DNA of 64,000 nucleotides from Qipengyuania sp. YIM B01966 (GTDB taxonomy: Bacteria; Pseudomonadota; Alphaproteobacteria; Sphingomonadales; Sphingomonadaceae), in the NCBI RefSeq assembly GCF_016461955.1, contig NZ_JADMNM010000001.1:305598-369597 (forward strand), given 5' to 3'. Below, in pieces: positions 1 through 64,000 of the stretch. Position 1 is the stretch's first letter, and the number at the start of each line of letters is the position of its first letter. The notes under the pieces are model-generated. The model was not told where the DNA came from. It ran no database searches and worked only from the letters and a program-made list of their open reading frames with translations. The position numbers and the translations under genes were made by a program.

Positions 1-239
1 ACTTCGGGGCGGGCGCCGGCACCAAGGCCGCCGGTGATGTCGGGGCCCAATTGGATGCGCCGTTCGGCCGCCGCATTGCTGAGCGCCTGTGCGTCGGTGT
101 TGGCGACGATGAAATCGACGCCTTCGATTTGGGCGTCGATCATGTTGGCGATGGCGTTGCCGCCCGCGCCGCCAACGCCGATCACGGTGATGCGGGGGCG
201 CATATCGTCATGCGCGACAGGGCCGATAGTGATGCTCAT
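1..239 (-). CDS. ftsZ: Cell division GTPase FtsZ (N-terminal part, cut by window edge)
   Basis: FtsZ is the tubulin-like GTPase that polymerises into the cytoplasmic Z ring and recruits the divisome. Only the first 79 codons lie in the window. They read through [13 protein letters not shown] at about residues 17-29, the start of the nucleotide-binding fold, then [13 protein letters not shown] and a glycine-rich [11 protein letters not shown] stretch, all typical of the family. The ATG at 239 is preceded by AAGGGA at a good distance. It is the last gene of the dcw cluster and, unlike the rest, is separated from its upstream neighbour ftsA by 121 bases, so it probably has its own promoter. Identification is secure; the C-terminal tail is outside the window. 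Confidence 0.97.
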
Positions 240-281
240 GCGTGTTTCCCTTCAGGGAGCAAATCGTCAAGGATGGTTAGC

Positions 282-340
282 GCCATAGTGACACAAAGCG
301 AATCGCGCTGGCAAAGAACTTGTGTCCTTTTCCACAAGAG
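282..340 (-). promoter_or_regulatory. ftsZ upstream region with GANTC site and a 6-bp dyad
   Basis: The ftsA-ftsZ gap holds a GANTC sequence (300-304), the target of the CcrM methylase, and an inverted repeat CTTGTG-N8-CACAAG (319-338). A weak -35-like TTGCCA lies about 18 bases before a poor -10-like CACTAT on the minus strand, with the GANTC in the spacer. GANTC sites in ftsZ promoters are known targets of CcrM/GcrA cell-cycle control in Caulobacter; applying this here is inference. Confidence 0.35.
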
Positions 341-360
341 GGCGGGGGCGATGCAGGCGA

Positions 361-1644
361 TCAGAAGTAATTCCGCGCCGCGTGCCACATCCGGCTGACC
401 AGCTGCAGCCCTCCGGGCCGTGTGGTCATGGTATGGCGCGGCCCCAGCGAGCGCAGGTCGACAGGATCGTCAGCGGCATAGAGGCACAGGCCCGCCAGCG
501 TAGCAAAGCCGGGATGGGCATGCGCTTCGGGCAGGCCGCGCAGCACGGGCGGCTTGCCGATCCGAACGGGCCGGCCAAGCGCGCCTTGGGCGAACTCGGC
601 AAACCCGGCGAGCTCGGCCCCGCCGCCGGTCAGCACCACCTGGCCGCCCTGCGCGCCGGTGAAGCCCATATCCTTCAGCGCCTTCCCCACCCGGTCGGTA
701 ATCCGGGCGAGCTGTTCGGTGACGACTGCCACCAGCGCCGCGCGCGGAATGCGGTTCTGATCGTCCGCCCCGCGCGCCAGCGGGCTGGCGCCGCCATCGT
801 CGCCGGGGCTGTTGACTGCGACCATTTCGCGGTGATCGGTCGGGCTGGCAATGGCCGACCCGGCCACGCATTTCAGCCGCTCGGCCTGATAGCGGCGGAT
901 GCCGAAAGCGCTGGCGATCGCGTCGGTAATGTCGTTCGAACCGTACGGCACTGCGCTGAGGCCGAGCAGCATCCCGCCGGCATGGACCGAGACGTTGGTG
1001 ACATCCCCGCCCATCTCGATCAGCGCGACGCCCAATTCGCGCTCCTCCGGCGTCAGGCAGGCATGGGCGGTGGCGATGGGCGCGGCGACCACCGCCTCGA
1101 CATCGAGATGCGCGTTCTGCACCGCCTCGATCAGGTTCCGCACCGGGGCGCCATCGGCCAGCATCACGTGGATATCGACGCCGAGCATTTCGGCGTGCAG
1201 GCCCTTGGGATTGGCGACCCCGTGTGCACCGTCGAGCGTGTAATGCGCCGGCTGCGCGTGTAGCACCATCCGCCCGTCGGGCTGGACGGTCTCGCGCGCG
1301 GCGAGCAGCAATTGCTCGATATCGTCATCCTCGATCCGCCGGCCGCCAATGTCGATCTCGACATGGGCGGTGCGACTGGCGAGGCCCGCGCCCGCGCAGC
1401 CGATCCAGACGCTCGAAATGCTGGTGCCGGCGTTCTTCTCCGCCCGCTCGACCGCATCGCGAATGGCATAGGTCGCCGCCGCCATATCGGTGACATAGCC
1501 GCGCTTGACCCCCTCCGACGCGCGGTGCCCGGAACCGAGAACGACCAGTTCGCCGGTTTCCGACACGCCCATGATCATCGCCGAGATGCGGAACGAGCCG
1601 ACATTCACCGCGCCGAACACGCGGCCGATCCGGGGCAGGCCCAT
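361..1644 (-). CDS. ftsA: Cell division protein FtsA
   Basis: FtsA is the actin-like ATPase that tethers FtsZ polymers to the inner membrane. The 427-residue product opens with IGRVFGAVNVGSFRISAMI, the phosphate-1 motif of the actin/Hsp70 fold, contains the SHS2-like insert in its first half, and carries EMGGDVTNVSV and VVLTGGGAELAGF phosphate- and adenosine-binding motifs. The start at 1644 overlaps the ftsQ stop by one base (TGATG), so it is preferred over an upstream extension that would run far into ftsQ. The C-terminal residues (QLVSRMWHAARNYF) look like the amphipathic membrane-targeting helix. Expected to be translationally coupled to ftsQ. Confidence 0.95.
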   Translation of the reverse strand: MGLPRIGRVFGAVNVGSFRISAMIMGVSETGELVVLGSGHRASEGVKRGYVTDMAAATYAIRDAVERAEKNAGTSISSVWIGCAGAGLASRTAHVEIDIGGRRIEDDDIEQLLLAARETVQPDGRMVLHAQPAHYTLDGAHGVANPKGLHAEMLGVDIHVMLADGAPVRNLIEAVQNAHLDVEAVVAAPIATAHACLTPEERELGVALIEMGGDVTNVSVHAGGMLLGLSAVPYGSNDITDAIASAFGIRRYQAERLKCVAGSAIASPTDHREMVAVNSPGDDGGASPLARGADDQNRIPRAALVAVVTEQLARITDRVGKALKDMGFTGAQGGQVVLTGGGAELAGFAEFAQGALGRPVRIGKPPVLRGLPEAHAHPGFATLAGLCLYAADDPVDLRSLGPRHTMTTRPGGLQLVSRMWHAARNYF

Positions 1645-2564
1645 CAGTTGGCGCTCCCGCGTTCGGCGGCCAGCGCGCGGGCTTCGTCGGCGCGGCCGGG
1701 GATGCGCATGTAAATCCGCTCGGGCGTGCGCATATCGAAGGTTGCCACGCGCCCGCCGAGCAGGCGGTTTTGCCCGTCCAGCCGGGCGAAGGATACCAGC
1801 GCGCTGGCCGCCTCGCGCTCGCCTTCGGGGAGGGCCAGCATCTGCTTGCTGTCGAAGGTCAGGTTCCAGCGGCGATTGCCGATCCATTCGGCTTCGGTGA
1901 CATGGCTTTTCAAGGCAGGCGCGGCGCCGAGCAGATCGCCCAGCCCCGCCACCTGCCGGGTCACACCCGGCCCCGACAGCACCAGCATCCCCTTGGCGTT
2001 GGCGGGCGAGATGGGTTCAAGTTCAACCCCTTCCGCATCGATCAGCACCAGCCGGCCAGGTTTGCGGACCACCGCATGCGCGGTACGCTCGACGATATCG
2101 ACCGCCAGCGTATCGGGCAGGTGGCGCGAAACGCGCGCATCCTTGACCCAAGGTAGCGCCAGCAGATCGGCCCGGACCTGTTCGAGATCGACCTGCGGCA
2201 TTGGCCGGTCACGCTCGCCCAGCACGCGCTCATAAACCTTCAATTCGTTCATCCGCGCAACGCCGCTGACCTTGACGCGGCGCACCTCGAACCCGGCATC
2301 GGCGGCGAGCATCGCGACCTGCTGCCCGGCCATCGCCGGCACCCCTGCAAGACTGGCGACGAACCAGGCCAGCGCGGCTGCCCCGCCAAGGATGATGGCT
2401 AGGAAGACGCCGTGCAATTGCTCGTCGGTGAAGGGCAGCGCGGATTTGGCGGTGCCGGCGGCGCGGCCGGTCTGCACTTTGACCTTGCGCGCAGTATCGG
2501 CGCGGCTGCGCGCAGCGGCCGCCCGGCGGACGCCCTTGCCCTGGCGGCGGATCGTTTCAGCCAT
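1644..2564 (-). CDS. ftsQ: Cell division protein FtsQ
   Basis: FtsQ is a bitopic divisome protein that links FtsA/FtsZ to the periplasmic synthases. The 306-residue product has a basic cytoplasmic N-terminus, one membrane segment at about residues 53-70 (GVFLAIILGGAAALAWFVA), then a periplasmic POTRA-like domain (FEVRRVKVSGVARMNE, VKDARVSRHLPDTLAVDIVER) and the FtsQ/DivIB domain. The ATG at 2564 has GGGAGGAG six bases upstream. An ATG at 2588 in the same frame is possible but lacks such a site. The gene overlaps ddl by 8 bases upstream and ftsA by one base downstream. Confidence 0.93.
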   Translation of the reverse strand: MAETIRRQGKGVRRAAAARSRADTARKVKVQTGRAAGTAKSALPFTDEQLHGVFLAIILGGAAALAWFVASLAGVPAMAGQQVAMLAADAGFEVRRVKVSGVARMNELKVYERVLGERDRPMPQVDLEQVRADLLALPWVKDARVSRHLPDTLAVDIVERTAHAVVRKPGRLVLIDAEGVELEPISPANAKGMLVLSGPGVTRQVAGLGDLLGAAPALKSHVTEAEWIGNRRWNLTFDSKQMLALPEGEREAASALVSFARLDGQNRLLGGRVATFDMRTPERIYMRIPGRADEARALAAERGSAN

Positions 2565-3543
2565 CGCTGGCTCCTCCCAGCCGGCCATGGACGCGCAGTC
2601 CTTCGGCGACGATCATCTCGACCAGATCCTCGTAGCTGATCCCCTGCTGGCGGGCCTGTTCGGGCACCAGGCTGAGCGGGGTCATCCCAGGCTGGGTGTT
2701 GGTTTCGAGGACGAACAGCCCGGCTTCGCCCTGTTCGTCATCCCAGCGAAAATCCGTCCGGCTGGCGCCCCGGCAACCGAGCAGGCGATGCGCATCGACC
2801 GCGTATCTTTCGCACAAGGCGGCAATCGCGGGCGGAATCTGCGCGGGGCAGACGTGCTCGGTCATCCCTTCGGTATATTTGGCGTCGAAATCGTAGAACC
2901 CCGATTTGGGGACCAGTTCGGTCACCCCCAGCGCGCGCGGGCCGGCGGGCCCGTCAATCACCGCGGTCGTGAGTTCGCGCCCGCGAATATAGGGTTCGGC
3001 CAGCAGACGGGGAAATTCCTGCCACGGCCCGGCGGTATCGCGGCTGATCGGATGGCCGTAATTGCCGCCTTCGGTGATGATGGCAACGCCGACCGACGAG
3101 CCTTCATTGACAGGCTTCAGCACGTAAGGCCGCGCCAGCGGGTCGCGTTCGTAGAGGCTTTCGCTGTCGACAATCCGCCCCCCCGGCATCGGCACGCCAT
3201 GCGGCACCAGCGCCTGCTTGGTCAGTTCCTTGTCGATCGCGATGACCGAGGTGGCGAGACCCGAATGGGTATAGGCAAGGCCCATCAGGTCCATCATGCC
3301 CTGCACCGTGCCATCTTCGCCCGGCACGCCATGCAGCGCGTTGAACACGATGTCGGGCGCCGTTTCCGCCAGCCGCGCGGCCACCTGCCGGTCCATATCG
3401 ATGCGGGTCACGCGGTGCCCGCGCGCCTCCAGCGCCTTGGCGACCCCCTCCCCGCTCATCAGGGAGACCGGGCGCTCATTGGCCCAGCCGCCCATCAGCA
3501 CGGCGACATGATAGGTGCGGGAAAGGATCTGATGCGCGTTCAC
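2557..3543 (-). CDS. ddl: D-alanine--D-alanine ligase
   Basis: This ATP-grasp enzyme joins two D-alanines for the MurF reaction. The 328-residue product shows NALHGVPGEDGTVQG near residue 80, PYVLKPVNEGSSVGVAII (ATP-binding loop), GCRGASRTDFRW and the metal-binding ETNTQPGMTPLSL, all typical of the family, and its length is normal. The preferred start is the GTG at 3543, which forms a GTGA overlap with the murB stop and places VAVLMGGWANERPVSL at the N-terminus as in known Ddl enzymes. A GTG at 3570 would add nine residues. It is translationally coupled to murB and overlaps ftsQ by 8 bases. Confidence 0.95.
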   Translation of the reverse strand: MNAHQILSRTYHVAVLMGGWANERPVSLMSGEGVAKALEARGHRVTRIDMDRQVAARLAETAPDIVFNALHGVPGEDGTVQGMMDLMGLAYTHSGLATSVIAIDKELTKQALVPHGVPMPGGRIVDSESLYERDPLARPYVLKPVNEGSSVGVAIITEGGNYGHPISRDTAGPWQEFPRLLAEPYIRGRELTTAVIDGPAGPRALGVTELVPKSGFYDFDAKYTEGMTEHVCPAQIPPAIAALCERYAVDAHRLLGCRGASRTDFRWDDEQGEAGLFVLETNTQPGMTPLSLVPEQARQQGISYEDLVEMIVAEGLRVHGRLGGASDG

Positions 3544-4511
3544 GGACGGCCTACTCGCTGGATTTCCCACTCGAGCGAGATGCCCGAATGCGCCTTGACC
3601 CGGTCACGGACCATTTCGCCCAGCCGTTCGATATCGCTGCTGGTGGCGGTGCCGGTGTTGATGAGGAAATTGGTGTGCTTCTCGCTCACCTGCGCGCCGC
3701 CCAGCGTCAATCCGCGGCAGCCGGCCGCATCGACCAGCCGCCAGGCCTTGTCGCCGGGCGGGTTCTTGAAGGTGGAGCCGCCGGTCTTGGTGCGCAGCGG
3801 CTGGCTCGCCTCGCGCGCGGCGGCAATGCGGTCCATCTCCGCCCCGATCGCGGCAGGATCGCCCGGCGTGCCGCGAAAGCGCGCGCCGATCACCACCGCC
3901 CCGTCAGGCAGGTTCGAATGGCGATAGGTATAGCCAAGGTCGGCGGCTGCCAGCGTGATGCACTCGCCGTCGGGCAGCACCACCTCGCAATCGACCAGCA
4001 CATCGGCCACCTCGCGGCCATAGGCGCCGCCATTCATGCGGACAAAACCGCCGACGGTGCCCGGAATACCGCGCAGGAATTCAAGGCCAGAGATGCCCGC
4101 ATCGCGCGCGGTGGAGGATACCAGAATGCCGCTCGCCCCGCCGCCGCATTCAACCACGCAATCCGCGCCCGCGCGCACTTGCGCGAATGCTTTGCCCAGC
4201 CGGACGACCAGCCCCGGCACCCCGCCATCGCGGACGATCAGATTGGAGCCAAGCCCCAGCGCCAAGACGGGGCATTCGCCGGCCAACTGCTCCAGCACGC
4301 TGACCAGATCGTCGCGGTCGGCCGGTTCGAACAGCCAGTCGGCGGTGCCGCCGGTCTTGAACCAGACGAGTTTCGCCAGCGAGGCGCCCGCCGTGATTGT
4401 CCCCCGCACGCCGGCCAGATTCGGGATCGCGCGCGCGCAACCCTCGACCTCGGCATAGGGGGCGCCGCCATCGTCCTCCATCGCGAAATCGCCGCGCTGA
4501 TGCTCGCTCAT
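3540..4511 (-). CDS. murB: UDP-N-acetylenolpyruvoylglucosamine reductase MurB
   Basis: MurB uses FAD and NADPH to reduce the enolpyruvyl group and give UDP-MurNAc. The 323-residue product has the FAD-binding motifs [16 protein letters not shown] and [20 protein letters not shown], then RYRHSN-like ([10 protein letters not shown]), [10 protein letters not shown] and the C-terminal [12 protein letters not shown] with LEWEIQRVG. It looks like the shorter type II/III MurB, with GSTFKNP in place of the extra Tyr loop. The ATG at 4511 overlaps the murC stop (ATGA). murA is not in this cluster. Confidence 0.95.
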
Positions 4512-5926
4512 CGGCGCGCCTCCGCGATGCCGGCGGCAAGGCCCGCCGCCCATTTGGTGATGTCGCCCGCGCCGAGGCAGACGATCATGTCGCCGGCCGC
4601 AACCTCCTGAGCCAGCCGTGCGGCGAGGTCTTCAGGCCCGGCAATCTCGGCGGCGAAGCGGTGGCCCCGGCCCCGCAGCCCCTGCGCCAAATGCGCCGCA
4701 TCGGCGCCTGCGATAGGCTCTTCCCCGGCGGTATAGACGGGCGCGACATAGACGATGTCGGCATCGTTGAAGGCGCCCTGGAAATCATCCATCAGATCGC
4801 GCAGCCGGGTGAACCGGTGTGGTTGAACTACCGCGATCACCCGCCCGCGCGTCGCCTCGCGCGCGGCCGACAGTACCGCGCGGATTTCGACCGGGTGATG
4901 CGCGTAATCGTCGATGATGACCGCGCTGCCATCGCCTGCCGGCACCTCGCCGACGCGGGTAAAGCGCCGCTTGACCCCGTCAAATGCGGCAAACCCCCGG
5001 CTGATTACCTCATCCGGGCACCCCAGTTCGAGCGCGACGGCCACCGCCGCCAGCGCGTTCTGGACATTGTGGCGGCCCGGCATCGGCAGGTGGACGCCCT
5101 CGATCCGGCGGACTGAGCCGTCGCGGCTGCGGATCACCGCGTCGAAGATGTTGGCCCCGCCTTCGCTGCGGATGGCATCGCCGCGCACATCGCCCTGCGC
5201 GGAAAAGCCATAGGTGACGATCCGCCGGTCGCGCACCTGCGAGATGACCGCCTGCACCTCCGGATGGTCGATGCACAGCACCGCCGCGCCATAGAACGGC
5301 ACGTTCTCGATGAACTCGACAAAGGCGCGCTTGACCCCGTCGAACGAGCCATAATGGTCGAGATGTTCAGGATCGATATTGGTGACCACCGCGATCTCGC
5401 CATCGAGCCGCAGGAAGCTGCCGTCGCTTTCGTCAGCTTCGACCACCATCCAGTCGCTATCGCCCAGCCGGGCGTTCGAACCGTACTGGTTGATGACCCC
5501 GCCATTGATCACGGTCGGATCGACGCCGCCCGCATCGAGCAGAGCGGCGATCATGCTGGTGGTGGTGGTCTTGCCATGCGTGCCGGCGACCGCGACGGTG
5601 CGCTTCAGCCGCATCAGTTCGGCCAGCATCTCGGCGCGGCGGACCACGGGGATGCGGTGGTCGAGCGCGTGGATAACCTCGGGGTTGGTACGCTTCACCG
5701 CGGTCGAAGTGACAACCACCGCCGCATCGGCGACGTTTTCCGCCCGGTGGCCGATATGCACCGCCATGCCGCGGCTGCGCAACCGTTCGACGCTCGGCCC
5801 TTCGACCATGTCCGAGCCCTGCACCTGATAGCCGAGATTGTGCATCACCTCGGCAATGCCCGACATCCCGATACCGCCAATGCCGACGAAATGGATGATC
5901 CCGATATCGGTCCCCACGCCGCGCAT
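4508..5926 (-). CDS. murC: UDP-N-acetylmuramate--L-alanine ligase MurC
   Basis: MurC adds L-alanine to UDP-MurNAc, the first cytoplasmic peptide-building step. The 472-residue product begins with the UDP-binding Rossmann motif [22 protein letters not shown], followed by the Mur-ligase ATP loop [14 protein letters not shown] near residue 113, [20 protein letters not shown] and the C-terminal [17 protein letters not shown]. The ATG at 5926 overlaps the murG stop by one base (TGATG). A GTG directly before it (5929) is an equally coupled alternative. Length and motif order are normal. Confidence 0.96.
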
Positions 5927-7110
5927 CACACGCTATCCCGCGCCGTGCCGAGCGCATAGCCCGCCGTCCGCTCGGCGCTGTCACCGCCCACGCGGATGAC
6001 GTCCATCAGCGCATCGCCGCCGAAACTTTCGACCAGATCCGCCAGATCCTCGGTCGCACGCGGACGACCGCAATTCCACGCCCCGTGCGCCGCATTGGCC
6101 AGCGTTTGCGGATGCTGCGCCATCGCCTGAATCTGCTTGGCCAGTTCCTTGGCGGTGAAGGCCGGCTGGCGGATCATCCGCGCCCCGCCCGCCTGCACCA
6201 TCTCGGCGGTGTTGGCGGCCTGATGATCGTCGGTCGCGATCGGCAGCGGCACCAGGATCGCAGGGCGCCCGGCCACCGTCAATTCGGCAATGGTCGAGGC
6301 GCCGGCGCGGCCGATGAACAGATGCGCATCGGCCAGCCGCCCGGCCATATCCTCGAAATAGGTGCCCAGTTCGGCCGGAATGTCGTGGCTGCGATACCGC
6401 TGGCGCACCGCCTCGATATCCTCGGCGCGGCATTGCTGCGTCACCTGCAACCGCGCGCGCAGGGCGGGCTGGAGCATGGCGAGGCCATCGGGCACCACTT
6501 CGGACATCACCCGCGCGCCCTGGCTGCCGCCGGTCACCAAGACGCGCAGCAACCCGTCCTCGCTGAAATGGGGATAGGGCTCGTCCCGCAGCGCCAGCAC
6601 TTCGGGCCGGACCGGATTGCCGATCAGGTGGACCTTGCCCGCATGGGCTGGCTTCAATCGCCGAATCTCGGGATAGGCGGTGGCGATTGCATCGACCCGC
6701 CCGGCGAGCAGCCGGTTGACACGACCCAGCACCGCGTTCTGCTCGTGGATGACGCTCGGCACCTTGGCCGATGTCGCCGCCAGCAGCGCGGGGAGCGAGG
6801 GATAGCCGCCAAAGCCAACCACCGCGGTCGGCGCGAAGCTGTCGAACAGGCGCAGGGCCATCCGGCGGCCTTCGGCCACCGCGCGCGCGGCGGCGATCCA
6901 GCCGAGCGGATTCTTGCCGAAACGGCCCGCCGGGATGACATGGGCGGGGAGGAAATCGGGCTTGCCCGGCAATTGCGCGCCGCGCTCGTCGGTTACCAGC
7001 GCAACGTGATGGCCCCGCCGATCGAGCTCGGTCGCCAGCGCGAAGGCGGGCAGCAGATGCCCGCCGGTTCCGCCCGCGGCGAGCACGAAATGGCGGTTTG
7101 CCCCGCTCAT
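5926..7110 (-). CDS. murG: MurG N-acetylglucosaminyltransferase (lipid II synthase)
   Basis: MurG transfers GlcNAc from UDP-GlcNAc to lipid I at the inner face of the membrane, making lipid II. The 394-residue GT-B enzyme has the N-terminal glycine loop [64 protein letters not shown] and the nucleotide-binding [23 protein letters not shown] region. The ATG at 7110 overlaps the ftsW stop (ATGA), which excludes the longer in-frame reading upstream. Confidence 0.96.
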
Positions 7111-8351
7111 CGCCGCACCTCGCCCGGCAGCGGTGGCAGGCGGTCCGCGATCAGCCCGGCCAGCCCACGCGCTTCGCGGTGGAGGAAGGGGTTGCGCCGG
7201 GTAATTGCCAGCAGCAACCCGACGGTCAGGCACACAGCGATGGTGGACGATCCGCCATAGCTGACCAGCGGCAGCGTCATCCCTTTGGACGGGAACAGCT
7301 GCAAATTGACGAGGATGTTGATGAACGCCTGCCCGCCGATCTGTACCGCCAGCCCGGCCCCGGCGAGGAGGGTGAACAGGTCCTCTTCCTCGGCCAGCCG
7401 CACCAGTACGCGGACCATCAGTGCAAGGTAGAGCATCACGATCAGCCCGCACACCAAGAGGCCGAATTCCTCGCCGATGACCGAAAAGATATAATCGGTA
7501 TGCGCTTCGGGCAGCGCCATCTTCCGCACGCCGAGCCACAGGCCGCTGCCGGTCCACCCGCCCGCCAGCAGCGTGCGCGCGGCGAGATCGACCTGGTCAA
7601 ACGCAGTGCCGCCGCCGAGGAAGCTGTCGATCCGGTGGCGCGCATTGTCGTAGAGGAAATAGGTCAGCACCACCGCGACCATCCCGCCAGCTGCCATTGC
7701 GCCCACGCGGCGCAGCGGAATGCCCGCCAGCAACAGGATCACGAACCACACGCCGGCGAACAGGATCGTGCCGCCGAAATCGGGCTGCGCCATCATCAGC
7801 CCGGCGATCAGCATCATCAACGCGGTAACGATGCCAAGCACCGGGAGCCCCGGATCGCGCATCCGCCAGCTGACGATCCAGGCCAGCAGAATGGCAAAGC
7901 CAGGCTTGAGAAACTCCGAAGGCTGAAACCGCATCCCCAGATTGATCCAGCGCTTGGCCCCGTTCACCTCGCTGCCGATCACCGGCACCAGCAGCAGGAA
8001 GCCGAGCATGGTTACGGCGAGCACGATGCCGAGCCTGCGGGCATTGTCCTTGGTCAGCATCGAAGCGCCCAGCATCACCAGGAGGCCCACTGCCTGCCAG
8101 CGGATATGCGCCCAGTAGAAATAGAGGTCGGGCAGGTCCTTGGCCGCGGTCGACAGACGTCCGGCGCTGGCGGGCGAGGCGGCCGCTACCGCCGCCGTGC
8201 CAAGCGCCATCAGCGTCAGGATCACACCGAGGAGCACGCGGTCGATTTCGCGCCACCAAATCTTCAGTTCGCTGCGCCAGGTGCTGCGATAGCGAGGGCT
8301 GCCGACCAGACGCTCGCTCCGGCGCGGGATATAGGTCGGGGCCAGGCTCAT
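7107..8351 (-). CDS. ftsW: SEDS glycosyltransferase FtsW
   Basis: FtsW is the septal peptidoglycan polymerase of the SEDS family and works with the transpeptidase FtsI. The 414-residue product is strongly hydrophobic with about ten predicted membrane helices. It shows SGLWLGVRKMALPEAHTDYIFSVIGEEFGLL and the signature ILVNLQLFPSKGMTLPLVSYGGSS, both diagnostic for FtsW/RodA/SpoVE. Its position between murD and murG favours FtsW over RodA. The ATG at 8351 overlaps the murD stop (ATGA). Confidence 0.95.
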   Translation of the reverse strand: MSLAPTYIPRRSERLVGSPRYRSTWRSELKIWWREIDRVLLGVILTLMALGTAAVAAASPASAGRLSTAAKDLPDLYFYWAHIRWQAVGLLVMLGASMLTKDNARRLGIVLAVTMLGFLLLVPVIGSEVNGAKRWINLGMRFQPSEFLKPGFAILLAWIVSWRMRDPGLPVLGIVTALMMLIAGLMMAQPDFGGTILFAGVWFVILLLAGIPLRRVGAMAAGGMVAVVLTYFLYDNARHRIDSFLGGGTAFDQVDLAARTLLAGGWTGSGLWLGVRKMALPEAHTDYIFSVIGEEFGLLVCGLIVMLYLALMVRVLVRLAEEEDLFTLLAGAGLAVQIGGQAFINILVNLQLFPSKGMTLPLVSYGGSSTIAVCLTVGLLLAITRRNPFLHREARGLAGLIADRLPPLPGEVRR

Positions 8352-9676
8352 GCCGCGCGAGCTCCGGCGCACGGGTCGATGCCCGGTTCTTCGGTCAGCG
8401 CGGCGACGAACTGGCGAAAACGGTCGCCGCGCTGTTCATAATCCTTGAACTGGTCGAAACTGGCGCAGGCGGGGCTCAGCAGCACGACATCGCCCGGCAC
8501 CGCCGCCGCGATCGCCTGCCGCACCGCTTCGCACAGCATTTCGGAGCGGGTCACGGGAACGCAGGGCTCGAGCAATTCGGCAAAGCGTGGTCCCGCCTCG
8601 CCGATGGTGTAGGCGGCCTTGACGTTGGCAAGATGCTGTTCGGTGGCGCCCAGCCCGTCTTCCTTGGGCAGCCCGCCGACGATCCAGTGGATGCGCGGTT
8701 GGCCGCTTTCGGGCGGATAGGCGGCGAGCGCAGGCGCGGTGCTGTCGGTGTTGGTCGCCTTACTGTCATTGACGAACAATACGCCGTCATGCGTGGCGAC
8801 CCGCTCCATCCGGTGCGGCAGACCGGTGAAGGTGCGCAGAGCCTGGTCGATGACATCTGCAACGCCCAGCGCCTGCGCGACGAGGATGGCCGCAGCGGCG
8901 TTCTGTGCATTGTGCGGCCCTTGCAGCGAAGGCCAGCCAGCTTGAGCCGAGAGAAAGCTGGAATCCGGCCCGGTGGCCGGGGTGACGAGGGACGGAGAAG
9001 TATCGCCTCGCGTAAAGTCAACATGCGTGCCGCGCGACATTGCCAGCAAGCGCGCCTTGCTCGCCGCATAGGCGGCAAGACTTTCATACCGATCGAGGTG
9101 ATCCGGCGTCACGTTGAGCAGCACCGCGACGTCGCAATCGAGCGAGTAGGTCAGGTCGATCTGGTAGCTCGACAGTTCGAGCACATAGACCCCGACCCCA
9201 TTGGCATTTGGCGTGAGCGGCTCCTGCGCGAGGATGGGCAGGCCGATATTGCCGCCCATCGTGGTCGGCGTGCCGGCCGCGCGCAGTATGTGATGCACCA
9301 GCGCGGTGGTGGTGCTCTTGCCATTGGTGCCGGTGATGCCGACGACCTTATGCGGCGGCAGGCTGGCGCGCGCCTGCGCGAACAGTTCGATATCGCCGAT
9401 CACCGGCACGCCGAAAGCGGCCGCGCGGGCGGCGATGGGGTGGGTGTTGAGCGGCACGCCGGGCGACACGACCACGCCCGCAAACCCCGTCAGGTCGATC
9501 TCCAGCGGATCGGCAATCTCGGCCCGCCCCGCGAAAGCGGTGCGCGGCGCTTCGTTGCGGTCCCACACGGTGACGCCGGCCCCGCTCGCCAGCAAGGCGT
9601 CGGCCGCGGCGATACCCGAGCGGGCGAGGCCCAGGACGGCATAGCGTTTGCCGGCAAAGGCGGGGCTGGTGATCAC
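8348..9676 (-). CDS. murD: UDP-N-acetylmuramoylalanine--D-glutamate ligase MurD
   Basis: MurD adds D-glutamate to UDP-MurNAc-L-Ala. The 442-residue product has an N-terminal Rossmann segment ([20 protein letters not shown]), the ATP loop [39 protein letters not shown], and the C-terminal [20 protein letters not shown] and [12 protein letters not shown] motifs specific to MurD. It starts at a GTG (9676) that overlaps the mraY stop as GTGA; no ATG is available nearby in frame, so the GTG start is well supported. Confidence 0.95.
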
Positions 9677-10743
9677 CGGACCTTCAACGTGGCAAGGCCG
9701 ATCAGCGCCAGCACGATCGAGATGATCCAGAACCGGACGACCACGGTCGATTCCTTCCACCCCTTCTGCTCGAAATGGTGGTGGATCGGGGCCATCAGGA
9801 AAATCCGCCGCCCGGTCCGCTTGAACCAGAACACCTGGATGATCACCGACAGCGCCTCGGCCACGAACAGCCCGCCAACGATGGCGAGCACAATCTCGTG
9901 CTGCGTCGCCACCGCAATCGCACCCAGCGCCCCGCCCAAGGCTAGGCTGCCGGTATCGCCCATGAACACGGCGGCGGGCGGTGCATTGAACCAAAGGAAG
10001 GCAAGGCACGCGCCCATGATACCCGCGCACAGGATCGCCAGCTCGCCCGCGGTCGGCACGTGCGGAATGCCGAGATAGGCGGAAAAGTCCGCTCGCCCGA
10101 CCAGATAGGCGATCAGCGCAAAGGTGCCGGCAGCGATAATCACCGGCATAGTCGCCAGCCCGTCCAACCCGTCGGTCAGATTGACCGCATTACCCGCGCC
10201 AACCATCACCACGGCGGCAAACAGGTAATAGAACAGCCCCAGCTCGATCCCCCGTCCCGAGAAGAACGGCACGTAGAGGAAAGTGTTCGTCTCGCCCACG
10301 ATCAGCCAGGCGGCCACCCCGGCGACGACAAATTCCAGCAGCAACCGGACCTTGCCCGACACACCGCGATGGCTCTTCTTCGTTACCTTGTCGAAATCGT
10401 CCATGAAGCCGATCGCGCCAAAACCCAGCGTAACCAGCAGGCACGCCCAGACGATCGGGCTGCGCGGGTCCATCCACAGGACCATCGCGAGCGCCAGCGC
10501 GACGAGGATCATCAGCCCGCCCATGGTCGGCGTGCCGACCTTGGCGAGATGTGTCTGTGGTCCATCCTCGCGGATCGGCTGCCCCTTGCCCTGCCGCACA
10601 CGCAGCATGTTGATGAAGCGCGGCCCGATGAACATGCCGATGAACAGCGCCGTCAGCAGGGTCGCGCCCGCGCGGAAGGTCTGGTAGCGGACGAGGTTGA
10701 AGAGCCCCTCGAAATTCAGCCACTCGGCGAGAAGATAGAGCAT
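9673..10743 (-). CDS. mraY: Phospho-N-acetylmuramoyl-pentapeptide transferase MraY
   Basis: MraY moves phospho-MurNAc-pentapeptide onto undecaprenyl phosphate to form lipid I. The 356-residue product is polytopic (about ten helices) and has the family motifs [13 protein letters not shown], the aspartate-rich [40 protein letters not shown], and the C-terminal [32 protein letters not shown] precedes the ATG at 10743. The 19-base gap to murF is the only clear gap inside the mraZ-to-ftsA run. Confidence 0.97.
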
Positions 10744-10762
10744 CAAGCCTTCCCGGAACCCG

Positions 10763-12238
10763 TCACACCGCGCCCGCGAAATGGGCCACCAGCCTGCCGA
10801 GGCCGACCGAATTCGAACCCTTGACCAGCACCGCATCGCCGCCGGTCAGCCCGTATTCGGCCAAAGCTGCGATCGCTTCGGCAGGATTGTCGCAATGGGC
10901 GAAGCTCAGTCCCCCGGCAAGCGCGCCGGCGGCACCTTTCCCCAAGGCACTGGCGAGCGCGCGCATCTCCTCTCCCACCAGGATCGCGTAATCGACCCTG
11001 GCTTCGGCCAGCGGCTCGGCCAGCTGCGCGTGGAAACGCGGCGCAAAATCGCCCAGTTCCTTCATGCTCCCCAGCACCGCCACGCGGCGGGTCGCGGGCG
11101 TTTGCCCCAGCTGGTGCAGTGTCGCGCGCATCGAAGCGGGATTGGCGTTGTAACTTTCGTCGATCAGCAGCGCATGGCCGCCGGGCGCTGTGATCCGATG
11201 GCGCGCCCCGCGCCCTTTCAGCCCGCCCATTTCGCCCAGCGCGAGGCCTGCCGCCGCGAGGTCGCCACCCGCCGCGCGCACCGCCGCCATCACCGCGAGC
11301 GAATTGGCGATCCAGTGTTCGCCCGGCTCGGCCACCGAATAGCAGAGACGCGTATCGCCCATGTCAGCCGTGACCAGCGAGCCGCCATTGGCCGCCGGGA
11401 TCGCATCGAGCAGCCGCACATCGGCGTGCGCGGCGCGGCCAAACAGCACGATTTTCGCGCCGGCCGCGCGGGCATGGGCGCACAGCCGTTCGCAATGCGG
11501 GCTGTCGGCAGGGATAATCGCAGTGCCGCCGGGCATCAGCCCGCCGAACACTTCCGCCTTGGCATCGGCGATCGCTTCCTCGCTGCCGAGGTTCTCGATA
11601 TGCGCCGGGGCGATAGTGGTGACGACCGCCACCTGCGGGCGGACCTGCTGCGCCAGTGCGGCGAGTTCGCCGGCATGGTTCATGCCCATCTCGAACACGC
11701 CGAAGCGCGCGCGCGCCGGCATCCGCGCCAGGCTGAGCGGGACGCCGACATGGTTGTTATAGCTGCGGACAGACCGGTGCGCCTGCCCGCGGCTCGCCCG
11801 GTCGAGCGCGGCGAAAATCGCCTCCTTCACCCCGGTCTTGCCGACCGAGCCGGTCACCGCGATCCGCACCGCGCTGGCGCGGTCACGCGCGGCGGCGGCG
11901 AGCGCGTGCAGCGCGGCGGTGGTGTCGGCGACGAGCACGTGCGGCCCGGCCACCGGCCGTTCGACCAGCGCAGCGGCCGCGCCGCGGGCGAAGGCTGTCT
12001 CGACGAAGCGGTGCCCGTCCATCGCCTCTCCTTTCAAGGCGACGAACAGATCGCCGGGGCGCACATCGCGCGAATCCATTTCGACGCCCGCGCACTGGAA
12101 ATCGCCGCTGGCGGTGCCGCCGGTGGCTGCGGCGATCGCGGCGGCATCCCACAAAGCGAGGCCGAGCGCATCGCGCGGTTCGCGCGGCCACTGGATCAGC
12201 GCGCTCGACACCGCATTGGAAAGCGCCGGCGGGCTCAT
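10763..12238 (-). CDS. murF: UDP-N-acetylmuramoyl-tripeptide--D-alanyl-D-alanine ligase MurF
   Basis: MurF adds the D-Ala-D-Ala made by Ddl to complete the pentapeptide. The 491-residue product has the MurF-type N-terminal domain ([24 protein letters not shown]), the ATP loop [65 protein letters not shown] and [14 protein letters not shown]. The length is slightly above the usual 450-470 because of alanine-rich loops. The ATG at 12238 overlaps the murE stop (ATGA). Confidence 0.96.
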
Positions 12239-13725
12239 CGCGCGGCCTCTTCGCGGGCGACGGCGACATCATCGAACGGCAATATGCGCATCTGCTCTCC
12301 CGCGCCGACGATCTGGCCCTGTTCGTGGCCCTTGCCGGCAATCAATACGATGTCTTTTGCCCCGGCCTCGGCAATGGCGGCGGCGATCGCGGCATGGCGG
12401 TCGGCCACTTCGCGCGCACCCGGCGCGCCCGCCAGCACGGCGGCGCGGATCGCGGCGGGATCCTCGCCGCGCGGATTATCGTCGGTGACGATAACCAGAT
12501 CGGACCCGGCCTGGGCGGCCGCGCCCATCGGCGCGCGCTTGCCATGATCGCGGTCGCCACCTGCGCCCAGCACGGTAATCAGGCGCCCGGCGCAATGCGG
12601 GCGCAGCGCAGCAATCGCCGCCTCGATCGCATCGGGCGTATGCGCGTAATCGACATAGACCGGCGCGCCAGCCGGCGTGATCACTGCGCGTTCGAGCCGC
12701 CCGCGCACCGGCTGCAAGCGGCCGAGCGCGTCGAACACTGCGCCAGCGCTGGTGCCGGTGGCCAGCGCCAGCCCGGCGGCGACCAGCGCATTGGCGGCCT
12801 GATAGGCGCCGATCAGCGGCAGCTTGACCGTGCGCTCTTCTCCCTGCCAGCCAAGGCGCAATTCCTGGCCCAATTGGGTGGGTGTGCGAGCGAGGAGCAC
12901 GAGGCGCTGGTCGCCGCTATCGGCAGGCCGCGCAGACCCATGCTCCTCGCCCACGAGCATCACGCGCAGACCCCTCAGGCGCGCCCGCTCGATCATCCGG
13001 GCCGACCATGCGTCGCCCGCATCCCACACCACGAATGCCGCGCCCGGCGCCAGCACCTCGTCGACCAGCCGCGCCTTGGCGGCGAAATAGTCGTCCATGT
13101 CGGCATGGTAATCGAGGTGGTCGCGGCTGAGATTGGTGAAGGCGCCGGCGGCAACCTCCAGCCCTTCATTGCGGAACTGGGCGAGGCCGTGGCTTGACGC
13201 CTCATAGGCGACATGGGTGACGCCTTCGCGCGCGAGGCCCGCCATATTGGCGAGGAAGGTGACGATGTCGGGCGTGGTCAGCCCGGTCGAAATGCTCTCG
13301 TCGGGCGTGGTTACGCCGAGCGTGCCGATGCTCGCCGCGCGCTCGCCCGCCATGCGCCAGATCTGCCGGACCATCTCGACGGTGGAGGTCTTGCCGTTGG
13401 TGCCGGTGACCGCGACGATGGTAGCGGGGACAGGTGTGAAGAAGCGCGCTGCGAGCCGGGCAAAGGCGCGGCGCGGCTGCGGGTCGGCAATGTGCGCGGC
13501 GCCGGCCACCGGAGCCTCCGCGCGGGCGACCACGGCCACGGCGCCAGCGGCGATGGCGGCGGGGATGAAGTCCTCGCCATTGACCGTGCTGCCGATAAAA
13601 GCGCCGAACACGGTGCCGGGCGCGACCTTGCGGTGGTCAATGGCAAAGCCGGTGACCTCGGCGCCAGCATCGGCGCCGGCGGGCAGCGCCAGCCCGGCCT
13701 GATCGAGCAGACGGGCGAGCCTCAC
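12235..13725 (-). CDS. murE: UDP-N-acetylmuramoyl-tripeptide synthetase MurE (meso-DAP type)
   Basis: MurE adds the third stem-peptide residue. The 496-residue product has FGAFIGSTVNGEDFIPAAIAAGA, the ATP loop VAVTGTNGKTSTVEMVRQIW near residue 110, SSHGLAQFR, LSRDHLDYHADMDDYF and VYVDYAHTPDAIEAAI. The late motif DDNPRGEDP contains DNPR, the signature of enzymes that use meso-diaminopimelate rather than lysine. The start is the GTG at 13725, which overlaps the ftsI stop (GTGA) and gives a normal MurE N-terminus; longer in-frame extensions read through ftsI and are unlikely. Confidence 0.95.
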   Translation of the reverse strand: MRLARLLDQAGLALPAGADAGAEVTGFAIDHRKVAPGTVFGAFIGSTVNGEDFIPAAIAAGAVAVVARAEAPVAGAAHIADPQPRRAFARLAARFFTPVPATIVAVTGTNGKTSTVEMVRQIWRMAGERAASIGTLGVTTPDESISTGLTTPDIVTFLANMAGLAREGVTHVAYEASSHGLAQFRNEGLEVAAGAFTNLSRDHLDYHADMDDYFAAKARLVDEVLAPGAAFVVWDAGDAWSARMIERARLRGLRVMLVGEEHGSARPADSGDQRLVLLARTPTQLGQELRLGWQGEERTVKLPLIGAYQAANALVAAGLALATGTSAGAVFDALGRLQPVRGRLERAVITPAGAPVYVDYAHTPDAIEAAIAALRPHCAGRLITVLGAGGDRDHGKRAPMGAAAQAGSDLVIVTDDNPRGEDPAAIRAAVLAGAPGAREVADRHAAIAAAIAEAGAKDIVLIAGKGHEQGQIVGAGEQMRILPFDDVAVAREEAAR

Positions 13726-15440
13726 TTGGCGCCCCCGACCAGCGGCTTCAGGTCGCTGATATCGACGTCGCGCGTATCGTCGGGCCGCACGCCGAGGATC
13801 GGGCCGATGCGCGGCACCAGCCGGCCGACCACCGGCGCCGCGTTCCATGCCGCCGTGCGCTGGAAGGAGGACGCGGTGGTGCCCTGCGGTTCGTCGAGCA
13901 TGGCGATGATGACATAGCGCGGCCGGTCCATCGGGAAGGCAGCGGCGAAGGTCGAGACCAGCGAGCTCTTGCGATAGCCGCCCGCGCCCGGCTTTTCCGC
14001 CGAGCCGGTCTTGCCGCCCACGCGGTAACCCGGCGCATCGGCATTGCGGCCGGTGCCGTACAGCGCGATCATCCGCAGCAATTGCCGCATCCTTGACGAG
14101 GTGCTGGCCTTGAACACGCGGCGGCCCTTGGCGGCCTTGCCCGGTTCGACCTTGCGCAAGGTCGCCGGGCGCCAGATCCCGCCATTGACCATCGCCGCAT
14201 AGGCCGAGGCAAGGTGCAGCGGAGTGACGGCGATACCGTGCCCATAACCGACCGTCATCGCCTGAAGCCGCGCCCAGTTCTTGCCCGGCCACAGCGGAAA
14301 GCCGCGCGCCGGCAGTTCGATATAGGGGCGTTCATTCATGCCCATGTCGATCATCGCCTGCCGCATCCGCACCGGGCCAAGCTCGTCGGCGATGCGCGCG
14401 GTGACCGTGTTCGACGAATGGATCAGCATCTGCGGCACGTTGAGCGAGGCGCCCAGCGGGTGGCTGTCCTTGATCGTGAAGCGCCCGGCGACGACCGGGG
14501 CGGCATTGTAATGCTTGCCGAAATTGCGCACCACGCCGGCATCGATCGCGGCGGCAATGGTCAAAGGCTTGAAGGTGGAGCCGAGTTCATAGACCTGGTT
14601 GGTCACCCGGTTGAACATCAGCGCCTGACCTTCGCTGTCGATCCGGTTGGGGTCGAATTCCGGCAGCGAGGCGAGCGCCAGCACCTCGCCCGTATCGACA
14701 TCGAGCACGATCCCGGCCGCCCCGACCGCATTGGTCGACAGCATCCCGCGGCGCAGTTCATCCTCGAGCGCGCCCTGCACCCGCGTATCGAGCGAGAGCG
14801 CCACCGGGGTGCCGCGCGTCGCCGGGTCGGTCAGCTGCTTGTCGAGGACCGCCTCCATCCCGACGCGGCCATGATCGTCGGCCGCGACATAGCCGAGGAC
14901 GTGCGCCGCCATCCGCCCTTGCGGATAATGGCGATCGTTTTCTTGCGGCATCTCGAGCGCCAGTTCGCCGATCGCCTGCACCTCGTTGGCATCTTCGGGC
15001 AGCACGCGGCGGCGCAGATAGCCGGGCCGGCCCGAAGCCAGCCGCTGGGCCAACGCGGCCTGATCGAGGTCGGGGAAGATCGCCGCCAGCTCGGCCGCCA
15101 CCTGGCGCGGCCCCTTGACCAGCGGGTCGCCGCTGTCACCGAGCGCCTTGGGATTGAACCACAAGGCATAGGCCGGGAAGGCGCGGGCCAGCGGCACGCC
15201 GTTGCGGTCGGTAATCTCGCCGCGCGGGGGCAGCAGCGCATCTTCGAGCGTGGTGGTGCGCGCGGCATGATCGGTGAGGCCGAACCAGAAAATCCGCAAC
15301 AGCGCGGCGAGCGCCACCAGCGCGAAGATGCCGGCGATCAGCAGCACCCGGATCCGCGCGGTTTCGAGCGAACGGCGGCTCAGGGTGACAATCCGTCCGC
15401 GCCCGCTTGACAGCGCCTGGCTGGCAGTCAGCACGGTCAT
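13722..15440 (-). CDS. ftsI: Septal peptidoglycan transpeptidase FtsI (PBP3)
   Basis: FtsI cross-links septal peptidoglycan in the periplasm. The 572-residue class B PBP has a cytoplasmic tail, one membrane anchor at about residues 32-52, the PBP dimerisation domain (PRGEITDRNGVPLA) and the transpeptidase domain. The catalytic triad of motifs is visible: ELGSTFKPLTIAA (SxxK with the acyl-serine), SSNT (SxN) and VGGKTGSAEKP (KTG). The ATG at 15440 overlaps the ftsL stop (ATGA). Length is standard. Confidence 0.96.
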   Translation of the reverse strand: MTVLTASQALSSGRGRIVTLSRRSLETARIRVLLIAGIFALVALAALLRIFWFGLTDHAARTTTLEDALLPPRGEITDRNGVPLARAFPAYALWFNPKALGDSGDPLVKGPRQVAAELAAIFPDLDQAALAQRLASGRPGYLRRRVLPEDANEVQAIGELALEMPQENDRHYPQGRMAAHVLGYVAADDHGRVGMEAVLDKQLTDPATRGTPVALSLDTRVQGALEDELRRGMLSTNAVGAAGIVLDVDTGEVLALASLPEFDPNRIDSEGQALMFNRVTNQVYELGSTFKPLTIAAAIDAGVVRNFGKHYNAAPVVAGRFTIKDSHPLGASLNVPQMLIHSSNTVTARIADELGPVRMRQAMIDMGMNERPYIELPARGFPLWPGKNWARLQAMTVGYGHGIAVTPLHLASAYAAMVNGGIWRPATLRKVEPGKAAKGRRVFKASTSSRMRQLLRMIALYGTGRNADAPGYRVGGKTGSAEKPGAGGYRKSSLVSTFAAAFPMDRPRYVIIAMLDEPQGTTASSFQRTAAWNAAPVVGRLVPRIGPILGVRPDDTRDVDISDLKPLVGGAK

Positions 15441-15943
15441 TGCTGAACCTCGGCCAGCGCCTGCCCGATCTGCGGCATCGCCAGCCGCTCGGCCAGCGGC
15501 GCCATATCGCCGGCATCGTCGGCATCATCCTCCGGCGGGCTGACAGGCTTGCCGGTGATCGGCGAAACCATCGCCGCCGGCGCGCCCGCCTCGCCTGCAT
15601 CGGGCGCACGAGCAACGCGGATCGGCGACGGCGCACCGATCGCGCGCGGCGTGCCGAGCGCGGCAAGCTGGCGTTCGCTTTCGAGATATTGATCGGCGCG
15701 CGGCGCCTCGTAACCAAATTCGAGCGCGTTCCAGCTGGCCAGCTGCTGCTGGTTGGCGCGGGTCTCGACCTCGGTTTCGAGCAGCAGCTTCTCGCGCTCG
15801 AGCTGGATGATCCGCCGCTCGGCCAGGCGCACCTCGCTCTTCACCGCGTTGACCCGAAAGGTCAGCGCGACAAAGCCGGCGAGGCAGATGGCAAGGATCA
15901 CCACCCAGCCGATCTGGCGCAGGCGGCTGCCGGCGGCGATCAT
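15437..15943 (-). CDS. ftsL: Cell division protein FtsL
   Basis: FtsL forms a complex with FtsQ and FtsB that activates FtsWI. The 168-residue product has a short N-terminus, one membrane segment (about residues 12-31), then a charged coiled-coil stretch ([22 protein letters not shown]) and [16 protein letters not shown], which fits the position of the FtsL/DivIC family. The proline- and acid-rich C-terminal half is long for FtsL and typical of alphaproteobacterial variants. Assignment relies on topology plus location between rsmH and ftsI, because FtsL is poorly conserved. ATGA overlaps occur on both sides. Confidence 0.85.
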
Positions 15944-16875
15944 GCGGCCTCCCGCGCCGGGGCGGCGGTGCGGCGCGCATGGCGCAGGGTGGAGGAACGC
16001 GCCCGCGGGTTGCGCGCCAGTTCCGCTTCGCCCGGCCGGATGGCGCGCGAAATCGCGGTGAAGCGGGCCGGCTCGGCATGGGTTTCGGGCAGATAGCGCG
16101 AGCCGCCGCGCGCCCCGGCCGCGCCCTGTAGGAACCGCTTGACGATGCGGTCCTCGAGGCTGTGGAAGCTGACCACCGCCAGCCGCCCGCCTTCGCCGAG
16201 CAGGGTTTCGGCCGCGTGCAGCCCCTCGCCCAGCTCGTCGAGCTCTCCGTTCACATGGATGCGGATCGCCTGAAAGCTGCGGGTTGCCGGATCTTTCGGC
16301 GCGCCGGGGCGATAACCGAGCGCTTTCCTGACCACGCGGGCAAGCTCGCCGGTGGTGGTCAGCGGGCGCGCGGCGACGATCGCGCGGGCGACGCGGCGCG
16401 ACTGGCGCTCCTCGCCAAAATTATAGAGCACATCGGCAATCTCGGCCTCGGGCGCCTCATTGACGAAATCCGCCGCGCTGGGGCCGGCCTTGCTCATTCG
16501 CATGTCGAGCGGGCCGTCGAGCGAGAAGGCAAAGCCGCGTTCTGCCTGATCGAGCTGCATCGAGGAAACGCCGATATCCATCACCACGCCATCGACGCGG
16601 GCGATCCCGGCTTCGGCCAGAGCGGCGACCATCTCGGAAAAACGGCGCGGGTGGAGCACGAGGCGCGGGGCGCTGGACGACGCCTCGGGCCAGGCGCTGC
16701 CGGCGGCGATCGCATCGGGGTCGCGATCGAAGGCATGGACGATTGCCCCCGCATCCAGCAGCGCGCGCGTATATCCACCCGCGCCGAACGTCGCATCGAC
16801 GATTACATCGCCCGGTTGCGGGTCGAGCGCGGCGAGCACCTCATCCAGGAGGACAGGGATGTGCGGCGCGGTCAC
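15940..16875 (-). CDS. rsmH: 16S rRNA (cytosine1402-N4)-methyltransferase RsmH (MraW)
   Basis: RsmH methylates N4 of C1402 in the ribosomal P site using S-adenosylmethionine. The 311-residue product begins [16 protein letters not shown], followed by the SAM-binding [61 protein letters not shown] and the C-terminal [16 protein letters not shown]. The start is a GTG at 16875 overlapping the mraZ stop as GTGA. It is the second gene of the dcw cluster, as in most bacteria. Confidence 0.96.
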
Positions 16876-17372
16876 GTCTTGCGGGTCCTGGTCGATTGTT
16901 CCTGTGCCAGGCTGGCACAGGCGGCCTGCGCGCTTTCCCACCCATCGCCCATCTTTGCCAGTTCGGCCGGGTTCCAGATTGTGAAAAACCGCCCGGCGCC
17001 CTGAAAATACAGGCCGTCCGCAATCCGGCCCAGTTGCGCCAGATAATCAGGCATCACGAACCGCCCGCTTTCGTCGAACGGCACCTGCTCGAAACCATAC
17101 AGCGCCAGCGAACGCGCATCGCGGTCGAAATCGCGGCCCAGCTCGATCGCCAGCCGCTCTTCGCGGTCCAGTTGCTGCTCAAGCTCAGGGAGGCGCGACA
17201 GGCCGAAGCCCACCAGACACGGCCAACGATCATGCTTGGCAAGGCACAGGATGCGCCCGTCGGAACTGTCGCGCACTGCCTTGCGGAACGCGGGCGGCAG
17301 CACGAACCGGCCTTTGTCGCCCACCGGCGAAAAGGCCTGTCCGTTATATGCAACCTGAAGTGAACCTGCCAC
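16872..17372 (-). CDS. mraZ: Transcriptional regulator MraZ
   Basis: MraZ is an AbrB/SpoVT-like ring-forming DNA-binding protein that represses its own dcw operon. The product (166 residues from the GTG at 17372) has two SpoVT-AbrB repeats: [24 protein letters not shown] and [21 protein letters not shown], each with the DxxGRfxlP pattern. The start is uncertain: a TTG at 17390 would add six residues, but the GTG at 17372 places the first repeat at the usual distance. The long gene-free leader upstream is the likely site of operon control. Confidence 0.92.
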
Positions 17373-17724
17373 TTCGCCCCAATCCCCCAACCGGCCGCAG
17401 CCACGCTCATCACGTCGGAAACGCCTCCCACGCAGCCGCCCGCGCGTGCGAGCAACCCCGCGCTGAAACGAACCAGCGCGCGACGGAGAATCCCTGTCCG
17501 ATGGGACATGGATGTATCGCGGGCGCTTGCGGGATGGAAGGGAAAATTACGGGAAACTAGGGGATTAAACGGTAAATCCTTGATTCATCTATGGTACCGG
17601 GAAAGTGCAGTGGGAGTTCGCCGAGGCGGAAAGCCGGCTCCCCGCCCTAACCTCGCCAGCAAAATCAACCATTTGCCTGAGTTCAAACCGCAGTTAGCGA
17701 CCCTTTCCCGTGCCATCCCCGGTC
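17373..17724 (-). promoter_or_regulatory. Leader and promoter region of the dcw operon; candidate MraZ operator
   Basis: This 352-base stretch has no convincing gene and lies upstream of mraZ. Read on the plus strand it holds GGGA at 17503, 17531, 17540, 17551, 17561, 17599 and 17612; the four central copies are 9, 11 and 10 bases apart. TGGGG-type repeats also lie at the mraZ start itself (about 17367-17387 on the minus strand). E. coli MraZ binds TGGGN direct repeats with a 10-base period, so either set could be an operator. No clear -35/-10 pair was identified. The far end (17630-17724) is the 3' flank of the next gene; a weak GC hairpin near 17620-17645 lacks a T-run. Confidence 0.45.
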
Positions 17725-18525
17725 TCACCGGGTTTCGCCGGCAAATGCCCGCCGGGCAACCGCGCGCAAGGCGGCGGCGCGGCGTTCATCACCGCGTTCG
17801 CCATCGACCAGCGCTGCATCAGCAAGGATGGTCGCGCGCCCCCGCCCGATGGTGCATTCGGCCAGCACCGCGTCGGCGGCGAGGCGACAGCTCGCCGGCG
17901 CATCGGCCTCGGTGGGGACCAGCCGCCATTGGCCCGCAAGTTCCACCGGCAGCGGGCCGGCCGGCGTTTCGAGCCAGCGTTCTTCGGTGCTGTCCTCCTC
18001 GGCAAAGGTGAGTTCGAGCCCCCAGCGGGCGAGGATCGGCGAAAGCAGCGCGACATCCTGCGGGCGGCGGCGATCGCCGATGCCGAATTCGCTATGGCCG
18101 GTCAGCCATGGGTCGGCCAGCAACAGCAGGCGCCCGCCGCCGCGCACCCACGCATCGAGCGCGACATTCTCCTCGCCGGTCAGCGCGCGCGGCTGGGCGA
18201 GCAACAGGAAACGCAACGGCGCAAGGCTGGCCGCGTCGAGCGTGTCGAGCGGTTGCAGGCGGAAGGCTTGCTCCAGCTCGGAGCGGGCGAAATGGGGCGG
18301 CGCAGGGCTCGCCAGCGTTTGAGCGATGTCGCCGCTTTCCGACCAGTAGATCGGCAGCGTGGTCGACAGGCCGAGCAATGGCAGCGCCCCCGGCGAACGC
18401 GCCGCAGACGCGGCAGGGGCCGAAGCGTCCTCACGGGCAGGGGGCGCCGCAGGGTCGGCAGCGCGGCAGGCGGGCAGCACAGCCAGCAGCAGGGCAGCGG
18501 CCGCCGCGGCCCGCCACGGGGGCAT
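17725..18525 (-). CDS. Putative lipoprotein of unknown function (DUF4350-like)
   Basis: The 266-residue product begins with a signal peptide ending in a lipobox-like LPAC (Cys20), then a Pro/Ala linker. The body has the segment LDAWVRGGGRLLLLADPWLTG, which resembles the glutamine-amidotransferase-like fold seen in DUF4350 and GldG-type proteins; that link is inferred, not tested. It begins two bases after the stop of the small membrane protein gene upstream (18528-18911), so the two form an operon. Both point toward the dcw operon but end before its leader. A role at the envelope is likely; the exact function is unknown. Confidence 0.6.
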   Translation of the reverse strand: MPPWRAAAAAALLLAVLPACRAADPAAPPAREDASAPAASAARSPGALPLLGLSTTLPIYWSESGDIAQTLASPAPPHFARSELEQAFRLQPLDTLDAASLAPLRFLLLAQPRALTGEENVALDAWVRGGGRLLLLADPWLTGHSEFGIGDRRRPQDVALLSPILARWGLELTFAEEDSTEERWLETPAGPLPVELAGQWRLVPTEADAPASCRLAADAVLAECTIGRGRATILADAALVDGERGDERRAAALRAVARRAFAGETR

Positions 18526-18527
18526 TG

Positions 18528-18911
18528 TCAGCGGGCCGGTTCGGCGGCCGGAGCGGCCAACGGATCGCCCGGCGTCGACGGAGCGGTGCCAGCGCCCCCA
18601 TCGTTACCGGCGCCGCCCAGCGGCAGATCGGGGACGACCCCCGTATCGGCCAGCGGATCGCCCGCCGGGGATGGGGTCGGCGCCACGGTTGCCGCCGCTT
18701 CGGGCACCGCGGCGGCATCGGCGCGGTTGGCGCGTTCCATGATTACGCTGGACAGGCTGACCAGCAGCATCACCCCGGCGAGCGCCGAAAAACCGATTTG
18801 CAGCCGTCGTTTGGCCTCGGCGCGGGCGGACGGGGCCGCCGGGTCCGTGGTGGTCGGGGCCTCCGCCACGGCCTCAGCCGGAGCGGGGGATGCATAGGGT
18901 CGCAATGCCAT
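18528..18911 (-). CDS. Small single-span membrane protein, unknown function
   Basis: The 127-residue product has a short Pro/Ala-rich cytoplasmic N-terminus, a basic stretch (RAEAKRRLQ), one membrane helix at about residues 39-57 (IGFSALAGVMLLVSLSSVI) and a Pro/Ala/Gly/Asp-rich periplasmic tail, so topology is most likely N-in/C-out. No known domain is recognised. It is the first gene of a two-gene operon with the lipoprotein at 17725. There is no Shine-Dalgarno sequence before the ATG; a promoter-like GCTAGATT box sits nine bases upstream instead. Confidence 0.6.
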   Translation of the reverse strand: MALRPYASPAPAEAVAEAPTTTDPAAPSARAEAKRRLQIGFSALAGVMLLVSLSSVIMERANRADAAAVPEAAATVAPTPSPAGDPLADTGVVPDLPLGGAGNDGGAGTAPSTPGDPLAAPAAEPAR

Positions 18912-18919
18912 CGCCGCGC

Positions 18920-18943
18920 AATCTAGCGCAGCGCCGCGCTCAA
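18920..18943 (-). promoter_or_regulatory. Promoter-like TTGAGCG / GCTAGATT before the 18911 start
   Basis: GCTAGATT (18920-18927) matches seven of eight positions of the Caulobacter housekeeping -10 consensus GCTANAWC, and TTGAGCG (18937-18943) resembles TTGACGS. The spacer is 9 bases against the usual 10-14. The -10 box ends about nine bases from the ATG, implying a very short or absent leader. It overlaps the last codon and stop of cysK. Confidence 0.45.
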
Positions 18944-19950
18944 GGCAAATCGGACCCTTGCAGCCAGCCGAACACGGGCAACTCCTTGGCCGCTAACCAG
19001 TCGGGATTGTAAAGCGTGGAGAGATAGCGGAAGCCGGTATCGCAGAGGATAGTCGCCACTCGTGCACCCGCGCCCAGTTCCTTGCCCAGCCGCACCGCGC
19101 CGGCGACATTGATGCCCGACGACAGGCCCAGGCACAGCCCTTCTTCACGCAGCAGCCGGGCGCACCAGCCCAGCCCTTCCTCGTCACTGACGCGGAATTG
19201 CGTATCGATCGGCGCGCCGTCGAGATTGCCGGTGACACGACCCTGACCGATCCCCTCGGCGACCGAACTGCCCTCGGCCTTCAACTCGCCGCAAGCATAG
19301 AAGGAATAGAGCGCCGCGCCGTGCGGGTCGGTCAGCGCGATGGTCACCTTGTCTGACCGGTCCTTGAGGCCCATCCCGACGCCGGCAATCGTCCCGCCGG
19401 TGCCGGCAGCGCAGGTAAATCCGTCGATGCGCCCGTCCATCTGCTCCCACAATTCGGCCGCCGTGCCCTCGATATGGGCGCGGCGATTGGCGATATTGTC
19501 GAACTGGTCGGCCCAAACAGCGCCCGGCGTTTCCTCGGCCAGCCGGCGCGAGGTGTGGACGAAGTGCGCCGGGTTGGCGAAGGGCGCGGGCGGCACCAGC
19601 ACCAGCCGCGCGCCAAGTGCACGCAGCGTGTCCATCTTCTCGCGGCTTTGCGTCTCGGGCATGACGATGACCGTCCTGTAGCCCAGCGCGTTGCCGACCA
19701 GCGCGAGGCCGATGCCGGTATTGCCCGCCGTCCCCTCGACGATCGTGCCGCCGGGCGCGAGCGTGCCCGCCGCCTCGGCTGCGCGGACGATGGCAAGCGC
19801 CGCGCGGTCCTTCACCGAGCCGCCCGGATTGGCGAATTCGCACTTGCCCCAGATCTCGCACCCCGCCGCCTCGCTCGGCCCCTTGAGCCGCACCAGCGGG
19901 GTATTGCCGATAAGGTCGAGCGTGGCGGAAAGCGCAGGTTGGGCCATCAT
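18940..19950 (-). CDS. cysK: Cysteine synthase A (O-acetylserine sulfhydrylase)
   Basis: This PLP enzyme makes L-cysteine from O-acetylserine and sulfide in the cytoplasm. The 336-residue product has LIGNTPLVRLK near the N-terminus, the PLP-lysine motif NPGGSVKDRAAL, the substrate loop EGTAGNTGIGLALV, the phosphate-binding GTGGTIAGVG and a C-terminal ILCDTGFRYLSTLYN. The extended C-terminus and loops suggest the CysK subtype of alphaproteobacteria rather than cystathionine beta-synthase. Two ATGs are adjacent (19950 and 19947); neither has a Shine-Dalgarno site. Confidence 0.92.
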   Translation of the reverse strand: MMAQPALSATLDLIGNTPLVRLKGPSEAAGCEIWGKCEFANPGGSVKDRAALAIVRAAEAAGTLAPGGTIVEGTAGNTGIGLALVGNALGYRTVIVMPETQSREKMDTLRALGARLVLVPPAPFANPAHFVHTSRRLAEETPGAVWADQFDNIANRRAHIEGTAAELWEQMDGRIDGFTCAAGTGGTIAGVGMGLKDRSDKVTIALTDPHGAALYSFYACGELKAEGSSVAEGIGQGRVTGNLDGAPIDTQFRVSDEEGLGWCARLLREEGLCLGLSSGINVAGAVRLGKELGAGARVATILCDTGFRYLSTLYNPDWLAAKELPVFGWLQGSDLP

Positions 19951-19956
19951 CGCCCC

Positions 19957-19985
19957 GCTTTAGGCGCGCCGCCCCATGCGGGCAA
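19957..19985 (-). promoter_or_regulatory. Promoter-like TTGCCCG / CCTAAAGC before cysK
   Basis: CCTAAAGC (19957-19964, minus strand) fits GCTANAWC at five to six positions, and TTGCCCG (19979-19985) lies 14 bases upstream, within the 10-14 range of the Caulobacter sigma-73 promoter. Only seven bases separate the -10 box from the ATG, so the cysK mRNA may be leaderless. Confidence 0.45.
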
Positions 19986-20011
19986 CGCAGATGCGCTTGG
20001 CCGGAAGGAAC

Positions 20012-20329
20012 TCAGTCTTCGGGGGCGATGGTGACGCGCAACCCGTCGAGCGCGGGGGTCAGCGGCACCTGGCAGCCCAACCGCGAACTGGCCACGCGGT
20101 GATCGCTGCTTTCGAGCAGATCGTCCTCGTCCTCGCTCATCGGGTTCAGCTGATCGAGGAACGCCGGATCGACATGGACATGGCAGGTCGCGCACGAACA
20201 GCAGCCGCCGCACAGCGCCAGCAATTCGTCGAAGCCATTGTCGCGGATCGCTTCCATTACAGTCAGGCCGTCGGCCGCCTCGACAGTGGTTTCCTCGCCT
20301 GCGCGGTTGACGACGATGAGCCTTGGCAT
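20012..20329 (-). CDS. 2Fe-2S ferredoxin, adrenodoxin type
   Basis: A small cytoplasmic electron carrier of 105 residues. The cluster ligands follow the adrenodoxin pattern: Cys40-x5-Cys46-x2-Cys49 and Cys86, with [12 protein letters not shown] and the acidic [10 protein letters not shown] patch that docks redox partners. Two extra cysteines (Cys43, Cys44) lie between the first and second ligands. Its adrenodoxin-like make-up suggests service to a cytochrome P450 or to Fe-S/heme A assembly rather than photosynthesis. It diverges from the glycosylase gene at 20434 and has no partner reductase nearby. Confidence 0.85.
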
Positions 20330-20433
20330 ATGGCGCTGCTTTCCTGCGGTGAACTGGCGCGACCAGCCGCGCTGGCGTGCTCGCTAAAAGCTGGCAGCCG
20401 GCTTGGCAAGCGGCCTTGCGGAGAGAGTGCGTT

Positions 20434-21057
20434 ATGGGCCTGACTGCCGAACAATTGCGCGCCGGGCTTGATGCGGTGGCGGCTTGTGAGCCAGCGGTGG
20501 CGCGGGCGCTGGGACTGGCCGGCTATCCCGCACCGCGCATCCGCGAGCCCGGCTACGCGACCTTGCTGCGCACGATTGTCGGCCAGCAGGTCAGCGTCGC
20601 CTCGGCCGCGTCGGTCTGGAACAAGCTTGAGACGCAGCTCGGCACAGGCGTCGATCCCGCGGCCCTCCTCGCCAGCACCGAGGACGAATTGCGCGCCTGC
20701 GGCCTGTCGCGGCAGAAGCAATCCTATGCCCGCAGCCTCGCGCAACTGGTGGTGGACGGGGCACTGGCCCTGGACGCGCTGCCGGCCGATGACGAGGCGG
20801 CGATTGCCGAACTGACCCGGATCAAGGGCATCGGCCGCTGGTCGGCGGAAATCTATCTGCTGTTCGCCGAAGGGCGGCCCGACATCTGGCCGGCGGGCGA
20901 TCTGGCGGTGATGGAAGCGATCGGCCGCATCCTCGCTCTGCCCGCCCGGCCCGACGAGAAGGCCACCCGCGCACTGGCCGAACCCTGGCGCCCCTACCGC
21001 GGCGCGATGGCGGTCTTCGCCTGGCACTATTACCAGCACAGCGCCGCCCCGGTGTGA
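20434..21057 (+). CDS. DNA-3-methyladenine glycosylase II (AlkA-like, HhH-GPD)
   Basis: A base-excision repair enzyme that removes alkylated bases. The 207-residue product carries the LLRTIVGQQVSVASA helix, the helix-hairpin-helix LTRIKGIGRWSAEIYLL and the downstream catalytic aspartate region WPAGDLAVMEAIGR. It lacks the N-terminal AlkA domain of E. coli AlkA, as expected for the short HhH-GPD type. The ATG at 20434 has GGAGAGAG upstream, so the longer reading from 20377 was not used. It stands alone, divergent from the ferredoxin gene. Confidence 0.85.
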   Translation: MGLTAEQLRAGLDAVAACEPAVARALGLAGYPAPRIREPGYATLLRTIVGQQVSVASAASVWNKLETQLGTGVDPAALLASTEDELRACGLSRQKQSYARSLAQLVVDGALALDALPADDEAAIAELTRIKGIGRWSAEIYLLFAEGRPDIWPAGDLAVMEAIGRILALPARPDEKATRALAEPWRPYRGAMAVFAWHYYQHSAAPV

Positions 21058-21177
21058 GGGTATGCCGCTCCACCAAACCGCGATTGCGTCCGACGACCGG
21101 CATTGCGCGGCGTGCTGTAGCGGCTACATTCGCTGATATGAGGGCCGCCATCCGAGTGGCCGCGTGAGGAGGATGAT

Positions 21178-23283
21178 ATGACCGGGTTCCCCGCCGCCGC
21201 CGCCCGCCTGTTTGCCGGGGCTGCTGCCACCGCGCTGCTTGGCGCCTGCGCCACTACCTACACCGACGGAGCCGCGATGACCGCTGCCACCACCACCAGC
21301 ACCACTGCCGACACCCGCACCGCTGCCGAGCGGGTAGCGAACTTCCCGCTCATTCCGCGCAGCGTGATCTACGGCAATCCGAGCCGCTCGGGCGCGCAAT
21401 TGAGCCCCGATGGGCAATGGCTGAGCTGGCTGGCGCCCAAGGATGGAGTGATGAACGTGTTCATCGCGCCGGCCGCCAACCCCACTGCCGCGCGGGCAAT
21501 GACCGCCAGCACCGACCGGCCGATCCGGCAATATTTCTGGGCGCCCGATTCCAAGAGCGTACTCTACATCCAGGACAAGGGCGGGGACGAAAATTTCCTG
21601 CTCTACGGCGTCGATGTTGCCACCGGCGCGGAACGCACGCTGACCCCGTTCGAACGCAGCCGCGTCACCATAGTCGGCGCATCGAGCACGCAGCGCGACA
21701 CCATCCTGGTGGGGATCAACAACCGCGACCCGCGTTATCATGACGTCTATCGGCTCAACCTCAACACCGGCGCGCTGACCGAAGTCTATCGCAATGATGC
21801 CTATGCCGGGTTCATGGCCGACGACACCCTGGCACTGCGCATGGCGATCAAGCAGAACGCGCAAGGCGGCACCGACTTCTATCCGATCGAAAACGGCCGC
21901 GTCGCCGACCAGCCGATTGCCAGCACCGGCCTTGCTGATGCGCTGACCACCAGCCCGGCGGGCTACACGTTCGACGGGCGCACGCTGTACTGGATAGACA
22001 GCCGCGAGCGGAACACCGCCGCGCTCTATGCGCTCGACACGCAGACGGGCGAGCGGCGGCTGATCGCCGAAGATGCCAAGGCCGATCTCGGCGGCACGAT
22101 GCGCAACCCGCGCACCGGCGAGGTAGAGGCTTATTCGGCCTATTACCTGCGCAATCAGTGGACCGCGCTCGATCCGGCGATCAAGGCGTCGCTCGATTTC
22201 CTCGACAGCCGGCTCGAAGGGGATTTCGGCGTCGCCTCGCGAACGCTGGCCGATGACAAGTGGATCGTCGGCAACGACCCGCTGACCGCGCCGGCGAAGA
22301 CCTGGCTGTACGATCGTACCGCCGGCACGCTGACCGAGCTTTATACCTCGCGCCCCGACCTCGTCGGGGCGCCGCTCCAGCCGATGCATCCGCTGGAAAT
22401 CCGCGCCCGCGACGGGCTGACCCTGCCCTCCTACCTCACCCTGCCGCCGGGCAGCGACAGCAATGCGGACGGCGTGCCCGATGCGCCGGTGCCGATGGTG
22501 CTGCTGGTCCATGGCGGGCCGTGGGCGCGCGACGGCTATGGCTACAATTCGGCCCATCAATGGCTGGCCAATCGCGGCTATGCGGTGATGAGCGTCAATT
22601 TCCGCGGCTCGACCGGCTTCGGCAAGGAGTTCATCTCGGCCGGTGACCTCCAATGGGGCCGCGCGATGCATGACGATCTGATCGACGCGGTCGACTGGGC
22701 GGTTGAGCGCGGCGTGGCGCAGGCCGACAAGGTGGCGATCATGGGCGGATCCTATGGCGGCTATGCCACGCTCGCCGGGCTCACCTTTACACCCGAAAAA
22801 TTCGCCTGCGGGGTCGATATTGTGGGCCCGTCGAACCTCGAAACGCTGCTGAAGACCATTCCGCCCTATTGGGAGCCGATGGTCCGCCAGTTCCACGAGC
22901 GGATGGGCAACCCCAACACGCCCGAAGGGTTGGCGATGCTGAAAGAACGCAGCCCGCTCTACAGCGCGAACCGCATCCAGCGCCCGCTGCTGATCGGCCA
23001 GGGGGCGAACGATCCGCGCGTCAATCAGGCGGAAAGTGACCAGATCGTTGCGGCGATGAAGGCCAATAACATCCCCGTCACCTATGTCCTGTTCCCCGAC
23101 GAGGGCCACGGCTTTGCCAAGCCGGCGAACAATATCGCCTTCAACGCGGTGGCCGAAAACTTCCTCGCCCAATGCCTTGGCGGGCGGGCCGAGCCGGTGG
23201 GCGACACGGTGCGGGGTTCAACCGCGCAGATCGTCGAAGGGGCGAGCTACGTCCCCGGCTTGGCTGAGGCGTCGACCCGCTAA
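21178..23283 (+). CDS. Exported S9-family peptidase (prolyl oligopeptidase / acylaminoacyl peptidase type)
   Basis: The 701-residue product starts with a signal peptide ending in a lipobox-like LLGAC, so it is probably a lipoprotein or periplasmic. Residues about 50-380 form the beta-propeller (repeats such as LSPDGQWLSWLAPKDG and FWAPDSKSVLYIQDKGGDEN). The C-terminal hydrolase domain has VLLVHGGPWARDGYG, the nucleophile MGGSYGGYA (Ser525), Asp612 in GANDPRVNQ and His644 in DEGHGFAKP. GAGGAGGAT precedes the ATG. It cleaves short peptides, as known for the family; the natural substrate is unknown. An SDR gene follows after 13 bases. Confidence 0.9.
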   Translation: MTGFPAAAARLFAGAAATALLGACATTYTDGAAMTAATTTSTTADTRTAAERVANFPLIPRSVIYGNPSRSGAQLSPDGQWLSWLAPKDGVMNVFIAPAANPTAARAMTASTDRPIRQYFWAPDSKSVLYIQDKGGDENFLLYGVDVATGAERTLTPFERSRVTIVGASSTQRDTILVGINNRDPRYHDVYRLNLNTGALTEVYRNDAYAGFMADDTLALRMAIKQNAQGGTDFYPIENGRVADQPIASTGLADALTTSPAGYTFDGRTLYWIDSRERNTAALYALDTQTGERRLIAEDAKADLGGTMRNPRTGEVEAYSAYYLRNQWTALDPAIKASLDFLDSRLEGDFGVASRTLADDKWIVGNDPLTAPAKTWLYDRTAGTLTELYTSRPDLVGAPLQPMHPLEIRARDGLTLPSYLTLPPGSDSNADGVPDAPVPMVLLVHGGPWARDGYGYNSAHQWLANRGYAVMSVNFRGSTGFGKEFISAGDLQWGRAMHDDLIDAVDWAVERGVAQADKVAIMGGSYGGYATLAGLTFTPEKFACGVDIVGPSNLETLLKTIPPYWEPMVRQFHERMGNPNTPEGLAMLKERSPLYSANRIQRPLLIGQGANDPRVNQAESDQIVAAMKANNIPVTYVLFPDEGHGFAKPANNIAFNAVAENFLAQCLGGRAEPVGDTVRGSTAQIVEGASYVPGLAEASTR

Positions 23284-23296
23284 GCGCGGCGAGGCG

Positions 23297-24100
23297 GTGA
23301 GCGAGCAGCGGGCGATCTTCGTCAGCGGCGGCGCGTCCGGCATCGGGCGCGCCATCGCCGAGCTGTTCGCCGCGCGCGGCTGGTTTGTCGGGCTGGGCGA
23401 TATCGACAGCGCGGGGATGGCGGCGCTCGCCGCCATGCTGCCCGCGGGGCGTGTCTCGACGCACCAGCTCGACGTGCGCGACCGGGGCGCATGGGAACGC
23501 GCGCTGGCCGAGTTCATCGCCGCCGCCGGCCGGCTCGATGTGCTGGCCAACAATGCCGGCATCCCGCTGGGCGGCGCGCTGGCCGACAATTCGCCCGAAG
23601 AGATCACCCGCTGTCTCGACATCAATCTGAAGGGTGCGCTGTTTGGCGCGCAGGCCGCGTTCCCGCATCTCGTCCACAGCGCCCCCGGTTCCTGCCTGCT
23701 CAACACCGCCAGCGCGGCGGGCATCTGGGGCACGGCCGGGGCGAGCGTCTATTCGGCGACCAAGTTCGGCGTCCGCGCGCTGACCGAAAGCCTCGATGGC
23801 GAATGGGCCGAACATGGCATCGCAGTGCGCAGCCTGATGCCCGCCTTCATCGACACCCCGCTGCTCGACCACGCGCCCAATGTGACCAGCAACGAACGCA
23901 TCCGCCAGCGCGTGCTCGATGCCGGGCTGGAGATTACTCCCGTCAGCGATGTGGCCGAAGCCGCCTGGGCCGCTGTCCATGGCGAGCGGCTGCACACGCC
24001 GGTCGGCAAGACCGCCCGCCGCCTCGCCTTCGCCAGCCGCTGGATGCCCGCCCGCCTGCGCCGCATGAGCCGCGCCAGCGCGCGCCCGATGGGGCGGTGA
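23297..24100 (+). CDS. Short-chain dehydrogenase/reductase
   Basis: A 267-residue classical SDR. It has the NAD(P)-binding SGGASGIGRAIAELFAARG, LANNAGIPLGG, LLNTASAAG and the catalytic YSATK, where Tyr and Lys activate the substrate. GDID at the end of the second strand suggests preference for NAD over NADP. The GTG at 23297 has GGCGAGG upstream and is 13 bases after the S9 peptidase stop. The C-terminal end is basic (MPARLRRMSRASARPMGR). The substrate cannot be told from the sequence. It is probably co-transcribed with the flanking hydrolase genes. Confidence 0.85.
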   Translation: MSEQRAIFVSGGASGIGRAIAELFAARGWFVGLGDIDSAGMAALAAMLPAGRVSTHQLDVRDRGAWERALAEFIAAAGRLDVLANNAGIPLGGALADNSPEEITRCLDINLKGALFGAQAAFPHLVHSAPGSCLLNTASAAGIWGTAGASVYSATKFGVRALTESLDGEWAEHGIAVRSLMPAFIDTPLLDHAPNVTSNERIRQRVLDAGLEITPVSDVAEAAWAAVHGERLHTPVGKTARRLAFASRWMPARLRRMSRASARPMGR

Positions 24101-24102
24101 GG

Positions 24103-25158
24103 ATGCGCGTCGTATTGCTCGTAGCGGCGCTGGCCGCGCTGGTCGCAACGCTGCCAACACCGACCGCCGCGCAATCGCAGCTGCCGCCGGGCCAGCCTTT
24201 TGCCACCGCTACGACGCATCGCGTGCACTCGACCATCCTTGGTGGCGAGCGCAGAATCACCATCCGCCTGCCGGCCGAATATGCGGCCGAACCCGAACGG
24301 CGGTTCCCGGTGGTCTATCTGCTGGATGGCGGCCCCCAGCAGGATTTCGAGCATATTGCCGGTATCGCGCAGAGCCGCGAGATGAACGCCAGCTTCGCGC
24401 CGTTCATTCTGGTGGGCATCGAAAGCGTGAACCGCCGCCACGAATTGTCGCCGCCGGTGGTCGATCATGCACCTTACCAGGCGTCTTTGCGCGCCGTGCC
24501 AGGTGGCTCGGCCCGTTATCGCGATTTTCTCCGCGACGAGCTCAAACCGATGATCGCCGCATCGCTCCGCACCAGTGGGGAGGATGCGGTTATGGGCGAA
24601 TCCCTGGCGGCCTTGTTCGTGGTCGAAACGCTGTTCGAAGAACCGGCTTTATTCGACGATTATATCGCCATTTCGCCTTCGCTGTGGTGGGAACAGATGA
24701 AATATCCGCGCGAAGCGGCTGATCGGTTTGCCCGCTTTCCGGCCGGCGAGCGGCGGCTCTACCTGACGGTCGCTAATGAAGGCGACTGGCATCGCGAGGG
24801 GATGGAACGGCTGGTCGATGTCCTGCGCGAAGCTGCGCCGCCGGGTTTGCAATGGATCTATGTCCCGGTGGGCGACAGCGAGACGCATGGCACGCTATTT
24901 CACCCCATGGCGCTCGACGCCTTCCGGACACTCTATGGCACGCCGACCCGCGAGTATAAGGCGGAGCGACTGATCGGCGGACGGGCTCCGCTTGAGCGCA
25001 GCGCGGAGGAGCAGGCCCGCATGGACGCGCCCTGCACGCGCGACACGGCTTGGCGGACCACGCCTGGCGCGGCGGCAGCAGGGCGCGATCGGCTATATTA
25101 TCGCTGCCTGCTCTACGACCTTGGCCCGCTTGCACGCGAGGGCAATCTGCGCCGGTGA
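24103..25158 (+). CDS. Secreted alpha/beta hydrolase, esterase D / Fes-like family
   Basis: The 351-residue product has a Sec signal peptide (cleavage near AAQS, residue 24). It then follows the putative-esterase fold: RRITIRLPAEY, FPVVYLLDGG, and VMGESLAALFV with the nucleophile Ser167 in GESLA. The GDSETHGTLFHP segment supplies the likely catalytic histidine. The C-terminal 80 residues, with several cysteines, are outside the usual domain. The ATG follows the SDR stop by two bases. The family includes enterochelin-type and carbohydrate esterases; the substrate is unknown. No similar neighbour suggests siderophore use. Confidence 0.8.
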   Translation: MRVVLLVAALAALVATLPTPTAAQSQLPPGQPFATATTHRVHSTILGGERRITIRLPAEYAAEPERRFPVVYLLDGGPQQDFEHIAGIAQSREMNASFAPFILVGIESVNRRHELSPPVVDHAPYQASLRAVPGGSARYRDFLRDELKPMIAASLRTSGEDAVMGESLAALFVVETLFEEPALFDDYIAISPSLWWEQMKYPREAADRFARFPAGERRLYLTVANEGDWHREGMERLVDVLREAAPPGLQWIYVPVGDSETHGTLFHPMALDAFRTLYGTPTREYKAERLIGGRAPLERSAEEQARMDAPCTRDTAWRTTPGAAAAGRDRLYYRCLLYDLGPLAREGNLRR

Positions 25159-25180
25159 ACTTGCGCCCGCGCCTGCTACG

Positions 25181-25208
25181 CTGTCCTACATCCCCGGCGG
25201 CGCGCTAG
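25181..25208 (+). promoter_or_regulatory. Promoter-like CTGTCCTACA...GCGCTAG element without a downstream gene
   Basis: The 28-bp element shares 22 positions, including the whole CTGTCCTACA block and the terminal CGCGCTAG, with an element at 33413-33440 before the lysozyme gene. The GCTAG end resembles the housekeeping -10. It points into the 150-base gap before the oppositely oriented phhB, so either it drives an untranslated RNA or it is a relic. Confidence 0.3.
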
Positions 25209-25334
25209 ACCGCTGCTATTGCGTGTGGGCTGGCGAGGGCCCCCTCGTGCAAACCTGTCACCTGGCGGGCATAGAAGATACATTCATTGTTGATTATCAA
25301 GCAATTGCAATTGCCGTGGGGCGGATGACACCAC

Positions 25335-25352
25335 TGTCGCCTTTGTCGCCTT
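25335..25352. repeat. Tandem 9-bp repeat TGTCGCCTT x2 downstream of phhB
   Basis: Two exact copies of TGTCGCCTT lie side by side in the convergent gap between the esterase and phhB, followed by CTGTAGGA. The repeat is non-coding and close to the phhB stop codon. The rest of the 25159-25360 gap includes an AT-rich patch (about 25275-25315) and a short GC hairpin near 25231-25250, with no gene seen. Confidence 0.5.
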
Positions 25353-25360
25353 CTGTAGGA

Positions 25361-25651
25361 TTACAGCAGCGCGTCGATCGCCGCGGCCATGCGCGCGTCG
25401 CGGGCGCTGAGGCCGCCGGCGTCGTGCGTGGTGAGCGCGATCTCCACCCGGTTGTAGACGTTCGACCATTCGGGGTGATGATCGTGCGTCTCGGCGAGCA
25501 GCGCGACCCGGCTCATGAAGGCCCAGGCGGCGCTGAAATCGGCGAAGGTGAAGCGCCGTTCGATCGCCGCGCCATCGCGGGCCAGCGCCCAGTCGGGGTG
25601 CGCGGCGAGCAGCGCATCGCGCTCGGCATCGGTCAGACGGGGGACGGTCAT
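25361..25651 (-). CDS. phhB: Pterin-4a-carbinolamine dehydratase
   Basis: This 96-residue enzyme dehydrates 4a-hydroxytetrahydrobiopterin, recycling the cofactor of aromatic amino acid hydroxylases; homologues can also act as transcription co-activators. The active-site motif [27 protein letters not shown] with the two histidine pairs is intact. [20 protein letters not shown] gives the family's N-terminal helix. AAGGAGAG precedes the ATG. No phenylalanine hydroxylase gene is nearby. Confidence 0.93.
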
Positions 25652-25683
25652 TGTCTCTCCTTGCGCCCGGCCAGCGCGGGCGA

Positions 25684-25712
25684 TTGTTCGCCGCGCGGCT
25701 TTCGCCTATCGC
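25684..25712 (+). promoter_or_regulatory. Promoter-like TTGTTCG / CCTATCGC before ccmA
   Basis: TTGTTCG (25684-25690) and CCTATCGC (25705-25712) are 14 bases apart. The -10-like box ends eight bases before the ccmA ATG, and there is no Shine-Dalgarno sequence in between, which suggests a leaderless ccmAB message. Confidence 0.4.
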
Positions 25713-25720
25713 GCGGGGCC

Positions 25721-26314
25721 ATGCAAGCGCCGCCGCCCGCCGCCCTCGCCGCCCGCGATCTCGCCTGCCGGCGGGGCGACCGGCTGCTGTTTCGCGGCCT
25801 CTCGCTGGCGATGTTGCCGGGCGAGGCGATGCAGGTCGTCGGCGCCAATGGCACCGGCAAGACCAGCCTGCTGCGTATCCTTGCCGGCCTGCTGCGCCCC
25901 TATGCCGGCACGGTGGAGCGCGGCGGCGAGGTGGCCCTACTCGACGGGCGGCTGCCGCTGGACGAGCACCTGCCGCTGGGCCGGGCGCTGGCTTTCTGGG
26001 AGCGGATCGACGGGCGCGGTTACGGCGCGGAGGCGCGGGCGCGCTGGGGGCTCACCGCGCTGGAGGATGTGCCGGTGCGGCTGCTCTCCACCGGGCAGAG
26101 GAAGCGCGCAGGCGTGCTCCAGGCCAATGCGCGGGGCGCGCCGATCTGGTTGCTGGACGAGCCGCTCAACGGCCTCGACAGCGCGGCAGCAGAGGGGGTG
26201 GAGCAGGCGGTGGCGGCGTTCTGTGCCGGCGGCGGGGCGGCGGTGATTGCCTCACACCAGCCCTTCACGCTCGCCGGGATGCGCCGGATCGACCTGGCAG
26301 ATTATGCGCCATGA
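25721..26314 (+). CDS. ccmA: Heme exporter ATP-binding protein CcmA
   Basis: CcmA is the ATPase of the CcmABCD complex, which releases holo-CcmE during cytochrome c maturation. The 197-residue product has Walker A VVGANGTGKTSLLRIL, the signature LSTGQRKRAGVLQ, Walker B IWLLDEPLNGLD and the switch histidine in IASHQPF. The short length and LLRPYAGTVERGG fit CcmA rather than other ABC ATPases, and ccmB follows with an ATGA overlap. ccmC, ccmD and ccmE are not adjacent. Confidence 0.93.
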   Translation: MQAPPPAALAARDLACRRGDRLLFRGLSLAMLPGEAMQVVGANGTGKTSLLRILAGLLRPYAGTVERGGEVALLDGRLPLDEHLPLGRALAFWERIDGRGYGAEARARWGLTALEDVPVRLLSTGQRKRAGVLQANARGAPIWLLDEPLNGLDSAAAEGVEQAVAAFCAGGGAAVIASHQPFTLAGMRRIDLADYAP

Positions 26315-26967
26315 GTGCGGCTGCGGCGATCCTGCGGCGCGATCTGGCGCTGCTACTGGGCAATGGACGCGGCGGACCGCTGCTGCCGGTGCTGTTCTTC
26401 TGCGCAGTGGCGGTGTTGTTCCCCTTCGCCGTGGGGCCGGATGCCAAACTGCTGGCGCGCACTGGTGGCGGAGTGCTGTGGGTCGCCGCTTTGCTCGCCG
26501 CGATCCTGCCGCTCGACCGGTTGATCGCGCCCGATATCGAGGCGGGTTTCTTCGACCAGCTGGCACTGCGCGGCGTGGCGGAAGAAGCGGTCTGCGCGGT
26601 CCGGCTGGTGGCGCACTGGCTGAGCTTCGGGCCGCTGCTGGTGCTGGCGAGCGTGCCGGTCTCGGCGCTGCTGGCACTCGAGGGAGAGACGCTGCGCCTG
26701 CTGGTGCTGGGGCTGCTGGCGGGGACACCGGGGCTGGCCGCGATCGGGCTCATCATCGCCGCGCTGACCGCCTCCTTACGCAGCGGGGCGGCGCTGGCCG
26801 GGCTGCTGCTGGTGCCGCTGGCGATCCCGCTGCTGATTTTCGGCGCCGGCGCGCTGGCGGGCGGCGATCCGGCCGCGCTGGCTTTTTGCGCCGCGATCAG
26901 CCTGGTGCTGTGCGCCATCGCCCCTTTCGCCGCCGGCGCCGCGGTGCGCGCCGCGCGGGAAGGTTAG
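26311..26967 (+). CDS. ccmB: Heme exporter membrane protein CcmB
   Basis: CcmB is the membrane partner of CcmA in cytochrome c maturation. The 218-residue product has about six hydrophobic helices, and LLPVLFFCAVAVLFPFAVGPD, LIAPDIEAGFFDQLALRG and LIIAALTASLRSGAALAGLLLVPLAIPLLIFG match the CcmB pattern. It starts within ccmA (ATGA overlap) and its stop overlaps the convergent map stop by four bases. Usual length. Confidence 0.93.
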   Translation: MSAAAAILRRDLALLLGNGRGGPLLPVLFFCAVAVLFPFAVGPDAKLLARTGGGVLWVAALLAAILPLDRLIAPDIEAGFFDQLALRGVAEEAVCAVRLVAHWLSFGPLLVLASVPVSALLALEGETLRLLVLGLLAGTPGLAAIGLIIAALTASLRSGAALAGLLLVPLAIPLLIFGAGALAGGDPAALAFCAAISLVLCAIAPFAAGAAVRAAREG

Positions 26968-27791
26968 GCGTAAGGAGGCTTGTCGCGGCCGGTCGGGCTG
27001 AGGGTGAAAATCTCCACCCCGTCCTCGGTGATGCCGATCGAATGTTCGAACTGGGCCGAGAGGCTCTTGTCGCGGGTAACGGCGGTCCAGCCATCGTTCA
27101 GCAGCTTGACCCACGGTTTGCCCAGATTGATCATCGGTTCGATGGTCATGAACATGCCGGGCTTCAGCACCGGGCCAGTGCCCGCCTTGGCGGCGTGGAC
27201 CACTTCGGGCGCATCGTGGAACAGCCGGCCAAGGCCGTGACCGCAGAATTCGCGCACCACGCCGTAGCGGTACTGTTCGGCATGGGCCTGGATCGCCGCG
27301 CCGATATCGCCCAGCCGGTTGCCGGGGCGCGCCTGTTCGATGCCCAGCATCAGGCATTCATAGGTCACCTCGACCAGCCGCCGCGCCTTGAGGCTGACAT
27401 CGCCAACGAGATACATCCGGCTGCTGTCGCCGTGCCAGCCATCCATCAGCGGGGTGACATCGACATTGACGATGTCGCCATCCTTGAAGGTCTTTTCGGA
27501 CGGAATGCCGTGGCACACGACATGATTGATCGAGATACAGCAGCTATGTTCGTAGCCGCGATAGCCGAGCGTCGCCGGCACCGCGCCGGCATCCAGCATC
27601 ATCGCCCGCACCTTGTCATCGACGCTGGCGGTGGTCGCGCCGGGCGCGACCCATTCAGCCACCGCGTCGAGGATTTCGGCCGCCAGCGCGCCGGCCCGAC
27701 GCATCCCGGCAAAGCCGGCTTCGGTGTGCAGTTTGATCGAGCCGTCGCGAATGACGGTCTCGTCGCCGGTGACGAGTTGGTAATCGGTCAT
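26964..27791 (-). CDS. map: Methionine aminopeptidase, type I
   Basis: Map removes the initiator methionine from nascent proteins using two metal ions. The 275-residue product has GYRGYEHSCCISINHVVCHGIPS, the metal ligands in VNVDVTPLMDGWHGDSSRM, CGHGLGRLFHDAPEVVH (His), MFMTIEPMI (Glu) and the last ligand in AQFEHSIGITEDGVEIFT. It is a housekeeping type Ia enzyme with a slightly long N-terminus. The ATG has no strong Shine-Dalgarno sequence but a GCTAGGGC box eight bases upstream. Confidence 0.96.
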   Translation of the reverse strand: MTDYQLVTGDETVIRDGSIKLHTEAGFAGMRRAGALAAEILDAVAEWVAPGATTASVDDKVRAMMLDAGAVPATLGYRGYEHSCCISINHVVCHGIPSEKTFKDGDIVNVDVTPLMDGWHGDSSRMYLVGDVSLKARRLVEVTYECLMLGIEQARPGNRLGDIGAAIQAHAEQYRYGVVREFCGHGLGRLFHDAPEVVHAAKAGTGPVLKPGMFMTIEPMINLGKPWVKLLNDGWTAVTRDKSLSAQFEHSIGITEDGVEIFTLSPTGRDKPPYA

Positions 27792-27798
27792 GCGCCCT

Positions 27799-27806
27799 GC
27801 CCTAGC
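27799..27806 (-). promoter_or_regulatory. -10-like GCTAGGGC before map
   Basis: GCTAGGGC is placed so that transcription would begin at or next to the ATG. It matches six positions of GCTANAWC; no convincing -35 was found. The placement copies that seen before several other genes in this window. Confidence 0.35.
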
Positions 27807-27830
27807 GGGTGCCGCACGAAATTGCGAGCG

Positions 27831-28619
27831 TCAGCGTGGCGGGGCAAACGCCGCGCGGTAGGCCGGCTTCACCGTCGCCAGCACCGCGGCGGTCACCGGC
27901 AGGGTGATGTCATACGCACCTTCGGCATAGGGCCCGGCAACATAGGGCCCGGCGTGCAGCGTCAACCGGTCGATCCGACCAGCCCCGCGCGCCTCGGGCA
28001 GAACGGTGAGTTCGGCAAGCGGTGGGCAAGCGGCGAACGGATCGCCCGCACCGGGCCGATAATCGGCGCCCCGTCGGCTGCTGCGCTCGGCGTCAAGCGC
28101 CGCGCAGTAATCGCTGCGGATCGCGGCCTCGAGGGCGGTGGGCGTGGTGAACAGGTCAAGCGTGGGCACTGGCCGGCCCGCCGCCTTGCCCCACACCAGC
28201 CCCTCGCGCCCGCTGATCCCGTGCGCCCCGCCCGAATATTCGTAGAACGCTTTGGACAGGCTGATCAGCTGCGGCCCTTCGGCCAGCACCTGCCATTCGC
28301 TCTGGCTGACATAGGGGCGGAAGGGAAAATTGTTCGCTGCCGCGTCACGCTGAAAGGCGCGCGCCTCGCGGGCAAGGTCGGCCCGGGTGCTCCCCATCCG
28401 GTGGTGCAGTTCGGCCGCCAGGCGGGGATCTGCCCCGGCCGCCGCCGGCCAGCTATATTTGAACTCTTAAAGGCCGTTCGCCTCGGCCACAGCCTGCGCC
28501 CCGCTAGCACCGGCGGTGCTCGATGCGGCAGGTGGCGCAGGCTGCTCGGGCCCAGCGGCCGGCACGCAACCGGCGAGCATCAGTGAGACGAGAACGACGG
28601 CACGGCACGGCATGGTCAT
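27831..28619 (-). pseudogene. DUF4163/DUF3298-like lipoprotein gene interrupted by an in-frame TAA
   Basis: Reading from the ATG at 28619, the frame encodes a signal peptide with lipobox LAGC and a Pro/Ala linker ending VAEANGL, then meets TAA at 28467-28469. It continues in the same frame as EFKYSWPAAAGADP and runs to 27831. The downstream part (YVSQSEWQVLAEGPQL, FYEYSGGAHGISG, VAGPYAEGAYDITLPVTAAVLATVKP) resembles DUF4163/DUF3298 (RsiV/PdaC-like) proteins. From memory, relatives carry Tyr before EF, so TAA probably replaces TAC or TAT. Without readthrough only a 51-residue lipopeptide, or a signal-less 188-residue product from 28397, would be made. Starts at 28613 or 28637 are also possible. 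It could be a real null allele, a readthrough gene or a sequencing error. Confidence 0.75.
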
Positions 28620-28651
28620 GCGAAAACTGTCGCACATCCTGGCCCTACCGC

Positions 28652-28659
28652 GCTAGGGG
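28652..28659 (+). promoter_or_regulatory. -10-like GCTAGGGG before leucyl aminopeptidase
   Basis: GCTAGGGG ends seven bases before the ATG at 28666, which lacks a Shine-Dalgarno sequence. CTGTC...ACA upstream resembles the 25181 and 33413 elements but with a spacing two bases longer. The lipoprotein pseudogene starts only some 30-50 bases away in the other direction, so the two promoters must overlap. Confidence 0.35.
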
Positions 28660-28665
28660 CTGCGC

Positions 28666-30066
28666 ATGAAAAAGCCGGTTGAACTGATCGAAGCCGATCG
28701 CGGGCAGACCGCGGTTGCCATCCACCTCGTCGACAAGGACGGTTATGCCGCATGGGCGAAGTCGCTGACCGCCGGCCAACGCGCCGCGCTTGGGGCGCAG
28801 AAATTCGATGGCAGCGGTTATCAGGTCGGCATCGTGCCCGATGGCGATAGCTGGTTTGCCGTGGGCGGCGTCGCCAACCCAGAGAATCTGTCGAGCTGGT
28901 GCATGGCCCGCCTCGCCGAAGTGCTGCCCGAAGGCACTTACCGCCGCGCCAATGGGGAGCCCGGCCCGGCGCTGTTCGGCTGGCAGACCGGGCAGTACCG
29001 CTTCGCGCGCTATCTCGAACAGAAGCCGGCGCAGGGGCCGCGCATCCTGTTGACGAAGGATGCCAAGGCGCTCGACCTTGCCCGCGCCGAGGCGCGCGCC
29101 GCCAACCTTGTGCGCGACATGGTCAATACCCCGGCCGAGGATATGGGGCCCGCCGCGCTCGAGGCGGAGGCGGAGAAGATCGCCAAGAAGCACAAGGCCG
29201 CGCTCACCGTCACTGCTGGCGAGCGGCTGGAACAGGAATTTCCGCTGGTCCATGCGGTCGGCCGGGCGGCGGCGCGGCACCACGCACCGCGCATGATCCG
29301 CCTTGAATGGGGCCGCGAGGGCGCCCCGCTGGTGGCGATCATCGGCAAGGGGGTGACGTTCGATTCCGGCGGGCTCGACATCAAGCCGGCATCGGGCATG
29401 CTGCTGATGAAGAAGGATATGGGCGGCGCCGCGCACGCGATCGCACTGGCTGGCCTGATCATGGAGACGGGGCTCGATATCCGGCTGCACCTGCTGGTGC
29501 CGGCGGCCGAAAACGCGATTGCGGGAAGCGCCTTCCGCCCCGGTGACATCCTCACCAGCCGCAAGGGGCTGACTGTGGAAATCGGTAATACCGACGCCGA
29601 AGGGCGCTTGCTACTGGCCGATGCGCTGGCCCGGGCAAGCGAGGATGCGCCCGACCTGATCGTGGATTTTGCCACGTTGACGGGCGCCGCACGGGTGGCG
29701 CTCGGCCCCGATTTCCCTGCGCTGATGACCCGCCGCGACGAAACGGCCGAGGCACTGCTGGCGGCCGGCAAGACCCATGACGACACTCTGTGGCGGCTGC
29801 CCTTGCCCGAAGCCTATGCCGAGTGGCTGAAAACCGACATTGCCGACATAAACAATTCGCACACCAACGGTTTTGCCGGGGCGAGCGTCGCCGGCCTGTT
29901 CCTCGACCGTTTTGTCGGGAAAAATCCGGATGGTACCCCGCTCGACTGGGCGCATATCGACACCTTTGCCTGGCAACCGATGGTCAGGCCGGGGCGGCCC
30001 AAGGGGGGCGCGCCACTCGGGCTCCGGGCGGTGTTCCATATGCTGCGCGCCCGCTATGGTGGGTGA
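28666..30066 (+). CDS. Leucyl aminopeptidase family protein (M17)
   Basis: A cytoplasmic di-zinc aminopeptidase that trims N-terminal residues from peptides. The 466-residue product has the divergent N-terminal domain of the PepB-like branch, then NTPAEDMGP, the metal/active-site GKGVTFDSGGLDIKPASGMLLMKKDMGGAA and the signature NTDAEGRLLLADAL. Metal-binding Asp and Glu and the catalytic Lys and Arg are present. It looks complete and functional, and it is divergent from the interrupted lipoprotein gene. Confidence 0.93.
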   Translation: MKKPVELIEADRGQTAVAIHLVDKDGYAAWAKSLTAGQRAALGAQKFDGSGYQVGIVPDGDSWFAVGGVANPENLSSWCMARLAEVLPEGTYRRANGEPGPALFGWQTGQYRFARYLEQKPAQGPRILLTKDAKALDLARAEARAANLVRDMVNTPAEDMGPAALEAEAEKIAKKHKAALTVTAGERLEQEFPLVHAVGRAAARHHAPRMIRLEWGREGAPLVAIIGKGVTFDSGGLDIKPASGMLLMKKDMGGAAHAIALAGLIMETGLDIRLHLLVPAAENAIAGSAFRPGDILTSRKGLTVEIGNTDAEGRLLLADALARASEDAPDLIVDFATLTGAARVALGPDFPALMTRRDETAEALLAAGKTHDDTLWRLPLPEAYAEWLKTDIADINNSHTNGFAGASVAGLFLDRFVGKNPDGTPLDWAHIDTFAWQPMVRPGRPKGGAPLGLRAVFHMLRARYGG

Positions 30067-30142
30067 CCAAGGCGGTGAACTTGCCTGCCACGGCGCCAGC
30101 CGCTAAGCGGCGCGGCAGTCAGACCGGGGGTATTCCAGCCGC

Positions 30143-30493
30143 GTGAGCGCCACCAGCACCTACTCGCCGCCAGAGGGGGAGATTGCCCTGTCCGGGCCGG
30201 TCTCGCGCCCAGAACTCGGCACTTTGCCGATCCGCGGCGATTTGGCGCATATCGCGCTCGCCGGGCGTTATCTGGTGCCGCATTACATCCAGCCGCAGCC
30301 GCGCCGCATCGGTGCGGACAGCGCACGCCTGTTGTGCGCCCCGCAGAATGACAGCCAGACCATCCAGATGCTCGCCCCCGGGACGATGTTCGAAGCGCTC
30401 GATTTCGCCGGCAAGTGGTGCTGGGGTTGTCTCGGGCCGGACGGGCCGACCGGTTATGTCGAAACCGCCCAGCTCGCCCCGATCGGGGAATGA
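30143..30493 (+). CDS. Small SH3-domain protein (NlpC/P60 N-terminal part without the peptidase)
   Basis: The 116-residue product has DLAHIALAGRYLVPHYIQP and a bacterial SH3 fold (ARLLCAPQNDSQTIQMLAPGTMFEALDFAGKWCWGCLGPDGPTGYVETAQL). From memory, sphingomonad relatives at this locus are longer NlpC/P60 proteins in which this SH3 domain precedes a catalytic C40 domain. Here the gene ends right after the first SH3 domain and overlaps argC by ATGA, so no peptidase is encoded. It starts at GTG, with no signal peptide. It may be a reduced form that binds a wall or protein ligand; function unproven. Confidence 0.65.
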   Translation: MSATSTYSPPEGEIALSGPVSRPELGTLPIRGDLAHIALAGRYLVPHYIQPQPRRIGADSARLLCAPQNDSQTIQMLAPGTMFEALDFAGKWCWGCLGPDGPTGYVETAQLAPIGE

Positions 30494-31422
30494 GCGCGCG
30501 GGTCTTCATCGACGGCGCCGCCGGGACGACCGGGCTCGAAATCGCCCAGCGGCTGGCCGGACGCGGTGAATTTGATCTGATCGCTCTCGACGAGGCGCAG
30601 CGCAAGGATGATGCCGCCCGGCGCGACGCGCTGAATGCGGCCGATTTCGCCATCCTCTGCCTGCCGGACGATGCTGCGCGTGAGGCGGTTGCCATGCTCG
30701 ATGAAACAGCCCGCACCCGCATCATCGACGCATCCAGCGCGCATCGCACGGCTGCCGGGTGGACCTACGGCTTTCCCGAACTGGTCGGGCGCGAGCAGGT
30801 GGCCGCAGCGCGGCTGGTGAGCAGTCCCGGCTGCTATCCCACCGGCTTTCTGGCACTGGTCGCACCGCTGATCCGCGCCGGGCTGTTGCCGGCGGACTGG
30901 CCGTACACGGTTAACGCCGTCAGCGGCTATTCGGGTGGCGGCAAGGCGCTGATCGAACGATACGAAACCGGCCCCGCGCCGGGCTTTCGCGCCTATGGCT
31001 ATAATCTTGCGCACAAGCACCTGCCGGAAATGCAAGCCCATGCCGGGCTAGAACATCCGGTGCTGTTCGCGCCTGCCGTGGTCCCGGTCTATCGCGGAAT
31101 GATCGTCGAAGTGCCGCTGCATCTGGGCGCGATGCCATGCCAGCCCCACGCCGATGCCCTCCGCGATGCCCTGATGGCGTTTTACGCCGAAGCGCCACTG
31201 GTCACGGTCCACCCATCCGGCCTCCGCGACGAATTGCTGTTGCTGCCCGATGCCCGTCCGTCAGACGGGATTGAGCTGTTTGTATTCGCTGATGAAGGCG
31301 GGTGGAACGCCCGGCTGGTCGCACGGCTCGACAATCTTGGCAAGGGAGCCAGCGGGGCGGCGGTGCAGAACCTCAATCTGATGGCCGGCCTGCCCGAAAC
31401 CGCCGGCCTGGTGCTGCCCTGA
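30490..31422 (+). CDS. argC: N-acetyl-gamma-glutamyl-phosphate reductase (ArgC, short type)
   Basis: ArgC reduces N-acetylglutamyl phosphate with NADPH in arginine synthesis. The 310-residue product has the nucleotide-binding VFIDGAAGTTGLEIAQRLAGR, the catalytic cysteine in VSSPGCYPTGFLALV, NAVSGYSGGGKAL, HKHLPEM and PVYRGMIVEV. The length and GAAGTTGL loop mark the shorter type-2 AGPR. The ATG is embedded in the stop of the SH3 gene (ATGA). No other arg genes are adjacent. Confidence 0.93.
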   Translation: MSARVFIDGAAGTTGLEIAQRLAGRGEFDLIALDEAQRKDDAARRDALNAADFAILCLPDDAAREAVAMLDETARTRIIDASSAHRTAAGWTYGFPELVGREQVAAARLVSSPGCYPTGFLALVAPLIRAGLLPADWPYTVNAVSGYSGGGKALIERYETGPAPGFRAYGYNLAHKHLPEMQAHAGLEHPVLFAPAVVPVYRGMIVEVPLHLGAMPCQPHADALRDALMAFYAEAPLVTVHPSGLRDELLLLPDARPSDGIELFVFADEGGWNARLVARLDNLGKGASGAAVQNLNLMAGLPETAGLVLP

Positions 31423-31506
31423 TTTTGGGCACAGGCTGCCCCGCAAACAGGCAGGCCCGACCCTTTCGCGCGCCCGGCCCATGCCCTAATGCTAGGAGAT
31501 GCCATC

Positions 31507-31893
<387 letters not shown>

Positions 31894-31929
31894 CACCTCT
31901 TTTCCAGTTCCACGAAAGGCAAGACATCC

Positions 31930-33339
31930 ATGGCAAGTGCGAGCGATATCCTGAAGCGCATCAAGGACGAGGAGATCGAATGGGTCGATCTGCGCTTCAC
32001 CGATCCCAAGGGTAAATGGCACCATCTGACGATGACCGCCGGCGTGCTCGACGAAGATATGCTGGAAGACGGGCTGATGTTCGACGGCTCGTCGATCGAA
32101 GGCTGGAAGGCGATCAATGAAAGCGACATGGTGCTGCGGCCCGATTTGGACGCGGTCTATGTCGATCCGTTCAGCGCCACCCCGATGCTGATCATCTGCT
32201 GCGACATCGTTGAGCCGTCATCGGGCGAACTCTATGCCCGCGATCCCCGCTCGACCGGCAAGCGGGCCGAAGCCTATCTCAAATCAACCGGCATCGGCGA
32301 CACTATCTATGTCGGGCCGGAAGCCGAATTCTTCATGTTCGACGATGTTCGCTTCGAAGATGGCTATGCCGGATCGGGCTACCGGATCGACGATATCGAG
32401 CTGCCGACCAATACCGGGCGCGAATATGAATCGGGCAATATGGCGCACCGGCCGCGGGTCAAGGGCGGCTATTTCCCTGTCGCCCCCGTCGATAGCGCGG
32501 TGGACATCCGCGCCGAGATGGTAGCAACCATGCTCGAAATGGGGCTGCCCTGCGACAAGCATCACCACGAAGTCGCCGCCGCGCAGCACGAACTGGGCTT
32601 GACCTTCGGCACGCTGGTCGAAACCGCCGACCGGATGCAGGTCTACAAATATGTCGTTCACCAGGTTGCCCATGCCTACGGCAAGACGGCGACTTTCATG
32701 CCCAAGCCGATCAAGGACGATAATGGCTCGGGTATGCACACGCACATGTCGATCTGGGAAAACGGTAAGCCGACCTTTGCCGGCAATGGCTATGCCGGAC
32801 TCAGCGAAACATGCCTGTTCTTCATCGGCGGGGTGATCAAGCACGCCAAGGCGCTGAATGCCTTCACCAACCCGTCGACCAACAGCTACAAGCGGCTGGT
32901 GCCGGGTTTCGAGGCGCCGGTGCTGCTGGCCTATTCGGCGCGCAACCGGTCGGCCTCGTGCCGCATCCCCTATGGTGCGGGCGACAAGGCCAAGCGGGTC
33001 GAGTTCCGCTTCCCCGACGCGATGGCCAACCCCTATCTGTGTTACGCCGCGCTGCTGATGGCCGGGCTCGACGGGATCCAGAACAAGATCCACCCCGGCG
33101 AGGCGATGGACAAGAACCTCTACGATCTGCCGCCGGCCGAACTGGCCGATGTGCCGACCGTGTGCGGCAGCTTGCGCGAAGCACTCGAGGCGCTCGAGGC
33201 CGATCATCAGTTCCTGCTCAAGGGCGATGTCTTCACCAAGGACCAGATCGACGCTTATGCCGAGCTCAAATGGGCCGAAGTGATGCGCTGGGAAACCACC
33301 CCGAGCGCGGTCGAATTCGATATGTATTACAGCGCCTGA
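31930..33339 (+). CDS. glnA: Glutamine synthetase, type I
   Basis: GlnA makes glutamine from glutamate, ammonia and ATP. The 469-residue dodecameric enzyme shows [34 protein letters not shown], the central [15 protein letters not shown] and [16 protein letters not shown] motifs, [17 protein letters not shown] and [13 protein letters not shown]. Tyr398 in KNLYDLPP is the conserved adenylylation site, so activity is probably controlled by GlnE under PII. A terminator follows directly. Confidence 0.97.
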
Positions 33340-33364
33340 CGGTCCGCTTCGCCGTTATCTGACA

Positions 33365-33396
33365 GGGGGCGTCCGGCCAGACCGGGCGCCCCTTTT
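33365..33396 (+). terminator. Rho-independent terminator after glnA
   Basis: GGGGCGTCCGG pairs with CCGGGCGCCCC (11 bp, one U-G wobble) around the loop CCAGA, followed by TTTT. It lies 26 bases after the glnA stop and should end the glnB-glnA message. Confidence 0.85.
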
Positions 33397-33412
33397 CGCG
33401 TGCGAAAAAGTG

Positions 33413-33440
33413 CTGTCCTACAGCCATCCCGCCGCGCTAG
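33413..33440 (+). promoter_or_regulatory. Promoter-like CTGTCCTACA...CGCGCTAG before the lysozyme gene
   Basis: The element begins just after the glnA terminator and ends 37 bases before the lysozyme start, which is an expected promoter position. It shares 22 of 28 positions with the element at 25181. The terminal GCTAG fits a housekeeping -10. Confidence 0.45.
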
Positions 33441-33477
33441 CCTGCCAGCTTCACTGACAGACTGGAAGGAGGGGCGC

Positions 33478-34059
33478 GTGAACCGCAAGCCCATATTCGA
33501 TGCCGTGCGCGTGCTGCTGGGGCGCGGGTTCCGCCGGGCCGAGGTACGGTCGCTGGACGCGGCGCTCGACGCCGCGGCGGGCAGGCCACGCCCAGTCCCG
33601 ACCGCAATAAGCCCGGCCGGTATTGCGCTGATCAAGCGGTTCGAAGGGTGCGCCCGCCGCCTCCCCGATGGCCGCATCGCCGCTTATCCCGATCCCGGCA
33701 CGGGCGGCGCCCCGTGGACCATCGGTTGGGGCAGCACGGGCGGGGGGATCGGGCCGGAGACGGTATGGAGCCAGCAGCAATGCGATGAGCGTCTCGAACG
33801 CGATCTGGCGCGCTATGCAAGCGACGTCGCCGCCGCACTGGGGGATGCACCAACGACGCAGGCGCAGTTCGATGCGCTGGTCTCGTTTCATTACAATACT
33901 GGCGCAATCGGCCGGGCGACGTTGACCATCCGTCACCGTGCGAGTGACCATGAGGCTGCGACGGCGGAATTCGCGCGCTGGAACCGCGCCGGTGGACAGG
34001 TCTTGCGGGGCCTCGCCATACGCCGGGCCGCCGAAGCCGCGCTGTACGCGTCAGGCTGA
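33478..34059 (+). CDS. Lysozyme, glycoside hydrolase family 24 (phage T4 / RrrD type)
   Basis: A muramidase that cuts the MurNAc-GlcNAc bond of peptidoglycan. The 193-residue product has about 50 extra N-terminal residues, then the GH24 domain: ALIKRFEGCARR (catalytic Glu), AAYPDPGTGGAPWTIGWGSTGGG (Asp and Thr of the triad), FDALVSFHYNTGAI and LRGLAIRRAAEAALY. The GTG at 33478 follows AAGGAGGGG. No holin, spanin or other phage gene is near, so it is probably a domesticated cellular enzyme. No signal peptide was seen, so how it would reach the wall is unclear. Confidence 0.88.
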   Translation: MNRKPIFDAVRVLLGRGFRRAEVRSLDAALDAAAGRPRPVPTAISPAGIALIKRFEGCARRLPDGRIAAYPDPGTGGAPWTIGWGSTGGGIGPETVWSQQQCDERLERDLARYASDVAAALGDAPTTQAQFDALVSFHYNTGAIGRATLTIRHRASDHEAATAEFARWNRAGGQVLRGLAIRRAAEAALYASG

Positions 34060-34120
34060 TCGCCATCCGGCGGGCTGGAACTTCAGGTGCCACCACGATT
34101 TACCTTACCCAAGGAGACAG

Positions 34121-35125
34121 ATGATGCACAAATGGATGATCGGCACCGCGCTCGCACTCGGCATGGTCGGGATCGCTCATGCCGCACCTGGCGAAAACAA
34201 GGGTCAGGGCAATGGTCGTGGCAACGGCAATGCCGAGCGCAGCGCGCCGGTGAATGTTGGCAGTGCCGAGCGCGCGCAGCGCGGACATTCGGGCGCAGAA
34301 CGCGGCAATGCCGAACGCGGCGCCGAGCGGACCGAAGCTCGCCGGAATGACGCCCGTAGCCACTCCGCTGCCGGGCGGGACGGCGCGAATGGCCGTGGCG
34401 CCGAGATGGCTCAGACGCGCCGCGATAGCCGCCCCGCTCAGGCGCGCGGCCATGATCAGCAATTTCGAGGCGTTGCCGCCCATGATGGTCGCAAGGAGGG
34501 GCGTCTCGGCCCGCAGAGCGATGTTCGGGTGCAAAATGATCGTTATCCTCGCTCATTCGGGTTGATCGACGGCTGCCCTCCGGGCCTCGCCAAGAAAAAC
34601 AACGGCTGCACGCCGCCGGGTCTGGCCCGCCATGATACACGGCGCGCCTATGATGATCCCCGCTATTTCGGCTATCGCGAGGCCGGGCGTTATCTGCTGG
34701 GTGATGGCTACCTGTATCGGCTTGGCGACGGGGACAGGGTGACTGGCTTCATTCCGTTGCTCGCCGGTGCGCTTGGCATCGGCAATGTCTGGCCGGCCAC
34801 GTACACCCGCCAACCGCTTCCAGCCTATTATCAGGATTACTACAATCTCGGCGCGCCGAGCGGCTACGCCTACGCCGACAATGTCGTTTATCGCTTGGAG
34901 CCGGAGACCGCAGCGATCCAGTCAGTGGCCGCCCTGATGACAGGCGACAGCTTCGTCGTCGGCCAGGCCATGCCGGTTGGGTATGATGTCTATAACGTCC
35001 CTGCGCCGTATCAGAGCCGGTATTACGATAGCCCGGAAGCGGCTTATCGCTACGCCGATGGCCGCGTCTATCGCCTCGACCCCGAAACGCGCCTGATCCA
35101 GGCCGCAATCGAGTTGCTGTCATGA
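34121..35125 (+). CDS. Secreted protein with low-complexity N-terminus and three C-terminal repeats
   Basis: The 334-residue product has a signal peptide cleaved after AHA (residue 21). Residues 22-145 are low complexity, rich in Arg, Asn, Gly, Ala and Glu (NGRGNGN, AERG repeats). Then follow CPPGLAKKNNGCTPPGLA (152-169) and three related units around GDGYLYRLGDGDRV (195-208), YADNVVYRLEPETAAI (251-266) and YADGRVYRLDPETRLI (311-326). The basic, aromatic-rich body suggests an envelope or RcnB-like role, but no domain is firmly recognised. AAGGAGACAG precedes the ATG pair. It overlaps the fasciclin gene by ATGA. Confidence 0.75.
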   Translation: MMHKWMIGTALALGMVGIAHAAPGENKGQGNGRGNGNAERSAPVNVGSAERAQRGHSGAERGNAERGAERTEARRNDARSHSAAGRDGANGRGAEMAQTRRDSRPAQARGHDQQFRGVAAHDGRKEGRLGPQSDVRVQNDRYPRSFGLIDGCPPGLAKKNNGCTPPGLARHDTRRAYDDPRYFGYREAGRYLLGDGYLYRLGDGDRVTGFIPLLAGALGIGNVWPATYTRQPLPAYYQDYYNLGAPSGYAYADNVVYRLEPETAAIQSVAALMTGDSFVVGQAMPVGYDVYNVPAPYQSRYYDSPEAAYRYADGRVYRLDPETRLIQAAIELLS

Positions 35126-35700
35126 CGGGCCGCGCAAGATGGGTCTTCGCGCTTGTACCTCTGGCCCTCGCCGCGTGTGACAACGCGGATGGCGAAAAGG
35201 CCGGGGGTGTGCCGATCCAAACGCTCGCCGAACCGAGTGGCGAAACCCTGGCTGCCATGATCGCCCAGGATGATGCCCACGCGCCGATTGCGGCCGCGCT
35301 CGATCAGACAGGGCTCAACACCGTGTTCGACGGACCGGGTGCCTATACGCTTCTAGCGGGGGCCGGCGGCTTACCCACCGCGGCAGGTGATGCCGGACGC
35401 CGGGCGCTGGTCGCAGCAACGCTGCGCAATCACATCCTGCCGGGCAGTGTCACCCGGGATGCCATCGAAAAAGCCATTGCTGACACGAACGGCGCAGTCA
35501 CGATGCGAACCCTGGGAAGCGCCACCCTGCGTTTCTCGCGCGACGGCGACAGGCTGCTGGTGACGGATAGTGAAACCGGCCGCAGCGCCCGGATCACCGG
35601 GCCGGGCCGGCAGGCGACCAACGGCGTGTTGCTGCCGATCGATCGCATGCTGAGCGCGCCGGTAACGGGGCCAGCGACGAACGCACCGCCCGCTCAATAG
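35122..35700 (+). CDS. Fasciclin (FAS1) domain lipoprotein
   Basis: The 192-residue product has a signal peptide with lipobox LAAC (Cys19) and one FAS1-like domain: LAAMIAQDDAHAPIAAALDQTGL, FDGPGAYTLLAG, AATLRNHILPGSV, TMRTLGSATLRFSRDGDRL and ATNGVLLPIDRML. FAS1 domains mediate adhesion. An ATGA overlap couples it to the secreted repeat protein, so both probably act together at the cell surface. Its 3' end overlaps the convergent tamB stop by seven bases. Confidence 0.82.
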   Translation: MTGRARWVFALVPLALAACDNADGEKAGGVPIQTLAEPSGETLAAMIAQDDAHAPIAAALDQTGLNTVFDGPGAYTLLAGAGGLPTAAGDAGRRALVAATLRNHILPGSVTRDAIEKAIADTNGAVTMRTLGSATLRFSRDGDRLLVTDSETGRSARITGPGRQATNGVLLPIDRMLSAPVTGPATNAPPAQ

Positions 35701-38700
35701 TCGCGGCTGATTTCCGCCGAGATGGACTCGCGACCGATCGTCGACAGCGAGCCAAGCAGGGACAACCAGCTCGTCACCCGGAACTCGACATTGGTCGCGC
35801 TATACCCGCGCCCGTCGGTGACGATTTCGGCATAGAACCGCCGGCCGAGATTCTTACCCAGCGCAATGGCCGTGCCCCGGCCCAAGGCGGGATCCGCGCT
35901 GACGATTCGCAATCGATCCAGCCCGATCGCCGTGCGAAGGAGGTTGATCGGATCAAGCCCGCCGCCTTCGCCGCCTCGCAATGACGCGAGCGCGGCGCCC
36001 AGTTGCAGCGCATCGGTAGCCGAGAGGTTGGTGATCGACCCGCCGAACAGCAACCGGGCAAGGATTTCCTCCTCGGGCAGCCCGGGGACTGAGGTGAAGG
36101 TAATGTCGGGGCTCATCGCGCTGCCTTGCACGCGGACGGTCACGTCAAGCCCGTCGGCTTCGCTTTCCGCGACAATATCGACCCGCGGATTGATCGGCTG
36201 GCCGACGTCGAAGGCAATGCGGCCGCGCGTCAGTTCGAACTGGGCACCGGCAAAGGTATATTCACCGCGCACAACTTGCGCGGTACCGCCGATCCGCGGA
36301 TCGTCGGTCGTGCCACGCAGGATGATGTTGGCGCCCCATTCGCTATCGAGGCCCATTCCGTCGACCTCGATCCGGTCATCACCCCGGGCATTGATCAGAT
36401 AGCGCCACGGCGCTGCCGGCGCGGTCGCGACGGGGCGATCAATCGCCTGATTGATCTCGCGCGTGCGGATGTTCGGCAAGCGCAAATCCTGCTCTGCGGT
36501 GCCCAGTCGCCAGCTTGCTCGATCGATCGCGACGCGGCCCGCGATCGTCCCGCCAACGCCATCGGACACAATCCGCAATGGCCCGGTGATGGCCGCCACC
36601 AGTCCGGCATTGTCGAGCAGCCGTGCATTGCGCGCCGACACACGCAGATCGAGCCCGGGGCCCCGCCCGCCCCCGATATTGCTCAGGTTGACGGTGCCGC
36701 TGCCCAACACCGTTCCGCCATTGGGGGCCGTCCCGGTGAAGCGCGTAATCCGTAGCCGCGAACCGGAGAAATTCCCGCGAATTGTGGCATTTCTGAGATC
36801 GGTCCCCGACAGCGAGCTTTGCACGCGCAGATTGTCGCTAGCGAGCGAACCGCGCACGGCCGGGTCGGCCAGGGTGCCGGTAATATCGGCGGCGACATTG
36901 ACCGGCCCGGTCACGTCGAATGCGTCGATTGCCGCCAGGCGCCAGAGCCCTTCGGCCGGACCGCCATAGCGGAATTGCGCGAACAGGCTGCCGCGCTGCA
37001 GGCGCTGTGCCAGACCGCCCGTTGCCGGTAGCCCGGTAATACGGCCCTGAAGGCGCCCACGTCGCTGGCCATTCTCGTCGATGATGGCGCGGGTTTCGAG
37101 CGTGCGCTCGGTCAACCGAGCCACCAGCGCCACGTCGATCGGTGCTGAGGTCAGCACCAGACCCGAGCGCACGAGATTGTCAATCTGCACCCGCGCCTCG
37201 CCGACCGGCACGCCGCGCGCCCCGCTGGTCATGTCGACGATACCCGATGCCGTGCCCCCCAGCCCCAGCTCCAGCCCGGCAAGATCGGCGAGTGACAACG
37301 GCATCTGCGACAAATGCAGCCGCATTTGCGGGGCGCCGGCGCCAATGCGGCCCTCGGCAATCATTGCGCCGCGACCGAGATTGACTTGCGTCGGGGCGAG
37401 TGCCCAGCCGCCATTGCGCAGCCGCGTCAGCACCGCCCGCCGCGGCATGGTGATCGGGCGCCCGGCAATCGAGCCACGCGCGGCCACCGCAATGCGCTGG
37501 GGCGAAGCATTGCCGGTCACCTGCAAGTTGAAGCGGCTGCCCCGGCTGCCCCTCATCTGCGCGTCGAAGGTGCCCTCGCCATTTACGACATTGGCGCGCG
37601 CTACCATGCGGCCAAGGAACAGCGTGCCATAACTCAGCCCCTCGGCACGGGCCGTTCCCTGCACCGAATAATTGCCGCCGGCCCAGATGCCGCTGGCATC
37701 GACATCCGCAAACGCGACGGTCAGCGGGGTTTCGCCGCCGAAGCTCGCATCGCGCGCCAGCAGCTTGACGTCGAAACCTTGCCCGCGCCCGCGCGGCGCC
37801 AGCGCAATCGTGCCGTCCACCCCGCCGCCCGACAGCGCCAGATTTCCGCGCACTGCATTGCCCAGCAGCACGAGGTTGCCGGTCACGGCCGTGCTGGAGA
37901 TCGTCATTTGCCGGATGTTCACGCGCACCGGCGCATTGGCCGGGGCAAACAGGTCGAGCTGACCGTCGAATGGCCCCAGCATCGAACCGCCGCGCGTATC
38001 GATCCTGAAACCGCCGGCGGTGGGCGCGATGGCTACGCGGACATTGCGCAGGTCAGCGGCCGGCAAGGGATTGGCGAACACCAGCACGGCGCGTGGGCCG
38101 CTCTGCGTCACCTCGCCTTCCACGGTGAAAGGACCGTAATCGACATGGCGCCCGCGCCCCGCCAGCGTGGTCCCGCGATCGGTCACGCGGCCGTCCAGCG
38201 TCAGCTGCAGCTTGGTGGCGGCGAGGCGGAAATTCTGGAACCGCAGGGGACCAGCGCTGCCCATCCCGACCCCGCCCGAGAAGCGGATATTGCCGCCGGC
38301 AAGGTTCGCCAGCGTCGCATTGGTGACCCGCGGCATCCGCCCGTTCACCTGGGCCCGAAGATCGTAGCCGCCGCGGCCATACCGCAGCACGATATCGCCG
38401 CGCCCCTCGACCGTGCCGAGGTTCTCGAGTTGCAGGTTGCGGACATTGACGGGCCCGGCAAGGCCAAAGGCCCCCGCATCAAGGTCGCCCCGCAGCGACA
38501 GGCGGGCATTGGCGGTCGGGAAGCTGAGAGTGAGCTGGTCGGAATCGAGCCGGCGGCCGGTATAGGCCAGCGTTCCCGCGATCCGCCCGTTGACCAGCCG
38601 CGGATCGAGCATAGCATTGCCGGTGGTCACCCGGCCGACCCTTGCTTCGAGGGGGATCAGCCAGCGGGCCCCGTTATAGCGCGCCAGACCGTCCTGATAG

Positions 38701-39899
38701 ACATCGTCCAGCATGGTCGTCCCCACCGTCACCCGGCCGACCCTGACCGTGTGACGCAGCCGCAATTCGCGGAACGGCCCGTCGAGCGTCGCCAGCGCGC
38801 GGGCATTGTCGAGCCGGGCAGCATTGCCGAACAGATCGGGCTTGCGCAGCAGCGTCTCCACCCTGAGCGCGGTGAACCGGTTATTGGCCAGATCGACCGC
38901 ACCCGTCCCGCGCGCATCCGCGCCGCCCATACGAGTGATGAACACGCCGTTCGCCACGCTGTCCTTCAACGTGAAGGTGGTGTGCAGCGAGACGGTTTCG
39001 CCGGCAAGGTCGCCGAGGAACCCCGACAGCGCCGGCGCCGGCCGCAGCTGGCCGAGCGCGGTATAGCGGCCGCCGCGATTGGCGAGGCGGAACGCGGCAA
39101 ACCGCTCGCCATCGCGCGCGACATAGGCAAGGCCGCGCCATTCCCGCCAGCTGCCATTGCCCCTGACGATTGCGCGATAGGCCGCATCCCCTCCCACCAG
39201 CGCCGCGATCACGCCGTCGCGGGGAGCGTCGTAATCGAGGTCGATATCGAACTTGTCGTCATCGGGCCGGGCATCGAGGGCGAGATGTACGCGGTCCTTG
39301 TCGCCCACCGCGCCGTCGAGCCGGGCGACCACCTGCCCGTCACGGACATTCGCCTTGCCCGCCAGGTTCAGCCGGTGCGCCTGCGGCCCGGCAATCCCTT
39401 CGGCAACGGTCAGGTCGATAATCTGGAACCGGTCCACCCGAATGTCGAAATTGGGCAGGATCGGCGCATCGGGATCGCCCGGCAACAGCTCGGGCACGCG
39501 CATCAGCCGCCCGCGATGGAGCACCAGTTCGCGCACGTCGAGCCCGCTACGCAGCCAGTTGAAGGGTCGCCAGTCCAGTTCCACCAGCGGCACGGTCATG
39601 AACGCGCCCTTGGGGTCCGAAACGGTCACATCGTGCAGCCGCGCGCGGCCATAAAGGCTGCCGTCGATCCGCCCGACGGTGAAGCGCAGGCCCGATGCCG
39701 GCGCCACCCGGGCGATCTGATCGACCACGTAGCGATGGCCGATCGGGCTGTTGAACACCGCCACACCGATCGCAACCAGCGCCAGTAGCGCGGCGACCAG
39801 CACCAGCAGCCGGCGCCCCATCTGCCGCAATCGCGACCGCCGCCGTGCCGGGGTTTCCGACACCTCATAATCCGGCGTGGCGGGCAGCACCTCGTCCAT
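35694..39899 (-). CDS. tamB: Translocation and assembly module protein TamB
   Basis: TamB is a very large inner-membrane-anchored protein whose beta-taco spans the periplasm; it works with TamA in outer-membrane protein assembly and phospholipid transport. The 1401-residue product has a cytoplasmic N-terminus, one membrane helix at residues 31-49 and a long run of beta-rich repeats. The C-terminal TamB domain (formerly DUF490) contains GRIAFDVGQPINPRVDIVAES, ILARLLFGGSITNLSATDALQLGAAL and IALGKNLGRRFYAEIVTDGRGYS. It starts at ATG 39899, overlapping the tamA stop by one base. Confidence 0.94.
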   Translation of the reverse strand: MDEVLPATPDYEVSETPARRRSRLRQMGRRLLVLVAALLALVAIGVAVFNSPIGHRYVVDQIARVAPASGLRFTVGRIDGSLYGRARLHDVTVSDPKGAFMTVPLVELDWRPFNWLRSGLDVRELVLHRGRLMRVPELLPGDPDAPILPNFDIRVDRFQIIDLTVAEGIAGPQAHRLNLAGKANVRDGQVVARLDGAVGDKDRVHLALDARPDDDKFDIDLDYDAPRDGVIAALVGGDAAYRAIVRGNGSWREWRGLAYVARDGERFAAFRLANRGGRYTALGQLRPAPALSGFLGDLAGETVSLHTTFTLKDSVANGVFITRMGGADARGTGAVDLANNRFTALRVETLLRKPDLFGNAARLDNARALATLDGPFRELRLRHTVRVGRVTVGTTMLDDVYQDGLARYNGARWLIPLEARVGRVTTGNAMLDPRLVNGRIAGTLAYTGRRLDSDQLTLSFPTANARLSLRGDLDAGAFGLAGPVNVRNLQLENLGTVEGRGDIVLRYGRGGYDLRAQVNGRMPRVTNATLANLAGGNIRFSGGVGMGSAGPLRFQNFRLAATKLQLTLDGRVTDRGTTLAGRGRHVDYGPFTVEGEVTQSGPRAVLVFANPLPAADLRNVRVAIAPTAGGFRIDTRGGSMLGPFDGQLDLFAPANAPVRVNIRQMTISSTAVTGNLVLLGNAVRGNLALSGGGVDGTIALAPRGRGQGFDVKLLARDASFGGETPLTVAFADVDASGIWAGGNYSVQGTARAEGLSYGTLFLGRMVARANVVNGEGTFDAQMRGSRGSRFNLQVTGNASPQRIAVAARGSIAGRPITMPRRAVLTRLRNGGWALAPTQVNLGRGAMIAEGRIGAGAPQMRLHLSQMPLSLADLAGLELGLGGTASGIVDMTSGARGVPVGEARVQIDNLVRSGLVLTSAPIDVALVARLTERTLETRAIIDENGQRRGRLQGRITGLPATGGLAQRLQRGSLFAQFRYGGPAEGLWRLAAIDAFDVTGPVNVAADITGTLADPAVRGSLASDNLRVQSSLSGTDLRNATIRGNFSGSRLRITRFTGTAPNGGTVLGSGTVNLSNIGGGRGPGLDLRVSARNARLLDNAGLVAAITGPLRIVSDGVGGTIAGRVAIDRASWRLGTAEQDLRLPNIRTREINQAIDRPVATAPAAPWRYLINARGDDRIEVDGMGLDSEWGANIILRGTTDDPRIGGTAQVVRGEYTFAGAQFELTRGRIAFDVGQPINPRVDIVAESEADGLDVTVRVQGSAMSPDITFTSVPGLPEEEILARLLFGGSITNLSATDALQLGAALASLRGGEGGGLDPINLLRTAIGLDRLRIVSADPALGRGTAIALGKNLGRRFYAEIVTDGRGYSATNVEFRVTSWLSLLGSLSTIGRESISAEISRDY

Positions 39900-42094
39900 C
39901 AGAAAGCCTGGCCAAGCGAGACATAAACCGCGACCCAATTATCGTCGGCGCGCTTGTTGAGCGGCACGCCGACATCGACGCGGATCGGGCCGAAGCCGGT
40001 CAGATAGCGCACCCCGACCCCGGCGCCGATGCGGATATCGGAAAAGTCGGGCACGACATCGGTGCTGACGGACGCGGCATCGACAAACGGCACCACCTGC
40101 AGCGCCCCGCCAAACCAGGGCGTGTTGACGCGCGCTTCGATCGAGCCCTCGACCAGCGAACGCCCGCCGGTCCGTTCGCCCAGCGCATTGACGGGGCTAA
40201 TCCGCTGGAACCCATATCCGCGCACCGACGTGCCGCCACCGGCATAGAGACGCCGCGACGGGGCGATGTCGAACAGCTCTGCACCGGGAATGGCCGCCAC
40301 CGCGCCGCGCCCGGCGATGACAATGCGGTCGTTGATCTGCCGGTAATAGGTCGCATCGACCTGACTGCGCAGATAGAACGAATTGGCCGAGTTGGTCCGC
40401 GACGCTTCGGGCGATAGCCGCGCGCCAAGGCGGAATCCCTTGGTCGGATTGAGCAGGTCGTCCGAGGTGTCGATCAGCGCATAAAGCGGCAGCGCGGCGA
40501 TGAAGAAGGTCTCGCGCGGGCGCAGCGGCAGCGTGTCGGGATCGACACCCTCGGGAACGACCGGACGCGGCCGTTCGCTGGTCGCCAAGACTTCCAGCCC
40601 GACGCTCCAGCCGAACGGCTTCTGATACAGGAGGTTCGACAGATGCTCGTACGTCCCGACGAGCGAGGCCGTGCGCGCTTCATAGGCGCCGGTGCCGAGC
40701 GTGCTGGCATAGGCGTCGAGCGTCAGCACCCGGGCGCGACCGCGGAAATTGTTCTTGCGGAAGGTGATCCCGGCAAGCTGCTCGCGCGTCCCCAACACCC
40801 CGCGCAGCCGCAGCGCACCTTCGGGCGGAAACAGATTGCGGTGCTCCCAGCTGGCGGCCAGCCGGAACCCTTCTTCCGAGCCATAGCCGATCGCGCCGGC
40901 GATGGTGCGCACCGGCGCGCGGGTGAAATTGACGTCCATCGCCACGACGCCCGGCTGGTCACCGCTGGGCGGGCTCACCTCGCGTTCGGCGATGGTCACG
41001 CCCGAGACCAGCCCGGTCGCGGTGATCGCCCGTCGCAAGTCAAGCGACAGGCTTCGCTGGTAGATTTCGCCCGGCTCGAACCGCGCAATCCGCGCCAGGT
41101 GCCGGCTGGGCAGAAAGGCCGGATCGCTGCTGGTCACTTCGCCGAAGGTGTATTTGCCCTTGGGATCGACCCGCATCGTCAGATCGCCTTCGCGGCGCGC
41201 GTGATCGACGAGGAATTCGGGCGGCTCGATACTGGCAAAGGCGTAGCCGGTTTCGCCCAGCATCCGATCGAGATCGGCCTGCTCCTCGATCACCAGATCG
41301 CTCGACATGTCCTGCCCGGTCGTAACCTCGAACGCGCGTCGCAGCGCCGCCGCGTCAGGAGCGGTATCGAGCGCACCGAGATCGATCTGCCCGAAGGCGT
41401 AGCGCGGGCCGGGAATGATGTCGAAGCGCACTCCGCGCGGCTCGGGCTTATCCTCGCCGGGATGCAGCTCGCCTATCGTGCGCGTCACCTGCGCATCATA
41501 ATAGCCGTAGATGCGCAGCAAGGTATTGAGCAGTTCCTCGTCCTGCCGTGCGCGCGCGGCGAGTTGCGCGACATTGGTGTCGGCGTTGTCGTATTCCTCG
41601 ATGCTCGACAGCGCTTCGAAGCGGGCGAGGAAATCGTCGCGCGGCGGGAAATCCTCGGCCGTGGTGGGATAGGCGATGGCGAGCGACGGGCCCAGTTGCC
41701 GCAATTCGAGTTCGGGCGCCGGCGGCGCCACCTGCGGGTCCAGCTCGGCAAATTCGATATCGTCTTCGGGGGTCAGTTCGACCAGTTCGGGCAGCGGCGT
41801 GTCATCGGGCCAAGGCACCGACAATTCGGGCAATTCGGCCAGCGGCGAATCCGCTTCGAGTTCAGGACCGGCCAGTTCGGCAGCCTGCGCTTCAGGAGTG
41901 ACGCCCTCCGCCGCCCAGGCATCGGGATTGGCCACCGCCTCGTCGGGGATCAGGTCCTCGAGCCGGGCATTCTGGCTTTGCGCATAGGCCGCCTCGCTCG
42001 CCAGCAGGGCGATCGCGGCGAGCCCGGCGGCCAGCTTGCGGCGGCGGCTAGTCTGCCATGCGATAACGGGAATGGTGGGTTTCCTTGCCTGCAC
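39899..42094 (-). CDS. tamA: Outer-membrane translocation protein TamA (BamA/Omp85 family)
   Basis: TamA is the outer-membrane barrel that pairs with TamB. The product (731 residues from the GTG at 42094) has a signal peptide ending AYAQ, about 110 acidic Pro/Glu-rich residues, POTRA domains ([25 protein letters not shown]-like [32 protein letters not shown]) and the 16-stranded barrel ([44 protein letters not shown]). Start choice is uncertain: GGGGG precedes this GTG, but ATGs at 42133 or 42148 lie further into bpt. The acidic linker before POTRA 1 is unusual for TamA. It overlaps bpt by 47 bases. Confidence 0.9.
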
Positions 42095-42890
42095 CGCAAC
42101 CCCCGCGCAGCCCGCGCCCACCCGCGCTGGCATCGGCAATGAGAGCATCCTGTTCGTCAGATGACAGTAGCCGCCAGCCACCCCGGTCGAGCCGTTCGAG
42201 CGGGCGGAAGCGGACCTTGTATTGCATGCTGGGCGAACCTTCGACCCAGTAGCCGAGATAGACATAGGACAATCCGTCGGCGGCGGCGCGCCGGATGTGG
42301 TCGAGAATAATGAAATTTCCAAGCCCGGACCGCGCCTCATGTTCGGGGTCGTAGAAACTGTAGACCATCGACAACCCGTCCGCCTGGCGATCGGTCAGAC
42401 AGGCGCCCACCAAGCGCCCCGGCTGCGACCCCTCTCCAGGCTCCCTGTATTCGACCACATAGCTGGTAACCGGCGTATGTTCCACCATGTCCGCAAAGTC
42501 GAGTTCATCCATCGCCGCCATGCCCCCGCCGGGGTGCCGCGCGGCGAGATACCGCTGGAGCAGCGCATATTGTTCTTCGGTCGCCCAAGGGCGGCATTCG
42601 GTGACCACCAGATCGCTATTGGCCTTCATGGCCCGCCGCTGGCTCTGCGACGGCTGGAAGGCAGATGCCACCACGCGGACCGAAACGCAGGCCTGGCAGT
42701 CCACGCAGCTTGGCCGATAGGCGACGGTCTGGCTGCGGCGGAAACCGATCCGGCCCAGCGCCTCATGCAGCTGGTCGGCCTGCTCGCCCTTCAACTCGGT
42801 GAACACCTTGCGCTCCTGCCGGCCGGGCAGATAGGGGCATGGCGCCAGGCTGGTGACGAAGAAGCGCGGGAAGCGAACAGGTGCTGTCAC
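42048..42890 (-). CDS. bpt: Aspartate/glutamate leucyltransferase Bpt
   Basis: Bpt (ATE-like) transfers leucine from Leu-tRNA to N-terminal Asp or Glu, marking proteins for ClpS/ClpAP decay by the N-end rule. The 280-residue product has [24 protein letters not shown], the cysteine-rich [48 protein letters not shown] and [22 protein letters not shown], all typical. It starts at GTG. The last 30 residues ([23 protein letters not shown]) overlap the tamA start. Confidence 0.92.
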
Positions 42891-42951
42891 GGGCGAAGCT
42901 GATCCTCTGCCGCCGTTGCGGGACGCCCTGTATGGCCCAGCCGGGCCAAGC

Positions 42952-42967
42952 GTTAAAGTGGATTAAC
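42952..42967. promoter_or_regulatory. Dyad GTTAA-N6-TTAAC between threonine ammonia-lyase and bpt
   Basis: A perfect 5-bp inverted repeat in the 112-base gap upstream of bpt. It resembles the CtrA site TTAA-N7-TTAA but the spacer is one base short, so CtrA binding is only a guess. Confidence 0.2.
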
Positions 42968-43002
42968 CACAAAAATATCCGCCACCTGCGAAAGGGGCGA
43001 CG

Positions 43003-44247
43003 TCAGGCGAGCTCGACCTGACTGACCGTATAGCCCTTGGCGCGCAGGGCGGCGATCAGCCCGTCGATCTGCTCGCTGTCGCGCGCTTCGCATTCGATAT
43101 CGGTCACCAGCCCCTTGGCGGGCAAGGTCGTGAAGATGCGCTGGTGATAGATTTCGATGATGTTGACATTGTGCGCCTGGAACTCGCCCATCACCTTGTA
43201 AAGCGCGCCGGGGCGGTCCTGCAGCGTCACCCGCAGCCGCGCCAGGCGGCCCGACAGCGCCAGATCGCGCAGCAGCACATTTGCCAGCAGCCGCGTATCG
43301 ATATTGCCGCCGCACAGCACCAGCCCGACGCGCCGGCCGCGAAACCGCTCGCCCCAGCTCTGCACCGCGGCAAGTCCCGCCGCGCCGGCGCCTTCAACCA
43401 CGGTCTTTTCGATCTGAAGCAGCAGCGAAACCGCCGATTCGAGCGATTGTTCGGATACCAGCACGATATCGTCCACCAGCCGCTCGATGATCGCGGCGGT
43501 GAAGCGGCCCGGCTCCTTGACCGCGATCCCTTCGGCCAGCGTATCGCCGCCGCAGGGCAGCTGGGTGCCCTTGATTCGGTTGTACATCGAGGGGAACAGC
43601 TCCGCCTCGACGCCGACGATCTCGATCCCCGGATTGAGTGCCTTGGCGGCCGTCGCCATGCCCGAAATCAGCCCGCCGCCGCCGATCGGAATGACCAGCG
43701 TTTCGAGGTCGGGCACCGCCGCCAGCATCTCCAGCGCCACCGTCCCCGCGCCGGCGGCGACTTGCGGATCGTCGAACGGATGGATGAAGGTCAGGCCCAG
43801 TTCGCGTTCGAGCTGGCGCGCATGGGCATAGGCCTCGTCAAAGGTTTCGCCCTCCAGCACCACCTTGCCGCCGACGCTCTCGGTCTGCATCACCTTCACC
43901 GTCGGGGTTGTCCGCGGCATGACGATGGTCACCGGAACCCCCAGCCGCGTGCCGTGATGGCTGAGCCCTTGCGAGTGGTTCCCGGCCGAGGCAGCAATCA
44001 CCCCGCGCGCGCGCTGTTCCTCGGTAAGCTGAAGCAGCGCATTGAGCGCGCCGCGTTCCTTGTAGGCCGCGGTGAATTGCAGGTTCTCGAATTTTAGCCA
44101 GATATCCGCGCCGGTGATCCGCGACAGCGTTTCGCTGCGCAGCGTCGGCGTATGCACCACGGCCCCGACGATGCGCTCAGCCGCCCTGCGCACATCGTCG
44201 AGGGTCAGCGGCGCGAGGCCGGGCGGGGTTGCAGAGGTGCTGGTCAT
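43003..44247 (-). CDS. ilvA: Threonine ammonia-lyase with C-terminal ACT domain
   Basis: A PLP enzyme that deaminates threonine to 2-oxobutanoate for isoleucine synthesis or catabolism. The 414-residue product has the PLP-lysine in FTAAYKERGALNAL, the SAGNHSQGLSHHG loop and the PLP phosphate loop VIPIGGGGLISGMATAAKAL. The C-terminal 80 residues form one ACT domain (LRVTLQDRPGALYKVMGEFQAHNVNIIEIYH) for amino-acid feedback. One short ACT module is the arrangement of the ~400-residue class rather than the 500-residue E. coli IlvA. The biosynthetic versus degradative role cannot be decided here. Confidence 0.9.
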   Translation of the reverse strand: MTSTSATPPGLAPLTLDDVRRAAERIVGAVVHTPTLRSETLSRITGADIWLKFENLQFTAAYKERGALNALLQLTEEQRARGVIAASAGNHSQGLSHHGTRLGVPVTIVMPRTTPTVKVMQTESVGGKVVLEGETFDEAYAHARQLERELGLTFIHPFDDPQVAAGAGTVALEMLAAVPDLETLVIPIGGGGLISGMATAAKALNPGIEIVGVEAELFPSMYNRIKGTQLPCGGDTLAEGIAVKEPGRFTAAIIERLVDDIVLVSEQSLESAVSLLLQIEKTVVEGAGAAGLAAVQSWGERFRGRRVGLVLCGGNIDTRLLANVLLRDLALSGRLARLRVTLQDRPGALYKVMGEFQAHNVNIIEIYHQRIFTTLPAKGLVTDIECEARDSEQIDGLIAALRAKGYTVSQVELA

Positions 44248-44253
44248 CGCGGC

Positions 44254-44261
44254 CAGTTAGG
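44254..44261 (-). promoter_or_regulatory. -10-like CCTAACTG before threonine ammonia-lyase
   Basis: CCTAACTG ends about six bases from the ATG at 44247, with TTCAACG 13 bases further upstream as a possible -35. No Shine-Dalgarno sequence fits in the short gap. Confidence 0.35.
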
Positions 44262-44332
44262 CGAAAAGCGCCGACGTTGAAACCGTGCAGCCCGCCAGCT
44301 TTGGTTGGACATTTTCAAGCACGGCTTTTGTC

Positions 44333-44340
44333 TCTAACCA
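44333..44340 (+). promoter_or_regulatory. -10-like TCTAACCA before the amidohydrolase gene
   Basis: TCTAACCA ends seven bases before the ATG at 44348, with TTCAAGC about 12 bases upstream. Together with the minus-strand box at 44254 it defines a 100-base divergent promoter region. Confidence 0.35.
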
Positions 44341-44347
44341 GCCGCGC

Positions 44348-46033
44348 ATGACCAAGTTCAGAACACTGCTTGTCGCCTTGCTGTCCACCACGGCATCGCT
44401 GCCGGCGACAGCTCATGCCGACGTGCTCGTCGATAACGTCCAGGGCATCACCATCACCGCTGATGGCAAGGTCGATCGCTTCACCGGCCTGTGGATCGCC
44501 GATGACGGGACCATCCGGCAGGTGCTCGACCGCGGCGACCGCCGCCCGCAGCGGACCACATACCGGGTGGACGGGCGCGGACGCGTGATGATCCCGGGCA
44601 TGATCGATTCCCATGCCCACGTCCTCAATCTCGGTTTTGCCAGCCTCACGCTCGACCTCAGCGACACCAACTCGCTCGACGAGGCACTGGCGAAAATCGC
44701 TGCGTTCGCCCGCGATAATCCCGGCCGGCCGTGGATCGTGGGACGCGGCTGGAATCAGGAGCGCTGGGGCCTGGGCCGTTTCCCCACCGCCGCCGAACTC
44801 GACCGGGCGGTGGGCGACCGACCGGTTTGGTTATCCCGCGTCGACGGGCATGCCGCCTGGGCCAACAGCCGCGCGATAGCGGTAGCAGGTGTCACCGCCG
44901 AAACCGCCGATCCGGCGGGCGGGCGGATCGAGCGCGGGCCCGGGCGGGCGCCGACCGGGGTGTTCGTCGACAATGCGATGGAGCTGATCGGCAAGGCGGT
45001 GCCCCCGCCCCGGCCGGCGGACCGCGATGCCGCGCTGCTCGCCGCCCAGCAGCAACTGCTTCGGCTCGGCATCACGGCGGTGGCGGATATGGGCGTCTCG
45101 ATCCATGACTGGCAGGCCTTCCGCCGCGCGGGCGACAATGGCACGCTCAAGCTGCGGATCATGGCCTATGCCGATTCGCTCGATTCGATGACGCTGATCG
45201 GTGGCTCCGGCCCAACGCGGTGGCTCTATGGCGACCGGCTCCGGCTCAACGGGATCAAGCTGTTGCTTGACGGAGCGCTGGGTTCGCGCGGGGCGTGGCT
45301 CAAGCAGCCTTACGCCGACGCGCCGGGCAATCGCGGGCTGGCACTCTACACTCCATCGCAACTTCGCAACATCATGAGCCGCGCGGCAATGGAGAATTAT
45401 CAGGTCGCGGTGCACGCGATCGGCGACGCGGCGGACGATGAGATCCTCGGCGCGATCGAGGACATGGCCGAAACCTATCGCGGCGATCGGCGCTGGCGGA
45501 TCGAACACGCTCAGGTGGTCGACCCGGCGGACCTCGCACGGTTCGGCCGCCATGGGATCATCGCCTCGATGCAGCCGGTCCATCAGACCAGCGATCGGCT
45601 GATGGCCGAATCGCGGCTGGGCCCCCAAAGGCTCGCCGGCGCCTATGCCTGGAACAGCATCGCCCGAACAGGTGCGCGGCTGGCCTTCGGCTCGGATGCA
45701 CCGGTCGAATCGCCCGATCCGTTTGCCGGGTGGGCGGTAGCGATCACCCGGGTCGGCGCGGATGGCCAGCCGGTCGGTGGCTGGCAGCCGCAGGAGCGCG
45801 TGACGCCAGAACAGGCGCTGGCCGGCTTCACCGCCGGCGCCGCCTATGCCGGCTTCGCCGATGGGCGCTTCGGACGGCTGGTTGCCGGGGAACAGGCGGA
45901 CTTCCTGCTAGTCGACCGGGATCCCCTCGCCATCAACGCCGATCAGTTGCGCGGCACGCGCGTGCTTGAAACCTGGGTGGGCGGAGAAAAAGTCTTTGAC
46001 GCTGCGCGTCAATCATCCACATCGACGCGCTGA
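44348..46033 (+). CDS. Secreted amidohydrolase (amidohydrolase-3 / YtcJ-like)
   Basis: A metal-dependent hydrolase of the amidohydrolase-3 family. The 561-residue product has a signal peptide (cleavage near TAHA-DV, residue 24), so it acts in the periplasm. Metal-site motifs are intact: GMIDSHAHVLNLG (HxH), LLLDGALGSRGAWL, VAVHAIGDAADDEIL, RIEHAQVV and FGSDAPVESPDPF. ADFLLVDRDPLA and VLETWVGGEKVF close the composite beta-sandwich. Starting at ATG 44348 puts the signal peptide at the N-terminus. The substrate is unknown; family members act on cyclic amides and N-acyl compounds. Confidence 0.85.
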   Translation: MTKFRTLLVALLSTTASLPATAHADVLVDNVQGITITADGKVDRFTGLWIADDGTIRQVLDRGDRRPQRTTYRVDGRGRVMIPGMIDSHAHVLNLGFASLTLDLSDTNSLDEALAKIAAFARDNPGRPWIVGRGWNQERWGLGRFPTAAELDRAVGDRPVWLSRVDGHAAWANSRAIAVAGVTAETADPAGGRIERGPGRAPTGVFVDNAMELIGKAVPPPRPADRDAALLAAQQQLLRLGITAVADMGVSIHDWQAFRRAGDNGTLKLRIMAYADSLDSMTLIGGSGPTRWLYGDRLRLNGIKLLLDGALGSRGAWLKQPYADAPGNRGLALYTPSQLRNIMSRAAMENYQVAVHAIGDAADDEILGAIEDMAETYRGDRRWRIEHAQVVDPADLARFGRHGIIASMQPVHQTSDRLMAESRLGPQRLAGAYAWNSIARTGARLAFGSDAPVESPDPFAGWAVAITRVGADGQPVGGWQPQERVTPEQALAGFTAGAAYAGFADGRFGRLVAGEQADFLLVDRDPLAINADQLRGTRVLETWVGGEKVFDAARQSSTSTR

Positions 46034-46103
46034 CCCCGGTGGCGGGCGTCGTTTACCGCAGGTTAAGGAACGCGCGTGCAAAGGCGCATTTACAGGAAGG
46101 ATA

Positions 46104-46316
46104 ATGATCGTGCGGGGAATCTCGGCCAGTCTTGCGGCGTTGTCGCTGGCGTTCAGCCCGGTGGCGGCTACGGCTGCTCCCCGGAGCGCCCCCGTTGAAC
46201 AGCCCAACGCTCTGGGCGATAGCAATTCCTTGTTCTTTTATGTCGGCATTGCTGTGGTGATTGCGGCGATTGTGCTGCTGGCAAAAGACGAGGAAGACGA
46301 TCCGATCAGCGCCTGA
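46104..46316 (+). CDS. Small exported membrane protein, paralogue 1 of a tandem pair
   Basis: The 70-residue product has a signal sequence ending near ATAAP (residues 22-26), a short Pro/Ser linker (RSAPVEQPNALGDSNS), one membrane helix at about 44-60 (LFFYVGIAVVIAAIVLLA) and the acidic tail [20 protein letters not shown] precedes the ATG. It is clearly related to the next gene (46428): same order of signal, APxSAPVE linker, helix and D/E-D-x-ISA tail. No known domain; function unknown, likely inner-membrane. Confidence 0.75.
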   Translation: MIVRGISASLAALSLAFSPVAATAAPRSAPVEQPNALGDSNSLFFYVGIAVVIAAIVLLAKDEEDDPISA

Positions 46317-46427
46317 TCGTAGGGATTGAGAAAACCAGTCAATGGTTCGGATTAGTGGTTGCGTCAGCAGGCCGAGTTTCGTAAGACCCTGTTGAGATTC
46401 GAAGGTTCAAGGCTCAGGAGAATGATT

Positions 46428-46643
46428 ATGAAGTTCAACAATGTTGCTGCGGCCCTTGCCGCTGCCACGCTGACTGCCGCTCCGGTTGTTGCTCAGGCTG
46501 CTCCGGTTTCGGCTCCGGTCGAAGGTGAAAGCGAAATGGGCCGCGGCTCGAGCGCGATCCTTGCGATCGCTGCGGTTGCCCTGTTCATCGGCGGCATCAT
46601 CCTGCTGCTCGACGACGGCGAAGATGACGCCATCAGCGCCTGA
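46428..46643 (+). CDS. Small exported membrane protein, paralogue 2 of a tandem pair
   Basis: The 71-residue product repeats the layout of the gene at 46104: a signal peptide ending VAQAAP (residue 24), VSAPVEGESEMGRG, a membrane helix at about 43-60 (AILAIAAVALFIGGIILLL) and the tail DDGEDDAISA. TCAGGAG lies seven bases before the ATG at 46428, which is therefore preferred over the ATG at 46422. A strong terminator follows. The clean start signals and shared tail make both small genes credible. Function unknown. Confidence 0.78.
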   Translation: MKFNNVAAALAAATLTAAPVVAQAAPVSAPVEGESEMGRGSSAILAIAAVALFIGGIILLLDDGEDDAISA

Positions 46644-46666
46644 TTTCAGTCGTTAGCGAATAGAAG

Positions 46667-46695
46667 ACGGGGTCGCTTCGCGGCCCCGTTTTTTT
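46667..46695 (+). terminator. Rho-independent terminator after the small membrane-protein pair
   Basis: ACGGGGTCGC pairs with GCGGCCCCGT (10 bp, one wobble) around TTC and is followed by seven Ts. It begins 24 bases after the stop of the second small gene. Confidence 0.9.
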
Positions 46696-46740
46696 GTGCG
46701 TGTTGAGCGCCCGGCAGGGTGCGTCTCTAACGCGCCTTGA

Positions 46741-47535
46741 TCACGTGTTGGCGTTGTTTGGTTCATCTTGGGCGCTGTTCTGTTCGCGCCTTTCGCTCAC
46801 CAGCATGATCAGCAAAGCCGCTTCAAACAGCAGGATCAGCGGCACCGCCAGCATCAATTGCGACACGACGTCGGGCGGCGTGGCGACCGCCGCAATCACG
46901 AAGGCGGCCACGATCATATATCGCCGCCACGCCACCAGCTGGCTCCGGCTGACGATCCCCGCCCGGTTGAGCAGCAACAGCAACACGGGCAGCAGAAAGC
47001 TGATTCCGAAGGCTAAAATGAACTGCATCACCAGATCGAGGTAGTCCCCCGTACCTGGCAGTGCCTCCATCCTAAGCCCACCGCGCGTACCCTCGAAATT
47101 GAGGAAGAAGCGGAACGCGGTCGGCATGACCACATAGTACGCCAGCGCCGCCCCAGCGAGAAACAACACCGGAGTCGCCAGCAAGAACGGCAGGAAAGCG
47201 CGCTTTTCGCGCGCATAGAGCCCGGGCGCGACAAACGCCCACAGCTGATTGGCGATGATCGGGAAGCTGACGAAGAAGGCAGCAAACAGCGCCACCTTGA
47301 GCTCCACGAAGAACGCCTCGTACAGCTTGGTATAGATCAACCGCCCCTCGCCCGCCGGAAATGCCGCCGTCAGCGGGCGCACCAGGAAGCCGAAGATCTC
47401 GTCCGCGAAATAGAAGCAGGCGGCAAAGGCGATCGCCAGCGCCAGCACGGCGCGCAGCAGCCGGGTGCGCAGTTCGATCAGATGGTCGAGCAGCGGCGCC
47501 TGCGTTTCATCGATATCCCTCAATTTCAGCGCCAT
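46741..47535 (-). CDS. tatC: Sec-independent protein translocase TatC
   Basis: TatC is the membrane receptor for twin-arginine signal peptides. The 264-residue product has six membrane helices and the conserved LLDHLIELRTRLLRA at the N-terminus, FFVELKVALFAAFFVSFPIIANQLWAFVAPGLYAREKRAFLPF, and FGISFLLPVLLLLLNRAGIVS. It is the last gene of the scpAB-tatABC run, five bases after tatB. The C-terminal tail is hydrophilic and glutamine/asparagine-rich. Confidence 0.97.
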   Translation of the reverse strand: MALKLRDIDETQAPLLDHLIELRTRLLRAVLALAIAFAACFYFADEIFGFLVRPLTAAFPAGEGRLIYTKLYEAFFVELKVALFAAFFVSFPIIANQLWAFVAPGLYAREKRAFLPFLLATPVLFLAGAALAYYVVMPTAFRFFLNFEGTRGGLRMEALPGTGDYLDLVMQFILAFGISFLLPVLLLLLNRAGIVSRSQLVAWRRYMIVAAFVIAAVATPPDVVSQLMLAVPLILLFEAALLIMLVSERREQNSAQDEPNNANT

Positions 47536-47540
47536 TTGAA

Positions 47541-47918
47541 TCAGCTCGCCGTCTTGTCTCTATCGCCGGCGCCCACATCTTGCGCCAGCGGAGCAAGTCG
47601 CGCTTCCGCCGCCGAGGGTGCTGGCGCCGGATCGTCCGCATCTGGCGCCCAGCCAGCTCGGCCATCGCTGGTGGCGGCCTGATCGGGAAACTGCGCCATG
47701 ATGCGCGCGTTCTGCTCGCGCCATTCGCGCTCCATTTCCTCGAGTTCCGCCTCGCGGATCATCGTATCGAGTCCGGCGCGAAAATGACCGGATACCCGGC
47801 GGGCCTTGGCCATCCAGCGCCCCGCCAGCCGCATGGCGCGTGGCATATCCTTCGGCCCGATCACCAGGATCGCGACCACGGCTATCAGCAGCAACTCGCT
47901 GGCGGCGATATCGAACAT
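47541..47918 (-). CDS. tatB: Sec-independent protein translocase TatB
   Basis: TatB forms the substrate-receptor complex with TatC. The 125-residue product has FDIAASELLLIAVVAILVIGPKDMPRAMRLAG (N-terminal helix, hinge with GP, amphipathic helix) followed by a charged coiled-coil region and a Pro/Ala-rich tail. ATG 47918 gives the standard TatB N-terminus (MFDIAASE). Located 18 bases after tatA. Confidence 0.94.
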   Translation of the reverse strand: MFDIAASELLLIAVVAILVIGPKDMPRAMRLAGRWMAKARRVSGHFRAGLDTMIREAELEEMEREWREQNARIMAQFPDQAATSDGRAGWAPDADDPAPAPSAAEARLAPLAQDVGAGDRDKTAS

Positions 47919-47936
47919 GGCCCGAATGCGGGCCAA

Positions 47937-48200
47937 TCAGCGCGGCGGTGTGCTGCGATCCACTGTCTCGCCAGCCACCGCGCTCTGGCGGGCGTCGGGC
48001 GCAGGGGCATCGTGCACGGGGCCTTCCAGTCGCGCGGGCTCGCGGGGTGGGTCGGCGCGTGCCTCGTCGCCCATCCCGTCCTTGAAGCTTTTCACACCCT
48101 TCCCGAAATCACCCATGATTTCGGAAATGCGCCCACGGCCGAACAGCACCAGGACGATCAGGAGAACGATCAGCCAATGCCAGATGGAACTGAAACCCAT
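47937..48200 (-). CDS. tatA: Sec-independent protein translocase TatA
   Basis: TatA oligomerises to form the Tat pore. The 87-residue product has a membrane helix ([17 protein letters not shown]) ending at the FG hinge, then the amphipathic helix [22 protein letters not shown], both hallmarks. GAGGTTATC precedes the ATG. It follows scpB by 42 bases and is the first tat gene of the operon. Confidence 0.96.
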
Positions 48201-48242
48201 GATAACCTCCGGGCCGCGGGCAGAGCGCGGCGTTGCATGCGC

Positions 48243-48848
48243 TCAATCTAGGCGCTCATCAGCCGGATTGCCAGCATCGTCATCGCCCAGCACGCTGGCC
48301 ATTGTCTGATCAATCGGTTCGAGCAGCCCGGTAGCGCGCAATTCCTCGATCCCCGGCAGGTCGCGGCGGCTTTCGAGCCCGAAATGATCGAGAAAGGCGG
48401 GCGTCGTGGCATAGATGACCGGCCGCCCAGGGACTTCGCGCCGCCCGGCGGGCCGGACCCATCCCGCCTCCATCAGCACGTCGAGCGTGCCGGGCGAGGT
48501 CTGCACCCCGCGAATCGCCTCGATCTCGGCGCGACTGACAGGTTCGTGATAAGCGACAATCGCCAGCACCTCGGTCGCCGCCCGGCTCAGCCGCCGGTTG
48601 TGCTCGCGTTCCCGGCGCAGGATATGAGCGAGATCGGCGGCGGTCTCGAAATGCCAGCGCCCGCCGCGCTCGACCAGATGAATGCCGCGCGGGGCATAAT
48701 CATCGGCCAGCGCGGCCAGCGCCGCCCGCAAGCTTGCCGGAGGGGCATCCCCCAGATGGGCGGCGAGCGCCTCGACACTCATCGGCTGGTCGCTGGCGAA
48801 CAGCGCCGCCTCGATGGCGCGGGCAAGTTCGTCGGGCGCGTCGATCAT
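48243..48848 (-). CDS. scpB: Segregation and condensation protein ScpB
   Basis: ScpB forms the SMC-ScpA-ScpB condensin that compacts and segregates the chromosome. The 201-residue product has two winged-helix domains: LARAIEAALFASDQPMSVEALAAHLGD and RLSRAATEVLAIVAYHEPVSRAEIEAIRGV, then GRPVIYATTPAFLDHFGLESRRDLPGIEEL. The ATG at 48848 overlaps the scpA stop (ATGA). Confidence 0.95.
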   Translation of the reverse strand: MIDAPDELARAIEAALFASDQPMSVEALAAHLGDAPPASLRAALAALADDYAPRGIHLVERGGRWHFETAADLAHILRREREHNRRLSRAATEVLAIVAYHEPVSRAEIEAIRGVQTSPGTLDVLMEAGWVRPAGRREVPGRPVIYATTPAFLDHFGLESRRDLPGIEELRATGLLEPIDQTMASVLGDDDAGNPADERLD

Positions 48849-49642
48849 GCCACCGCCCGGCGCAGCGCCAGCGGCCCGAACGGAGCGTCCTGTGCGATCT
48901 CTGCCCGCCCCAGCCGCGCCAGTTCGAGCATCGCGACGAAGCTGGACGCGAGCGCCGATTTGCGCAGGCGTGGGTCGCCGGCGGTCGGCAGGAACTCCTC
49001 GATCCGGATCCAGTCCACGCGCACGCCCAGCATGGCCGAAACCCGCTCGAGCGCGGTCTCCAGCGTCATCACCGGACGCTCGCGCACCATGTGGACCGCA
49101 GGGGCGGTGCGCGCGCGAACGTGCCCGTAGGCCTGCACCAGCGCAAACCAGTCGCACGACCAGTTGGTCTTGCGGTCGGTCCGCAAACCCTCGGGCGCAC
49201 CCCGCAGAAAGACATCGCGTCCAAGCCGGTCGCGCGCCATCAACCGTGCCGCTGCCTCGCGCATCGCCCCCAGCCGCTGCAGGCGGAGTTGCAGGCGCAA
49301 GGCCAGCTCTTCAGGGCTGGGGTCCTCCTGCTCCTCCTTGGGCAGCAGCATGGCGGATTTGAGGTAAGCGAGCCAGGCGGCCATCACCAGATAATCGGCC
49401 GCCAGTTCCAATCGCAAAGCCTCGGCCCGCTCGATATAGTCGAGATACTGATCGACTAGGGCGAGGATCGAGATTGCCCGCAAATCGACCCGCTGGCGCC
49501 GCGCGAGATCGAGCAGCAGGTCGAGCGGTCCCTCCCATCCGTCAAGCTCGAGATACAGCGCATCGTCGCTATTTGTCGGACGCGGCCAGAGCGGCGCATC
49601 GGAGTCCTCACCATGCGCCGCAAGAGCCGTGTCCTCGCTCAT
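48845..49642 (-). CDS. scpA: Segregation and condensation protein ScpA
   Basis: ScpA is the kleisin subunit of the SMC complex. The 265-residue product has the kleisin N-terminal motif LELDGWEGPLDLLLDLARRQRVDLRAISILALVDQYLDYI, followed by LAADYLVMAAWLAYLKSAMLLP, and a C-terminal winged-helix segment (SSFVAMLELARLGRAEIAQDAPFGPL). It overlaps nagZ upstream and scpB downstream, each by ATGA. Confidence 0.95.
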   Translation of the reverse strand: MSEDTALAAHGEDSDAPLWPRPTNSDDALYLELDGWEGPLDLLLDLARRQRVDLRAISILALVDQYLDYIERAEALRLELAADYLVMAAWLAYLKSAMLLPKEEQEDPSPEELALRLQLRLQRLGAMREAAARLMARDRLGRDVFLRGAPEGLRTDRKTNWSCDWFALVQAYGHVRARTAPAVHMVRERPVMTLETALERVSAMLGVRVDWIRIEEFLPTAGDPRLRKSALASSFVAMLELARLGRAEIAQDAPFGPLALRRAVA

Positions 49643-50661
49643 GCTTTCAGCCCCGCAGCGGCCAGCAACGCATCGCGGGTTGCCAGCAATGCTTCGGCGG
49701 GGGGCGTTTCGCGCGCGGTGCCCGTGCCCGCCAGCGCCCGATCAAGGCGAGCCCTGGTTTCGTCGGTGGGAGGCGGACAATCGGCCGCAATGGCTGCCAT
49801 ATCTGCCATCTTCGCCCAGCAATTGAGCACCAGATCGCACCCCGCCGCGAGCGCGCGCACGGCCCGCTCGGCAATCGTCCCGTCGAGCGCCTCCATATCG
49901 ATATCGTCGGTCAGCAGCAGCCCGTCGAATCCGATGCGCTGGCGGATGATGCCGCGAATGATGGTTGGCGACAGGGTGGCGGGCAGAGCGTCGTCCCAGG
50001 CGGTGAACAGCAGGTGCCCAGTCATCCCCACCGGCGCGTTGCGCAGTGTGGCAAACGGGGCGAGGTCGATTTCCAGCTCCTCCGCGCTTGCCGTCACGCG
50101 GGGCAGCTCCTTGTGCGTGTCGGCCAGCGACCGGCCATGGCCCGGCATATGCTTGATGCAGCCGGCAACCCCCGCCCGTGCCAGCCCGTCGAGGATGGCG
50201 CGGCCGAGCGCCGCCACGCGCAACGGCTCTGAACCCAGCGCGCGGTCGCCGATCACGTCGTGTGCGCCGGGCTGGCGCACGTCGAGCGAGGGGTGGCAAT
50301 CGACGGTGATGCCGACCTCGGCGAGGTCGCGGCCAAGCAGTTCCGCATTCGCCCGCGCGGCTTCAATCGCACTGGCCGGCGCAACATCGTACAACCGGTC
50401 AAACAGCTCCCCGGGCGGAAAGGCAGCCCATTCGGGCGGCTTCATCCGCGCCACCCGGCCGCCCTCCTGATCGATGCAAATAAACAGGTGATCGGTGCCG
50501 TGAAGCTCGCGCAGACTGTCGGTCAGCGCCCGCACCTGCGCGCGGTCGGCAATGTTGCGGCCGAACAGGATGTAGCCCGCCGGGCGCGCTTCGCGGAAGA
50601 AGGCGCGTTCGTCGGCGTTCATCACCGTCGAGGCGAGGCCGAAGATGGCGGGTGTCATCAT
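49639..50661 (-). CDS. nagZ: Beta-N-acetylhexosaminidase NagZ
   Basis: NagZ (GH3) removes GlcNAc from anhydro-muropeptides during cytoplasmic cell-wall recycling, and in some species its products signal beta-lactamase induction. The 340-residue product has ARPAGYILFGRNIADR, IDQEGGRVARM, the motif KHMPGHGRSLADTHKELP with the catalytic histidine, and the nucleophile aspartate in LLLTDDIDMEAL. Two adjacent ATGs (50661, 50658) are possible starts. It continues into scpA with ATGA overlap. Confidence 0.95.
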   Translation of the reverse strand: MMTPAIFGLASTVMNADERAFFREARPAGYILFGRNIADRAQVRALTDSLRELHGTDHLFICIDQEGGRVARMKPPEWAAFPPGELFDRLYDVAPASAIEAARANAELLGRDLAEVGITVDCHPSLDVRQPGAHDVIGDRALGSEPLRVAALGRAILDGLARAGVAGCIKHMPGHGRSLADTHKELPRVTASAEELEIDLAPFATLRNAPVGMTGHLLFTAWDDALPATLSPTIIRGIIRQRIGFDGLLLTDDIDMEALDGTIAERAVRALAAGCDLVLNCWAKMADMAAIAADCPPPTDETRARLDRALAGTGTARETPPAEALLATRDALLAAAGLKA

Positions 50662-50725
50662 GGCAAGCTCGCAGCAAGCCCGCTCAGCGGCAAGTGCAGG
50701 CGCGGTGGGGCTTGTGCAAAACGGC

Positions 50726-51397
50726 TCAGCGCTTCACCTGGCAGGCGATGCCGTCCGCCTTGAGCGCGTCGCACAGGGCGCGCGCAGACGCCTCGTTGCC
50801 GGCCACCGCCTGCAGCCGGTAGACAGTGCCGATATCGGCCTGACCCTGCACGATGCGGTGGCGCACACCGGCCAGCGCGTCGGTCTGCCGCACAAGGCTG
50901 GCCCAGCCGGCTTCGGCCGTCTCGCGGTTCGAATAGGCGCCGACCTGCACCCCGATACCGGGCGCGGCAGGGGCCTCGGTTGCACTCGGCGCGGCGGTGG
51001 GGGCCGGGCTGGCGGTGGCCCGCTCGATCGCCGGGCGCGGCGCGTCGCGCTGGGCAAGTTGGCCTTCGCGCGTGCCACCTTCGGCGATAACCGGGGCAAC
51101 ATCGCCGGTGCCAGCGAATTCCTTGCCCCCCGGATCGCTCGGCCGGACCTTGTACGGCCCCGGCGGCGCGGCGACGACGCTGCCATCGGCCACCACCTCG
51201 CTGGCGGTGCTCCGGTTGGTCGCCCACCAGATTCCGCCAACCAGCGCCGCCAGCGCGAGGAGGGCCATGAGGGCGTAGGGCAGGATCGACGGGCTGCGGG
51301 CTTCTACCTCGTCATCACCCGTATCGAGCCACGGCAGCGCGGCGTCATCGTCTGCAAGGTCGAGCCGGCTTTCGGTGTTGTAGGGGTCGCCCATCAT
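50726..51397 (-). CDS. SPOR-domain membrane protein
   Basis: The 223-residue product has an acidic cytoplasmic N-terminus, one membrane helix at about residues 39-59 (ILPYALMALLALAALVGGIWW), a Pro/Ala-rich periplasmic linker and a C-terminal SPOR domain (GIGVQVGAYSNRETAEAGWASLVRQTDAL...YRLQAVAGNEASARALCDALKADGIACQVKR). SPOR domains bind denuded glycan strands at the septum, so it probably joins the divisome like FtsN or DedD. GGAGGAG precedes several start options (GTG 51400, ATG 51397, ATG 51394). It is coupled to argS and lies 64 bases before nagZ. Confidence 0.88.
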   Translation of the reverse strand: MMGDPYNTESRLDLADDDAALPWLDTGDDEVEARSPSILPYALMALLALAALVGGIWWATNRSTASEVVADGSVVAAPPGPYKVRPSDPGGKEFAGTGDVAPVIAEGGTREGQLAQRDAPRPAIERATASPAPTAAPSATEAPAAPGIGVQVGAYSNRETAEAGWASLVRQTDALAGVRHRIVQGQADIGTVYRLQAVAGNEASARALCDALKADGIACQVKR

Positions 51398-53169
51398 CAC
51401 ATCTCCTCCACCGCGGCGACGCCCAGGATCGCCAGCCCGTTGGCCACAATCTGCCCGATTTGCGCGGCGAGGAACAGCCGTGCGCGCGTCAATTCGGCAT
51501 CATCGGCGACGATCATCCGCCGCGCCGGATCGTCATTCCCGGCATTCCAGAAGGCATGGAACTCAGCCGCGAGATCGTAGAGATAGAACGCCACCCGGTG
51601 CGGCTCCCGCGCCAGCGCGGCCGCCTCGACCACGCGCGGAAACTGCGCCGCGGCGCGCACCAGCGCCCAGTCTCCGGCCCCCAGCCGCGCAAGGCCCGCC
51701 GACGCGCCGTCAGGGGCCAGCCCCTCTGCGGCGGCCTTGCGCAAGGTCGAATGGACCCGCGCGCTGGCGTACTGGACGTAGAATACCGGATTGTCCTTCG
51801 AGGCTTCGACGACCTTGTCGAAATCGAAATCCATCTGCGCGTCGGGCTTCCTCGTCAGCATGGTGAAGCGCACGACATCCTTGCCGACCATCTCGACCAC
51901 GTCGGCCAGCGTCACGAAATTGCCCGCGCGCTTGCTCATCTTGAACGGCTGCCCGCCCTTCAGCAGCTGGACCATCTGCACCAGCTTGACCTCGAACGGC
52001 TTGGGCGCGGCGCCGTCCGCCCCGGTCAGCGCCGCGACCGCAGCCTTGATCCGCTTGACCGTTCCGGCATGATCCGCGCCCCAGATATCGACCAGCGCAT
52101 CGGCGGTCTGTGCCTTTTGGAAATGATAGGCGAGATCGGCCCCGAAATAGGTCCAGCTCCCGTCCGATTTGCGGATCGGGCGGTCCTGATCATCGCCGAA
52201 ACGGGTCGAGCGAAACAGCGGCAGCTCGACCGGCTCCCAATCCTCGGCCACCTTGCCCTTGGGCGCTTCGAGCACGCCATCATAGACCAGATCATGCGCC
52301 CGCAGCCACGCCTCGGCCTCGGCCGGCTTGCCCGACGCGTGCAACGCCGCTTCGGAGGCGAAGACATCATGCGAGATGCCAAGCTGGGCCAGGTCGTCGC
52401 GGATCATCGCCATCATCGCGTCCACCGCGCGCGCGCGGAACAGCGCCAGCCATTCGCCTCCGGGGGCGGTGGCATAGCGATCGCCGAACTCGGCGGCGAG
52501 CGCGCGCCCTACCGGCACTAGATAGTCGCCGGGATAGAGCCCTTCGCCGACCGGACCGGTCGTCTCGCCTAACGCCTCTCGGTAGCGGTGATGCACCGAG
52601 CGGGCGAGCACATCAACCTGCCCGCCGGCATCGTTGATGTAATATTCGCGGATCACCCGATGCCCGGCAAATTCGAGCAGGCTGGCGAGCGCATCGCCCA
52701 CCACCGCGCCGCGGCAATGGCCCATATGCATCGGCCCGGTCGGATTAGCCGAGACATATTCGATATTGACCGTACTGCCCCCGCCCAGCGCCGAGCGGCC
52801 ATAATCCGCCCCCAGCGCGGCGATAGCCGTCAGTTCGCGCTGCCAGACATCGTCCGCCAGTCGCAGATTAATGAAGCCGGGGCCGGCAATGCTCGCTTCG
52901 ACCACATCGGGGTCGGCGGCGAGGCGTGTGGTGATCGCTTCGGCCAGCGCGCGCGGATTGGTGCCGGCCTGCTTTGCCAGCACCATCGCCGCGTTGGTGG
53001 CGAGGTCACCATGCGCCGGATCGCGCGGCGGTTCGACCGTCACGGCGGCAAGGTCGACGCCCGCCGGCAGCACGCCATCCGCTTCCAGCGCGTGCAATAC
53101 CGTGCGCAGCCGCGCGGTGAAGGCGGCGAACAGGGTCTGGGGGGCGGCGCTTTCGGCTGGCTCGGACAT
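51397..53169 (-). CDS. argS: Arginyl-tRNA synthetase
   Basis: ArgS charges tRNA-Arg. The 590-residue class I enzyme has the N-terminal Add1 domain, the HIGH-like motif [56 protein letters not shown], and the KMSKS-type loop [18 protein letters not shown], followed by the DALR anticodon domain ([14 protein letters not shown]). Start ATG 53169 lacks a Shine-Dalgarno sequence and has a GCTACCGG box nine bases upstream. Confidence 0.97.
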
Positions 53170-53177
53170 GGCCCGCG

Positions 53178-53185
53178 CCGGTAGC
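53178..53185 (-). promoter_or_regulatory. -10-like GCTACCGG before argS
   Basis: GCTACCGG ends about nine bases from the argS ATG, within the 53-base gap to the upstream lipoprotein gene. It fits the GCTA core only; the -35 is not clear. Confidence 0.25.
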
Positions 53186-53222
53186 CGATTGCGCGCGCGC
53201 GGGAAAGGGGCCGGCTGCCCCC

Positions 53223-53891
53223 TCAGCGCGTGGCGTTATAGCCCAGCTGCGCGTCGGTCAGGTGGAAGCCGACCAGCAGTTCGAAACTCGCGCGGGCAAG
53301 CGCGGCGCGCACTTCGGGTTCGGTCATCGGATCGACCGCTGCCTCCTGGTCGCCGGCGCGGCGTTCGCGCGTGATGCGTTCGCGGATCTCGGCGGGCAGG
53401 GTGGCTTCGGCGCGGTCGATATACGCGCCGGCCTGGGCGGAGGCACGGGCGCGTTCCTGGCCGTCGGCGAAGTCGAGCACCACAGTGCCCACCCGCTTCG
53501 ACACGACCGCGCTGCCGCCGCGCAGCACGGTGACGAAATAGGGCAGTTCGACCCGCCGCGCGCCCCGCGTGTCGGTGCGCCGCGCAAGCACGTCGAAGCT
53601 CGCCTGCGAATAGACCTTGTCGCCCGATTCGTTGCACGTCGGGCGGACATTGGTCATCGCTGCGACCACGTCGATATTGTCGGCCGTGGCGCCCGCAGCA
53701 GGGCTGCGGAAGGTGGTGATGTCGCCGGTATAGTCGGGAATGCCAACCGCCGGGCAGGCGGTGCGGACCGCGGTAATGCCGACCCCGTCCGACAGCACCA
53801 GCTCGCCCGGCTTGGCGCAGCCTGCCAGCATGGTGAGGGTAAGGAGCCCCGCCCCGACCAGACGCCCTGACCCGACCATACGCATTGTCAT
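53223..53891 (-). CDS. Conserved lipoprotein of unknown function
   Basis: The 222-residue product has a lipoprotein signal peptide ending LAGC (about residue 24). The mature part has [21 protein letters not shown] and [29 protein letters not shown], a beta-rich fold with two cysteines that may pair, and an Arg/Glu-rich C-terminal helix. No known domain is recognised. ATG 53891 has AAGGGA six bases upstream and is preferred over a TTG at 53897. It is 53 bases upstream of argS in the same direction. Envelope location is well supported, function unknown. Confidence 0.7.
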
Positions 53892-53971
53892 CAGCAATCC
53901 CTTTATTGAGCGCGGCGGCCTCGGGCCCCGGCGCAGTTCGCGTGCAGCCCTAGCCCGCGCCGCGCCGCTAC

Positions 53972-53979
53972 GCTAGAGG
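53972..53979 (+). promoter_or_regulatory. -10-like GCTAGAGG before ispH
   Basis: GCTAGAGG matches GCTANA of the alphaproteobacterial -10 and ends seven bases before the ATG at 53987. The intervening GGGGCGT could serve as a weak ribosome site. Confidence 0.35.
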
Positions 53980-53986
53980 GGGGCGT

Positions 53987-54988
53987 ATGAACGCCGCCTT
54001 CACTCCTGCCGCCCTGCCCCTGCCCCAAGCGGACCATAATGGCGATGCTGCGCGCCCCGCGCTCGAGGTGCTGGTGGCCGCGCCGCGGGGCTTTTGCGCC
54101 GGGGTCGACCGGGCGATCGAGATCGTCGAGCGCGCGCTGGCCCGGTATGGCGCGCCGGTCTTCGTGCGGCACGAAATCGTCCACAACCGTTTCGTGGTCG
54201 ATACGCTGAAGGCCAAGGGCGCGGTGTTTGTCGATGAGCTCGACAAGGTGCCCGATGGCGCGCCGGTGGTATTCAGCGCGCATGGCGTACCCAAAGCAGT
54301 CCCGGCCGAGGCCGACCGGCGCGGGCTCGACTGGCTCGATGCGACCTGCCCGCTGGTCAGCAAGGTCCACCGCCAGGCCGAACGGCTTATCGAAAAAGGC
54401 GTGCATATCCTGTTCATCGGCCATGCCGGCCATCCCGAGGTGATCGGGACGATGGGGCAGGTGCCGGCCGGGTCGATCACGCTGGTCGAGGACGAGAGTG
54501 ACGTGGCGACGCTGGAATTCGCCTCCGATGCGCCGCTTGGCTACCTGACCCAGACTACATTGTCGGTGGAAGATACCGCGCACATTATCGCTGCGCTGCA
54601 CGCGCGCTTTCCCGCGATTGTCGCCCCGAAGGCGGATGACATCTGCTATGCCACCAGCAACCGTCAGGCGGCGATCAAACAGATCGCTCCGGCGGCCGAT
54701 CTCGTGCTGGTGATCGGTGCGCCCAATTCATCCAACTCGCTGCGGCTGGTCGAGGTGGCCGAACGGTGCGGCACGTCGGCGCGCCTGATCCAGCGCGCGG
54801 ACGAAATCGCGCCTGAATGGCTGGCGGGGGTCGGCACGCTTGGCCTCACCGCCGGCGCGTCGGCGCCCGAGGCGCTGGTGCGCGAGGTGCTCGACCGGCT
54901 GGCGCTGTGGCGCACCGTCATCACGCGCGAGATTGTCACCGCAGAAGAGCGCATCACCTTCAAGCTGCCCCGCCAGCTCGCCGACTGA
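53987..54988 (+). CDS. ispH: 4-Hydroxy-3-methylbut-2-enyl diphosphate reductase IspH (LytB)
   Basis: IspH performs the last step of the MEP isoprenoid pathway, giving IPP and DMAPP. The 333-residue product carries the three Fe-S ligands Cys37 ([11 protein letters not shown]), Cys121 ([11 protein letters not shown]) and Cys220 ([11 protein letters not shown]), with [28 protein letters not shown], and the active-site TLSVEDT and [12 protein letters not shown] motifs. It starts the ispH-thrB-rnhA operon; thrB begins three bases after its stop. Confidence 0.96.
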
Positions 54989-54991
54989 GCG

Positions 54992-55975
54992 GTGGCGGTT
55001 TACACCCAGCTCGGCGCGGAAGCGATCGCCGCGCTGGTTGGCGCCTACGATATCGGCGCACTGGTTTCGGCCAAGGGCATCGCGGAAGGGGTGTCGAACT
55101 CCAATTGGCTGATCGAGACGACGGGCGCGGACAGCGCTGGGGCCAACAGGGGCGCGCGGTTCATTCTGACGCTTTATGAACGGCGCATCGACCTCGCCGA
55201 TCTGCCGTTCTTCCTCGGCCTGCTCGACCATCTGGCGGCCGAAGGCTGCCCGGTGCCTGCGACGATCCATGACCGCGCCGGCGCGGCGATCCGCGAGGTG
55301 GCGGGCAAGAAGGCCGCGCTGATCGAGTTCCTGCCCGGCATCTCGCCCACCCGGCCCAATGCGGCGCAGGCCCATGCGGTCGGCGCGGCGCTGGCGCAGG
55401 TGCATCTGGCGGCGCAGGATTTCCCGCTGCGGCGGGCCAATGCGCTGGATATTACGCATACTGCGCGCGCGCTTGAGCGTTGCGGGGCGCAGGCGCTAGG
55501 CAATATCGACCCGACGCTGGCGGGCCTTGCCGATGCCGCGGCAGGGCTGGCGGCGCGCTGGCCGCACGATCTGCCGCGCTCGATCTGCCATACCGACCTG
55601 TTCCCCGACAATGTGCTGCTGCGCGGCGATGATGTGGCCGGGCTGATCGACTTCTATTTCGCTGCCGAAGAGGCGATGGCCTATGACCTCGCGGTCACGC
55701 ACGCGGCCTGGTGCTTCGATCCCGCCGGCACGCGGTTTGAACCCGAACTGGGGAGCGCGCTAATCGCGGGGTATGACAGCCGGCGCCCGCTGGAGCCGCA
55801 CGAGCGGGCGTGCCTGCCGCTGCTAGCCGAGGGGGCGTGCCTGCGCTTTGTCGCCAGCCGGGCAGAAGACTGGCTCGACACTCCCACCAGCGCGCAGGTC
55901 GCGCGCAAGGATCCGCTGGATTTCGCCCGGCGCTGGCGCTTTTATGCCGAAAACGGCGCACAGGCCTTCGCCTGA
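54992..55975 (+). CDS. thrB: Homoserine kinase ThrB
   Basis: This homoserine kinase phosphorylates homoserine in threonine synthesis and belongs to the aminoglycoside-phosphotransferase-fold (ThrB type II) group, not the GHMP kinases. The 327-residue product has [38 protein letters not shown], the catalytic [27 protein letters not shown], and a C-terminal helical region. It starts at GTG three bases after ispH and lies 28 bases before rnhA, an order widespread in alphaproteobacteria. Confidence 0.94.
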
Positions 55976-55987
55976 CCGCCAGCGCGG

Positions 55988-55995
55988 GCTAAGGG
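55988..55995 (+). promoter_or_regulatory. -10-like GCTAAGGG before rnhA
   Basis: GCTAAGGG ends eight bases before the rnhA ATG. CTGACCG about nine bases upstream is a possible -35, overlapping the thrB stop. It may give rnhA its own, leaderless transcript besides the operon one. Confidence 0.35.
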
Positions 55996-56003
55996 GCGGC
56001 GCG

Positions 56004-56450
56004 ATGAAACAGGTCGAATTGTTCACCGACGGTGCCTGCAAGGGCAATCCCGGCCCCGGCGGGTGGGGCGCGCTGCTGCGGATGGGGCGCCACGAGAAGG
56101 AACTGTCGGGCGGCGAGCGCGATACGACCAATAACCGGATGGAAATGACCGCCGCCATTCGCGGGCTCGCCGCGCTGATCGAGCCGTGCGAGGTTGCGCT
56201 GCACACCGACAGCAAATATCTGATCGACGGGATCACACGCTGGGTGCACGGCTGGCAGAAGAATGGCTGGGTCAATGCCAGCAAGAAGCCGGTCCGCAAT
56301 GCCGATCTGTGGCACGAACTGATCGAACAGACCGGGCGTCACCGGGTCCACTGGCACTGGGTCAAGGGCCATGCCGGGCACCCCGAGAACGAACGCGTCG
56401 ACACGCTCGCCAGTGCGGCGGCCGAAGCGCAGGCGGCACTACGCGGCTAG
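56004..56450 (+). CDS. rnhA: Ribonuclease HI
   Basis: RNase HI removes RNA from RNA-DNA hybrids. The 148-residue product has [20 protein letters not shown] (Asp9), [12 protein letters not shown] (Glu), [11 protein letters not shown] (Asp) and the late [14 protein letters not shown] (His and Asp), the full catalytic set, with the basic handle [22 protein letters not shown] 56004 gives the standard N-terminus. Its 3' end overlaps the convergent oxidoreductase gene by 12 bases. Confidence 0.96.
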
Positions 56451-57542
56451 CCGGTCGGGGGCGTAAAGCGCCGGATCGAGCCGGTCGGTCAGAGAGTCGC
56501 GGGGAGCACCGGCGAGAAGTTGCGCGGTCAGCCGGGCGGCCGCCGGCGCGGTCTGGATGCCGAAGCCGCCCTGCCCGGCAAACCACACGAACGCCCCGTC
56601 GCGCGGGTCGCGGCCGTAGACGGGCAGCCGGTCGGGGGCAAAGCTGCGAAGTCCTGCCCAGCGATGCTCGATTGCCGCGACCGGCCAGTCGGCCACCTCG
56701 CCGAAACGATGGAGGGCGAGCGCCACGTCCAGTTCCTCCGCCGCCGCATCGCAGGGTGCGGACGGGGTTTCGTCATGCGGCGAGAGCCACAGCCGCGCGC
56801 CATCGGGGCGGAAATAGAAACTGCCATCCATTCCGATGACCAGCGGCAGATCGGGCGGCGGCGGCGGATCGACGCGCAATTGCACCATCGTGCGCCGCAG
56901 CGGGGTGATGCCAAGCTGCCCGATACCGGCAAGGCGCGCGACCTCGTCGGCCCAGGCCCCGGCCGCGTTGACCAGCGTGCCGCACTCCGCGGCCACCCCG
57001 CGCCCGGCGAGCCGCCAGCCCGCGGCGGTGCGCGTAACCTCATCAATTCGCGCATTCGGATGCAACGTAACGCCGCTCGCCCGCGCGCGCGCGAGGTAGT
57101 GCGCGTGCAGCGTGGCGACGTCGATATCGGCGCAGGCCGGCTGCCACACCCCTTCATCCCACCCCTCGCGCAGTCCGGGCACCCGCGCGGCGAGCTGCGC
57201 CCGGTTCAACGGGTGCAGCGCTACCCCGCTGCCGGCGTAGGCGGCGAGGAAATTCGCCACGGCCGCATCCTCCCCCGGCGGTGCGAGGTAGAGCGCGCCG
57301 CGCGGCGCGAGGACGCCGCACTCGGCGAGATACGGGCCGGACGCCTGCGTCAGCGGGACAATCTGCGGTCCGCCATAGCACTCGTCCCAGAACGCGGCCG
57401 AGCGGCCGGTGGCATGATAGCCGGGCTGCGGCTCCGCCTCGAACACGGCGATCCGCTCCTGCGGAAGCAACGCGGCAAGTTCGGCGGCGAGGCTGGCCCC
57501 GGCGATTCCGGCGCCGATGATCGCGATGTCGGCTGTCAGCAT
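56439..57542 (-). CDS. FAD-dependent oxidoreductase (DAO family)
   Basis: The 367-residue product has the dinucleotide-binding [35 protein letters not shown], a central [17 protein letters not shown] and the C-terminal [19 protein letters not shown] and [19 protein letters not shown] motif, placing it in the glycine/D-amino-acid oxidase family. The substrate is unknown; related proteins act on D-amino acids, sarcosine or glycerol phosphate. ATG 57542 overlaps the hydrolase stop by one base. Coupled to the alpha/beta hydrolase upstream. Confidence 0.88.
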
Positions 57543-58549
57543 CACCCTTGCGCCGGGGCCACCCGATCGAGGAACCCGGCGATCGCGCCCATCGCCCGGT
57601 CACGTACCGGATCGATCTCGCGCAGGATTTCGTGGCGCGCCTCGGGTCCGAAGGCGACCAGTTCGCCGTTGGGCAGGCGGCGCGCGGCCCGCTGGATCGC
57701 GGCCCAGTTGACCAGCCGGTCAGCGCTGGTGCCGAACAGCAAGACCGGGGTCGTCACCTGTTCCAGCACGCCCGGCTGTTCCAGTGCGCGCATCGAGGCA
57801 TAGGCGCGCTCGACCCAGCCCCAGCTGCCGGGCCCCATCACCAGCCCGGGCCGCACCTGCCGCCACCACAACTCATCTTCGTAACGGGCAGCATCATGGG
57901 TCAGCAGGTTGGCGCGGTCAGCCGGCATTTCGCCCGGCTTTTCGCTCCATTTCCAAGCCGGACGGGTCGCCGGGCCGAGCGCGGCCATCACCCTTGCCGC
58001 CAGATGGGCCAAGGGCAGCGGCAGGTTGGGGGCGGAGAAACCGAGCATCGGCGCCGACAGCACAGCGGCATCGGGATCGACCCTCCGCTCGGCCAGCGCC
58101 CGCAGCGCCAGATGCCCGCCCATTGAATGGCCGATCAGGACATAGGGGCCTGGACCGACGCTGCGCCATGTTTCCCAGAACCCGGCGAGATCGTCGATCC
58201 ACTGGGCAAAGTCACGGACATGCCCGGTGACCTTGTCCGCCCCAAGCCGGCCAGACCCCGCCTGCCCGCGCCAGTCGATCGAGGTTACGCGCCAACCCGC
58301 ATCGTGCCATTCGGCGAAGCTTTCGAGATATTTCTCGTAATGATCCCCGCGCCCGGGAAGGAACAGCAGCGAGCCGCGCGGCGGGGCCGCGTTGCGCGAT
58401 GCGGCGGTGGGTGCGGCAAAGTCGATCCGGCGGATCTGGTGTCCATCGGTCGCTGTCCACCAGTCTTCCTGTGCGAAGGCCGGGATCGACCGGCGGTCGA
58501 CCCCCGAACGGCTGCGATGCGCGTCGCGATCGGGCTGATGATAACTAAT
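57542..58549 (-). CDS. Alpha/beta hydrolase (lysophospholipase-like) with apparent ATT start
   Basis: The open frame reads continuously from 58549 to 57542 and encodes a 335-residue lysophospholipase-like hydrolase: RGSLLFLPGRGDHYEKYLESF, SIDWRGQAGSG, the nucleophile motif GHSMGG (Ser142), LLFGTSADRLVN (Asp) and EARHEI (His). The first ATG in frame is inside GHSMGG (58123) and would destroy the enzyme. Upstream there is no ATG, GTG or TTG in frame. An ATT at 58549 sits exactly five bases after a perfect AGGAGG (555-560). From memory, relatives start a similar distance before DRRSIP. The natural substrate is unknown. It is divergent from cpaA. Confidence 0.85.
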   Translation of the reverse strand: MSYHQPDRDAHRSRSGVDRRSIPAFAQEDWWTATDGHQIRRIDFAAPTAASRNAAPPRGSLLFLPGRGDHYEKYLESFAEWHDAGWRVTSIDWRGQAGSGRLGADKVTGHVRDFAQWIDDLAGFWETWRSVGPGPYVLIGHSMGGHLALRALAERRVDPDAAVLSAPMLGFSAPNLPLPLAHLAARVMAALGPATRPAWKWSEKPGEMPADRANLLTHDAARYEDELWWRQVRPGLVMGPGSWGWVERAYASMRALEQPGVLEQVTTPVLLFGTSADRLVNWAAIQRAARRLPNGELVAFGPEARHEILREIDPVRDRAMGAIAGFLDRVAPAQG

Positions 58550-58625
58550 ACCGCCCTCCTGCGGTTGGTTACTATTTGGTAAGCCATAGCCTTTAGCACC
58601 GACCCCGCAAAGTTGGGGGGCGGTT

Positions 58626-59120
58626 ATGACTGGCGCGATGGTCCAATATGGTCTGCTGATTGCCTTGGCAATCGCGCTGGTGGTGGCAGCATTTACCGAT
58701 CTGCGCCGCCGTCAGATCGACAATTGGCTTAATGCGGGAATCGCGCTTGCCGCGCCGGCGTTCTGGTGGGCCAGCGGCTTGTCGCTGTGGCCCGATGTGG
58801 CGCTGCAACTGGGGGTTGCGCTGGCCGCCTTTGCGGTCCTTGCCGGCCTGTTCGCGCTGCGCGCGATGGGTGGCGGCGATGTGAAGCTGCTGACCGCGCT
58901 GGCGCTGTGGATCGAGCCGGGCTGGTTCCTCAAGCTGCTGGTGGTCATGGCGCTGGTTGGCGGCGTGCTGACGATCGTGATGGGCGCGTGGCACGTTGCA
59001 CGCCGCCAGCGCGACCGGCTGCAAATCCCTTATGGCGTAGCCATCGCCGCAGCCGGCATCTGGGTGCTGGGGGCGCAATATCTGCCCGCCGCCAGCCTCG
59101 CCGCCGCGCAGGCGGGGTGA
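58626..59120 (+). CDS. cpaA: Prepilin peptidase CpaA (Tad pilus)
   Basis: CpaA/TadV processes the Flp-type prepilin. The 164-residue integral membrane aspartyl protease has five to six helices, one catalytic Asp in FTDLRRRQIDNWLN and the second in the signature AMGGGDVKLLTALALW. It is short, as in the A24A archaeal/CpaA type, with no methylase domain. It begins the plus-strand cpa operon, but no flp/pilA pilin gene lies upstream in the window. Confidence 0.92.
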   Translation: MTGAMVQYGLLIALAIALVVAAFTDLRRRQIDNWLNAGIALAAPAFWWASGLSLWPDVALQLGVALAAFAVLAGLFALRAMGGGDVKLLTALALWIEPGWFLKLLVVMALVGGVLTIVMGAWHVARRQRDRLQIPYGVAIAAAGIWVLGAQYLPAASLAAAQAG

Positions 59121-59128
59121 ACCCGATT

Positions 59129-59136
59129 TTAACCAT
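59129..59136 (+). promoter_or_regulatory. CtrA half-site-like TTAACCAT before cpaB
   Basis: TTAACCAT lies in the 89-base gap between cpaA and cpaB. It equals the extended CtrA half-site known from Caulobacter, where CtrA controls pilus genes; the second half-site is not recognisable here, so the call is weak. Confidence 0.25.
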
Positions 59137-59209
59137 TTCCACCGTAGCAACACCGAGGATTGCCGCCGGCTTTTCAGACCGGCAGCCGAATGAGGGGGCC
59201 GATTGAGCC

Positions 59210-60274
59210 ATGGACAGGAAGAAGCTGGTTCTGCTGCTGGGGGCATTGATCATCGCGATCGGGACCGCCCTTGCCGCGCGGAGTATGTTCGCCGGGGCCG
59301 CCGCCCCGCAGTCCCAGGCCGCGGCGCCGCAGCCCGTCGGGCCCAAGGTGCTGGTTGCCAAGCGCGGCCTGCCCGTAGGCACGATCATCACCGCCGATTC
59401 CATCGGCTTCCAGCAATGGCCGAGCGAGCTGGTGCAGGACGCCTATTTCCTCGACGGCGAGGCCGACATGTCGAAACTGCTCGGCACTGTGGTCCGCTAT
59501 CCGGTGACGGCAGGCGAGCCGGTGACGCAAGGGTCGCTGGTGGCCCCCGGCGACCGCGGCTTCCTCGCCGCCGCGCTTGGGCCGGGGATGCGCGCCGTGA
59601 CCGTGCCGGTGTCGGCCAAGACCGGGGTCGGCGGCTTCGTCTTCCCGGGTGACCGGGTGGACTTGGTGCTGACCCAGTCGATCAGCGGCGATGAAGGCGC
59701 CGAGCTGAAAACTTCCGAAACCATCATCCGCAATCTGCGCGTGCTGGCGACCGACCAGTCGACCGAACAGGAAACCGAAGAAGGCAAGACGGTGGTCAAG
59801 GAATTCCGTACCGTCACGCTCGAGGTCACGCCGCGGATCGCCGAAAAGGTCTCGGTCGCGCAGACCATCGGCACGCTCAGCCTGTCGCTGCGCTCGATCG
59901 CTGACAATCAGAGCGAGCTGGAACAGGCCATCGCCGCCGGCGAAGTGACCATCCCCGACAATGCCACGCCCGAAGAAGAGGCCCGCATCCTGCGCGAAGC
60001 GATGTCGCGCCCGATCGACCGGGGCACCACCTTTGTCACCGGCGGCGACGTCTCGCGTTTCCAGCGCAGCACCGTCCCGCCGCGCCGCAGCTCGGCACAA
60101 CGCGAGGCGCAGGCGCAGCAGGCCATCGGTTCGATGACCACGGCTATTGCCGGGCTCGCCGGGGCCACTGGTGGCGGGGCTGCCGCCGGAGCCGCCGCTG
60201 CGGCCCCGTCCGGTCCGGTGGTCCGCGTTACCCGCGGCAAGGAAACCACCGCCGTCGAGGTGGGAAGAAACTGA
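59210..60274 (+). CDS. cpaB: Tad pilus assembly protein CpaB
   Basis: CpaB/RcpC is a periplasmic, inner-membrane-anchored component of the Tad system with SAF domains. The 354-residue product has an N-terminal membrane helix (KLVLLLGALIIAIGTALAA), the SAF domain VGPKVLVAKRGLPVGTIITADSIGFQQWP, and the RcpC/CpaB region FLAAALGPGMRAVTVPVSAKTGVGGFVFPGDRVDLVLTQ, followed by a Gly/Ala-rich C-terminus. cpaC starts one base after its stop. Confidence 0.94.
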   Translation: MDRKKLVLLLGALIIAIGTALAARSMFAGAAAPQSQAAAPQPVGPKVLVAKRGLPVGTIITADSIGFQQWPSELVQDAYFLDGEADMSKLLGTVVRYPVTAGEPVTQGSLVAPGDRGFLAAALGPGMRAVTVPVSAKTGVGGFVFPGDRVDLVLTQSISGDEGAELKTSETIIRNLRVLATDQSTEQETEEGKTVVKEFRTVTLEVTPRIAEKVSVAQTIGTLSLSLRSIADNQSELEQAIAAGEVTIPDNATPEEEARILREAMSRPIDRGTTFVTGGDVSRFQRSTVPPRRSSAQREAQAQQAIGSMTTAIAGLAGATGGGAAAGAAAAAPSGPVVRVTRGKETTAVEVGRN

Positions 60275-60275
60275 A

Positions 60276-61955
60276 ATGGTCGCGCATCAACACATACTGA
60301 ACGCAACCGGCGCAGCCCGGATGCCCAAGGGGGGCAAAGCCTTGAAACCTCGCATTACCGCATCGCTGCTGCTGGCCGGCCTCGCCGTGCTGCCGTTGGC
60401 CACCGTCCCGGTCGCACCCGCCCACGCCCAGCAGGTCGTCCGCCCGGCACAGTCGATCGTGCTGTCGATCGGCCGGGGCGAGCTGGTCACCGTGCCCGGC
60501 GCAATGGCCGACGTGTTCGTCGCCAATGACGAAGTAGCCGACGTCCAGGTCAAGTCGCGCAACGAGCTTTATGTGTTTGCCAAGGCGGGCGGCGAAACCA
60601 CCGTCTATGCGTCCAACGCCGCCGGCCAGGTGGTGTGGGCAGCCAATGTCCGCGTCGGCTCGAACATTGACAGCATCGACCAGATGCTGGCGCTGGCCAT
60701 GCCCGAGGCGCAGATTGCGGTGTCGACTATGGGCACCAACACGGTGCTGCTGACCGGCACCGTCGCCGCGCCCGAGGATGCTGCCGAAGCCGAACGGCTG
60801 GTCAAAGCATTCGTGGGCGAAAACAGCAACGTCATCTCGCGCCTGCGCATGGCAACGCCGCTGCAGGTCAATCTGCAAGTCCGCTTTGCCGAGGTCAGCC
60901 GTTCGCTGGTCCGCGCGATCGGGGTTAATCTTTCAACGATTGACGGCAGCAGCGGAATGCAAATCGGTGTCGGTCAAGGGCGCGCTGGATGGGCGCCGAC
61001 CTTTCGTCCGGGAAGCGCGACAGGGATTGGCAACCAGACCAAAGTGTGGGTGCCGAACCCTGTTTTCAATCCCAGCCTGCCAGCGACGGGCGCGAACGCA
61101 CCGCTGATTGAGGTTGACGGAACGTCGATCAACCCCATTGCGGGTGGCACAACGCTCGGCCTTGCCAGCAAGTTCCTTGGCCTCGATTTCCTCAGTGCGC
61201 TCGATCTTGCCGAGCGTGACGGGCTGGTAACGACTTTGTCGAACCCCAACCTCACCGCCCTGTCGGGCGAGACGGCCGACTTCCTCGCCGGCGGCGAATT
61301 TCCGATCCCGATCAGCCAGGGTCTCGGCACCACGGCGATCGAGTACAAGAAGTTCGGCGTCAGCCTCGCCTATACGCCCACCGTGCTGGCCAATGGCCGC
61401 ATCTCGATCCGCGTGCGGCCCGAAGTGTCGGAACTGTCGAGCCAGGGGGCGGTGACGCTCAATGGCTTTCAGGTGCCGGCGCTGACCATCCGCCGCGCCG
61501 AGACCACGGTCGAGCTGGGTTCGGGCCAGAGCTTCATGATCGCCGGGCTGATGAGCAACAGCGCGCAGCAGACGATCGACAAGGCGCCGGGCGTGGGCGA
61601 CGTGCCGATCCTCGGCAATCTGTTCCGCTCGCGCAATTTCCGCCGCGGCGAAACCGAGCTGGTGATCGTGGTCACGCCCTATCTGGTGAACCCGGTCAAC
61701 GAACGCGACATCCGCCTGCCGACCGATGGCTTCCGCACTTCGAGCGAGGGCGAGGCCCTGCTCGGCTTCCGCGAGAATGCCGGCCGCAGCGGCGAATTGC
61801 GCCCCGGCCCGCGCGTTGCAGGCGAAGCGGGCGCCGCACCGGCAGCGCCCGCGATCAGTGCGCAGGATGCGGGGGCACCGCCGCCGCCCGCTGCCGATGC
61901 GCGCAATCGTAACCGCCAGGCCGAGGCCGCGGCCGCACCCGGTTTCAACTTCTGA
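60276..61955 (+). CDS. cpaC: Tad pilus secretin CpaC
   Basis: CpaC/RcpA is the outer-membrane secretin through which the pilus exits. The 559-residue product has a long signal region (cleavage near AHAQQ), an N-terminal pilus-formation domain (SIVLSIGRGELVTVPGAMADVFVANDEVADVQVKS), a BON-like segment (LTGTVAAPEDAAEAERLVKAFVG) and the secretin domain with ALSGETADFLAGGEFPIPISQ and QSFMIAGLMSNSAQQTIDKAPGVGDVPILGNLFRS. The C-terminus is Ala/Pro-rich. ATG 60276 is one base after the cpaB stop; ATG 60321 is an alternative. Confidence 0.95.
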   Translation: MVAHQHILNATGAARMPKGGKALKPRITASLLLAGLAVLPLATVPVAPAHAQQVVRPAQSIVLSIGRGELVTVPGAMADVFVANDEVADVQVKSRNELYVFAKAGGETTVYASNAAGQVVWAANVRVGSNIDSIDQMLALAMPEAQIAVSTMGTNTVLLTGTVAAPEDAAEAERLVKAFVGENSNVISRLRMATPLQVNLQVRFAEVSRSLVRAIGVNLSTIDGSSGMQIGVGQGRAGWAPTFRPGSATGIGNQTKVWVPNPVFNPSLPATGANAPLIEVDGTSINPIAGGTTLGLASKFLGLDFLSALDLAERDGLVTTLSNPNLTALSGETADFLAGGEFPIPISQGLGTTAIEYKKFGVSLAYTPTVLANGRISIRVRPEVSELSSQGAVTLNGFQVPALTIRRAETTVELGSGQSFMIAGLMSNSAQQTIDKAPGVGDVPILGNLFRSRNFRRGETELVIVVTPYLVNPVNERDIRLPTDGFRTSSEGEALLGFRENAGRSGELRPGPRVAGEAGAAPAAPAISAQDAGAPPPPAADARNRNRQAEAAAAPGFNF

Positions 61956-61975
61956 TCGCCTGAGGGGACAGTCAC

Positions 61976-62632
61976 ATGACACACGCACGCACGCATCGCC
62001 GCCTGCTCGCCTCCGCGACGGCGCTCTCGCTTGGTCTCGCCCTCACTGCCTGTGGCGGGATGGCCGACAATCGCAGCCTCTACTCGATCCACCAGCCGGT
62101 GATTGAACGCAGCAATTACGCGTTCGACATCAATGCCGGGTATGGCGGGCTAGATACTGCCGAACAGATGCGACTGGCCGGCTGGTTCGAAGCGATCGGC
62201 CTGCGCTATGGCGACCGCGTCGCGATTGACGATCCGGCGATGAGCGGCGCGACCCGCGATGCGGTGGCGAATATCGCCAAGCGCTATGGCATCCTCCTCG
62301 CAGACAGCGCGCCGGTGACCGAAGGGCAGCTCGCCCCGGGGCAGGCGCGTGTGGTCGTGACCCGCAGCAGCGCCGCGGTGCCCGGCTGCCCCGACTGGGC
62401 AGCGCAATCGGATACCAACCTCAACAACGCGACCTATTCGAACTACGGCTGCGCCGTGAACGCCAACATGGCGGCGATGGTCGCCAATCCGGAAGATCTG
62501 GTCAACGGCCAGCGCGGCACCGGGCAGACGACGGTGATGAGCGCGTCGAAGGCGATCTCGACCTACCGCGAAGCGGAACCGACCGGCAAGGCTGGCCTCA
62601 GCCAGACCAGCAGCACCGAAGGGGGTAACTGA
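61976..62632 (+). CDS. cpaD: Tad pilus lipoprotein CpaD
   Basis: CpaD/RcpB is an outer-membrane lipoprotein that helps the CpaC secretin. The 218-residue product has a signal peptide with lipobox LTAC (Cys26), then HQPVIERSNYAFDINAGYGGLDTAEQMRLAGWFEAIGLRYGDRVAIDDP and VPGCPDWAAQSDTNLNNATYSNYGCAVNANMAAMVANPEDLVNGQ, the conserved CpaD block with SNYGCA. It lies 20 bases after cpaC and three before cpaE. Confidence 0.93.
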   Translation: MTHARTHRRLLASATALSLGLALTACGGMADNRSLYSIHQPVIERSNYAFDINAGYGGLDTAEQMRLAGWFEAIGLRYGDRVAIDDPAMSGATRDAVANIAKRYGILLADSAPVTEGQLAPGQARVVVTRSSAAVPGCPDWAAQSDTNLNNATYSNYGCAVNANMAAMVANPEDLVNGQRGTGQTTVMSASKAISTYREAEPTGKAGLSQTSSTEGGN

Positions 62633-62635
62633 GCC

Positions 62636-63949
62636 ATGAACGCGCCCTGGAAATCTTCCATGCCCGGCAATCGCGACCCGTTTGCCGCCTTCGTCTGCGA
62701 CGATGCCGCGCTCGACGTGCTGCGCCCGGTAGTGGTTGAAATGGGCTGGCAGCCGGAAAAATGCGCTCGCGGCGGCCTCCGCAATGCGGTCCAGTCGCTA
62801 TCGGTGGCTGCGAGCCCCAATATCCTGCTGGTCGATCTGTCGGAAAGCGGCGATCCGCTGAACGACATCAATGCGCTGGCCGAGGTGTGCGAGCCGGGCA
62901 CGGTGGTGATCGCCACCGGGCAGGTCAACGATGTGCGGCTCTACCGCGACCTGCTCGCCAGCGGGATCCATGATTATCTGCTCAAGCCGCTATCGGTGGC
63001 GCAACTGCGCGAGGCGCTGACCAACGCCCAGGCGGTGTTCGCCGCCCCGCGCGCCGGCCATGCTGAAGCGGTCAGGCGCCATATCACGACCGCCGTTGTG
63101 GGCACGCGCGGGGGGGTCGGTGCGTCGATGCTGGCGACCTCGCTCGCCTGGCTGTTCTCGACCGAGCACAAACAGCCGACGGCGCTGCTCGATCTCGACA
63201 TCCATTTCGGCACTGGCGCGCTGGCGCTCGACCTCGAACCGGGGCGCGGGCTGACCGATGCGATCGAAAACCCGAGCCGGATCGACGGCCTCTTCATCGA
63301 ACGCGCAATGATCCGCGCGAACGAGAACCTTGCCATTCTGTCGGCCGAGGCGCCGATCAACGCACCGCTGCTGACCGACGGGTCCGCCTTCGTCCAGCTC
63401 GAGGAGGAGTTTCGCAACGCCTTCGAGATGACGGTGATCGATCTGCCACGCAACATGCTGATCAACTTCCCGCACCTCCTCGCCGATGTGAACGTGATCG
63501 TGCTGGCGACCGAGCTGACGCTGGCATCGGCGCGCGACACGATCCGCATCCTGTCTTGGCTCAAGGCTAATGCGCCCAATGCCCGGCCGGTGATCGTCTC
63601 CAACAAGATGCAGGCCGGCACCGCCGAGATCAGCAAGGCCGATTTCGAAGCCTCGATCGAACACAAGATCGACCTTGTCATCCCCTATGACATCAAGGCG
63701 GCAAGCAATGCGGCCAAGCTGGGGCAGACCTTTGCCGAAGCCAATCACGCGACCAAATCCGGCGCCGCGCTGCGGCAACTGGCGGAAATGGTGCTGGGTG
63801 CCAGCGAAGACGATGCCGACGCCGCTCCAACCGGCGTACCGGGCAAGAAATCGCTGCTCGCCGGGCTCGACCTCAAGTCGCTGCTCGCCGGCAAGGGCAA
63901 AGGCGGCGCCAAGAGCGGCGCCAAAGCCGAAGCCGCGCCGGCCGCCTGA
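62636..63949 (+). CDS. cpaE: Tad pilus localisation ATPase CpaE (TadZ)
   Basis: CpaE/TadZ is a MinD/ParA-like protein that places the Tad machine at the cell pole. The 437-residue product has an atypical receiver-like N-terminal domain (ILLVDLSESGDPL, GIHDYLLKPLSVAQLREAL), then the P-loop VVGTRGGVGASMLATSLAW near residue 158. In the deviant Walker A the usual signature lysine is replaced by arginine and the second lysine is absent, as in other TadZ proteins. LLDLDIHFGTGALALDLEP and VIDLPRNMLINF follow. The Lys/Gly/Ala-rich C-terminus may be a flexible tail. The window ends before cpaF. Confidence 0.94.
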   Translation: MNAPWKSSMPGNRDPFAAFVCDDAALDVLRPVVVEMGWQPEKCARGGLRNAVQSLSVAASPNILLVDLSESGDPLNDINALAEVCEPGTVVIATGQVNDVRLYRDLLASGIHDYLLKPLSVAQLREALTNAQAVFAAPRAGHAEAVRRHITTAVVGTRGGVGASMLATSLAWLFSTEHKQPTALLDLDIHFGTGALALDLEPGRGLTDAIENPSRIDGLFIERAMIRANENLAILSAEAPINAPLLTDGSAFVQLEEEFRNAFEMTVIDLPRNMLINFPHLLADVNVIVLATELTLASARDTIRILSWLKANAPNARPVIVSNKMQAGTAEISKADFEASIEHKIDLVIPYDIKAASNAAKLGQTFAEANHATKSGAALRQLAEMVLGASEDDADAAPTGVPGKKSLLAGLDLKSLLAGKGKGGAKSGAKAEAAPAA

Positions 63950-64000
63950 TGGCCGGTGGCACCACCCCCGTGATGGATGAAGGCGGGCCCATGCGATGAC
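63949..64000 (+). other. Window end after cpaE; start of the next gene not determinable
   Basis: An ATG overlaps the cpaE stop (63949) but its frame closes after 16 codons at 63997-63999. Another ATG at 63996 overlaps that stop (ATGA) and may begin the next gene, by synteny probably cpaF, but only five bases remain. Confidence 0.3.

Follow-up and report, generated by a model that had tools for sequence, protein, structure and literature searches.

Conserved non-canonical start codons placed behind strong Shine-Dalgarno sequences (SDs) are a known small class that includes infC, sigR, cvfC1, and ccpN. The infC gene starts at AUU in Escherichia coli and at ATC in Streptomyces (PMC5472188), and at AUA in Staphylococcus aureus (PMC13009471). 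In Streptomyces sigR, a conserved SD, AGGAGGTG, precedes GTC in 32 of 34 species and GTT in two, and the product drops when IF3 is raised (PMC5472188). The S. aureus genes cvfC1 (AUU) and ccpN and infC (both AUA) likewise have conserved starts and extended SDs; in poor medium, the output of reporters with non-canonical starts was about 10% of that seen with AUG, and for cvfC1 the medium made no difference (PMC13009471). Start prediction commonly assumes ATG, GTG, or TTG, and few non-canonical starts have been characterised (PMC5472188).

Here we describe an alphaproteobacterial locus, an alpha/beta hydrolase gene at the head of an enzyme operon, which on comparative grounds would join this class. 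An AUU start is also found in E. coli pcnB, a different gene, where it is said to limit expression. Like infC, the hydrolase has an AUH start that lies behind an SD and is conserved; infC is discriminated by IF3, and the same would be expected of the hydrolase. Unlike the hydrolase, infC encodes the discriminating factor itself, which gives a closed feedback loop, whereas control of the hydrolase would be open-loop. With sigR the locus has in common an extensive conserved SD, a near-cognate start, and a partly coupled downstream gene (PMC5472188), but the sigR codon is GTC rather than AUU or AUC, the comparison there concerns one genus and a sigma factor, and the IF3 effect is experimental. 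An AUH start, a strong extended SD, and conservation across species are shared with cvfC1 and ccpN, the former also heading an operon; these two differ in being Firmicutes genes for a small protein and a regulator, and in having ribosome profiling and reporters behind them (PMC13009471). A literature search covering few subscription papers gave nothing, among the titles listed, on the hydrolase start in this group.

The hydrolase gene and its surroundings

The window, by which we mean the whole stretch of 64,000 nt analysed from Qipengyuania sp. YIM B01966, contains the features listed in Table 1. The hydrolase passed the Pfam model for Hydrolase_4 (serine aminopeptidase S33) with 129.4 bits against a cut-off of 27, and contains GHSMGG, GTSADRL, and ARHEI, which we take to be the catalytic triad motifs of the family. 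It is a relative only of PldB (lysophospholipase L2, NCBIfam PRK10749), against which it scored 120.5 bits, under the equivalog cut-off of 362, and the solved chains nearest to it in sequence were monoacylglycerol lipases (best E, 8.6e-7). A preliminary description of this DNA had reported that the frame stays open without ATG, GTG, or TTG ahead of the nucleophile elbow and that a perfect AGGAGG stands five bases before an ATT. Both observations were confirmed: from the upstream stop to GHSMGG (58132-58115) there was no in-frame canonical codon, the first ATG (58123) lay within that motif, and the frame closed with TGA at 57544-57542.

Table 1. Positions of the hydrolase start, the genes around it, and the conserved box in the window
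Feature	Position	Strand	Remarks
ATT start codon (candidate)	58549-58547	minus	in-frame ATT/ATC behind SD in 93/103 loci with SD match of at least 5
Shine-Dalgarno AGGAGG	58560-58555	minus	spacer GCGGT (5 nt) to ATT; full AGGAGG in 54/190 box-bearing loci
Alpha/beta hydrolase gene (Hydrolase_4)	57542..58549	minus	335 codons from ATT; Pfam PF12146
FAD-dependent oxidoreductase (DAO family)	56439..57542	minus	TGATG overlap with hydrolase stop
17-bp box TTACCAAATAGTAACCA	58566..58582	minus	up to 3 mismatches in 190/198 loci
Type IV leader peptidase (cpaA-like)	58626..59120	plus	divergent; Pfam PF01478, 52.5 bits, cut-off 26.5

The oxidoreductase matched Pfam PF01266 (166.2 bits; cut-off 27.9), and no NCBIfam family exceeded its own cut-off in a search with this protein. 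It was located on the same strand and downstream of the hydrolase in 79 of 80 loci from named genomes, with an estimated gap of -6 to +26 nt (79 loci). The proposed coupling of the two genes held as close linkage, with a TGATG overlap in the window; an exact overlap, as ATGA or TGATG, was present in only 21 of 80 loci. On the other side, the leader peptidase gene, which had no match in NCBIfam, was divergent and upstream of the hydrolase in all 80 loci, and is followed by cpaB (TIGR03177; 219.7 bits against a cut-off of 71) and then by a secretin gene. Ahead of the hydrolase, the 17-bp box (TTACCAAAWAGTAACCA) was nearly invariant in relatives, and with up to two mismatches allowed it matched the genome once. 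It is perhaps a promoter or regulator site for one or both of the divergent genes, and bears what we take to be a faint resemblance to a CtrA site.

From the window alone, a chance origin of AGGAGGN5ATT would have been possible, with 0.26 occurrences expected per window and at least one found in 21 of 100 shuffles; conservation among orthologues, described below, ruled it out. The significance of the ATT thus comes from the arrangement that orthologues conserve, not from the single motif. A scan of the whole genome, which covered the full AGGAGG at a spacing of 5-6 followed by ATT, with frames judged by reading, returned 17 sites, compared to two for the reversed control pattern and 36 for ATG in the place of ATT. 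By that reading of the frames, the hydrolase was the sole plausible gene start among the 17 without a nearby canonical codon. Four sites besides the hydrolase opened frames of more than 100 codons from the ATT. Sites L280, L284, and L285 were rejected as further ATT-start genes, having canonical codons in frame upstream and soon after, as was L286, which has a frame of 326 codons with none canonical upstream, but by eye looks like noncoding antisense.

Codons behind the Shine-Dalgarno sequence in relatives

Orthologous loci came from two genome sets, the first contributing 80 loci kept from 212 relatives and the second, in which 353 of 397 genomes matched, contributing its best 30 loci and 100 regions. 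Starting from 237 loci, 229 had an N-terminal match, and removal of 31 identical ones left 198 distinct upstream sequences; eight without the box at up to three mismatches were excluded when SDs were counted, so that those counts concern 190 loci. The best match to AGGAGG between the box and the conserved core was located blind to the codon behind it, and a single in-frame codon at a spacing of 4-6 was then read, with the core anchored just after DRR. The loci share ancestry, so that tests on them overstate independence and a formal probability for the SD test is not meaningful.

An SD match of at least five bases was present in 103 of the 190 loci, and the codon behind it was ATT in 74, ATC in 19, and GTT in four, with TTG, CCG, ATA, and CAG found once each and AUG nearly excluded (2/103). 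Behind a full AGGAGG (54 loci), ATT was found 44 times, ATC six times, GTT three times, and ATA once, and ATG, GTG, or TTG never. Among the 49 loci with a match of exactly four, ATT was still the most frequent codon (17; ATC, two). By comparison, ATT or ATC made up 142 of the 3998 other in-frame codons of the same stretch, with 0-4 occurrences per 103 at the neighbouring in-frame codons and 0-1 at out-of-frame positions. The distance from SD to codon was 5 or 6 in 111 of the 112 ATT/ATC loci. These 112 loci, out of 198, were assigned by rule, and the number rises to 136 with the 24 weak-SD loci that were placed by eye in the ATT/ATC/ATA class (a further 11 were so placed in the GTT/CTG class). 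The strong-SD ATT/ATC loci spanned 23 genus codes and 12 named genera, between which there may be overlap. Within Qipengyuania, several loci (L036, L038, L041, and L081) had ATC with the same SD and other loci of the group had ATT. One of the named genera, Pimelobacter, is an actinobacterial name; this metagenome record (L079) holds a Sphingomonadales-type locus and is probably mislabelled.

The alignment of orthologues therefore bore out the proposal that the ATT is a start, a strong SD being followed at the matching position by ATT or ATC. It also disposed of a sequencing error or frameshift, which had been named as a condition that could refute the start, since the same arrangement recurred in 112 distinct sequences. 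The position of the start, the identity of its codon, the SD, the frame, and the conservation of all these are apparent from sequence comparison.

Strong SDs were seldom seen in neighbouring genes, which had been intended as a control on the SD rule. From at most 80 cpaA, 75 cpaB, and 79 DAO loci, a match of at least five was found in two, zero, and four, respectively, none with ATG; the codons behind were TTC and TGG (cpaA) and GAC, GTG, CGA, and GGC (DAO). With so few cases, infC is the only check that the SD reading recovers real starts here. Of 30 infC loci from the order, 27 were resolved, and 26 had a near-cognate codon behind GGAG or better (ATA in 22, ATC in three, and ATT/ATC in one). 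L114 has no SD-backed start, and L115 has an additional ATG with a 4-base SD. In the genome of the window itself, infC (L140, G000:C39:28906-29397) has AAGGAG, eight bases, and then ATA. AUH starts are thus probably usable in this organism, and the hydrolase would be at least the second gene in the genome to have one. Taking these lines together, we put the probability that the AUU of the hydrolase is used as its start at about 90%.

Coding behaviour of the segment and competing starts

The segment between the ATT/ATC and the conserved core was 11 to 35 codons long and had no in-frame stop in any of the 112 loci, whereas reading the two remaining frames gave stops in 40 and 52 loci. Its openness, including in loci that have another candidate, counts against the idea that a canonical codon further downstream is the real start in many relatives and that the ATT/ATC serves as an in-frame spacer after the SD. 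An ATG, GTG, or TTG did occur between the ATT/ATC and ten codons past the anchor in 67 of 112 loci, often at codon 4 or 9 (ATTAGCCACGTG, or RTGAAC at codon 9). Many species may thus have an additional or substitute start that yields a slightly shorter protein. Moreover, a canonical codon within 12 codons downstream was more common with a weak SD (32/42) than with a strong one (39/94; Fisher 2e-4, the weak-SD loci being partly assigned by eye), which fits lineages that lose the SD moving to an ordinary start. However, the window has no such codon before the nucleophile elbow, 45 of the 112 loci have no alternative, and the SD is 4-6 nt from the ATT/ATC and so at least 13 nt from codon 4 and anything later. 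We consider this spacer reading unlikely.

Codon choice and spacing bear on the opposite proposal, that translation begins further upstream, for example at an ATG beside the box, and that the ATT/ATC is an internal Ile. In 85 genes, hand-assigned loci included, the Ile codon at the start position was ATT in 62, ATC in 22, and ATA in one, compared to 700 ATC, 223 ATT, and 87 ATA internally in the same genes (Fisher 1e-19), so the position does not behave as an ordinary Ile codon. The distance from box to ATT/ATC was 33 nt in 84 of 112 loci, while the remaining 28 had 29-32, 34, 35, 43, 45, or 46 nt; being free to vary in this way, the upstream stretch does not keep frame. Among the 85 full-length loci, 51 did have a canonical codon upstream in the open frame, lying within 15 codons in 12 of them (ATG in nine), but 34, including the window, had none from the upstream stop to the near-cognate codon. 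An upstream start is thus very improbable in our estimation. Only six of the 85 were devoid of canonical codons over the whole interval from the upstream stop through query residue 38.

The exact 33-nt spacing in so many loci means that some constraint may lie in the DNA. Taken further, ATTAGCCA could owe its conservation to a role as DNA in the divergent pilus promoter rather than to use as a start codon, a proposal with which it would agree that AGCCA is conserved as nucleotides and that Gln and His exchange freely at codon 3. Yet in the 28 loci where the distance to the box differs, the SD, the ATT/ATC, and the frame stay together, and ATT/ATC hardly ever occurs behind the SD in another frame; of the competing accounts, we find this one the hardest to credit.

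Two further lines were set aside. A small residue at codon 2, which could have pointed to MetAP, was present in 91 of 112 loci, but codons 4 and 7 reached 72 and 83, and this weak argument was not used. An RNA hairpin over the start was rejected, as RNAalifold on the 84 loci of equal spacing gave -0.01 kcal/mol and no pairs over the SD or start. The start windows were less stable than a coding window (-6.2 versus -12.1 kcal/mol).

The near-cognate start was absent from 51 of the 198 loci, many of which look ATG-started, and in a minority of relatives translation seems to begin at an ordinary codon. In L094, L263, L264, L267, and L268, the box adjoins the core directly, the SD and segment are absent, and an ATG in frame is found beside the box, 11 codons ahead of the anchor. 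The protein tree (112 rows) was a quick reconstruction with a midpoint root, long-branch warnings, and many weakly supported forks. It placed 104 rows in one clade, with 85 ATT/ATC/ATA, five GTT/CTG, and 14 other sequences, and the eight rows outside it were all without the near-cognate start. Changes of start state numbered 14, compared to a mean of 25.2 when states were shuffled, and the simple reading would be a single gain followed by repeated losses. The near-cognate start (AUU, with AUC in several lineages, rarely AUA, and perhaps GUU) would then have arisen once, at the root of a large clade that joins Erythrobacter-like and Novosphingobium-like lineages or close to that root, and mostly have been kept since.

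Candidate consequences of a two-base start

If the AUU is used as we propose, translation of the hydrolase would be directed to it by the full AGGAGG, with the strong SD setting the initiator tRNA on a codon that offers it only two base pairs. Such pairing would make initiation weak and opposed by IF3, as for infC and sigR. Given the anatomy shared with infC, sigR, and cvfC1, we infer that the hydrolase, and perhaps the oxidoreductase as well, would be expressed at a low and IF3-sensitive level. The earlier suggestion that IF3 would discriminate against both enzymes is a reasonable one in view of published work (PMC5472188; PMC13009471). The likely purpose would be a low level of the hydrolase and of the FAD oxidoreductase closely linked to it, perhaps one tied to free IF3.

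A variant of this same explanation is that the AUU is real but acts as a fixed throttle, as proposed for pcnB, with IF3 never varying enough to matter. Opinion on it is evenly balanced, as a fixed throttle that does not sense IF3 fits as well as IF3 control does. In its favour are the S. aureus reporters, with a yield of about 10% of that of AUG and, for cvfC1, no medium effect (PMC13009471).

A broader and more speculative proposal, which we hold to be possible and rather improbable, is that the clade keeps the two-base start (AU followed by U or C) so that the hydrolase and oxidoreductase report on free IF3 or on initiation capacity, with AG after the start codon perhaps aiding the pairing. 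Under IF3 readout, the hydrolase locus would be the open-loop partner of the infC circuit. The AG in question is conserved, with A at the first position of the following codon in 96 and G at the second in 82 of 112 loci. It may provide further pairing, with U33 and C32 of the initiator tRNA, that makes up for the absent third pair, or AGC may be conserved simply as Ser. For AUG and GUG starts, a direct interaction of A at +4 is largely excluded by earlier work (PMC9841429).

Returning to use of the AUU as such, the near-cognate start spans more than 20 genera, and is on an enzyme rather than on a translation factor or regulator. The case suggests that the N-termini of such genes may be mis-annotated. 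The natural variants (AUU, AUC, AUA, and GUU, as well as the ATG lineages) could be used for testing the purpose of the weak start.

Finally, GTT was noted at the start position in some Pelagerythrobacter loci and in a few from elsewhere. It replaces ATT in L019, L155, L163, L188, L046, L087, L178, L221, L230, and L250, most of which have GTG or ATG within nine codons; in L046 and L087 the script placed the start at an earlier GTT, and the ATH test was unaffected by this. GUU acting as a start would be remarkable, and may be compared with the GTT reported for sigR in two Streptomyces species (PMC5472188).
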